This document shows, piece after piece, positions 1 to 64,000 of a stretch of 64,000 bases of DNA. The first letter of the stretch is position 1; each line of letters starts with the position of its first letter. The stretch is taken from NCBI RefSeq assembly GCF_965363235.1, contig NC_134845.1, forward strand, positions 21,702,524 through 21,766,523, in the 5' to 3' direction. The notes beneath the pieces are model-generated. The model was not told the origin of the DNA. It worked only from the letters and a program-made list of their open reading frames with translations, and did no database searches. Both the position numbers and the translations under genes were made by a program. This DNA is from Mytilus galloprovincialis (Eukaryota > Mollusca > Bivalvia > Mytilida > Mytilidae).

Positions 1-34
1 GTATTTGTTTGACATTTTAACTGTTTTGATCTGA

Positions 35-78
35 GCGTCACTGATGAGTCTTATGTAGACGAAACGCACGTCTGGCGT
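35..78 (+). ncRNA. Type I hammerhead ribozyme-like motif in a dispersed repeat
   Basis: All parts of a minimal type I hammerhead are present in order. Stem I 5' strand GCGTCA is at 35-40 and the core CTGATGA at 41-47. Stem II is GTCT/AGAC with loop TATGT (48-60). GAAA follows at 61-64, then a very short stem III, CG-CA-CG (65-70). The cleavage triplet GTC ends at 72, and the stem I 3' strand TGGCGT is at 73-78. Stem I closes as six pairs, two of them G-U. The flank TCCTGGTACCTTTGATAACT is shared in part with other copies, so this is a repeat family member and probably the end of a small mobile element. From memory, hammerheads with tiny stem III occur in metazoan retrozyme-type repeats, including mussels. 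Self-cleavage is not shown. Confidence 0.75.
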
Positions 79-944
79 ATTAAATTATAATCCTGGTACC
101 TTTGATAACTAATGAAACCTCAAATAAAAAAAAAAAAAATATGCATATGTTTTTTAAACTAAATGGATAGTTTTCATTATACAACTTATGTACACATACT
201 TTTTTCTAAGGAAAATTCTTTAATTTGTCCACATTTAAAAGAAGTTTACTTATTTTTAATTGCTTGCTGCCAGGAAGCAATTCGCCGACATATTTTCCGT
301 ATGCATAGTGACCTTAGCGTGACCCGTCTCGTAAAAATCCGGTGATAGCAATACGCATGAATCTGTCATTGAAATAAACAATTACCTGGTTGTATATGTT
401 AAACACGTGCTAAACACCCATGCTTTTTGTTGATTATTTACTATAAGGTGACAATCGGTAAAATTCGGCTTCAAAACACGGCATTTAATGAGTAGCCATA
501 TTTGTTAAATCATAACAGACTGATAGAAAAAAATTGACGATTATACGATAAATTTGCGTAAAAAATGATAAAATTGTGCACAGAGGACTAAGTTTATGAT
601 ATATACATGCATTGGTTCAAGAATTGGGCATGGATGAACATTAATTTTCACCAGTCACTCGTTTCTTATGACTTTAAAAGTACAATACACAATACAGTTT
701 CACAGAATTCTCACAGTTACTAAAGCGAGCTAAAAGTATCTAACCTAAATTGGATGCGTGAAATGATATTGTAAACTACACGTAAACATGGATGATCGAC
801 TTCAGGGTAGATTTTATGGATCAAATTAAAAACTCTTGCACCTATTATTTGAGTGGTCCAAATATTGCCTGCTGTTTCAAGTCTTAATTTCTGTCCTTAT
901 TCAGTATATATATCATTTTCTAGTGGTATTTTAAAGTTTCACGT

Positions 945-1065
945 CCAACCTCACTGTCGCCCTCCTATTGTACGACCTACCTATTGTAAATGTATGTGTT
1001 ATAGTCATTAACATGCACGAAATATTTCCTACTGGACGTAAAGAAAACAACAATCAATCAATCTA
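945..1065 (+). repeat. Dispersed repeat with ACTGGACGTAAAG and (AATC)n tail
   Basis: The segment ends with CTACTGGACGTAAAG, an A-rich linker and CAATCAATCAATC. The same tail recurs at about 23100-23175 and 49185-49235, and in opposite orientation at the start of 32405. The short tandem tail suggests a SINE-like retroposon. No box A or box B is clear in this copy. Confidence 0.5.
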
Positions 1066-2534
1066 ATTAATTTCTCTGTTACAGTACTAGAACTTAGCAC
1101 CCAAAGACAAGATCTTGTAAAATGCTATAATTTCAATTTCCATTTAAATTTTTATGTTGTTTTCTTTTCTTTCTTTTTTGGGGGGGGTCTTTTCAGTTTA
1201 TCACATAACTGACTGCTTATTCAAAAGTTTTAAATATTTTTTTACTATTGTTCTTATCTAATGTTTAAATACGATTTATAACATATGTTTTTTTTTGTCA
1301 GGCAAGGATAAAACTAAGAAAGATAAAAGTTTTTTTCATGTGTTTTTGCTTCATTTAGACATGAAAAGGGAATAACGGACGACTAAATTAAAGTGTTTGT
1401 TTTCATATAATATATTGAACTTGCGAATATATCTCACTCAACACGTTTTGATCGGGACAGTGAAACCTAGTTTAATACAGTTTTATTCATTGAAGTTTGA
1501 ATGCATAGTTCTTATTTAAAAAAAAACCACAAATTAAGCAAGATCTATCAATTATTTGGACTGAATAGACAAACCTAATTATTTTGCATTCGCATGCATC
1601 TTAATGTAGGAAAATTACCAAATCAGAAACAAAATGAACATTTACCGGATGAATATTGTGAAGGACCTTATGCATCTATGGCAGTCCGATTAGCAGTTCT
1701 TAAACAAGCTGTTTAAAAAGCTAATTGTTGGAAGAGTTTACTTACTGTTTTCTAAGGTCTGATCTTTACGATTCTATTTCATGATTACTGACAGATCAAA
1801 AACATCAAGTATATAAAGCATGAAGGTGTTGGGGATAATATTCATTGGTCAGTTATAAATGAGGTCTGTATGGGGGTTTTGATTGCCTGATTTATTAAAT
1901 AAGAAATCGTTATTTTGAAAAGATGGCCAAAAAATATAAATTTAACCCCTATTTTTTTAAAACTATCATTTGGTGTTATTTAGATGCTATATATATGATG
2001 TAATGCAATTAAATCGGTCCGTTTTCATATCAATTTGGTAACTGTTAATTGTACATTTCAGTCTGAGTACTGTTAACTAAACTATCATTTAAGTTTAACA
2101 TATTTAGACTCGTCCAGTTCAGGGAAATTAGGTTTCTACAAGTGCTTTTTATGTACTTTTCTTATAGTTTTGACGGTTTGTAAGTCAGTAAAAGTTCAAT
2201 GATTAAGTTTGGACCTCATTAAAAGGGCTGTTCAAATCCTGTGACCTTACTGCTAGTAACACCCGTTTTTGTTCGGAGGTCTTTTAATATCAATATTAAC
2301 TTATCATTGAACTTTTACTATTACTAACTATATTGCATGTAAGACATTAGATGACACTCCTATAACAATAACAATACTATACATTATCAGATCAAAGTCT
2401 TTACGTAGAAATCAGTATCTGTCATAACTATATTGTATATATGACATTAACCAAGACATTGTTGGTTTTATTGTATCATTCTGATTTTATCTTTATTTTG
2501 TGTTATTGTTTATATTGGTTTCTTTTTTTTATTT

Positions 2535-3892
2535 GTTGACCGTATATGGGAAGGAAAAATAATACCCGACGATTGGACAAAAGGCATAATAATAAAGTTA
2601 GCCAAGAAAGGAGCTCTAAGTGATTGTAACAACTGGCGAGGTATAACTCTATTGTCAATCCCAAGTAAAATCATAGCCAAAATTATTATCTAAAGAATAA
2701 TAGATGCAGTTGATAAACAGCTAAGAGAGGAGAAGCAGGATTCCGTAAAGGTAGAGGGTGCATTGATCAAATCTTTGCTTTACGTAACATCATCGAACAA
2801 TGTACAGAATGGCAAAGACAGCTCTACATCAACTTTTTGGATTTTCAGAAGGCTTTTGACAGTATCAACCGAAAGATCTCGTGGCGAATACTCAGATCAT
2901 ATTCAAAAAGAAATAATTGAGCTCATAAAAAGTTTCTACAACAATTTCACTTGCAGTGTAGGGCAAAGCAACATCTGGTTTGAGCTGTTTCAATGTCGTC
3001 ATTGACTGGGTAAGGAGAAAAAAACAACGAAAGATGCTCCCAGAGGAATATAATGGAACATTTCATCAACATTGGAGGATCTTGATTTTGCTGATGATCT
3101 TGCTCTTTTATCGCATACCCACCACCATTTACAAGAGAAGACAAACCGCCTAAATACTTTTGCTAGTCAAGTTGGACTTACAATCAGCCAAACCAAAACT
3201 GAAGTCATGACCCTAAACATCAATAGCCCAACTCCTATCCTAGTAGATGGAAAAGATTCCCCCATCACAGAAACATTTACATACCTAGGAAGTACAATAA
3301 GAAACGATGGAGGTGCAGGAAATGACATCATAAATAGATTGAACAAAGCCAGGAATATATTTAGATCACTTAACAATGTATGGAAATCATCCCAGTACAG
3401 TAAGAACACCAAACTAAAACTGTAGCAGAGTTGTGTACTATCTTCTCTGTTATACGGATCAGAATGCTGGAGGATGACAATAGTCGATCTGAACAAATTG
3501 TCAGTTTTCCATACCAAAAGCTTAAGGAGAATCCTGCGCATTTTCTGGACAAACAAAATATCTAATGAAGATCTTCTAAACCAGTGTCAGTAAGATATCA
3601 TGGGTACAATATTAGTGAAAAGGCGTTGGAAATGGATTGGGCATGTGATTAGAAGAGATAGTAATTCCATCACTAGAACAGCATTATATTGGACTCCAGA
3701 AGGAAGGCGGAAGCGAGGAAGACCACAAAAACAAGTGGAGACGTACTGTAGAAGGAGAACTGAAGACCATGAACAAAACATTGGGAACAGTAGAAAAGAT
3801 GGCCAAAGACTGACAGAAATGGAGAACCTTTGTTGCTGCCCTACATGTCGATGGCATACCGGGCAGTAAGTAAGTAAGTAAGTAAGTAAGTA
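2535..3892 (+). mobile_element. Decayed non-LTR retrotransposon (LINE), 5'-truncated
   Basis: Translated pieces in shifting frames match the reverse transcriptase and C-terminal part of a LINE. They include NNWRGITLLSIPSK near 2630, an AGFRKGRG-like block near 2740, FQKAFDSIN near 2850 (palm motif A), and DLDFADDLALLSH (FADD catalytic motif, 3087-3098). The C-terminal region has WIGHVIRR and a [11 protein letters not shown] block near 3640-3730. The endonuclease and 5' part are absent. Several stops and frameshifts interrupt the reading frame, for example after 2690, at 3423 and near 3590, so it is dead. The 3' end is a (GTAA)n run of about seven units at 3866-3892, a typical LINE tail. The exact clade is not decided. 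Apparent short genes on either strand here are fragments of this element. Confidence 0.85.
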
Positions 3893-5640
3893 TTGGGGCA
3901 TTGACTTCTACGTCCTTGTGGCAATTAAAGTATGTATTGTGAACATCATAAGTTATGAGACTTTTATCTCAATACCTTCAAACTGAGAGACTATAGTAAT
4001 AACAGCTTAAAATAAGTATTATAACAAAGTTTAAAAAGTAGAATAATAAGAATCGGTGAGAGATATTTCTTTCATGGTTTACTTCAAATACAAGAATTTC
4101 TGTTTATAACATTTCTTGGAACATGTAAGTATAGAACGTCTCTTTACCACTTTAAGAAACAAAAACATATTGAAATATGAAATATACCACAAACATGAAT
4201 TTTGTTTTAGCATCCTGATCAACGATTATACAAAACAGTTACAACTACAATCATCCAAGTGTTTACCCATTACTTCTTGAAAGTGGTCAGCTTTATTTTG
4301 ATTTTAGGAGAAACGTTTTTATTTATATAAAATGTTTATCCTACAGTCTTGTCACGTTTCTCGAATTGCAAAACGTTGAAATGAGTAAATCTTTATGAAG
4401 AGTAAAACACCGCGCACATGTGATAAAGCGATACCAAAAAAGACAATATAAAACAATGATTAGGAAAGGAAAGACAATAAGACACATTTAGGATTTGTGT
4501 GCTGGTGTGTTGATGCAAAGATATCATAATTCATAAAAAAAAAATGTGAAAAGAAACAAGATAACAAGAAAAACAAAAATCCGCAATCTATTACACAAAT
4601 ACTGAACAGTGAGTATTATAATTTTTGACACAAGCATTTATAACTATAGACAAGGAAGTTGCAACAAGAAGTAGGTTTTTTTTAAATTTCTTTATCAAGG
4701 GATGTAAACTTTATTTTTATACTAAATTTAGCGTATAATTAGAAACTTAAGTTATTTTATCTTACGGATATACATGCAACATTCTAATTTGATTATTGTT
4801 GAATTAATGATATCTAGATATAACAAAACATGATGCATGCATGCAGCAAAACAACTTTATAATTATTGATAATGCAAAGAAAATATAAAACACAAATAGA
4901 AAATGGTATAACAATGCAAATGACAATACCAATATACATTTATTTAAATCCTCCTATTGAGAGGCCGTGATGTAAATGTCAACAGGATCTTACAACACAT
5001 AATCAGCCTTTACTTCCTCTTTTGTTAATGTGCTAGAGTCGTGTAGATAAACATGTTTGTGCTTATTGTTCCATAAAACTGACAGGAGCTGAAAATAGAC
5101 GGTCAAAAAGGTCAAATATCATTCCTACATCGGAGAAAGCAAAATTTTCTGGTAAAATGAACATTCTGCTTATTCACATTTGCATTTCAAACAAAAAGTG
5201 CACAATAGAAAATAAATTAATTTTTAAAATGCAAACTTTATTCAAGTTAAGGTTTTCTTCTAGCTTCTTCGTAATATGAGTCAGAAATGCTATCAAGTTA
5301 ATAACTTCATTTTTATATAAGATCCTATTAAACAATTTCTGAATTTTAAATGCATCGGTGACCTCAAGGTCATGGGTTCGATTCAAGATCACACCAAAAA
5401 CCTAGAAATAAGTATTGTCTGCTTCACTGCTAACACGGGACACTAAGGAAGAAAAGCATAAGAATGTTGGACCCAGAGAACGAAATGTGTCCAGGTTTGG
5501 TGACATGATAGCCTGTGGACTGCTAGCTTGTGAACTAGAACGTTAGTAATCCGTTTCGTGTCCAGTTTGTGTTTTCGTTAGATAATTATCAAGCTAGTTT
5601 TGAATTTGTGTATTTATTGTTTTTATGTTTCGGTTGTGGT
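3893..5640. other. Gene-free stretch
   Basis: Nothing recognisable is seen in this AT-rich sequence. A short GGGTTCGATTC near 5370 resembles a tRNA B box but lacks a convincing A box at the right distance. The segment near 5675 (TAGTCCAAATAATTAT) is shared with 44226-44240. Confidence 0.5.
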
Positions 5641-5644
5641 TTCG

Positions 5645-7475
5645 GTTGGATAATGTGTTATGTCTTATCTATTGTAGTCCAAATAATTATAGAATAGCCT
5701 TTCAATACTGTCATTGTCATGATAATTGTTTGGATTGGTATTGTGAAAATAGTTGTATGAAGTTTGAGATTACTTATTGTTTCTGTTTGTGATGTCCCGT
5801 GTTATCTGTCGTTGATGGAAGATGTTCGTTGTTGTTCTACGGCGTGCATGTTGTGTCGAATATTATATGATTTGTTTGTGCATTTCTCTGTGATGAGTTT
5901 TCTTGCGTGTATTTGTGCAGTATTTCTGTCACACAGTGTTGCCATCTTTAGCGAGATTTTTTAACATTGCCATACAAGCGGGAGGCTAACTATAAAAACT
6001 AGAGGCTCTAAAGAGCCTGTGTCGCTCACCTTGGTCTATGTGAATATTGACCAAAGGAAGCAGATGGATTCATGACAAAATTGTGTTTTGGTGATGGTGA
6101 TGTGTTTGTACATCTTACTCTTTTCAGAGTTATAAGCCAAAATCTACATTTCACCCCTATGGCGGCCATCTTGGTTGGTTGGCCGGGTCACCGGACACAA
6201 TTTTAAACTAGATACCCCAATGATGATTGTGGCCAAGTTTGGTTTAATTTGGCCCAGTAGTTTCAGAGGAGAAGATTTTTGTAAAAGATGACTAAGATTT
6301 ACGAAAAATGGTTAAAAATTGACTATAAAGGGCAATAACTCATAAAGGGGTCAACATACCATTTTGGTCCTGTGACTTATTTGTAGATCTTACTTTACTG
6401 AACATTTTTGCTGTTTACAGTTTATCTCTATCTATGATAATATTCAAGATAATAACCAAAAACAGTAAACTTTCCTTAAAATTACCAATTCAGGGGCAGC
6501 AACCTATCAACGCGTTGTCCGATTCATCTCAAAATTTTACAGCAGATAGATCTTGACCTGATTAACAATTTTACCCCGTCAGATTTGCTCTAAATGCTTT
6601 TGAGTTATAAGCCAAAAACTGCATTTTACCCCTATGTTCTATTTTTAGCCATGGCGGCCATCTTGGTTGGTTGGCCGGGTCATCGGACACAATTTTTAAA
6701 CTAGATACCCTAATAATGATTTTGGCTACGTTTGGTTAAATTTGGTCCAGCAGTTTTAGAGGAGAAGATTTTTGTAAAAGTTAACGACGACGGACGACGA
6801 CGGACGCCGGACGCCAAGTGATGAGAAAAGCTCACTTGGCCCTTCGGGCCAGGTGAGCTAACAAGTTCAACTCAGCATTTATTTTTTGAAATGTCCTGTA
6901 CCTAGTCAGGATAATGGTAGTTGTTATCAAATTGTTCGTTTCCATGTTTGTTGGTGTTTGGTTTGTTACACTTCATGATCAGTGTTCTTGTTGTTCCTTT
7001 GTTTTCCTGTTATATTTGATACGTTTAGAATTTTGTTTGTAAGCCGGATTTTCTTTCTCGTAATCAATTTATGGCTATTCAACAGCGGTATACTACTGTT
7101 GCCTTTGTATCAATCTGATGAGTTAATCACTTTTCAACCATTTTGTTTAGTTTGTTCTTATGTTGTGTAATCTTACTGTACTGTACTACGTTAGGAGAGG
7201 GTTTTGTATCAGCTGTACTGTAATTCAGTAGTTGTCGTTTGTTGGTGTTTATTGTATTTTTGATTATTTATTTTATTGTGTATAAATTAGACCGTTAGTT
7301 TTCTCGTTGAATTGTTTTACATCTGTAATTTTTGGGCTACTTGTGTCTGACTATGTGGTATGGGGTTTCCTTATTGTTGAGGGCCATACGTTGAGCTCTA
7401 ATGTTTAATTCCATTGTCATTTGGTCTCTGGAAGGGAATGGTCTCATTGGCAATAATACTACAACTTATCTATGT
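5645..7475 (+). repeat. Long unclassified dispersed repeat, split by an inserted element
   Basis: Two parts, about 5645-5998 and 6862-7475, look like one older repeat interrupted by the element at about 6001-6861. The right part runs from a CCTGTACC-AGTCAGGA block through AACAGCGGTATACTACTG and GTTAGTTTTCTCGTTGAAT to a TCATTGGCAATAAT end. Copies or parts recur at 51368-51545, 52320-52715 and 58556-58660 (same orientation), and at 33066-33110, 52067-52275 and 55230-55470 (opposite). No open coding frame is seen and its class is unknown to me. Confidence 0.6.
6001..6861 (+). mobile_element. Non-autonomous element with hairpin ends, possibly Helitron-like (copy 1)
   Basis: The 5' end folds as AGGCTC-TAAA-GAGCCT (6003-6018) and is followed by GCTCACC. 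The 3' end is a long hairpin, GCTCACTTGGCCC-TTC-GGGCCAGGTGAGC (6830-6858), followed by CTAA. Just before it is a GACGACGGACG-rich stretch and CGCCAAGTGATGA. Inside, CATTTTACCCCTATG and ATGGCGGCCATCTTGG are each repeated, showing an internal duplication of about 500 bp. A terminal hairpin plus CTRR-type end recalls non-autonomous Helitron or Helentron elements, but the class is inference. It encodes no protein. Confidence 0.7.
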
Positions 7476-7860
7476 TCTCTCCTTGAATATGCATTTAATT
7501 TGCTGCTAGACGTTTATTCAGTCATCCGTCCATTCTAAATGTCAATTATCTTCATATGACTATCTTGTTAGTTCTTTGTGATACTAGTAGTTTGACTGTT
7601 AATTGTTGTAATTTCATATAAATTTTGTTGTGCGTGAAATATGTATAATTAATACCATTTGTTGGATTTATCATTATATATTTTATATAAAAAGTAAACT
7701 TTAGTTTAAGGGTCTTCATGATTTTGATTTCATAAACACGGGAATGAGTTATAAGTTGTAACTACGTACTAGCATCTTTCATTTCCCGGGAAAAGTACCG
7801 ATTCGGAATCAAACTACATCAAATTCGTAAGATTTTTCTTATTTTACTTTTTTCACTTAA

Positions 7861-7981
7861 ATATGGATATTTTTCAATTAAGTATAGATCATATGGATAT
7901 TGTTCACTTAAATATAGATTATATGGATATTTTTCACTTTAAAATAGATCATATGGATATTTTTCACTTGCAATATAGATC
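7861..7981 (+). repeat. 30-bp tandem repeat, four units
   Basis: Units beginning ATATGGATATTTTTCA start at 7861, 7891, 7921 and 7951, so the period is exactly 30 bp. Each contains TATAGATC or TATAGATT near its end. A partial fifth unit begins near 7982. It is a short minisatellite with no clear function. Confidence 0.85.
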
Positions 7982-7989
7982 ATGTATGG

Positions 7990-9660
7990 GCATTGTTCTT
8001 AACTTTCTTTGTCTACACTTTTATCATCTTGCTACATAAAAGTTGTAGAGAAGTAATGGAGTCTATATAAGAGAGAAGAAAGGCATAACATTATTTCTGA
8101 TTTACAACTTGTTTGATATTATGGCCTTTATGAAACGTGACAATTGTTGCATGTCGTATAATAACCTCAATGATGACCTGTGACAGAACGTCAATATTGA
8201 GATGTTGTGTTGCTTTTTTCTGTATGTTTGCTCTATATTTCTCTTCATTGGTATTCATAACAAAGGTATAAGTTATAAGTAATGTCAACAACTTTCGAAA
8301 GGTTTACGCAGATATACCGCAACTATTTTACTTGTAGAATGATATATTTATAAAATTCAAGGAGTTTCTAACAGTCAAATTAAGTCTCCTTTATCCTTTC
8401 TATTTCAATTTAAGACTAACTATGTGTAATGAATGAGTAGCGTGCAATAGAATATTGACAATACTTTAGATCAATGACTTGAAATGCAAATATCTGGAAA
8501 CAAACACTGTTTATTTCAAATTAAGATAGTATTGCTTTTTAATTAGAACTTTTCTACCTTGCATACTGAAACGATATATTCTTTTTACAGAATTTGATGC
8601 TACTGTACCAAAAGCAGCTTATAACGTAATTATTTGTTAAAAATATACATCGATTGTAAAAATATATGAACTTTAAAGTGATTCGGGGTTTATTTGAAAA
8701 GATGAAGCAATTTAATGATACATGTACAAATAACGGAAGGACATCTAGAGGTAAAATACTGTGTCTTAATCAATAGACAAGTATCTTAATCGTTTGATGT
8801 TTAACACTGCGTGTGTCTCTACCTCACAAACAGATGACTTGGTAATTGGATCAAGTATAATTTAATTTCTTAAAAAAAAAAAAAAAAATAATGTCTATTT
8901 CAATGTAATTGATTTTCTTGTTTTCAAATGTGAATAATAAAATGTTTTCCCCTTTTAAACATGCATTGGAAATAACAAGAGTACAACAAAAGCAGAAAAC
9001 AGTTCCACATACCTCAGACGTTTTTTCCTTAATTTCCACAGAATATATCTCCGGGGTGAATTTGATGAATTTAATTTTCTCAATACCGTTTTCCTTTACC
9101 AAATTCCTGTAAATGAACATAGGCAATAAAAGGTTTTACGAAATTCAATGATCCATGATCACGAGTTTCAAAAATATAAGATAAAAGATTTCCCCGATTC
9201 ATTATCATGAAAATTATGATTTCTGATTAAAGTCGGAAAAGAAACCTTAAATTTGTAAATTTTTGGTGTAAGTGAATATTTTAATCCTTTGATAACTCAC
9301 TTAGTACAGCATATGATGACAAAAAGCGACAATGTGTGCTTTTCTGTATGATATAACTTCACTTTTGCGTATATATATATATATTTTTTTATCAATAATA
9401 CGACTAGTTGCACTAAACGTTAGAATGGTATTAATATTTAGTAGCATTGCCATTTTCTGGTGATTCAATGCCTGTTAAGTTTGCTGTTGTTTCTTTTCTT
9501 GTTGTTTCACTTGAAATATTCTGTTTGAAAATTATGAAAGAATTTGCTATAAGGACAAATTGAATAGTTGTATTACTAAATCTAAAAATATGCTTCTTTA
9601 TGACTATAATTCTTTGTTTTTATATATATATATATTTAACTTTTGAATATATAAAATATA
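7990..9660. other. Gene-free stretch
   Basis: AT-rich sequence with poly-A near 8873 and TA microsatellite runs near 9370 and 9623. No conserved exon, RNA gene or transposon end is seen. Confidence 0.5.
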
Positions 9661-9664
9661 TTAT

Positions 9665-10315
9665 GGGATTAGCCCTGTATAACAACGTATTTTCCGATGG
9701 AGTAGTCTGTCAAATGTTTAGACGTTATAGCAAAATTATGAATTAGATACGGCGGCATGGTAATTAACATTGCCATCCTTTACGACATACACGAAAGCTA
9801 TATTTTGTATGTAGCCTAAGTGGTCGAATGCGCTGGACTTGATGCAGGTAGTACTGGTGTTGCCACGATATCACAGAAGCAAGGGTTTGAATCCCGTTAA
9901 GGGAAGAACAAAAAGATTCTATCCTTAATTTGAAGATCTAACATTGTTAGTACAGTTCGAGATGATTTATCAATACATTATGATGTTGGACCTTTATAAA
10001 CATGTGTTAACTGATATGGAGCACTCTGTCATAAAGTTGTCACATTTTTAGATGTGTATAAAAAAAAATACGAATGAGATGTTGTGACATGTTAATTAAC
10101 AGTATCATCGTTTGATACAGAGGTGATCTGAAAGGTACACAACTTTAATATTGACCACTATACATTTGTATTGTGTTGCAACCCTTAATCATCTATGTTT
10201 TGTTATGTTGCCCAGGAGGTTGAATGGTCATGGGCGATAGAAAAGAGGCAGGCGATGGTGCCAATTTATCACAGAAGCAACTGTTAGAATTCAGCTGAGG
10301 GAAGAACAAAAATTT
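9665..10315 (+). repeat. Degenerate direct duplication of a unit ending in a tRNA-like segment
   Basis: Unit 1 (about 9670-9905) and unit 2 (about 9985-10310) align. CCTGTATAACAACG matches CCTTTATAAACATG, GGTAATTAACATTGCCATC matches TGTTAATTAACAGTATCATC, and both end ATCACAGAAGCAA, then AGGGAAGAACAAAAA. Unit 2 carries about 80 extra bases before its tRNA-like part. The copies have diverged strongly, so the duplication is old. Confidence 0.7.
9812..9908 (+). repeat. tRNA-derived SINE-like head
   Basis: TAGCCTAAGTGG (9812-9823) fits an RNA polymerase III box A and GGTTTGAATCC (9884-9894) fits box B. The spacing of about 60 bases is longer than in a normal class I tRNA. There is no acceptor stem, so it is read as a SINE head or tRNA relic and not a functional tRNA. 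The second copy near 10209-10305 has lost a good box B. Confidence 0.6.
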
Positions 10316-10319
10316 GCTA

Positions 10320-12915
10320 ACCGGTTTACATATAATTACCATGCTAAGTCCTCGTGATCCCTAACGATCTCTGTTAAAATTGAAAGTACAGGTAAAACGA
10401 TATCTTCTGAGAATGTATCACTGTTTGTCTTCATCGACAACATACAAAGCAAATGTTTCATAGCGCATACTCCTAATAAATAAAACGTCACTTCAATTTT
10501 ATTGTTAAGTATCACAATTGTTGTTATCTATATTGTATATTGATTTTTCTTTAAACATTATGTAAATCTTTTTTTTGGGTACATCGAACTGATTGTAATA
10601 CACTAAATCATATATATATACATATACACGTATATTTGTTTAATACAACATCAAAGGACAAATTGATATTATAAGGCACACTTTGTTATACAAATCTACA
10701 CCAATAACACCATACCAGTCAGGAGTCTACTTCGTCAAAATTATCTCCCCATTACGCCAGTTAATTTTCACAATCGTAGAAATGGAAGCCATTGTAGGGA
10801 TGACGCGCTACCAATTTTACTCTTTGAAACCGATAAATTTATCCACATTGCACCGTTACGATCCTTATATGTCAGTTGTATTTTAAAAGACAAATGTATC
10901 AACTAGCTAATGAGCATCAGTTAATGATCTTGTCTGCATTGATTCAATTTAAAACTATTGTCTGATCGCTTGTCAGGTGGAATTTTCGAAAATTAATAAA
11001 CATTTAAAAAAATTCTAATTAAATATTTCGTGGAAAGGCAGACTAGATTTTTTTATTGGTTGAAGACTATAAACCCTAGTTATCACACACAAAAAAAATA
11101 TAATTTTTCGAAGATATGCATTTTCATCATCCAACTTGAAAGACTGTCAAGTCCTTAGAGTAAAAAAAATAGCTATTCGAACCCACCTACTCTGTTTTTG
11201 TGATTCATTAGATAGGTATTTCACTTGACCCATATAGTACTGTGATTTTTTTATGTTATAAAGTCAACCTGTAGCTTTGATATATAAAAATAATAGAATC
11301 TGAAGCGAGACGATGTATGAAATATTCTTGATTTGTACGATATCAAGACAAAATATTCAACTCAAACACGCCCTAACATAAAAAGGTGCACTCGATTTTC
11401 CTCTTTCGATACTATTGTTACTCATTTTTTGGAATTTTTTCTTGAGTCACATAATGGAAGGACAGACACGAAAATTACTGAACTGATAGATTGATATGTT
11501 TTCCGTCCGTGGTAAATTGTTTTTTTAAATCGGAGGTTATGCATTTTTTTCATCCAACTTGAAAGATACCCATGTCTTCGACTTGATATTTAATTGTTCT
11601 ACTTAACTATGTACTAGATAAATGGAAAACTTATGCAAATGGTGTTTTTGAAATAAAACACTTCGTAATTGAGAAGAAAATTGTAATTTTGTTTGTTTCT
11701 ATTAACTTTTATTTTTTTGTTACTATAGTAAACATTACAGTATACATTTATCGCCTTCTCTAACAAAGAGCTTCGATTCTTTTGTTCTATTTCAACCGGG
11801 TTTCTGACTGATACGTTTTCAGAGATACATTGTACTTATTATGATTCATTATTTTAATTCAGATAAAATACTGCAAAAATAATTACATACATACTTATTT
11901 GAAATGGACTTAAAGAAAAAAAAAAAATATCCTGCAAAATTCTGAAAATCCCTTTCAGAAATATTGATGGTATAGCTACTATTATTTTAGAGAATGCTTG
12001 CATCTGGTATATCTTGTTGAACTTGTGAATATGGGTACTTTTACAACTAGCAAGTTTGCCTTACATTTCAATATTTTTATATACATATAGGCGACTTCAA
12101 ACATTTTGCAACAATCTTCCTACCGCCAACTTCCTTTTTCTCAGCTGAAACATACCCTCTGACCTATAGTACGGTGTATATAATTCTTGATCAATACCAT
12201 TCGACTGTGCTCAGACTGTTACAGACTTCATTCAATAGTGCGTGCTCCTGACAAAAAACACTTTTCTAACAGTGTAATGATAAAAAATATTGAAATCGAC
12301 CCTTTGTACGTTCTACGATCACCACAAAGAATGTATTAATCTATATGAATAGGTCAGTGTGCAGCTGTAATGTACTTTAGGCGACGCAGTCCTAGTCACA
12401 TCTCCGTTCGTTGATTATCGAGGAGATGCGATCCCCCGGATAATTGTAATTTATCTTGACTTGTATCTTCTTAATAGATTCATGAAATGTTTACATTGTG
12501 AAAATATTTTGAAACTAATACTTCATTTAAAAGCAAAGCCTCCCTAACGATTTAAAGTAACTAGTAATAATTTTGATTCATAATTAAGGTGTACTTTTTA
12601 ACATACCAAACAAATACTTGTTCTTTTCATCAAAAATAAGACATAGTATAAGATGGCATGTTTTTGTCACCAACACATGATCCCTTAGGTCAGACAGGCA
12701 ATCAATAAGAACTGGTAGAACCATTTGATTTCTCAATTTTGTACTAATATTCACAGCTCCCTAAAATTAGGTAAATAGGAAAAGTTTATGATTATTCAAT
12801 GTATCTACATCAGTATGTCTTTTAGTGTTAAGTAAAAATATCTATCTATATATATATATACTTGATTAATTTAATCCAGACTACAAATTAAGTTTGATTC
12901 ATGAAGAACTTTAGC
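10320..12915. other. Gene-free stretch downstream of the B-box/armadillo gene
   Basis: AT-rich sequence with no exon-like segment found on either strand. A possible poly(A) signal for the minus-strand gene (ATTAAA, reading 12875 to 12870) lies about 41 bases past its stop. A short GC-richer patch at about 12370-12440 contains CATCTCC and GGAGATG arms but could not be assigned. Confidence 0.45.
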
Positions 12916-15900
12916 CTAAACCTCCAGAATAATATTGTTCCGAGTATAATCATCGGTGATGTTTGCATTTGCGTTGTCCAGAATGATATCCATTCTGCAT
13001 AGCTGACCAAAACATCTCATAGCCAGATATATCAACCGGAATACACACTGAATATAAAGCCTTAGACTACGATAGTAAACAATTGACATAGCGTGAGTTA
13101 TAGGCGTCAGACGCTCAACACTGAACCTGAAAACTATGTCAATGTTTAAGATGTTTAAGACAGTAACACATTTGTCTAATATAAAATCTCAGCAAAGATA
13201 CCAAGCTAATCATTTAGTACGCCAGACGTGCGTTCGCATATGTCTCATCAGTGGTGCTCGAATCAAAACCAGTCAAAATGCCATTTCAAATACGATATTG
13301 AAGTGCGTTGGAAACAAGCATTTAAAAAATAATGCAAATTCTGCTTTATCTGACTTAGGCCATCTATGCCTGTTGTATAATAAACCTCAGTGTTCGAAAT
13401 AGTTCTATATAACAAACACATCAATAAGGTAAACACAGCTATTTTGAATGTCTCATTTAATAGCCAAGAGTCAACCCAACATTTAACACATGTATCCTTA
13501 AAAAGTATAAAACAATTCTTTAAAATCATGGAAGAGGGTATAAAGGTTCCCTTTTATACTGAATACGGGTAGTTTTTTTTAAAAGGAATTCAACATGGTA
13601 TTATCCATGGGTCTCTACTAGCCAACTGTTTGGAACTACAGAAAAATACACACACAGCCAGTCAGCTAACAGAAAAGAGGGAAAGCATAAGCCCATTTTA
13701 AATTTCAATGCGCCTCAATTTCTTAACCTGATCAGTAACTATCAAACATTTGACAGCAAATGACGTATGAGACCTAACACGTAAAAAGCTATATGACCGA
13801 AACATTAAAGAATTCATCTTTTTGGTCAAGTTTGCTTAGGGAGTTTGAAGCAGTATTTCTCAATAAATTATAAATCTATCTACACATAATTAAAGAGACG
13901 ATTGTTAAAATTCACGTCAGTACCGAGGCACTAAGTTCATGATGATACCCTCAAGGACTTAACTTCCACCATAAGTGTTATTACACAGTGCAAGTAAATG
14001 AAAATTACACTTAAAAGTTACGTGCAGGAATAGAATATGTTGTTATCAACATAACCTGTTATTACATCTGAAGAATATGTTGCTAAGGTATGAACATACA
14101 AAATATAAAGAAATGAAATCGAATTTGACATTAGTAAAAATAAAGAATACTTACATGCCAGTTAAACGGTAGGAGGTTTATTAATACTCCCATTGTTGTC
14201 CTCAACGTTATTGGTTGTGTTTTTTCATTAGTGATGATTTTACAGAACAGTCCAATAGAGGCATCCTTCCACAGTACTTCATATTCATGAACTGGACGCT
14301 CTGAATCGTCTGTTGGTAAACCATGACCATCTTTTCTACAAAGGTCGAAGTAATTAGTTGGTAAATAGTCTTTTTTTTTTTATTAATTTGGATGTACTTC
14401 AAAATAGACGCTAATTCGCACTAATATTAGGTATTGTTTAACAACCTTATTTTGATTGAAAAATATCAAAATTCGTCAATTGTTGTTTAGTACCTGTAAA
14501 CACTTTATTTTTTTCATGATAACTGAAGTCAAATTCACTTACTTTTCTTTTGTCTTTTTCTGTCTACCTTTATATATCTTCGAGAAGATTGCAGTCAATC
14601 CTACAATAGTATAAGAGATAATATAAAATATTTTAACCACTGCAAACATTGAATAAACATTAAATCAAATCAAACATCACGGGTGTCATTCGGTTTAACG
14701 AGAGAAATTATCGTGAAAGAATATCTAACGGCGGTCAAGTATTGAGAGACGATCGTGAAAGTTCTAATAACGGATCGTGAAAGACAATTAATCGAGAAGA
14801 CATATGAAAGGTCAATAAATATTCTAATTTAATTAATTACACAGACAAATTATCGACAAAGTAAAACTGTCTGTCAAAATGGTTCAACATTATGATCAGT
14901 ATGTGAGAATGTCCAGTTTTTTTAAAAGTACATAACAACAAAAGGCAGATTGCTTCTCGACATTTCAAACATGATTTTTTCATAATTCGACTAGAAAAAC
15001 TACTTTTATCCGAATAAGGGCATTCTATGTGAATTATTCAAATGGTTCTCATAGTTATTTTGAATAAACATAATCTGAAACTTGGCAAATAAAGAATTAT
15101 TTACACAAAAATTTATTGTTCGGATCGTGAAAGATCACGTACCACATTTTTGAAGATCGTGAAAAGGATCGTGAAAAATCTGATACTTCGAAGATGTTCA
15201 AATTATTTTTCAATTATATCATAATTAATATTTATTATTGGTATTGAGAAAAGCTAGATAGGTCAACATCCTCAATAGGTTTAAGCATTTCAAAGTATTA
15301 TTATTTTCAGAAAATGAAATGTAAAATAGTTGGATGATTGTAGGATGAAGCTTTTTATTGTCATGTGAAGTACTCACTTATCACGAGTAAGGGGATACCC
15401 ACATTTTGTATATTGGATCCTGTAAACTACATGTCCGTCAGAAAGGATTCACCTGATCCCGAATTTGTTTCATTTTATGGATGAAGATTCATTTTGTGGT
15501 CAAGTCCGTATCGCGGATTCGTTAAGCTTTAGGATAACTGTCTGTTGTTATGATTGTAAGGTGTACATTTTCGACTTCTGCAAGGTTTCAAATAACATCT
15601 AACTCATTATCATGCATTATGTTCGTTTTATGCTGTTTAGCATTTCGGATATATACTTGTATGCTATAGCGCCAAGGTATTTCGTATATGGTGTACATAT
15701 CTGTCTGAATGTTTCATAGATGACCATGATGACTTCAATTGTATTTGATATATTGCATGATAGTAAGATGCCTATGTTCCGAATTAATTGGCCAAGCTTA
15801 ACTTTAACATTTGTCAGTTTCTAAGACACTATAAGAATCGGAACACATTTATTTGGTGTACAGCATATTTGTAGAGATCTGTATGGCATGGTATTCTGAC

Positions 15901-18900
15901 TTTGAACTCTTTTTATGAACCATTGACAATCTTAAGCGCATTTGACACTTCTAGTAAAACCCGTGATATTATAGACGTTCAACAAATATACTATCATAAG
16001 TAAAGCAGACGAGACATTACAGAATTTGCACTCTGGTATTCTATAGTTTGTAGTATATAGTTAAATCAATCCACATCTGCGTTGTATACAAAGAACTTAG
16101 AAAGTACTGTTGCACACAATGTTGGTTATCGTTCAATCTCAAATTACTCATGAAAGATGCTGCTTTGCTGTAATTTTTTGTTTGATGGATATCATTTTGG
16201 GTTAAACGTTGCATATCCGTAATATTGGCTAAATAGTGTCGGTCTGCCTGAATTGCACTTGACCAATTCTCAGAGCTGAATCTTTCACACTTATTTAGAC
16301 ACGTTTTTAGTTGCTTTTGTTTTTTTTACTTTCGAGGTAATGTGTTGAATAGAAAAAAATAATAGTTTTAATGTTCATCCTTATCAAAATAGTTACAGGC
16401 TTCAACCAGTTGCAGGTTTATCAAAAGGTAAAAGAAATACAGATTCTGATTACTAGTATTAAGTCTGGTCACGCATTATATTTCATGATCAAAATAATAC
16501 GTTGTCTGATATTTCACTATCAAATTTGATGGAAATTTAACAAATTCAAGGTTTTCATATACAAATTAATGCTTTTAAGGAAAGAACATACTTTAATTTT
16601 ACTGTACAATCAGATACACCAAAGACTAAATTTCAAATATATCATAATAAACTGAATTATGACCATTATAGGTACATAAAGCGTGTTATTTGTAATTAAT
16701 TTGATAGACATGCATTGCGCCTTTTGTGTTGTTCGGATTTGTTCTGCGTTTTGAAAATTAAGCGATTTTTTCTAAGATTCTGAACTAGAATTTACATGAA
16801 ATGTCTTTTACGATCCGTCTGTTACCAGAGCTTTCACGATCGTCTCTCAATACATGACCGCCTTTAGATATTCTTTCACGATCATTTCTCGCGTTAAACT
16901 GAATGACACCCGTGAACATACGTGACCTATAATAGATTATGAAACATTGAGTCAGTATGGTTGTGATGTTCCCGAAACAAAACAACATGATATTTAAGAT
17001 ACGACGTGCAATGAATCAACATAACTAATACATAGGTTATACCTAATGCCACATGTTTCAAATGGGATTATCTATCGTTATCGACAACAAAATGTATTAC
17101 ATTGCCAATTACAAATACCCGATACTTCAAATAGTAAATTATATTATGAAGCTTGTTTAGACTGCTATATTATTTATTGTAGCAGTAATATTTGTTTTTA
17201 ACATTTTTACTTGTTATATCCGTTTGTTTTGCTCACAAATCGTTGTCAATATAAAGGATTTTTTTTAATATGCGACTATCATACAAGTGAGAGGTTTAGC
17301 TAATTATCAAACTTGATAAAATCCAACAATTTCTACATAAGAAAATGTCTGTTCCAAGTCAGGAATATGACAGCTGTTACCCTTTTTTTTGGTGTGTTTG
17401 AGATTTTTATTTTACCAGTTCTTAGGGACTTTCCCTTTAAAATTGTCCTCTGAGTTCCGTATTTGTGTTATTTTACGTTTTATAACCAAACACTCTTTGA
17501 TGTATAGGGAGACTTTGATTTCTATACAGTCTTAAATGTGAGGGGTAGAGAAAACAACAAAGGGAGGGGGCAATGAAACAATACATATATGACAACGAGA
17601 AAAAAGCAAAATATACACACAACAGATCACCAAAAATATACAGTTTACGATTAACAATGTATCTTCGATTGAATATGAAAACACATTAAATCACACCCGA
17701 CCATTAGCACGTTTTAAAACATAGGATCTTAGTTTTCTATTGCTGTTAACATAACTATAATGGCTATCGTTTACAGGAGATTGGTGTGTGTGTTTCCTAA
17801 TGACATTGCTATATAATGGAATTTGTAATCGTATACATCAATAGCCGGTAATGTAAATATCAGTTACATATTGTAATACCTGAAATTTTATGACTATGTT
17901 CTTCCTCATGTCTTTCGTCAATGACATCATGGGATAAATTTTCTAAGGTACACATGCAGTTTTCTACACATTGGCTCTCTACTTCGTCAAACTTTGTAAC
18001 GCACAATCTGACTGTTTCAATTAAACAAGAGACTAAATGTTTGTGTTCTCTAAGTTGTATAATCATATGATCATTTCCATCTTGGAAATCTCTGAATGCT
18101 AAATCGCTGAAATTTCTAAAATAAAATGTGATTTGAAATATTTTATTTTCTACTAAATCAATGATGGTAGAGTTATAGGTATATTTCACAATATAACACC
18201 AACAAATGGTAATAAATTTATTCGATATTAAGCATTAAACCTGGTAAATTGGTTTGAACAGATGGAATCTGTTCTTAAGGTGGTATGGGTGTCTTCCTCC
18301 ATCTTGGATTGTAAAAAAACGGGAAACAAAGGTCCAGATTTTCTATCAGGTTAGCAAAATTTGATGCAGGAATGCAGATATTAAATGTGAATTTTCATTG
18401 AAAAGAACCAATTTATAAGAATACAACTTATAAATATTTTATACTTTTGCAAATATTGATTATTTTTTGTTGTTTATAAAAAAAAAATTGACATTTTAAG
18501 GGGAGGTAACTCTAAAATAGTGCATTTTCTGAAGGATTCTACATGGAATTTTCCTATTTTGAATTTTAGCCGGAAAAAACATACGGTGACCCTTTCTTTT
18601 CTTTTGATATTCTCAAAGCATTGTTTGAAAGCTATCTCTTGCTTAAGTATTTAACAATTCTATCATTTTGTTTAGTTTTTAATCCCAAAATGGTGTTTTT
18701 TCCTGTATAAACCATTCAAAATGTGTCATTTTGTCACGTCCTGTAGCTTGAAAAAATGCGCGGTGACCTATCATTTTTATTATATTTTTCAACATATATC
18801 AATAGATACTATGTTTTGGCTAAGTATGAACAAATTCTATCATTTTTATTTTAGACTCCCATACCACCTTAATTGCAACTTTAAAATATGTTTCAACTAT

Positions 18901-21900
18901 TTTTCAAGTGTTGAAAAATGTATTATATACTGTCAAATGCGTTGGTTATTATGGTTTAACAAAAAATTGCATCATTATTATGTGAATAAAACTAAATAGT
19001 TGAAGTTATTCCCAGTAATATTCCAAGTAAAAGGTTTATGCAATTTTCCGAACCTCTACTACAATTGGAAATATTGCTTCTTTGGTACTGTTGACAGTGT
19101 GGAAAATCAACTATTTGACACATATAGTTGTTAGGTAGGTCTTTCCAAATTATATTCATTGTTTTGACATATGAATCGAATGACATAGTCTATTGACCTT
19201 AGTACAGAAATTTTAACATATCACTTTTTTAATTACAAACATATCACAAGTGTCATCTATAGTCAAACCAGTCATATTTAACAAAACATGTTCGCAAAGG
19301 TAAATATGCGCATATATATTTCAAACACAGAGTTTGTTAAGCATATATTTTTTAATAACATTATATTGATACTATTAATAAAAGAGAAGGTTCCGTATTG
19401 AGACAGTTATTGCACTTTTCCTTAATAGCAAGATGTTTAGGGACCATGAATTCAAATATTGTTTTACGAGTATGTTCTTAAACAAGAAAATACACAAACT
19501 TCACTATTTCAGGGTGAATACGGATTCTCGCTGCTTTGATTGTGACACCCGTCGTGCTATCTCTGAGGTAAAAGATATTTGGTTGTTGAACATAGTGTTA
19601 ACAAATTTGTAAACCGTAATAATCTACCCTAAAAAGCAATCGTTCTTTCTCTTATAATAAGTAGTACCTTATTATTCCAATACCATTAAGGAAAAGTGGC
19701 AACCGAGCATCCTCTGGATTTCTAAGGCCAAAGTTTATAACAGTCCGTATCAACAAGCCTGTCACATCGGATATAGTTTTCACATCTAGTTTCTGGAAAA
19801 AAAAACCAATCATAACTTTAATCTTTTGTAGAAATGACTACATAAGACATTCGGAAATGGGGTGTATCTAACAATACATACATGATCATATTGTGAGAAA
19901 ATGAAACATTGATTGTCTTTAAACGTTTAGCGCGATAAGGTCTTGAGATGTTTAAATAGCAATCATAGGGAGCAATAGCGAACCTCATATATCACTTTGT
20001 GTTTGAAAAAAGTGAAAATAAATATTGACCAGTAAATACAGTTATCTTTAAAAGATAATTGGTGCCAGCATATTACTTATTCCCACCAATCTACTCCTTT
20101 CATTAGAGCTTGGATATTTCTTAAGTTTACAGCAGATACAATGTAACAGTGATACTAAGTAATCAAAGAAAAAAAAAACATCATGAAAAAATATCATAAC
20201 ATCAGCCCCCTCCCCTTAACAAAAACTGAAATCGATTTCAGAAAACGAAAAATTGAGCAACAAATTTATATGTTCAAGAAGGTCAACAGTTCTTGATCTT
20301 CTAGACACACCCGTCTGAAAGTCGATCCTCATACAGCAGCAGTATTTTCTTTTCCATTTAAAATATTGTGGGTACGGACACGTACTCACGATGGGGTGAT
20401 ATACTTACTCCAGGTGGAATAACAAGCATCACGGATGTTATATAGTCCAACACAGCAGTGTCACGTGTTTCAAAAAACATCTCAAGTATAACCTTGACAC
20501 CGTCTGTCTCATAAAATGCATCCTACAAAATAGTTCGTAGATTATACATGTGTTATATTGTTATAGTTATTAAACTGCTGATGTTATTTGTAGTACTCAT
20601 GTAGATTAACATGTAAATATTTTTTGTAATACATGTGGTTGAAGAAAATATTATATCATTATTTTTTATGTAGACCAGATATATATTCATATTTTAAATC
20701 AAACTGTCTCTGTCGTATTGAAAAGTATGATGAACTCATCTATTATCTCAAAAATCGTAAGACAAAATCAAAAACATACTTACCGATAACCGTATTTATA
20801 TTAGTTAAATTTTTGAAAATCAAATATTCAGCTTTAGATGTGAATTAGAGTAGAAAATACAAATTCTCAATGAAAACTGTATGAGACTACTGAAACAATA
20901 ACTAAAATTCAGAAATTTATGCATGTAGTGTGTACTCAATACTATCTACAATCATACCTGCATGGATTTTGAGCTGCCTTCTAGAATAGTTTTCAGTACA
21001 AACAGAATATTCTCTTTGGTATCCGTCGAACAGGTTTGTAACATTTGGATAATCTTTGGTAAGTCATGCTTATTCCTGAAAGTAAAGACAAAAAATTATA
21101 AAAATATTTATTCATAAACAATTGTATGGACACAGAAATCAGATATTTGCACTCGTTATGCAGAGCCAATACTTACTTCCTTTTTACGTCAGTTTTGGTG
21201 AAAATACATACACAAAAGGTTGCATTTTTTTTATATAATAACAGGCAGTGTTGAAAGCCAACTATTCTGTTGAAAGATCCCTGAGGGCAATGCACTCCTG
21301 ATATAGAATAGAAGAGGTATAAATCCGAGCAATGTAAGCCAAAGTAACAACATACAATACTAGTCGAGCTAATGCATAGATTTAGATAATAAAGAGTAAG
21401 GAAAATTATTTGCAGTATCGTATTTAACCCAAATATAGTCTAGTTTTCAAATGGGTCATATAATACGGTAATGGACAATGGGAGCTTTTAAACTTAATTT
21501 TTAATGCACATTTTACGATAATACATTGTATATGTTGTATGGGATTACAGAAACGAAACATTAGTATCGTATTCAAAATCAAAGGTTCATGTACCGAACA
21601 CAATATCAAATACTTACTCTTCACCAATGATATCAAACACTAGATGATTTGAATATGATGAACACTGTTTTTTGTTAACTATTGGCGGTCCACAATGTAT
21701 GCACAGGTATCTGCATTCCTGTGATAAATCTTGATTATCAAACCGTTTCCTGACAACTCCTCTACCGCGTTCCACATGCAAACGTTTTTGTCCCTCTCTC
21801 TGGTCATAAGATGTAAACTGGTGATCTCGTAAACTCGATATTTTCAAATGATGAAGTTTACATTTATCACAGAAATACTGGTTACAGTCTCTACAAAACT

Positions 21901-21961
21901 CTGTGGCAATCTCTTCAACACAAATATAGCATAATATCAGGTTTTTGTTTTCCTGAAACAT
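12916..21961 (-). CDS. B-box zinc finger / p120-catenin-type armadillo repeat protein, 7 exons, 427 aa
   Basis: Exons on the minus strand: 21618-21961, 20958-21075, 20409-20522, 19668-19792, 17880-18115, 14155-14369, 12916-13047. All junctions keep frame (1284 nt with stop). Residues 11-47 form a B-box: C11-x2-C14, C23-x2-C26, C31-x2-C34, H37/H38, H47. A second Cys-rich patch (C83, C87, C90, C100) follows. Residues about 116-427 look like armadillo helices. VENCMCTLENL (284-294) and EVLWKDASIGL to NLLPFNW (in exon 6) match the repeats 5-7 region of p120-catenin and plakophilins. No RING, coiled coil or membrane segment is visible. p120 relatives bind cadherin tails and B-boxes mediate self-association; combining the two functions here is inference. 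The start is the first ATG of the open frame. Exon 6 has an A-rich acceptor, and the last exon is the least certain. Confidence 0.8.
13219..13256 (-). ncRNA. Degenerate hammerhead-like repeat copy
   Basis: Read on the minus strand this carries GCACCA, an intact CTGATGA core, GAACGCACGTC and TGGCGT, in the same order as the motif at 35-78. Stem II (GAC-ATAT-GC) no longer pairs and one stem I pair is lost. It lies in the last intron of the B-box/armadillo gene and is probably inactive. Confidence 0.6.
14678..16914. mobile_element. 2.2-kb non-autonomous DNA transposon with ~115-bp inverted ends
   Basis: The left end CACGGGTGTCATTCGGTTTA (14678 onward) is mirrored at 16914 reading inward, CACGGGTGTCATTCAGTTTA. 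The inverted match continues about 115 bp at roughly 90 percent identity. A 5-bp direct repeat AACAT flanks it (14673-14677 and 16915-16919), fitting a target-site duplication. The motif ATCGTGAAAG recurs in both ends and inside (near 15121-15180). No transposase frame is visible. The 5-bp duplication with CAC/GTG termini is compatible with Transib-like elements, but this is not established. It lies in the intron between exons 5 and 6 of the B-box/armadillo gene. Confidence 0.85.
17265..17480 (+). repeat. Dispersed repeat (AGTCAGGAATATGACAG family)
   Basis: Contains TGCGACTATCATACAAGTGA, AAGTCAGGAATATGACAGC, a GACTTTCC block and CCTCTGAGTTCCGTATTTGT. The same sequence runs in opposite orientation at 61612-61760 and 63780-64000. 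A short piece with TCAGGAATATGACAG is at 31250-31290. Its class is unknown. Confidence 0.65.
18279..18868. mobile_element. 590-bp MITE flanked by TTAA
   Basis: The terminal inverted repeats read GGTGGTATGGGTGTCT (left) and GGTGGTATGGGAGTCT (right, inward). TTAA flanks both sides (18275-18278, 18869-18872). TTAA duplications are made by piggyBac and Kolobok-type transposases, so a non-autonomous member of such a group is likely. No coding capacity is seen. It lies in the intron between exons 4 and 5 of the B-box/armadillo gene. Confidence 0.85.
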
Positions 21962-22446
21962 TGTCACGTTTTTCCTTATGCAACTATGGATGCCTATTGT
22001 AATGAATGTTTAAATGTTGTGTATATGTTAGTGTGTATATTATTGCATGAATAATTCGCAATGGTCATCTCAATAACACATGTGGCGTAGATTGTTGACA
22101 TACTTCATATTTAGAACGCAATGATAATTTTAAAATACCTGAGAGTTGAAGGTCATATACAGGTAATTGACACGGGTTTCAAAACATCAATAATATTATG
22201 GATGGAAGAGAGTTTATTGTGCATATACATTTAGACCGATATACTGATAATCTAAATGAATATTTTCCAATTTTTTTTTAACTTACACTAAAATGATTCA
22301 TATATCTTCGAAGGGGATTTCTTTAACCTGTTTTAATTACATAAAAATATTTTAACACTAAATTTGAACAACAAAGTAAGACTTCAAAGTTTATAAAACA
22401 CTGACATTATAAAAACTCATCAAAGATACAATGCGTATGATTTTAT

Positions 22447-22486
22447 ACGCCAGAGGCGCGTTTCCCCCTAGTCACACTAATGGCGC
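22447..22486 (-). ncRNA. Hammerhead-like repeat relic, stem I preserved
   Basis: On the minus strand GCGCCA and TGGCGT still pair over six positions, and GAAACGCGCC survives. The CTGATGA core has become TTAGTGTGA-like sequence. It is a decayed copy of the family seen at 35-78. Confidence 0.5.
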
Positions 22487-24000
22487 TAGAATCAAAACAG
22501 TTATTGATTGTTAATGTCGACACAAAAGAGCTGCCTGTTGGGCTTAACCAGTGACATAGAAATTCGACAAAAATACCAAACGTAAATATTTATTTACGCC
22601 AGTGTATGAACTTTTCACACAAAAGTTGACATTGGTTATCATGAAAACCAAGAATTCTTTAACAGCTAGTCAAACAGTAAGAGTATTTTTTTTTCTTTTT
22701 TTATTTCGGATGATTTTGTTAACTAGTAACGACTTATTTTGAAGTTAAGGTTAATGGTCACTCGACAAAGAAAAAAACCCAACACTATTGTCTTTGTTCA
22801 CTCGCAAGTATGTGCGCGCGATATCAGAATATACGAAAGGTTTAGAAATACTAAAGCACATAACATTGTAAATGATGGCTACAGTAGTTTACAGATTTTC
22901 AAATTTCGTTACTCGATTAGGGAAATTAAGGTTACAAATAGTTATAAAAGGTACCAGGCTTATAATTTGATACAAAAACCGAGAGCATCGTATGAACTCC
23001 AATAAAGAGCTACACAAACTGTTACCGGCTCTTATTTCTTTCAATTTTCTTTATCATTTTGAATATCTGTATCCCTTCTTGTTCTTTTTGTTCACACGTA
23101 AACTACATGGACGTCTCCTATTCCATTCCAGATTATCTGTATCTATGTAACAGAAAACAACGATCAATCAATCGGCTTAGGAAATTTCTGCCTTCTATAA
23201 AACCGTTCGTATATTTTGATCAGCTATAATTATATGTGCATTATCAAGAACAACTGAAAACAAATTTTTCCTCCCTCAGCGCACCTCATACATCTTTCTT
23301 CAATTCTGATGGAAAGTGTTATAGTAAAAAATATGTAATACCTAGTCCTGATAATGATATCATTTTTACTGGCTGTTAATTTGCATGTAAAAGATAGACG
23401 AAATATATCAAATGGACATTCAAGTTATAAGTCAAAAATATACTGACAATGTCATGGTACAAAAGAAAAAGACCAAAAGATATACAACAGTATAAAATAT
23501 AACAGATCCTGCTCTACATGTGGTACCCGTAGTGCTGCTCATGTTAGTACAAACCAGGTGATGAGTCTTATTCAGTAGGTTACATCCGGAGAAAAGAGGA
23601 CGGATTGTGGTGACAGTCGGAACACATATGTCTTCTATGTCTTCGAAGCAGGAAACGCTTTCCTTCACGAAGCACCCGGTCTTGCTCCTTTAAAAGCTTA
23701 TGCGAATTCATGCGCTCTGTGTTTACCTTGATTTTATGTTTTAATTGATTTATTAGAATTGTACATCGTAAACTACTGTTTCCTCCTCTAATATAATACA
23801 AAATTACAAGTACATTCGTCTTTTCTGTGGTCTTGCATATCGAAGGTGCATTATTTCATTTTAAGTCTATGGCAGACCGTTTTACTTTTTATTCTAATTT
23901 CAAGATATCTCATATCATATATAAGATATATCATTTAAAATATTTGATATATTGTAGAAGATATCTTATATAATTTATACGATATTTCATATAGAGTATA

Positions 24001-24092
24001 ATGTATCTCATATAGTTTATAATATATCTCATATATTTTATAATATATCTCATATATTTTCTAATATATCTCATATATTTTATAAGATATCT
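24001..24092. repeat. 21-bp AT-rich tandem array
   Basis: Repeated units of AATATATCTCATATATTTTA type, about 21 bp apart, lie within a wider region (23900-24170) rich in ATATCT and AGATAT that can fold back on itself. No gene is supported here. Confidence 0.7.
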
Positions 24093-24881
24093 TAGAAAGA
24101 AAATAATATGAGCTATTTCTTAAACTATGTAGGACATCGCATAAACTATATAAGATATCTTATAAAGATTATGAACATCATGAAGTTAGAAGAAATAGTA
24201 AAACGGCTTGCCATAAAAGTCCCTAACGCATATGTTCGGTTAAAAGATAACAGTATTATGGGTCCGTCTAGTCAGATATATAGATTCACCTTCGATGTTT
24301 CAGGGATTAATAATTGCAAAAACAAAACACAAAAAACTGTTCGGTATTCCTTTGATGTGGTCTTTGTTAATTTAGGACTAGGGCAAAGTTTTAATAAAAT
24401 TACCGTTTTGCGTACGTTTTTAACTTTTTTGTTAGTTAAGTCGGTTTTGATAAATCTTCAGTTCTGTGCAATGTTTATTCAAAATACTAGTATTGTTTTT
24501 CTTCTTCTGATTTTTGGAATAGTCATTACCACTGGGTCGACTATCTTCTACTTGTTCACTTGAAGTTGATTGACTTTTGTTATTTTTATTGTTTGCTTAA
24601 TAATCGACAGAAATGTGGAGTCTCAGAACGGGTGCAAACAAGGTATACTCAGTTTCCTCTATTGGAGACATATGCATCCAATCTTTTCCTCTCATGATTT
24701 TCATTTGGTATTTGTGTTATATCTCATAACAAGATATATTGGTATGCAAATAAAAAAAGAAAAGCAGAAAATACACAAATAAGGCAACAGTAGTAAACGA
24801 CCGGTGTTTAACAGTCATAAATCAATTGAGAGACAACAAATCTAGGTTACAAACTAAGCGGGGAAAAAAAAAACAAACACA

Positions 24882-25939
24882 AGAGGCTCCAGAGCCTGAA
24901 TCGCTCACCTGTAATTTTCTGCATAAATCTTTCATCAATGATTATTTTTGCTTTTCAATATATATTACTGAATGTCTTAAAACTTCCATTGAAAGGATCT
25001 TTATATCTGTTATATTTTCTTCTAAATCAAAGGAAAGCATTTTACCCCTATGTTCCATTTTAGCCATAGTGGCTATGTTTCTTGACATACAAGAAAATAA
25101 AATATATTTTTATACTAGATACTCTGAAACTTATTCAGCCAAAATTTGGCTGAAATTGATTCTGCAGTTTCAAAGGAAAATATTTTTTAAAGTAAGCAAA
25201 CTAAACGAACAAATTGTGATTGTGTTTTTAAAGGGCAATAACTCCTTAAAGGGACAATTGTTGGTCATTGTACATCTAACTTTGCTGAACATTTTTGCTG
25301 CTTGCAGTTTATCTTTATCATTAATCGTATTCAATATAATAACCAAAATCTGTAAAATTTTCATAAAATTACCAATTAAGTAGCAGCAATCCAACAATGC
25401 GTTGTTAGATTCATCTGAAAATTTCAGGGCTGACAGAGCTTGGCCTATTAAACATATTTACCTCTCATCAGATTAGTTCTAAATGCTTTGACTTTTAAGA
25501 TATAAGCCAAAAAACTGCATTTTACCCTTACGTTCTATTTTTAGCCATGGCGGCCATGTTTTTACGAAACAGATAATAAAACACAACCTTTATTCTAGAT
25601 ACCTATCGGACCATTCATATAAAATTTGGTTGGAATTGGTTCAGTAGTTTCAGAGAAGAAGATTTTTTAAAGTTCGAAAACATGTCCTTAAAGACAAAAA
25701 CTGCAATTTACCCCTACGTTCTATTTTTAGCCATGTTTTTTTTACGAAACATATAAATACAACCTTCATTGTAGATACCATAAGGATTATTCAGATGAGG
25801 ATGGTTGCAATTGGTTCAGTAGTTTCAGAGGAGAAGATGTTTGAAATAGTTTACACCAGAGGGACGACGACGGACGACAGATGACGATGGGCGCCAAGTG
25901 ATGACAAAAGCTCACAGTTCCGTCGGAATGATGAGCTAA
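24882..25939 (+). mobile_element. Hairpin-ended non-autonomous element (copy 2 of the 6001-6861 family)
   Basis: The 5' end AGGCTC-CA-GAGCCT (24884-24897) is followed by CGCTCACCT. The 3' end folds as GCTCA...TTCCG-T-CGGAA...TGAGC (25910-25936) and ends CTAA. Shared internal blocks with copy 1 include AAAGGGCAATAACTC, CATTTTACCC, ATGGCGGCCAT, AGTTTCAGAG-AGAAGATTTTT and GACGACGGACGACAG. Internal duplications are present here too. It is non-coding, and the 185-codon open frame across it is incidental. Confidence 0.7.
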
Positions 25940-26805
25940 AAACCAAGCGATTTATTACAAGATGAACAGACAACGCCATGGTCAATTCAAAGGAAATCAT
26001 AAGAAAATACAGCCCAAAATAATTGTCATCTGAAATTTATGCGGCTTGTGTATTTTCAGATGGTTCTCAGTACGTTATAAAAGTAGTATTTCAACCGGCG
26101 CTATTTATATATAATATATAGTTATGAAAACTAATAAATCAACTCAAAACCTAAAGAGAATAAAGAAAATACACGAAACAATATATCGAACGTGATGCAT
26201 TAAAGTATTACAATCTTTTCTTCTGAAAGTTTTAATTCATGTCTTTCTTTTTTCTTTACATATAAAAAGTAGATACATTCTTACTGTATAATGAGGATGT
26301 TAGGGAATCATCCATGATTTTTTTGTGCGGTTGATCATATGATACGGGGTGTTTATCAAAAGAAGTTTAAAGCCTTAAGCTGAAATGTGAATATGGGAAG
26401 TAACTAATCTAATTTAAGTCTTCTCGTAAATTAAACTAACTTTATCTAATCTGGGCAAAACTCATATTCGTAGGTAGTTAGCCAGTAAGGTCTACATTTT
26501 ACGTCATCGGGAACATTACTGTGGAGCTATACGAGTTACATTTAGTGTAAACATATTTTATCAATTAAATTCAAATAATAATGTATACAATTTTGCATCT
26601 ACATATTGATAAAATTAGATAATTTATAGGAAACAATTTGTTCGCTTACATTAATCCGTTTCCTAATTCAAATAAGAGCATTTCATATTGTAATACTTAT
26701 ATATATGTATGATAAACATAATAAAACAATGTTACACTAGACGGAAGACATATAATAAGGTTGGGAACACAAGAAGAGAGAGAAAAAAATATCAGATACA
26801 TCGAC

Positions 26806-27036
26806 TTACATTTGACGTCACCGATAACATAAATGCGGAGCTATACGACTTACATTTGAAGTCACCGGGAACATAAATGCGAAGCTTTACGCCTAACTTT
26901 TGACGTCACTACGAACATTGCTGTAGAGCTATATGACTTATTTTTGACGTCTCTAGGAACATTACTGTGGAGCTATACGAGTTACATTTGACGTCACTAG
27001 GAAAATTACTGCGGAGCTGTACGACTTACATTTGGC
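26806..27036 (+). repeat. 44-bp minisatellite carrying CRE octamers
   Basis: Units contain GAGCTATACGA-TTACATT, then a CRE-like octamer, then a GGAACAT-A-TGC-type stretch. The octamers are TGACGTCA at 26813, TGAAGTCA at 26857, TGACGTCA at 26901, TGACGTCT at 26945 and TGACGTCA at 26989, exactly 44 bp apart. A single outlying unit with TTACGTCA is at 26499. TGACGTCA is the palindromic CREB/ATF site. The array lies about 0.8 kb upstream of the GPCR start; a regulatory role is only a possibility. Confidence 0.85.
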
Positions 27037-27815
27037 GAGGAAAAACTAAATTGGTTAAATTTTATCTTTGTAATCAGTATCGATACACATACTACGGTGC
27101 TGGTGATTATTGTATAGGACTAATCTAAAATCAACCAATATTGGTAGTATATAAATATATATATAAATAGAAATTAACGAATTGGCGGTGAATAAAGTGT
27201 TTGCATTGATAAACCTCGTTTTGTTTCTTGAAAATTCGAATAGTTCAAACGAATACATTCAACAATGCATGTATTGTTCTGAAAAAGCATTCAGTCCCCA
27301 TTACAGCTTTAACAAGTCAAAGTTTTATCTAGCTTTGATTGAATTTTAATATGACATATAATAGATTGTATTGTCAGTAATATTTTCTATCGAATTACTA
27401 AATACTGAAATGGCTCAGCTGAACAAATATCAAATACATACTGACCATATCAACATTTGATAAATATGTTAATACATTAAAACTTTTCATATTGTTGCTG
27501 TGCATCAAAATAATTTTTCATCTCTTCATATAAGCTTCCGTTCTCACAGTCTGATTTTCATTGTATAACCTTTATGATGCTGAATTAGTTAGTACGTGTG
27601 ATAAAGCCTTTGGAATTTAATAATGATTAACATTACTTCCGAGTTATAATAACTGCTTTGAATTCAAATCCGTCGGATAAAGATACTACGATACTGGTCC
27701 GTCATCAAATGATTTTAGAAGATATAATTTTCTGTATTATATATTGCATTGGAAATATCTAATCTTTTAATGTAAACGAACAAAATTTAAATCAAACCAG
27801 AAATTATACACAGTC

Positions 27816-28895
27816 ATGGACTTAAACACTACAAAAGAAGAATGGAACACCAACTATGTGAAAACACTTATTCCTAACATAATTTTCAATATTATTTGTC
27901 TTATAATTGGATTCACTGGTAATTCAGTTGTTTTATTCGTGTACTTTTTCAAGATGAAATATCGTCGAGAAGATAGATTTTTTATTCCAGTTCTCACCGT
28001 GTTTGACCTAATAGCTGGAACTGCTAGTACAATATTCCACATCACCGACTATTTCTATTTTGTGTCATACCCATCAGAAGCCGTATGTGTTGGACTTAAT
28101 TTTACCATCGGATTAACATCGACAGCTTCTGCGCATATGTTACTTGTAATCGGTATGCAGAGGTATTTGAAAATATGCAGACCTCATGGCTTTCAACTAA
28201 CCTTAGTCAGAAGACGAATTGCTATCTTTGTTATAGTTGGTGTTTCCCTCAGCTTTTCGATACCAATAGCAATTGTGACTGGTCTAAAGAACGTCACAGG
28301 AACATTCAAAGGATACAAAGTGACCGGTATTTCATGTTCGAATGTCGCAAACACGTCGTCAGTATTCAATAGTCAAATCTTTTTCGGATGCCTCCTGATT
28401 GTCTTAGCGATAAACACAATTGCTACTGTGGTAGTGTATATTCCAATAGGACGCATCATTCATAAGCGATTGGTCGTTATGACAGCAACAAATTCAAAGG
28501 CAGAAGAAACGTCTACAACTGAGAATAAAGAAAGTTCTAATCAGATCAAAAATAACTGTCAGGGAAGAAACATGTTTACTGATTCAAATGTAAGTCAACC
28601 TCGCACTGAAGATCCGAAAGGTCTACAACGAGCAAGGAAGAGCAGAGTAAACTTTAACATGATGTTTTTCACTCTTGTAATTTTCTATATGCTGTCATAC
28701 ACGCCAACTTTAATCATGTTTGTTATTACAACGTCAGACAGTCTATACTGGTACAAACTATCTTCATCAAAACTTAATTTATATATTTTTCTGAATAGAC
28801 TATTTGTCATTCATCATATTGTCAACTCTTTTGTGTATGGGTATTTTGACCTTGTTTTTCGAAAATCTCTAAGTCAGGTGTTTAGATGCAATTAA
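27816..28895 (+). CDS. Class A (rhodopsin-like) G-protein-coupled receptor, single exon, 359 aa
   Basis: An uninterrupted frame with seven hydrophobic segments. Family marks are N36 in GFTGN (TM1), D64 in FDLIAG (TM2), C91 before TM3 and C174 in the second outer loop (likely disulfide), R116 after TM3, P in SYTP of TM6, and N337 and Y341 in NSFVY of TM7. Glycosylation sequons are at N4, N159 and N179. The third inner loop is long, polar and basic. Three standard motifs are altered: DRY reads QRY, CWxP reads SYTP and NPxxY reads NSFVY. The ligand is unknown; a neuropeptide or other small ligand is plausible. The single coding exon suggests a retrocopied or lineage-expanded receptor group. A poly(A) signal AATAAA follows at 28983. 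Confidence 0.9.
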   Translation: MDLNTTKEEWNTNYVKTLIPNIIFNIICLIIGFTGNSVVLFVYFFKMKYRREDRFFIPVLTVFDLIAGTASTIFHITDYFYFVSYPSEAVCVGLNFTIGLTSTASAHMLLVIGMQRYLKICRPHGFQLTLVRRRIAIFVIVGVSLSFSIPIAIVTGLKNVTGTFKGYKVTGISCSNVANTSSVFNSQIFFGCLLIVLAINTIATVVVYIPIGRIIHKRLVVMTATNSKAEETSTTENKESSNQIKNNCQGRNMFTDSNVSQPRTEDPKGLQRARKSRVNFNMMFFTLVIFYMLSYTPTLIMFVITTSDSLYWYKLSSSKLNLYIFLNRLFVIHHIVNSFVYGYFDLVFRKSLSQVFRCN

Positions 28896-28982
28896 CATGA
28901 ACGCCTCGTGTTCTGTTACAGTTGCAGTGGTCCTACTTTATTCTACCTCCCTGCGCACTAAGAAATTTAATTTTCCAACCTT

Positions 28983-28988
28983 AATAAA
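28983..28988 (+). terminator. AATAAA poly(A) signal of the GPCR gene
   Basis: A canonical hexamer 88 bases past the GPCR stop codon, with no other gene nearby on this strand. Confidence 0.5.
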
Positions 28989-29125
28989 CTGATTGTTAAT
29001 GCAATAGTCCATGGCGTTATGCGTGGTCTAAAAAAATCTAGTCTTTGGGTGAATTGAAAACGTTTGTGAAGGAAAACTTATAAACACTTTTTGTTCTCAA
29101 CTGTACTGATTTTAACTCGACCCTT

Positions 29126-29247
29126 CAGAATTTGTCCTAATTCTACCTTATATTACTCGACTGCAGTCTGAACCATACTCGACAGTCAGAATTTGTCCTA
29201 ATTCTACCTTATATTACTCGACTGCAGTCTGAACCATACTCGACAGT
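29126..29247 (+). repeat. 61-bp perfect tandem duplication
   Basis: The unit starting CAGAATTTGTCCTAATTC and ending CATACTCGACAGT occurs twice with no differences, at 29126-29186 and 29187-29247. Perfect identity implies a recent duplication. Related ACTCGAC-containing phrases continue to about 29400 in degenerate form. Confidence 0.85.
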
Positions 29248-30689
29248 CAGAGCTTGTGCTCGACCCTCATGTTGACCATGCTGAAAAGTCTGAACCCATA
29301 CTCGACCTTGTTGAAACAGTCTTAACACATTTTTTACCTGTACTTAACCAGTTCTTGACAAAAGGAAATAAGGTCTGAACCATTCTTGACCAAAGCCACT
29401 TTCTTATATAGTATCTCTTGTTCAAAGTATCAGTAAATGGAAACCTAAAAATATCAAATTAGAAAAGAATTAGAGAAAACGATTACAAATAGGTCGCAGA
29501 ATGTAAAGACTTGTTCGAGTATTTGCCAGACTTGCTCGAATATAGTTCAGACCTGATTGAGGAAAATTAAGGAAAATTGAGACAAATATTGCCCATTTCA
29601 GAAAATTAATACATTTGTCTACTGTGTTCTCGATTTCCCTTGATAGAGTGTTCCTAGTTATATTGCAGCTTTTGCATGAAGGTTTCAATTGGTAAAGTTG
29701 AAGTCATGCTTCCAAGAGTTTACAGACATAACTTGATTTGGTTGGCCATTATTGAATATCTATTTCACAGATGTTCGTGGATATGTTTTACTTGTAACCA
29801 GAACCCCAACCCGTTTTCTTTGATTTTGACTTAACCAAAGGGGACTAATTTCCTAATTTTCAATGACAATGATAACATAATAGGTTCCACTAGAAAAGCA
29901 GAATATGTTCCCTTCAAGATTACCGGAGTTCGATCCAAATTTGTGAAGGGGTTATTTTCCTCTATCTTTTATTTTCTGTGTTGTTTTGTAAACTTTGTTA
30001 TTTTTTTCTTAATGGACAAATCTTTGTCCTTTTTAATTGCACGTGATTTGTAGGCATAGTAAAATAGTTTCTTATGAAATATAGAAAAGGGTGTTTGCAA
30101 AAAAAACTTCAATAGTTAAATTATACTGATTCTGGAAGTACAAAAAAACAAAGAAAGGCTAATCATATCAAAACTTTCATAGCGACATCTTGAGGAAAAG
30201 AAAACATAATCTATTGAAAAAAATACTTTTTGCAGAAATTAATGATCAGTTTCTAAACACTTTATGGATGGACACAATATTTTAATTTTGACGTAATAAC
30301 CGACTTTATTGAAAGCAATGACAGGTTTCAAGCAGATACAACCATGTATATTCATTTTTATTGGATGCGATGATTTATTTTGGAATCTCCTTACTGTGGC
30401 TGAAAGGAATGAAAGATAGAGATTTCATACAATCATGTTTATTTTTGTTGCCTTTCGTCTGCATGGTGTGTGTTTAAATGTTATGTTTATGTTATATCAT
30501 GTTCGGTATTGTTATATGTGAACCGAATAAATTTTTTTTTTCATATTTGTAATACAATTTGTTATAAGTTTTATTCGTTAGAATAGACTATGTTTAAATA
30601 GCAAATCTACAATTGTTTGCCGTGAAGGATATTGGATATATACTCGTTTGAAAAACACTAATTTGATCATTCAGAAGCTTGATTTTCTT

Positions 30690-30845
30690 ACATTTAACTA
30701 ACAGCAGCCAGCTGAAGGACTCCTTCGGGTGTGGAAATTTCTTGCTGAATTGAAGACCCGTAGGTGGACTTTGACTGTTGTTTGCTCTATGGTCGGGTTG
30801 TTGTCTCTTTGACACATTTACCATTTTCATTCTCAATTTTATTTA
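30690..30845 (+). repeat. Dispersed repeat (TCGGGTTGTTGTCTCTTTGA family)
   Basis: Contains CAGCTGAAGGACTCCTTCG, ATGGTCGGGTTGTTGTCTC and CATTCTCAATTTTATTTA. Copies or parts lie at 47195-47345 (opposite orientation), 51905-51965 and 62245-62305. It ends in an A/T-rich tail. Its class is unknown. Confidence 0.65.
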
Positions 30846-31114
30846 TCTGATTTTAAAGATGCCACAGTTGATTGTGTTTTTATTCCTAGAGAGTATCACC
30901 AGCCCAGTAACTAGCACATCTGTGCTGACATGAACTATCATTGATATGGTCATAATTATGAATTAACTGTTTACAAACTTTTGATTTTTTGAAATACTAA
31001 GGCTTTTCTACCTCAGGAACAGATTACCTTAGATGTATTTGGCATACTTTCTAGGAATTGTTTGTCCTCAATGCTCTTCAACTTTGTACAATATTTGGCC
31101 TATTCAACTTTCTA

Positions 31115-31157
31115 GTGTCACTGAAGAGTCTTTTGTAGACAAAATGCATGTCTGGCA
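31115..31157 (+). ncRNA. Hammerhead-like copy with mutated core and compensated stem I
   Basis: Order as at 35-78: GTGTCA, CTGAAGA (core changed), GTCT-TTTGT-AGAC (stem II intact), AAAA in place of GAAA, TGCATGTC, TGGCAC. GTGTCA and TGGCAC still form six pairs although both strands differ from the copy at 35-78. The core changes should abolish cleavage. The flank AATCCTGGTATCA matches the family. Confidence 0.6.
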
Positions 31158-31559
31158 CAAATACGAAATATCAATCCTGGTATCAATTATTTTATTTTAT
31201 TTATTAACTTCCTTAAGTGTTCTATACCCCCTTAACCCACCATTTTCTTCTAAAAATGCTGTACCCAGTCAGGAATATGACAGTTGTTTCCACTGATCCT
31301 GTTGGCTAATATAGTCAAGCATTTGTTCTTGAAAGTTTTTATTAGCTAGCCTTTTCAATTTACTTTGAAGTTCAGCATTTAAAAAAAATAAAAAAATATG
31401 CAAATCAACCCTAAATCCTTTCATGATTTTATTGATGTCAAACTAGTTTTGACTAACTCTTCATTGTATGAAAGACATTGTTAATTGTTTAACTTATGCT
31501 TGTACACATTCTTTGTTTGTTGATCAAATTATAATAATAAAGAAATATAACTCAACAAA

Positions 31560-34500
31560 TCATTTATTATCTAACAAATCCTCCATAATCTGTTTCAGTA
31601 TCCTTGGATTCGCTTTGTTATTAGAGTCTATCACAGCTTTGTTTACAAGGGTATGGAGGTATTTCAACTTTCCTTTTCTATATTTTGAAATCTGAAATAA
31701 TATCAAAAACGTTTTTCATAAAATGATTGTATTACAATAAAGAAAATAATTAATCCATATGTGTATGTAGGGACAAATTACAGATAAATCTAAAATAGGC
31801 TAGTCATTAACCTCCTTAAAAATTGATATGTATAGTTAAGTATTTAGATCTGCTTTATGTGTGTCTGAAATTTAAAAAGAAACAACTTTTGTGGTTATAA
31901 GTATTTCCAAGTTCCCAGAAAGTGAGTATAATATACATTTAAACTTAACTAGAATAGAGATAATCTTTTGAACTAAATTGACAGAATAGACTTCAATGTA
32001 CATGGACTTATTTTACATCATTTAAAAATGGGCAAAAATCAATAACAGAAAAAACCCAAAGTCAACCCTTGTTGTGTCTTTCAATGTTATATGACAGTCA
32101 AATCAGTAGGTTATTCACAAACAAGGCAATTGGCAAATACTGTATATACTGTTATTTAAGTAAACAAATATACATATGTGTACTGATCTTACCAATTTTG
32201 GATGCTCCTCCAGTACTTTTTCACAAATATTTGTTAAAATCTGTGTATCACTGATTTGTCTCCAGTCCTTCTGGTCTACAATATCTTCTGGTGCAATGTT
32301 GGGATGTTGAAACATCTCATCTAGAACCTAAAACAGTTGAAATTCTTAATTATAGTACAATCTCTTATGAATTTATTACATCCAAGTATTGTGGTAAAAA
32401 AAATATTGGTTGATTGATTGGTTGATGATAAACACATTTCAGGACTGTTGCTGATTTTGTGAAGACTTTTTACTGACAGAGGAAGCAAGAGAGCCTGTAG
32501 AGAACAACAGACCTTTAGTAGGAAAAGTAATGATCCTAGTCAATTAAGATTGGAATTGTATGCACCCACCCCACGTGCTCCAGAAATATAAGACTTAGTA
32601 ATTTCTTTGCTTTGATTTTATACAACAAAAGGTGTTGTCAATTGCATGAAGTTGATAAATTGTAAAGTGAAGATTTACAAAATTATATACCGTAGCTCCT
32701 TTCTCTTTTCTATTTTATTCATTTTGAAGAGGTCAATATACAGATAATCAATAAAGAATGAAATCAAAATCCTTCTTTTGCTGTGTATTTACATTTGATA
32801 AAACGCAATATAATCAATAAATAATGAAAACAAAAATTGAAAAATACTCAACTGATTACTGAAAAAAAAATAACATATAATCTTGCAGTCATGCACATTT
32901 GCACATTCCTGAATTGATGTGTATTTGATTACTTGTTGCATGTTTTTCTACATTCCAATTCTTGGGATTAATATTACAGAAATTTACCAGACAAAGAGGA
33001 ATATTTTATGAATGCTTTGAATATTTTGACTATCCATTTTACACTCTATTCATAAAAAAAGAAGATGTGGTATGACTGCCAATGAGACAACTCTCCACAA
33101 GAGACTTCTTTTAGCCTTTAAGATTTTATCATGCAAATGGGCAAACATAAATAATAGTAAAATATCTAATGTCAAGCAGATAAACTATGTAAAGCTTCCT
33201 TATTTATTATTTTCCACAAATATTTATAGCTCACTTTGAACAAGTTGTAACATGAATGTTATTTCATTTCATGTGCATATAATGTTGAAATTAGAATTAA
33301 GAATATGATGTCTTTGTTATTGTCATTATGTAGTATAAACAAGAAATATTTTTTGTTCCCTGGGTACTTAAACATACTTCCCCTATGACACCAGTGCTTA
33401 TTGTCAATTCTAAGAATTTAATTTGCTGAAAAGTTAGTGTGAATTTCGTCATATTTTTCAACCATTATTGACAGCAATGCAAGACTTCATAGTGGTCTAT
33501 TTTTCCTATGCAAACATAGTGCATAAAAACATTATTCCTTAAATAAGCTCCTATTAGCTTTTTTTTGAGCAATTTTGGTCTAGTATGAGTGTATTTAAAG
33601 TATAGACTATAAAGAAGTTTGGTCTTTAATTGTATAATATTTACCTTACAAGATGTACTATATGATATCTCCTCAGTATGAAGTAAGTCTATCAGTTTTC
33701 CAAAATCTTCTGTTTTCACTGGACTACAAAATACATATGACGATTAAGATCACACAGAATGTAATGTCACATGTTTATCTAAACAACACATCATAAAATT
33801 TCAATTTCTGGTAGTAATTGACCTTTAAAGAGGACCCATCTTATTTCATGGTAATTTGTAATTCGAGTAGGTAAAAAACATTCTTGAAAGTATTCATTTT
33901 TACAATCTTAATCAACAAAGAGATTATATCATATAAGACCTCAATCCAACAACAAACATAACTCCCTCCCCCAACTGCAAATGTATATATATATGTTATC
34001 ATCTTAGAAAAAAATCAAAATTAAATAAATATATTATATATTTACCAGTTGTGAATGGTTAATTTCCTGTCATTCAGAACACCCAGCAGTTGATTAATTA
34101 TAAAATTAGATACCAGCTTTGCACTTATCGTAGGAGATAACTTCATCACATCTTCAAAATAGTCCATTAGACCAGAATTGTCCTTCAAAATATTTCAAAA
34201 TCATATAATTTGTAAAGATATTTTTCTTTGTATCACATACATAAATGAATTTGTTTTGTTAATTTAATTCTGGGTAAAAAATAAGAGAAGTTCTGGAAGC
34301 TTTGCAAAGTTGACTTGCATGCTGTAAACTTAAAGATGAACAACAGCAATAAAATCACAGTTCCTTTACTTTTATTTTACTTTATACACCACATCCTTCC
34401 TTTTCCATTGCATATAATCTGGCATACATTTCCCAAAATGTTTCAAACTGTCACTTTTTCTTCAATACACCTTATAGCTATTTGTCCGTTATCACTGGAC

Positions 34501-37500
34501 ATCAAAAAGGTTATTGTAAAATTTTGATGTCATAATACAAAATATCTGACACCAAGTGATTGTTGCATGACGTCAATAAGTCAAACAGCAGATTCTCTGG
34601 CCAACTGGAACAGATTTCCAAAGGTGTACAGGCATTTTTTGTTAACCTTAACTTTAACGCCATGTCTTATGAACTTTTACAAATCATTTAAGAGGGTAAA
34701 GATATCTTCAGATCAATTATCATCTGTCTTTGGTGAATAAGAGTCTCATTGAAAAATCAAACCATAGCTCCTTTTTTTCCTATTTTGCAAAATACCTTAT
34801 TTTTTTGTGAATTTTTGATAAACTGGAGTTTATAAAAATATGTATATCACTAATTAAAAAAATAGAACATGACATTACAGGAGTAGACAATATTTATGCA
34901 ACTAAAATTTTAACCTCAATATAATATAAACATATAACTACCACTGCAACATCCTTACTATACATACGTACAACTAAAACAGCTACATCTCTACGTTTCA
35001 GACTATACTGCTGTTCGAGTCTCTTTCTTGTATCCTCTGGTAAGGGAGGTAACTTTTGCAGAATATCATCAATGTTTATCACAGACATTTTACTTGATAC
35101 AGTTTTAACAGACTCACTATCAAACAAATGGAGTGGTGGTAAGTTTGGCTCTGGCATAAACCTGTAATCTGTTTTTACTTCCTTATCTCTCATTGGTACT
35201 GTTTCGCTATAAATAGAATTAGTTTCTATTTAACAGCTAGCATATTTTTTTTACTATATTTCAATAACACATTAAAGCTATTGTGAGTTATTCTGTTTTA
35301 AGATACAATAAAGCATTATGGTTTAGACTAAAATGAGATTGTAGTCCAAAGGCTAAAGTTTGGAAATAAAGATTTCTTAATATGAATTTCACATGAAATT
35401 TTCTAATTTGTATATTTGTAATAGGAAAAATGTGACCAAAATATTTTGGAAAGGATGGAAACAAGGACAGATGTAAAACAGTTTATTCCCTCCTTTTGTG
35501 AATACTTACTTTCATCAATAAACAGTGAGATTGCTAGTTATAAAACCTTTATCTAGTACATAGACAGAGATTCAGGGTGCATTAGGCACAAGCATCAGCC
35601 TTCACTGGCAAATAGCACCATAAAGATTAATCTTAAATGAAACACCTGATTGTATTTTAATACGTAGATATCCCTAACACTGTTTAGTCTAATGATAATG
35701 AATGTAAAATGTCATTGCTATACTAAATAGTTTCCTCATGAATAATCTGGTGAATCTCTAAAATTTAGTTTTTCTTTTGAAAAAGCTGTAAGAAATTTCT
35801 TGCAGTGAACAAAAGAGGTGTTTTTTTCCGACCATAAACTTGATGTGATATAGAATAAACTGTGGAATTAAATATCAATTGTATAAGAATTTACTTTACT
35901 TACTCTATTTCAGTATCAAACGATCTTGTCTCATTCTCTACTATCCCACCATTTTCTAACAATTTTATTTGCCTTTTTACTTCAAAACCTACAAAATGAA
36001 GTTAAATGTTATACTGTAAATACAGAAATGCATGCATTTATTATAATGATTTGTCAAATAGACAAAAATGTTATTTTAATTTTTGCAATATTGATAAAAA
36101 AAAATCCTGTTGAATTCATATAATTTTTTTGGAAATGGGAGTTTCAATTATTGTGATTATATATCACCTTGTCGCATCTTGAAATAATTTCTGAAATTAC
36201 AGTACATGTATATGATTTGTAAAAAATAATTAGGGAGGAGTAATGACTTGATAAAAAAGCTTAGGTCACTAAGTATTAAAAAAGCTTATCCGCCCTTTTA
36301 AGAATAACTGTTAAATGTCATAGTTAAATAATAGCAGTCTTTTCAGCTACATGTTCCACACAATTATTGTATATATAGCACTGTGGATTCAGTATTATTT
36401 GTGGAATACCAATTTTCATGGTGTAAACCCCTTAAAATATATATTCATCCACATAAATTTCTTTAAGACTGTACGAAAGCCTTAAAAAAAAATACAGTCT
36501 TAAAACAAGAGTGCACACACTGAAATGTCTCGCCTTCTTTACTAAGCATTGATATTATGTTGATAGTCCTAAGTATAAAGCTTTATTACAACTGTCACAT
36601 AAACTTAACATTAACCAAGATAGCTAAACAAAGACCAATGAACCAAGAAAATGAGGTCAAGGTCAGATGAACCATGCCAGGCAGACATGTACAGCTAACA
36701 ATGCTTCCATACAACAAAACATAGTTGACCTATTACTTATAGTTTAAGAAAAATAGACCAAAACACAAAAACTTAACACTGTGCAATGAACCGTGAAATT
36801 GAGGTCATGGTCAAATAAAACCTGCAGGACTGACATATAGATCATAATATATTTCCATACACCAAATATAGTTGACCTTTGGCATATAATATAAGATAAA
36901 AAGACCAAAATTTAAAAACATTAACTTTGACCACTGAACCATGAAAATGAGGTCAAGGTCAGATGATATCTGCTCGCTAGACATGTACACCTTACAATCA
37001 TTCCATACAACAAATATAGTAGACCTATTGCATAAACTATGAGAAAAACAGACCAAAACACAAAAACTTAACTATAACCACTGAACCATGAAAATGAGGT
37101 CAAGGTCAGATGACACCTGCCAGTTGGACATGTACACCTTACAGTCCTTCCATACATCAAATATACTAGCCCTATTGCTTATAGTATCTGAGATATGGAC
37201 TTGACCACCAAACCTTAACCTTGTTCACTGATCCATGAAATGAGGATGAGGTCAAGTGAAAACTGTCTGACGGGCATGAGGAGCTTGCAAAGTATGCACA
37301 TACCAAATATAGTTATCCTATTACTTATAATAAGAGAGAATTCAACATTACAAAAATTCTGAACTTTTTTTTCAAGTGGTCACTGAACCATGAAAATGAG
37401 GTCAAGGACATTGGACATGTGACTGACGGAAACTTCGTAACATGAGGCATCTATATACAAAGTATGAAGAATCCAGGTCTTTCACCTTCTAAAATATAAA

Positions 37501-40500
37501 CCTTTTAAGGGAGTTCGCTTCTCAGTTTCAAAGTAATTAACTTTTCAAAACACTAGCTTATATTGATAGGGGATTAATAAATGAATCCAAAGAGCAAAGA
37601 AAATAAATAGGTCACCGTGCTTGTTTTTGAGATATTAGCAATTGAAATTTTGGCCGGAAAATATTCTCTCTTGACTTTTCATAGATTTATCATTGACAAG
37701 TTGAAGATCTCAAAAACTGTTAAAAAGTAATTAAAATTTTATAAAACTTTAACAGATGGCTTATCTTTATACATGTAAAAGATTTAAAAAAAGAAAAATG
37801 GGGGTCACCGGGAAAAATATTTCAAGGCATTCAAATGGATAAAACCAGAGGATTCCGAAAATCTGACAAAAAATCCAAAACATGACAAGCCAGCTTCCTT
37901 AAGAAGATAGCTAATGCCGCCGCCGCCGCCGGATCACTATCCCTATGTCGAGCTTTCTGCAACAAAAGTTGCAGGCTCAACAAAAAACCCACAGCATAAA
38001 CACTGAAAATAAGTTTTTCTCAATAAACGAAAAATTAATACCCAAAGACTTGAATGAATCTACAGATATTATTATTATAAACTTACTTATAGCTTTTGAT
38101 ACACTTTTAATACTGTTAAGATTTTTAACTTCTGTCCGAATACCAAGTGGTTCTCCTGGTTTGTGAACAGATATGTTGGCATCAACTCTTAATGAACCCT
38201 CTGAAATAAAAAAAAATTTTGTAAGGGCATTTCCATGAAAATCATTATTGGCAGAGTGAGACGTTTTTTATTTTTCTGTGTTATCCTTTAGGGATTCCCC
38301 CCCTTTTTTTTCTTTTTTTTTTTGTGTTGGCTGATTTTTTTTTTCAGCTTCTTATCTTCTACTCACGGGGTGGTAACTTCCTATTATTGGGTATACGGGG
38401 ATGTGCCAAAAATATGGGTCATAATTTTGCGAGATTTTATATAAAAATGACCCTCCTTTTTAATGACATCCTATATTAAAATGCATTTACGTTTGATAAC
38501 TGTATATTGATTTGAGGTATGATCTACATATACATATATATAACGATAAAATATATGTGCACCAAACGATGTCAATTCATATATAAAAACTTAAGGGTAG
38601 CTGGTATATTTATGAATTATGAGTGATGATGAGTTAGTGCTTATATATAAGCATGGGTCATATTTTAAATATTGTATATAAGTATAGGTCATTCTTTCTT
38701 AAATATTTATATAACTATAAGTACTGAATTTCAGTGAATGTTATATTAAAATGGGTACGTTTTTTGAGGCAAAAATGGCACACCCCTACCAAAAAAATAT
38801 CGAAGTTACACCCCCCCCCCGTGCTTCTACTGTACCTTTTTGTTTACTATTGTTTTATGTAGGGAACAACCATACACCAAAACCTACCATTAAATCTCCT
38901 AGTGTTGTTATGTTATCAATAGTTCTAATATGTTTAGACTTCAGATCAATAGTTTTATAAACCTTGTTATAAAGACTTGTCAATGTGCTACTATCCAAAC
39001 ATCCATTTTTGTGATTTTTTTTTACTCTCAATTGTTCAGGCTTTGTAATATCTTTGTTTATCATTTACCGGTAGATGTAATTTCAAATTTATTTTCAAGT
39101 CATGATTATAAAACAGCCAATTAAGGATGTATTATTCTGACGTAGCTGTCTCTTTTAAATCTTGTTCTGGAATTTTGTCCAAAACATGTGATACAAGTGG
39201 AAAATATCAATGAATTTAAAAAATGTTATAATCAAACTGAACTCTGTGAAAAAAATGTGTATTTCTAATGAGTAATTTTTTAGTAATCAATTTTCAAATT
39301 TTTTTATGAATCAAGTCAGTCTTTTTAGCCAAAATTTTGAGACAATGGGTGAGAGATACAAGAAATGATTTTACCAGAAACCTGAACATCCCATATCCCT
39401 CATTTCTTTTCAAATTTCTTCAAAATTTATTTTTCAACCATTTATAACATATAAAAGGGAAAAATATGCATTTGGTTTCTTAAAAAAGAGAAAAATCTCA
39501 AATTTACAAAATTGACAGCATGGTAAATTTGACACAAAAAAGCATCAAAATATGATCAAACTTTCTTACATTAACACCTACCTATAGTTTTTTCAATTTA
39601 AGTTCATTCAGATTGGCCCACTTCACCTTTATTGAAAGTATGAAAAAAAGTTTAATTGTGGAACTATGATTTTTTTCACGATGATAGCACAAAAATGGGT
39701 AAAAATGGATGAAAAATGTGAAAATCTTCAAAATGGGGTACTTTCAACAGGCCGTAGCAAAAAAAGACGTGTACCACCATATGATTTTTCTTCACCCAAT
39801 TATTTTTTTAGTCTTATAAACCCAAAAATCAGGTTAAAAAAAAGTTTAATTCTAGAAATTTTTGGCACCTCAGAGGTGTACACCCTTAAGGATATTTGCT
39901 TGTCATGTTTTGGAATATTTGTCAGATGTTTGAAATCCTCTGGTTTTATCCATTTGAATGCCTTAAATATTTTTGCCCCTGGACCCCATTTTTCTTTTTA
40001 TAAATCTTTTACATGTATAATTATAAGTCATCATGGTCATTTGTAAAAGTCTTATCAATTTTTTATTTTTTAATAGTTTTTGAGAACTTTAACTGGTCAA
40101 TGATAAAGCTATGAAAACTCAAGAGAGAACATTTTCCCGCCAAAATAACAATGGCTTATATCTCGAAAACAAGCACATTGACCCCATATATTTTTTTGCT
40201 TTTTTGATTCCTCAATTAATACCCTATCAATATATACTAGTATTATGGAAATCTATTTATTTTGAAACTGAGCAGCGAACTTCCTTAACAAAGGCTTTTT
40301 TAATTGTTTTGCCATGCATATTACAATTTCTACTCCCATTTAAAAGTTTTTTGTAATATTTTTACTAACCTTCCATTTTACAATCACAAGTTTTAATGGT
40401 CTGTAATATTTTTTGTAGTTCTTTAACAAAAGCTGAAGCATCTGTTCCATCAGAGAAGTCTGGCTCTGTGACTATTTCCATCAGACCTGTTCCTACAAAG

Positions 40501-43500
40501 AAACATATACTGTAGATTCATTTATTTTCGTGGGTATCATTTCTTGTGGATTAAGGGAAATTAACATGTTTGTAGATATTTAATTTTGTGGTTTTGCTGC
40601 AGTCTGCATGCAAGCTTTAAGAAAATTTATTATTCGTTGAACATCTCATTTCAAGGTTCATCTGTACCAACTAATTCCTCAAAAATTGGTATAAAACGAA
40701 TAGTATTGAATCCACAATACTTTAAATACTGGAAAAAAGTGATTTAATAAAATTCACACATGAATGTACCCATATATATATTTAACAATTCACATACTGC
40801 AAGCTAGCTTGAGCTAGAGAACAAAACCAGAGGTGAAAATGCTACAAGAATATATAATTTGTATCTCAGATACAACAGATTAAGACATTTAAAAATCAAG
40901 TAAAAAAGAAAAATAGAATTTTTAACCCAACAAGAAAATTATCTTTTTATCTACATATTTTTAAAGTAGAAATATGCATGCTCCAATTTTACAGATCTAC
41001 CAAAACAATAACTTTGAAAATGTAAAAGACATTCTTAATACAGTGTAACCTGCCTAATCTGACACCTGAGTATTCAAACACTCTGCTTTGACCGACACAT
41101 TAACATGGTCCCAAAATATGTCTATCCTTGCAGAAATGACGTCAGTATTCTGACATCATGCTTAATCCGACATTTTTTCTCGTCCCCAGTGTGTCGGTTA
41201 ACACAGGTTACACTGTACTATGTAATGAGGCTGTATTTTAAAAAGATTACTTACCACATCTGTTTAAATCAATTAAACTAATCCTGTCTTTTTCATCATG
41301 GAGACTTTTCCCGCTGTCCTGCTCTAGCTGTATCTGTGTAATATTTGCTGTTTTTGTTTCAAAGCTATTTTTATCACTGATGCAATAATCAACATGGCCT
41401 TTAACAGCTAAGGGTTGTCTTTGTTGAGTAATCTGATAACCTGCCTGGAAATGAAATAACCAAAATTTATTGGAAAATTTCATACAGAGTCCTGACAGAG
41501 AGAATATTTTTTTTAGAAATAATTACATTTTGTTGCTGCAGTAAACATCATCAGTGTAAACACTTAAAAATTAAACTTTTTTATTTAATAATAACTCATA
41601 CACTAAAGTTTCATTATTTCCTGAGTAGAAAATTTTTCTTGAAACTCAACACATCCAAATATGAGTGAACAAGATTAAGGCCAAAGCATGGAGGACAGTA
41701 TGTTCAACCATCTTATTTTGAATAATTCTATACTTACAGGTAAATCTGCATAGAAATAATGTTTCCGATCAAACTTTGATACTTTGTTGACAGTACACCT
41801 CAAGGCCAATGCTGTCAATACACCAGCTTCTACACAACCTTTGTTTAGTACCTTTAAAATATAGAGATTATTTTCATTCAATGTCATGGACATCAATTTT
41901 GTTGAATGATATAAAATAAGATTTCCATGGATAGATTCATACATATTTCATTTTAAAGTTACTAGTGAAACTTTGAGCTATCGCTCGCTAATAATAACCC
42001 CTTCGTAAGTGGATAATTTTAATAGCGTAAAAATATGAAAGTGTTTGGGTAAACAGGAAGTTGCTGAGTGATGAATCTGGCACATCACACAGTGTACAAT
42101 GTAGCTGACTTATATAAACCCTGAAACCAAATTTCAAGAAATCCTTGTAATGTAGTTCTTCAGAAAATGTGACAAAATTTAAAAAAAATTTCAACTTGAA
42201 TTTCATGTGTATAAATATGTAAGTGTTAGTAAACAGGAAGTTGTTGAGTGATGAATCTGAAAATGCATCACACAGTATAACTGACTTATATAAATATAAA
42301 CCTGGAAACCAAATTTCAGAAATCCTTGTACTGTAATTCCTGAGAAAGAAGGGACATAAAATATTCATGGGATGGTTGATGGAAAGGGAATAAAAGTGTC
42401 ATCCAGTGTGGTGTTGTCAATGAGACAGCAACCCAACAACATAATAATTTACTAAAATCTAAATAAAGGAATGAAAGTTCACAAAAAAACATACTGGATT
42501 CCTTTATTAAAACTTACTGGTAGGGTACCAGGAAAAGCAGCATCAAACAGTGACACCTGTGTATTGGTTGGACCACCAAATTTGTTTTCTGCTCCTGAGA
42601 ATAGTTTACTTTCTGTATTTATCTGGGCATGGATTTCAAGTCCAACAACACTCTTCCACGGCTTAGACCTACAATATTGTAAATACTGTTTGGATGCGAA
42701 AAAACATCTAATGGGCCTTACATCATGTACATCCACCAGATATAGATGTTGGGTCTCTCTAATTAATATTGACAAGAAATGCAAGAAGAAGAATTAAGCA
42801 AGAAGAAGAATAATCACATTTAGCAACAAGAAAACAATTTTAGTGTCAAGAAATCCAACAATTACATCATATCTTAAAAAAATAGATTGAAGAAAAAAGG
42901 TGTATAATTATTTTCTTTAATAAACAATGTTACATGCATATATGCAGTAATAACATGAATTAAGTGATTTTCATTTTACTGATAGATAAAGAAATTAAAC
43001 ATTTAAAAAAAAACTTAGGGATTGTACAGTTTTTGAAATCTTTGTTTCTAGACCCCATAACATGGATGTGAGAGATCCATATGTAGTCCTATTCTGCATT
43101 GTATTTATCATAGTAAAAATTACGTTAAGTCATTACTATCTAACATAATCAAGACATGCTACATTATATGCACGTGGTAGTCTGTCAATTTTGATAAAAT
43201 AAAGGCATTTAAACTTCCAAGGACTTCAAAGATCACTGTATGTGTTAGCCCCTTTTGACTTTACTAAAAGATCGCATGATAAACAAGCATTCTGTGAGTA
43301 TTGCATAACAATACATGTACATAGTCCCTAACCAGTTAAAAAATCATTGTACTGGAACAAAATTCCAACTTGATCTATAACTTGTTATTGTGTAAACTAT
43401 ACAGAAAATATCAAATCAATATCTTCAAGCATTACGGAAAGTGTTGAATATTTAAGTGAGTTTTCTAGGTCCAAGGACCATAACTCTGCACAAAATCATT

Positions 43501-44883
43501 ATTCTCATGATACTGAACAAAATTCGAACTCGATCTGTTACTGCAGGTATTGATAAAATTATATGCCAATTTTCTAATCAATATCTTCAAGCATGATGGA
43601 AAAAAGGGGGCAAAAATGATTATTTCAGTGGATTTTCTAAGTCATAGGACCATAATCCTGCATCATCATCTGATAATTCATCAGATCAGAACAAAAAATA
43701 ATCTTAATTAGTTACATGTACACGAATCTATTAAAATTGGTTTAATTTGATATTATTACTTGCTTCTTAAATTTTCATATATACACCAAAGCTTTATTTT
43801 TAGTGGTTTTAAGTATTTTAAAATTTCGATTTCTGTTTTGCATTGTAAAAGATTATTTTAAAATTTCATACAGGTACATCTGTCATGTCTGTATTTTTCA
43901 AATTCAGTAAAATTTTATTCTTTGAAATTTGCTTTACATTTGATCATAGTTTTTAATTTTAATCATGTTTTTCTTTTTCAGGGACTGTACAGTTTTATTC
44001 CTTCAGTGTGCATTTAATTTGTAATGTTTATTATGTATACAATGTATTAATGATTATTATCTAATAAATACAAATTATAAATATTATTTTCCATTCTCTT
44101 CACTGACATAAATGACTGAATACACAAAACCCCCATATTATCGATAATTTCCATATATAAATCATGTTTCATTCGATCCCGATATGATATTATTAAACCA
44201 GATGTGGGGAAGCATAGCCTACAGTAGTCCAAATAATTATGAAATCTGGCAAGGCTATTTTATTCATATTATTTATTACATTGTAGGAAGGCGTCCCAGA
44301 AAAAAAATAAAATAGCCTTGCCAGACGCCAACCCCCCTTTTAATAGTTTTATCCAGGGTTGGGAACCCCCCTTTTTAAAATGGCTGGATCCGCCCATGTT
44401 TTGATAATGTTTTAAAATAGAATATAATAAGTTTTTTGTATTTTTGTCAGTAATTAGTGAGACTGATAAATATTAAATTGATTTTGACAAGAATTTTTTT
44501 TTTATTTCAGAATTTTTTTTTTTTTATCATGTTTTATGGATTTTAAACAGTTTTTTTTTCATCAGTGGTCACCTGCAGAACCCAACTGAATAAAATTCGA
44601 TATTGTCCAATCATTCACACCGTTAAAAATTGTTTTTAATCATCATGGTTTAGTCTGAACTGTCTCATAATATATATTTTTTTAGGTAACACTGACAGTG
44701 TAAACAGCTATTTTTGGCTTTAACAATCTTTAAAAAAAATACCAAACAGTGTAATTAAAACATAAATATGCTTGAGATGTTTTACTTTGAGTTACTGCTT
44801 GATCTCTTATAACTGAAGGTTAAATATCGCCTTTTACAAAGTTGACAAATATGTGAAGAAATTTTTTGCATGGAGGCTGCCAT
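31560..44883 (-). CDS. GATB: Mitochondrial glutamyl-tRNA(Gln) amidotransferase subunit B (GatB/PET112), 12 exons, 530 aa
   Basis: GatB is part of mitochondrial GatCAB, which turns Glu-tRNA(Gln) into Gln-tRNA(Gln). Exons (minus): 44786-44883, 42518-42668, 41738-41851, 41255-41444, 40370-40492, 38087-38200, 35904-35988, 34972-35206, 34046-34182, 33645-33723, 32193-32327, 31560-31691; 1593 nt, all in frame. Residues 1-33 ([11 protein letters not shown] start, rich in K, R and S, no acids) fit a mitochondrial presequence. Signature blocks follow: VVGLEIHAQ (40-48), [19 protein letters not shown] across exons 3-4, [39 protein letters not shown] and [13 protein letters not shown]. The C-terminal part (about 370-530) fits the helical and YqeY-like tail domains. 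Length is close to human GATB (about 557). The exon 8 donor (GTACGT) was chosen because it keeps frame. Confidence 0.95.
32405..32575 (+). repeat. SINE-like dispersed repeat in a GatB intron
   Basis: Begins TTGATTGATTGGTTGATG, the complement of the (AATC)n tails seen elsewhere. It continues with CAGAGGAAGCAAGAGAGCC and TCCTAGTCAATTAAGATTGG. It resembles a common molluscan repeat that, from memory, ends in a tRNA-like box in complete copies; that part is missing here. Confidence 0.5.
33066..33110 (+). repeat. Fragment of the dispersed repeat at 5645-7475 (opposite orientation)
   Basis: AGATGTGGTATGACTGCCAA followed by TGAGACAACTCTCCAC matches the copies at 52067-52275 and 55388-55430. Only the terminal 45 bp are recognisable. 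Confidence 0.6.
36505..37982 (+). mobile_element. Non-autonomous element with ~148-bp tandem core and 3' hairpin
   Basis: Six core units, marked by a GAGGTCA phrase, recur at about 36652, 36800, 36948, 37095, 37247 and 37397, so the period is 147-152 bp. The 3' end has a (GCC)n run at 37917-37931, then CTGCAAC-AAAA-GTTGCAG (37957-37974) inside outer GAGC/GCTC arms. Tandem cores with structured ends recall bivalve pearl or Helentron-type non-autonomous elements; class is inference. A TTAA-flanked MITE (37509-37898) is inserted near the 3' end. It lies in the GatB intron between exons 6 and 7. Confidence 0.75.
37509..37898 (+). mobile_element. 390-bp TTAA-flanked MITE nested in the tandem-core element
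   Basis: Flanked by TTAA at 37505-37508 and 37899-37902, with ends GGGAGTTCGCT and, reading inward from the right, GGAAGCTGGCT. It matches the element at 39890-40284 end to end in opposite orientation, sharing CATTCAAATGGATAAAACC and TACATGTAAAAGATTTA. Confidence 0.85.
39125..39885 (+). mobile_element. 761-bp TTAA-flanked element with short inverted ends
   Basis: Starts GGATGTATTATTC after TTAA (39121-39124) and ends GGTGTACACCC before TTAA (39886-39889). The ends match as GGRTGTA inverted repeats. Non-coding; the small open frame across 39666-40046 spans two elements. Located in the GatB intron between exons 5 and 6. Confidence 0.65.
39890..40284 (-). mobile_element. 395-bp TTAA-flanked MITE abutting the previous element
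   Basis: The inverted counterpart of 37509-37898. It is bounded by TTAA at 39886-39889, shared with the neighbouring element, and at 40285-40288. Read on the minus strand it starts GGAAGTTCGCT and ends near GCAAATATCC. The two copies align along their whole length with scattered differences. Confidence 0.85.
41041..41215. mobile_element. 175-bp mariner/pogo-type MITE with TA target site
   Basis: Perfect 12-bp inverted ends CAGTGTAACCTG at 41041 and its complement ending at 41215. Similarity continues imperfectly to about 25 bp (a shared GACAC). TA flanks both sides (41039-41040, 41216-41217). It lies in the GatB intron between exons 4 and 5. Confidence 0.85.
41963..42365 (-). repeat. Dispersed element with two ~182-bp tandem units
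   Basis: AAACAGGAAGTTGCTGAGTG near 42052 and AAACAGGAAGTTGTTGAGTG near 42234 mark two units. Both are followed by GATGAATCTG, CATCACACAGT and CTGACTTATATAAA, then CCAAATTTCA. The left flank reads GAGCTATCGCTCGCTA. Orientation is assigned arbitrarily. It lies in the GatB intron between exons 2 and 3 and is non-coding. Confidence 0.65.
43330..43640 (+). repeat. Two diverged ~160-bp tandem units in GatB intron 1
   Basis: AACAAAATTCCAACTTGATCT then CAATATCTTCAAGCATTACG and AGTGAGTTTTCTAGGTC in unit 1 correspond to AACAAAATTCGAACTCGATC, CAATATCTTCAAGCATGATG and AGTGGATTTTCTAAGTC in unit 2. This repeated-core layout recurs in other elements of the window. Confidence 0.7.
44245..44325. repeat. Fold-back element, 20-bp perfect arms
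   Basis: TCTGGCAAGGCTATTTTATT (44245-44264) is the exact reverse complement of 44306-44325, with a 41-bp loop. The left neighbour TAGTCCAAATAATTAT also occurs at 5675, so this is part of a dispersed family. It sits in GatB intron 1. Confidence 0.75.
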
Positions 44884-45196
44884 TGATCAGGGGAGATAAC
44901 TAGTCACAAGAAGTTTTAGCTTTTTAAAAAGCTTGTTCGACTATATGACGTTGGCCACCTCCGAAAGAATGTTTATAAGCCCAAGCTGCTTTTTTTTTTT
45001 TATTAAAGTTAGAGTGGGGTGCTAATTTTCGCCATAACTTTCCATGATTTCTGCAGTCTATGTCCAGGTCTTTATGTTTATGATGAATACTGATACTTTG
45101 AAGATAACATCAAAATCAAAATATTCTAAGCTTGAACAAAAATCATCTAAAAAGTTGGATTAAAGGCTATTTGAAATTTCCTGTTGTTTTTTCAAA

Positions 45197-45575
45197 GGGG
45201 GACACATATTCGCCGTTTTAACGCATCTATTTAAAACCAAATATCTGCAGCTTTAAACAATATTTATCAAACCAATTTCATTACAGATGAATAGCAGACA
45301 TTTCAAATGTGTAAAGAATTGAAATTTAGGGCCAATCAGTCAAAGAATTACCAAGAAATACTTCTTTGAAATCATTTTTTCATTCAGGAAAATGGCCGAA
45401 AATCATTGTCTATTTTTCGGACCTTTGCCAGCCGGTAAGTGCCGATATTTTGTCAAAGTTTAAAAAATAATCATATTTGATATAATAATATAATTTACCG
45501 GCATATTTCTTCCATTTCACGCATCCTTTGAAGTTTTTACACCTCAGAATCATAAAACGGCGAAATTGTGTCCCC
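45197..45575. mobile_element. ~380-bp MITE with ~24-bp inverted ends
   Basis: The left end GGGGGACACATATTCGCCGT is mirrored by ACGGCGAAATTGTGTCCCC at 45557-45575. TTTTA/TAAAA follows inward on both sides. The target duplication is unclear. A related phrase, GGGGTGCTAATTTTCGCCAT, occurs just outside at 45016, so the element or its family may extend further left. Confidence 0.7.
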
Positions 45576-47194
45576 TAAAATCTTTTAGTCTATTTAAAAG
45601 TTATGAATTAGGCGTTTATATATATATAAAAACAGTTTAGCGGTCTATTTAAAAGTTATAATAACCATCTATAAGTATCAATATATAAGATCTATATATA
45701 TATATATATATATAAAAAAAAAAAAACAACCACGACGATACGTCTTTACAAAGTATGGCCGTTTTTGTGCTATGGTCGTTTCATCTTCTCGGGATATGGC
45801 CGTTTCATCGTATGGACGTCATGGCAGCTAGCTATACAAATATAGCCGATGAAACATGCATTGTTTGTAACGGAATGACGCAACTTCGTCTGAATCATGT
45901 GTATAATTTTTTTCACATCGGACAAATGTCCACTGAAATACTACAAAAATGTTTTTTTTTCAACTTCTTTCCTTAATAGTAATACTAGAACAAACGACTT
46001 ATGATTTTTTTGTTCCCTTGAAATGAAAAAAAAAAGAAAGATGAAGAATCTTCTTTTTTTAGTGGTGTTAATTTTGGAATGAGTTGCCGGCAATCTCATG
46101 TAGACGGTATTCATGTCAATTCAAAAAATTGTAAGGTTGAAGTAAACAAAATCACATAATGTTTAATCTCAGGTCAATGTCAGATGTAGACTTTATATCT
46201 TATTAGATTGCTTTTTCATATGCATTTTTTAAGCTGTGATTTATAGATACTATTCATTGCTTTTCAATTGAATGATCAATTACTTTATTTTATTATCCAC
46301 ACGACAAAGACCCCATGCATTGGAAATAAGTATTTTTGTTTTCGTGAGCCTTGTTTTTTGTTATGTGTTATCTATGTTAGTTATGGAATTGAGTATATTT
46401 ATAATCACAACCATTGCTACATTTTGAGGATTTATGAAGCTGTAAGTTTCTTGATCATATTATATGTTTTTGTATTTAGCTTTTAATTATCTGAATAACA
46501 TGATTTTAAGCAGTATGATAATAATTGAATATGTAATCATGCGTGGTAAATATGATGTTTAATACAGAGTTTTTCTTTATTTGTTTAGGTTTCTAGATTT
46601 CATACATAAACAATGTACCCAGTCGGAAGACTTTTAAATATATAACAAAATTATTGAATAATCAAAACTTCATAACATTTATCGTTATTTCAATAGTAAC
46701 TCTATAAATGCACAAAGTACCGTATTTAAAATTTAAAATATACATTCCTACATGATTAGAAAAATTACACAAAGGAAAATGAGAACGACTATTATTATTA
46801 CCAAAATACAAAAAAGAATAAATATACCGACCAATAAGGGACGACATAAAAAATTCCATGTAGGATAAAAAAACTTAATTCACATAGTTGTTTCACTGAC
46901 CCCCCACCCCCTCTTAACTTAATTTGGGAAAAATTGATTTACCAATAGGGATATATGTGAAAATTGATTTTAGATATACATAACTTGCAGAATTTCAATC
47001 CCCCCTCCCACCCCAACCCCAAACTATTAGATTCAATTTTTTTTTTATCCTACATCGATCTTTTGACGTCGTCCCTAAGAAATGCCTCCTTTATAAATAA
47101 AATATACAATTAAGATGTGTTAACATTGCCTACGAAACACCTCTCCAACTGAGACCAAATGCCACAGAATTTACGAAAAAAGGCCTTCATCAAT

Positions 47195-47345
47195 GAGCAA
47201 ATAAAATTGAGAATGGAAATGGGGAATGAGTCAAAGAGACAACAACCCGATCATAGAACAGACAACAGTAGAAGGTCACCAACAGGTCTTCAATGCAGCG
47301 AGAAATTCCCGCACACGGAGGCGTCCTTCAGATGGCCCCTAAACA
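47195..47345 (-). repeat. Dispersed repeat, opposite copy of 30690-30845
   Basis: AAATTGAGAATGGAAATGGG, GAGACAACAACCCGATCATA and GAGGCGTCCTTCAGATGG are the reverse complement of the copy at 30690-30845, with scattered changes. The apparent short open frame here is repeat-derived. Confidence 0.65.
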
Positions 47346-48769
47346 GATATATATACTTACTATAAAGCCCATATCGCAGTCAGCTTTAAAAGTAAAAGGC
47401 ACCGAAATGAATTCAAACGAGAAAACAAACGGACTGCTTTATGTACAAAACAATGAACAAAAAACAGATATGATATACAGCAACAAACGATATTCACTGA
47501 ATTACAGGTTCTTACATTTGAATTTTTTGACTAGGGATATATATAGACACATACAGACACATTTGACAAATTGAAATGAATACGAAGCCAGATATAATAT
47601 GGTCATTATCTTATCATTAACTTAGTAAACATACTCAATACCAAAGCCATGTCCTTTAATGTATTTTTTTTATCCTCTTAAATTAAATCTGCTTAATTAT
47701 CACAATTAATTATATAAAAACAGATATTAAAATACAACATCGATCTGATTCAACGTACATTTTTTACTTGGATATCAATCAATGATAACGTCTCGACGAG
47801 TAAGTCTCTTATACGTATGGATATAATAAATAACAATTTAAAAATATTATGAAATAAATCTTTTAATCCGGGAAATGTAAACTTAAAATAAATACTGATA
47901 CTTATAGTATATTTCATCAGGAAAAACATTTACTACATTGTTCATACTAAAGTCGAAATCAAGTAAAAAGATGGCTTAAAGTAAAAAAGGGTACATTTAT
48001 TTAGTTAGTATAAACAGTATTTCCATTGATTTTTCAGTTGAATGTTGTGTACGAAGTTTTTAGGTCACTGTTCAATCCTCAAATAAATTACATTGTTAAT
48101 AATCAACCATGTGACTATTTAAAGCTCGTCCAATATTATTTTATTTTCGAAATAAATTTTAACCTTGTACGAGATAACTGCCTGAATTGATCGTAAACTT
48201 AGCGATTTTCTCCGTTGAATTGTAAGTATTTTTGTTTTTCATTTGTATTTTTTAACATTTCTACATATATTTAAGTTTTTAACGAGTATCACTCGTGTTA
48301 GCATGCTTTCAAAAAGCGATTAACTGTAAACTTGTTTGTCTTTTTAGACTCTGGGGACTTGTCCGGTTGGCAATCATACCACATCTTCTGATTTTTATAT
48401 TTATTTAAATCGTCATAAATAGGTTAAATTGTATAACATACAAAACCAATTTATGTTATTTTTATAAATGCATAGGAACACGTGATTAGGCATGTAAATA
48501 CATTTGACAATATCGACCATTTTACTCTGAGCCATTTTATACGTTTGTGTCCTCCTAAACTTGTGTTTTCGAGCATATATCAGGAGCACGCGTTGCACAC
48601 ATTGAGCAATATCACTCAGTGTATATAGAGGACGAATGGGTCGGTACCTCTTATACTTTTACTGTTATAATTAATTAGTCACGAAGATCATCAAAGACCA
48701 AGTAACACTGAAATGGTCACTATTTTTGCATGGTTTTGATAAAACTTTTTCTTTAGAACTTTAGTTTAT

Positions 48770-48955
48770 AAATGTATAAAGGTGACTGAGGAATAGCAAT
48801 ATGGTCACTTTCGTCTACTTCTGACCGGCAGTAAAACCCTTGCCTTTCGTCCTTATGTCTGTGCAGGATGTACAAGTACGCAGTCACGTACGGGCAGAAT
48901 GTTGACGTTAAAACAGATGCCTTGTGTAAAGAGAGCGCCACGCTCTCTGCACGTT
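48770..48955 (+). repeat. Dispersed repeat ending in GCTCTCTGCACGTT
   Basis: GACCGGCAGT, TACGCAGTC and GCTCTCTGCACGTT in order are shared with 54895-55050, followed in both by TTGCAA. Its class is unknown. Confidence 0.55.
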
Positions 48956-49773
48956 AAAAACAATTGCAACAACATTTTAAGGTGTCCATAGATTATCTGT
49001 TGCGAGAATTTTTTCTGTAATCCAATATACCCTCAGTTTCCACTGGAAACCAAAGTTTTCCCAACATACATCCCGGACGACCCCAAAAACATGTTTTTTT
49101 TTGTATAACCAATGTATATGGTCTTTGTAACAATCCTGTAATTTTGGATTTTAAACCAATAAAATATCTTATCTTGTCATATATGCATGAAAATTTGCTA
49201 CTGGACGTTAAACAACCGACTTGTAACCAATCAATATAAATGTATATGCACACAAAACTACGGTTCACAACTGTCTCAAGAATCTTTGCCTTTGAATATT
49301 GGATGTTTTTTGGGGGCATGTTGAGATTGATGCTTTGGCTGGGTACAAAAGAGGATGTACTTTAAAAATTAGATTTGTTGATCAATTTTTTTTTTTTTTT
49401 TTAATAAAAAGCTTATGATTTAAGAAATATTCTACGAACACACACTACAGGCATTAGGTTGTTTAAGTCATGAAATGTATACTAGTAGTATTTGTACAAC
49501 ACACTTTTCCTAAACACTGATTTTTCTTACGCTAGATAAATGACCCGGTTTGCTTACTGACAACAAAATATGTCCAAAAGCATGTGGCCTTTGCTCTTAA
49601 CTATAATTAATCACCCAGTATGTAGCGTATCCAAATACATGTTCCAAATAAAAGTTTATAATTATCATGTCACCATCCTTCAAACCTGTGACAGCCTTTT
49701 CACTGATGACAATATAGTTCGTAACTTCATGTGAAAAAGCAGCAAACTATTTCACATTTGTTTTATAAAGAAA

Positions 49774-62565
<12,792 letters not shown>

Positions 62566-62633
62566 AAGACGTACTTTGAAAGTTATCTCTATGTTTTAAA
62601 GAGAACACACAGAAAGTTATATTTTTTTAAAAG

Positions 62634-62639
62634 AATAAA
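62634..62639 (+). terminator. AATAAA poly(A) signal of the TDO gene
   Basis: First canonical hexamer, 69 bases past the TDO stop codon. A second possible signal, AATAAA near 62937, could give a longer 3' UTR. Confidence 0.5.
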
Positions 62640-63779
62640 CAATAATCCTGATTATACATAAATCATTAGTTCACTCATATTTCAAGCAGATTGTTATATG
62701 TTTAATATTTTATGTCAAGGAGACTTGAATGTTTTAGTCAATACGGTTTTGTAAAAAGCAGTTGAAGTAAATGGTCATATATGTTCCATATATTGCATTA
62801 AAGTCGATGATATATTTTTATTTTTTATTTTTTTTAAATACAAAAAAAATGATAGGATGAGCATATTGTTCAGCAATGAAATTATAAATTTTATCTGTTA
62901 CATTAAAATGTTATGTAAAAATTATATTGTAACGGTAATAAAACGTTTCAAAAAGACGAATGTTGTGATATTTTGTAGGTCGATCTCATAAAATATTTTT
63001 TTTTGTCTGACACGTACTAGCATTACTAACTTATCTGTTATCATCCGTTACTACTTTTATATATAAAATTGCTTTTATAAAAGGCAGTAACGTACACATG
63101 TAACGAAAATTAATATATCATAAAGGATATTATTGATCTTGGCTTAGGGAGCTTCCATTTAACTTTAAAAAAGGGGGGTATGTTTTTTTTGTACGAGGCA
63201 CACACCTTTATCGATCAAATATTGTTTTTCAAATTTTTACACAATAAGGTATGGTGAAATCTGGATTTAGAATATTTTTTTTCTGTCATCTGTTTGATCA
63301 TAATGTTATTTCGTCCATCAAAATGGGGATCAGATTATTTTTTAAAGGAAAAAAACATAACTTCCTTGAAGTTTTTTGATCGTTCCTTCAGACTTTAGTC
63401 TCTAGAAAATAATAACTTAGACTTTGCTTTAATAATATTAAATGATATTTCCCCTCTAGATTAAACAATAATTAAATGGCAATAATACTGGAGACGAACA
63501 GATAAAAAACTGAAGCATATAATTTCCATTGAATTCTTAAAATAAAGCAACAAATGCATTTCAGCATCAATAAAGAATGTTCAGTCTACAAATAAATACA
63601 AACGAAAATCAAATTATTCTTCGATCAACTATTTGTAACCCTCTAAAGTAAACGAACAAACATAAATCAAAGCTGCCACATTGTTTCTCATTTATAATTT
63701 TGTAGTTAATGTGGTATCCTCAGTTTTGACACGTTTGTGAACTGGATTAGTTTCAGTTAAATTGGTTTATGACGGTATA

Positions 63780-64000
63780 AAAAAGTAAAGTAAAACATAA
63801 ATATCGAACTCCGAGGAAATTTCAATACGGAAAGTACGTAGCCCAATGTCAAAATCAGAAGCTCAAGCACATCAAGCGAGTGGGTAACTTTCATATGCCT
63901 GACTTGATATAGGCATAGTAGAAAACGGTGGTTTAAACCTAGTTTTATAGCTAGTTTAACCTCTCACTTGTATCACTGTCGCATAAAATTGCATTATATA
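63780..64000 (-). repeat. Copy of the AGTCAGGAATATGACAG repeat family, runs off the window
   Basis: ATATCGAACTCCGAGGAAAT, AAAATCAGAAGCTCAAGCAC, TTTCATATGCCTGACTTG, then TTTTATAGCTAGTTTAACC and CTCTCACTTGTATCACTGTC. It is longer than the copy at 61612 and continues to the window edge. Confidence 0.65.

Follow-up and report, generated by a model that had tools for sequence, protein, structure and literature searches.

The window analysed here, a stretch of 64,000 nucleotides from the genome of Mytilus galloprovincialis, contains next to its left edge a short motif with the layout of a self-cleaving ribozyme. This locus raises the question of what kind of element has deposited the motif and how such an element is copied into new genomic places. 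A preliminary description of the window had recognized a complete minimal type I hammerhead within a dispersed mobile repeat and proposed that this copy may self-cleave and belong to a small retroelement producing circular RNA. Our analysis traces the repeat through the genome and defines the boundaries of its insertions, which bear on the manner of its copying.

The hammerhead motif and its relatives in the window

The presence of a complete hammerhead at 35–78 is borne out by direct reading, which identifies the CUGANGA, GAA and NUH elements of the core and three helices, open at stem I, with a total of 12 pairs that are without exception either standard or G-U. The features of this motif, of the unit in which it resides and of its relatives are listed below by window position.

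1–111, plus strand: 3' portion of a retrozyme unit truncated at its 5' end, from a BLAST comparison of an extant tandem copy with the extended locus L009
35–78, plus strand: minimal type I hammerhead ribozyme, from direct reading and Rfam RF00163
35–40/73–78, plus strand: stem I, GCGTCA/TGGCGT, 6 pairs, 2 of them G-U
41–47, plus strand: conserved CTGATGA
48–51/57–60, plus strand: stem II, 4 bp, GTCT-TATGT-AGAC
61–63, plus strand: conserved GAA
64–65/70–71, plus strand: stem III, AC/GT, with loop GCAC
between 72 and 73, after C72, plus strand: predicted cleavage site
79–111, plus strand: tail, from the ribozyme to the 3' insertion boundary common to 35 of 38 informative loci
104–111, plus strand: GATAACTA at the end of the tail
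13182–13437, minus strand: degraded relative with hammerhead and part of the body, ribozyme broken (68% to the query L010, E 5.5e-23)
22410–22505, minus strand: degraded relative, ribozyme broken
22936–22991, minus strand: relative with the tail only, without hammerhead
30858–31196, plus strand: degraded relative of almost unit length (81% to a copy of the second subfamily, E 1.2e-83)

The match to a covariance model that the preliminary description had named as a check exists, although at a modest score. Rfam Hammerhead_1 (RF00163) aligns to the whole of 35–78 at a score of 30.1 bits (E=1e-5 when 300 bp are searched and E=0.0022 for the whole 64-kb window), which does not reach its gathering score of 34 bits, and a default Rfam scan of the window consequently reports no hammerhead. 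Energy-based folding of the isolated 44-mer yields an alternative structure at -8.9 kcal/mol vs. -5.7 kcal/mol for the hammerhead, and in a context of 96 bases the minimum-energy fold also differs from that of the ribozyme. Folded as a circle, one unit shows no extra stability (-66.9 vs. a mean of -70.9 with sd 5.0 in 60 shuffles).

The copy that carries the motif is a single truncated unit of about 140 bp with one hammerhead. In L009, where position 5001 corresponds to window position 1, it extends from 4973 or 4969 to about 5111, which places its 5' end about 28–32 bases to the left of the window edge, and BLAST with the extant tandem copy detects no second unit beside it within the 6 kb of this locus. 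With its 5' truncation and only one hammerhead, cleavage of a transcript is conceivable, but a unit circle could not be released unaided. The proposed link to a small circular-RNA retroelement thus holds for membership in a retrozyme family and not for an ability of this copy to excise a circle alone; beyond a possible cutting of read-through transcripts, as predicted from the motif, the window copy is probably inert.

The three decayed copies described previously are real relatives as judged by BLAST, and the ribozyme is broken in every one of them. At 13219 (81 bp, 80% identity, E 1e-13), CTGATGA is intact and the pairing of stem II and the A following GAA are lost; at 22447 (55 bp, 78% identity, E 1e-6), it is CTGATGA that has been lost, and at 31115 (303 bp, 75% identity, E 1e-51) the G of GAA is altered. 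None of the three gives a hammerhead match at E<10 in an Rfam scan of the whole window. In a comparison of the window with multiple queries, where matches with no more than two supporting queries were discounted as stemming from other repeats that flank the query copies, the minus strand at 13851–14036 displays a weak similarity of 65% to the retrozyme unit from 18 queries and is possibly another very old copy.

Repeats of other character are found elsewhere in the window. Long self-complementary stretches at 57014–57139 and 51209–51349 give sub-threshold matches to several microRNA models on both strands and are probably inverted-repeat transposons rather than microRNAs. Successive pieces of the minus strand at 36690–37452, an internally repetitive dispersed repeat, resemble the upstream flank of L051, one of them at 93%.

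A retrozyme family of tandem units

Across the 1.385 Gb of the genome (331 contigs, both strands), a 26-base pattern of the hammerhead core matches at 12,021 places and the reversed control pattern at 0, which excludes a chance origin of the motif. A 34-base sequence that begins with CTGATGA and closes two bases beyond the cleavage site has 8,423 exact matches; the core is not lost across the family, an outcome that the preliminary description had named as counting against its reading. Many core places are spaced by ~354–356 bp and define a repeat unit of ~355 bp that is found singly or in tandem, in support of the view of a dispersed mobile family. In unit size, ribozyme type and tandem arrangement it agrees with metazoan non-LTR retrozymes, which consist of repeats of 170–400 nt bounded by type I hammerheads, occur in tandem copies and are further characterized by a low G+C content, by the lack of LTR, primer-binding site and polypurine tract, by the absence of protein coding and by circular RNA. 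A second subfamily, in which the tail has diverged, is present at 120 exact places genome-wide.

The tandem organization is exemplified by an array at G000:C1:72500-75000 (L010), which contains three hammerheads with a period of 356 bp and in which the listing of open reading frames reveals short frames only. The array lies within what we take, from its motifs, to be a disrupted reverse-transcriptase-like gene; three pieces of this surrounding sequence found no match in Pfam and one piece none in the PDB. Units inside one array share 98.8% identity (4 pairs) vs. 95.8% between arrays (32 pairs), a greater likeness that would follow from repeated copying of one template and equally from local duplication.

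Arrays of other layout were also encountered. Among the places listed for G000:C2:103597749-103749252, 23 hammerheads share one altered base and many are about 5.67 kb apart, a series that appears to be a retrozyme copy riding in a larger tandem repeat. Six hammerhead places at G000:C7:83861171-83862203 follow an unusual period of 200 bp, and three at G000:C9:13272727-13275557 an equally unusual one of 1399 bp. At L056–L058 (G000:C4:46516445-46517595), at least five tails of the second subfamily are arranged in tandem ~281 bp apart with no hammerhead visible.

The statement in the preliminary description that retrozyme-like repeats occur in mussels has proved apt. Compared by description rather than by sequence, the family agrees in size, ribozyme type, subfamilies and abundance with the M. 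galloprovincialis retrozyme, for which self-cleavage and circular RNA have been documented (Cervera & de la Pena 2020, PMC7229834). Both have a type I hammerhead, tandem repeats of ~350–390 bp, thousands of copies and two similar ribozyme families or subfamilies, and no protein was noticed; the 12,021 core matches found here compare with ~5000 that were reported for another assembly under other criteria. The LTR retrozymes of plants, as portrayed in two sources (PMC7229834, PMC7761336), are similarly non-autonomous, contain hammerheads and proceed through circular RNA intermediates, which would also be formed by the family described here. They are described as having type III hammerheads, LTRs, a primer-binding site, a polypurine tract and circles of 600–800 nt, in contrast to the type I hammerhead and ~355-bp unit found here.

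Insertion boundaries and the decay of copies

To define where insertions begin and end, an extant tandem copy served as reference for 43 loci, namely 42 on contig 1, drawn from the first core places listed, and L009. Five of them (L098, L099, L100, L104 and L108) run to the edge of the extracted piece and are uninformative for the 3' end, which leaves 38; L098 and L099 resemble copies of one duplicated locus. In 35 of the 38 informative loci, the insertion terminates within about 4 bases of GATAACTA|TTTA, at a position 39–43 nt past the cleavage site. This point, the GATAACTATTTA boundary, is the common 3' insertion boundary of the family. L006 attains the boundary one unit later, and L016, L023 and L091 contain small indels within the tail, with L023 being the least certain call. 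The exceptions are L008 and L014, which end before the boundary, and L095, which ends exactly at the cleavage site. None of 34 junctions continues after TTTA with the next base of the unit (C), and no poly(A) or simple-repeat tail was found at the sampled-locus junctions inspected. On their 5' side, the 43 insertions are ragged and start 23 to 970 nt ahead of the last core, the longest of them, at L016, touching the edge of its extracted piece; 11 are longer than one unit and 32 are not.

The same boundary is apparent on a genome-wide level, where 12,314 tails read to GATAACTA and the next eight bases of the unit are present in 2,761 of them (22%), compared with 70% (8,423/12,021) that retain eleven extra fixed bases inside the ribozyme. 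We estimate the share of tails that end at the common boundary at roughly half to 70%, an approximate figure because some arrays, such as L098 and L104, continue with the variant TTAACACC, which escapes the long pattern. In the second subfamily, inspection by eye of 30 loci that were selected by the tail itself located the homologous boundary, with the unit lost right after the tail in 21 and continuing as further units in 9. What had looked like another class of 3' ends, at +165 to +213, was dismissed as an artefact of the edges of extracted pieces and of arrays running on. In a test for target-site duplications, which took in 34 of the 43 loci (the other 9 having no usable boundary), the mean longest shared word was 5.09 vs. 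4.77 after permutation, and 25 of 500 permutations were as high, a signal too weak to be convincing.

The fate of the ribozyme after insertion was assessed from genome-wide pattern counts. A catalytic G is altered at 287 places and the G of loop II at 286, and selection on genomic copies is at this level rejected; by this test, the copies decay neutrally once inserted. A comparison of the two subfamilies included 32 of the 43 loci of the first (those with a 5' extent below 60 nt, L095 among them, being left out) and 22 of the 30 loci of the second (leaving out 8 without a visible hammerhead). The majority letter differs in 1 of 44 ribozyme columns vs. 60 of 295 others (Fisher p=0.0014), which supports a constraint on the ribozyme in active lineages, in a comparison that is not free of selection bias as the first set was picked by the core and hammerhead-less loci are missing from the second.

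Proposed copying from an internal start and candidate helpers

A common 3' end combined with ragged 5' ends suggests that reverse transcription starts at one defined position inside a circular or uncut RNA. In the scheme that we infer for this family, tandem copies would be transcribed and their hammerheads would cut the RNA into units of ~355 nt, which would be closed into circles. A reverse transcriptase provided by another element would copy the circular or uncut multimeric RNA into the target, beginning at one internal site 39–43 nt past the cut and continuing for differing lengths, in some cases beyond one full turn of the unit. The copies so made, whether single or tandem, would share their 3' end and be ragged at the 5' end, with the copy in the window constituting a short product of this process. 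On this basis, the sequence at 1–111 together with about 28–32 bases to its left is probably a non-autonomous non-LTR retrozyme that is truncated at its 5' end, has one hammerhead and was copied in the proposed way; as for the internal start of reverse transcription itself, the boundaries make it the likelier course by a modest margin.

Initiation at the 3' end of a cleaved linear RNA is unlikely since insertions would then stop at the cut, where a search for a genomic scar found no genome-wide excess, with 141 places having a non-T base right after the cut vs. 306 changed one base further on (23 of the latter being listed from one array on C2). At L095 (G000:C1:6566490-6567710), a copy that ends at the cut is fused there to an antisense piece of retrozyme, a junction that may have arisen by chance or may reflect reverse transcription involving the 3' end of a cleaved RNA.

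A precedent for an internal start is offered by PAc, a Penelope-like element (PLE) of Anolis, whose purified enzyme initiates in vitro inside its RNA and downstream of the hammerhead (Frangieh et al. 2024, PMC11167929). In this study, cleavage by the hammerhead is not required for insertion and the unprocessed RNA is named as dominant substrate; both points speak for uncut RNA rather than circles as template. PAc resembles the family described here in the placement of a hammerhead near the 3' end of the insertion and in its tandem or partial-tandem copies. Its genomic copies likewise end at a site inside the RNA past the cut, at 85–92 nt (by our own arithmetic from the published values) as opposed to 39–43 nt in the retrozyme. 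More generally, PLEs differ from the retrozyme by encoding a reverse transcriptase and an endonuclease and by the sequence of the tail and its distance. A 3' end downstream of the hammerhead with ragged 5' ends, as found in 35 of 38 loci, is expected of an element mobilized by PLEs and would also fit copying initiated at an RNA end. Cervera & de la Pena regarded PLEs as strong candidate helpers from shared features and co-occurrence, left the mobilizing enzyme open and proposed target priming of circles as one option (PMC7229834).

The genome appears to be rich in PLEs, as indicated by 1001 GIY-YIG candidates, of which 147 among 150 scored have E<=0.001. Within 30 GIY-YIG loci and three upstream stretches that are part of PLEs, no PLE was found to share the retrozyme tail, which occurs in the 30 loci solely in separate retrozyme copies at L076, L078 and L083, and the three upstream stretches show no similarity to the retrozyme. 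Of two such stretches scanned for RVT_1, L111 scored above the cut-off and L109 below it (E=1.9e-6). The two best-sampled PLE families contain a different hammerhead-like or degenerate motif and (TA)n ends. Other hammerhead-like motifs were observed downstream of the endonuclease region at L081–L088, L078–L079 and L059, as for example CTGAAGATTGCCAGAAGGCATGAAAGCGCTA in L081, and at L059 on each strand. The assignment of the helper to the PLE type is in our judgement tentative, falling somewhat short of an even chance, and a helper of LINE type is possible. We would place at a comparable level the more specific proposal that circles are copied in a PLE-like manner from a fixed start about 40 nt past the cut, with retrozymes parasitizing a PLE-type enzyme and circularity supplying both flanks of the start.

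The absence of a helper with the retrozyme tail from the PLE loci examined would also agree with a different origin of the common boundary, which could be the 3' end of a linear transcript defined by termination or processing and copied from this end by a LINE-type machinery as for SINEs, with circles as by-products. Such end-initiated copying equally yields fixed 3' and ragged 5' ends. It is at odds with the lack of poly(A) or simple-repeat tails at the junctions inspected, with tandem units and head-to-tail arrays, which require a multimeric or circular template, and with circles being reported as the main form in mussel (PMC7229834), and we consider it rather unlikely. Much further down the scale stands a satellite that has spread at the DNA level by recombination without RNA intermediate. 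Long and higher-order arrays, such as those described above on C7, C9 and C2, would suit this explanation, but 32 of 43 loci do not exceed one unit and have the 3' end in common but not the 5' end.

It is at least as improbable that the hammerhead belongs to a PLE, as part of its pseudo-LTR, and not to a retrozyme. Hammerheads do occur in PLEs, according to two studies (PMC7761336, PMC11167929), and GIY-YIG matches are abundant. However, the sequence upstream of the hammerhead is a repeat unit of ~355 bp in which no coding region was recognized, the tail at 3 of 30 GIY-YIG loci belongs each time to a separate retrozyme copy, and the PLE families of this genome, where sampled, have other hammerhead-like motifs and (TA)n ends. 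The preferred reading remains a retrozyme copied from an internal start.

Collectively, the element at the edge of the window is of a known kind, and it is its insertion boundary that may be new. We found no description of a fixed 3' boundary for retrozymes, mollusc hammerheads or PLE hammerheads in the parts of the open-licence literature consulted, and it may be described elsewhere. The boundary turns thousands of genomic copies into a record of the position at which a natural RNA containing a ribozyme apparently starts to be reverse transcribed. Its location 39–43 nt past the cut makes it less likely that copying begins at the 3' end of a cleaved RNA, and the fact that it is common to the family makes the model of a circular or uncut template with an internal start directly testable.
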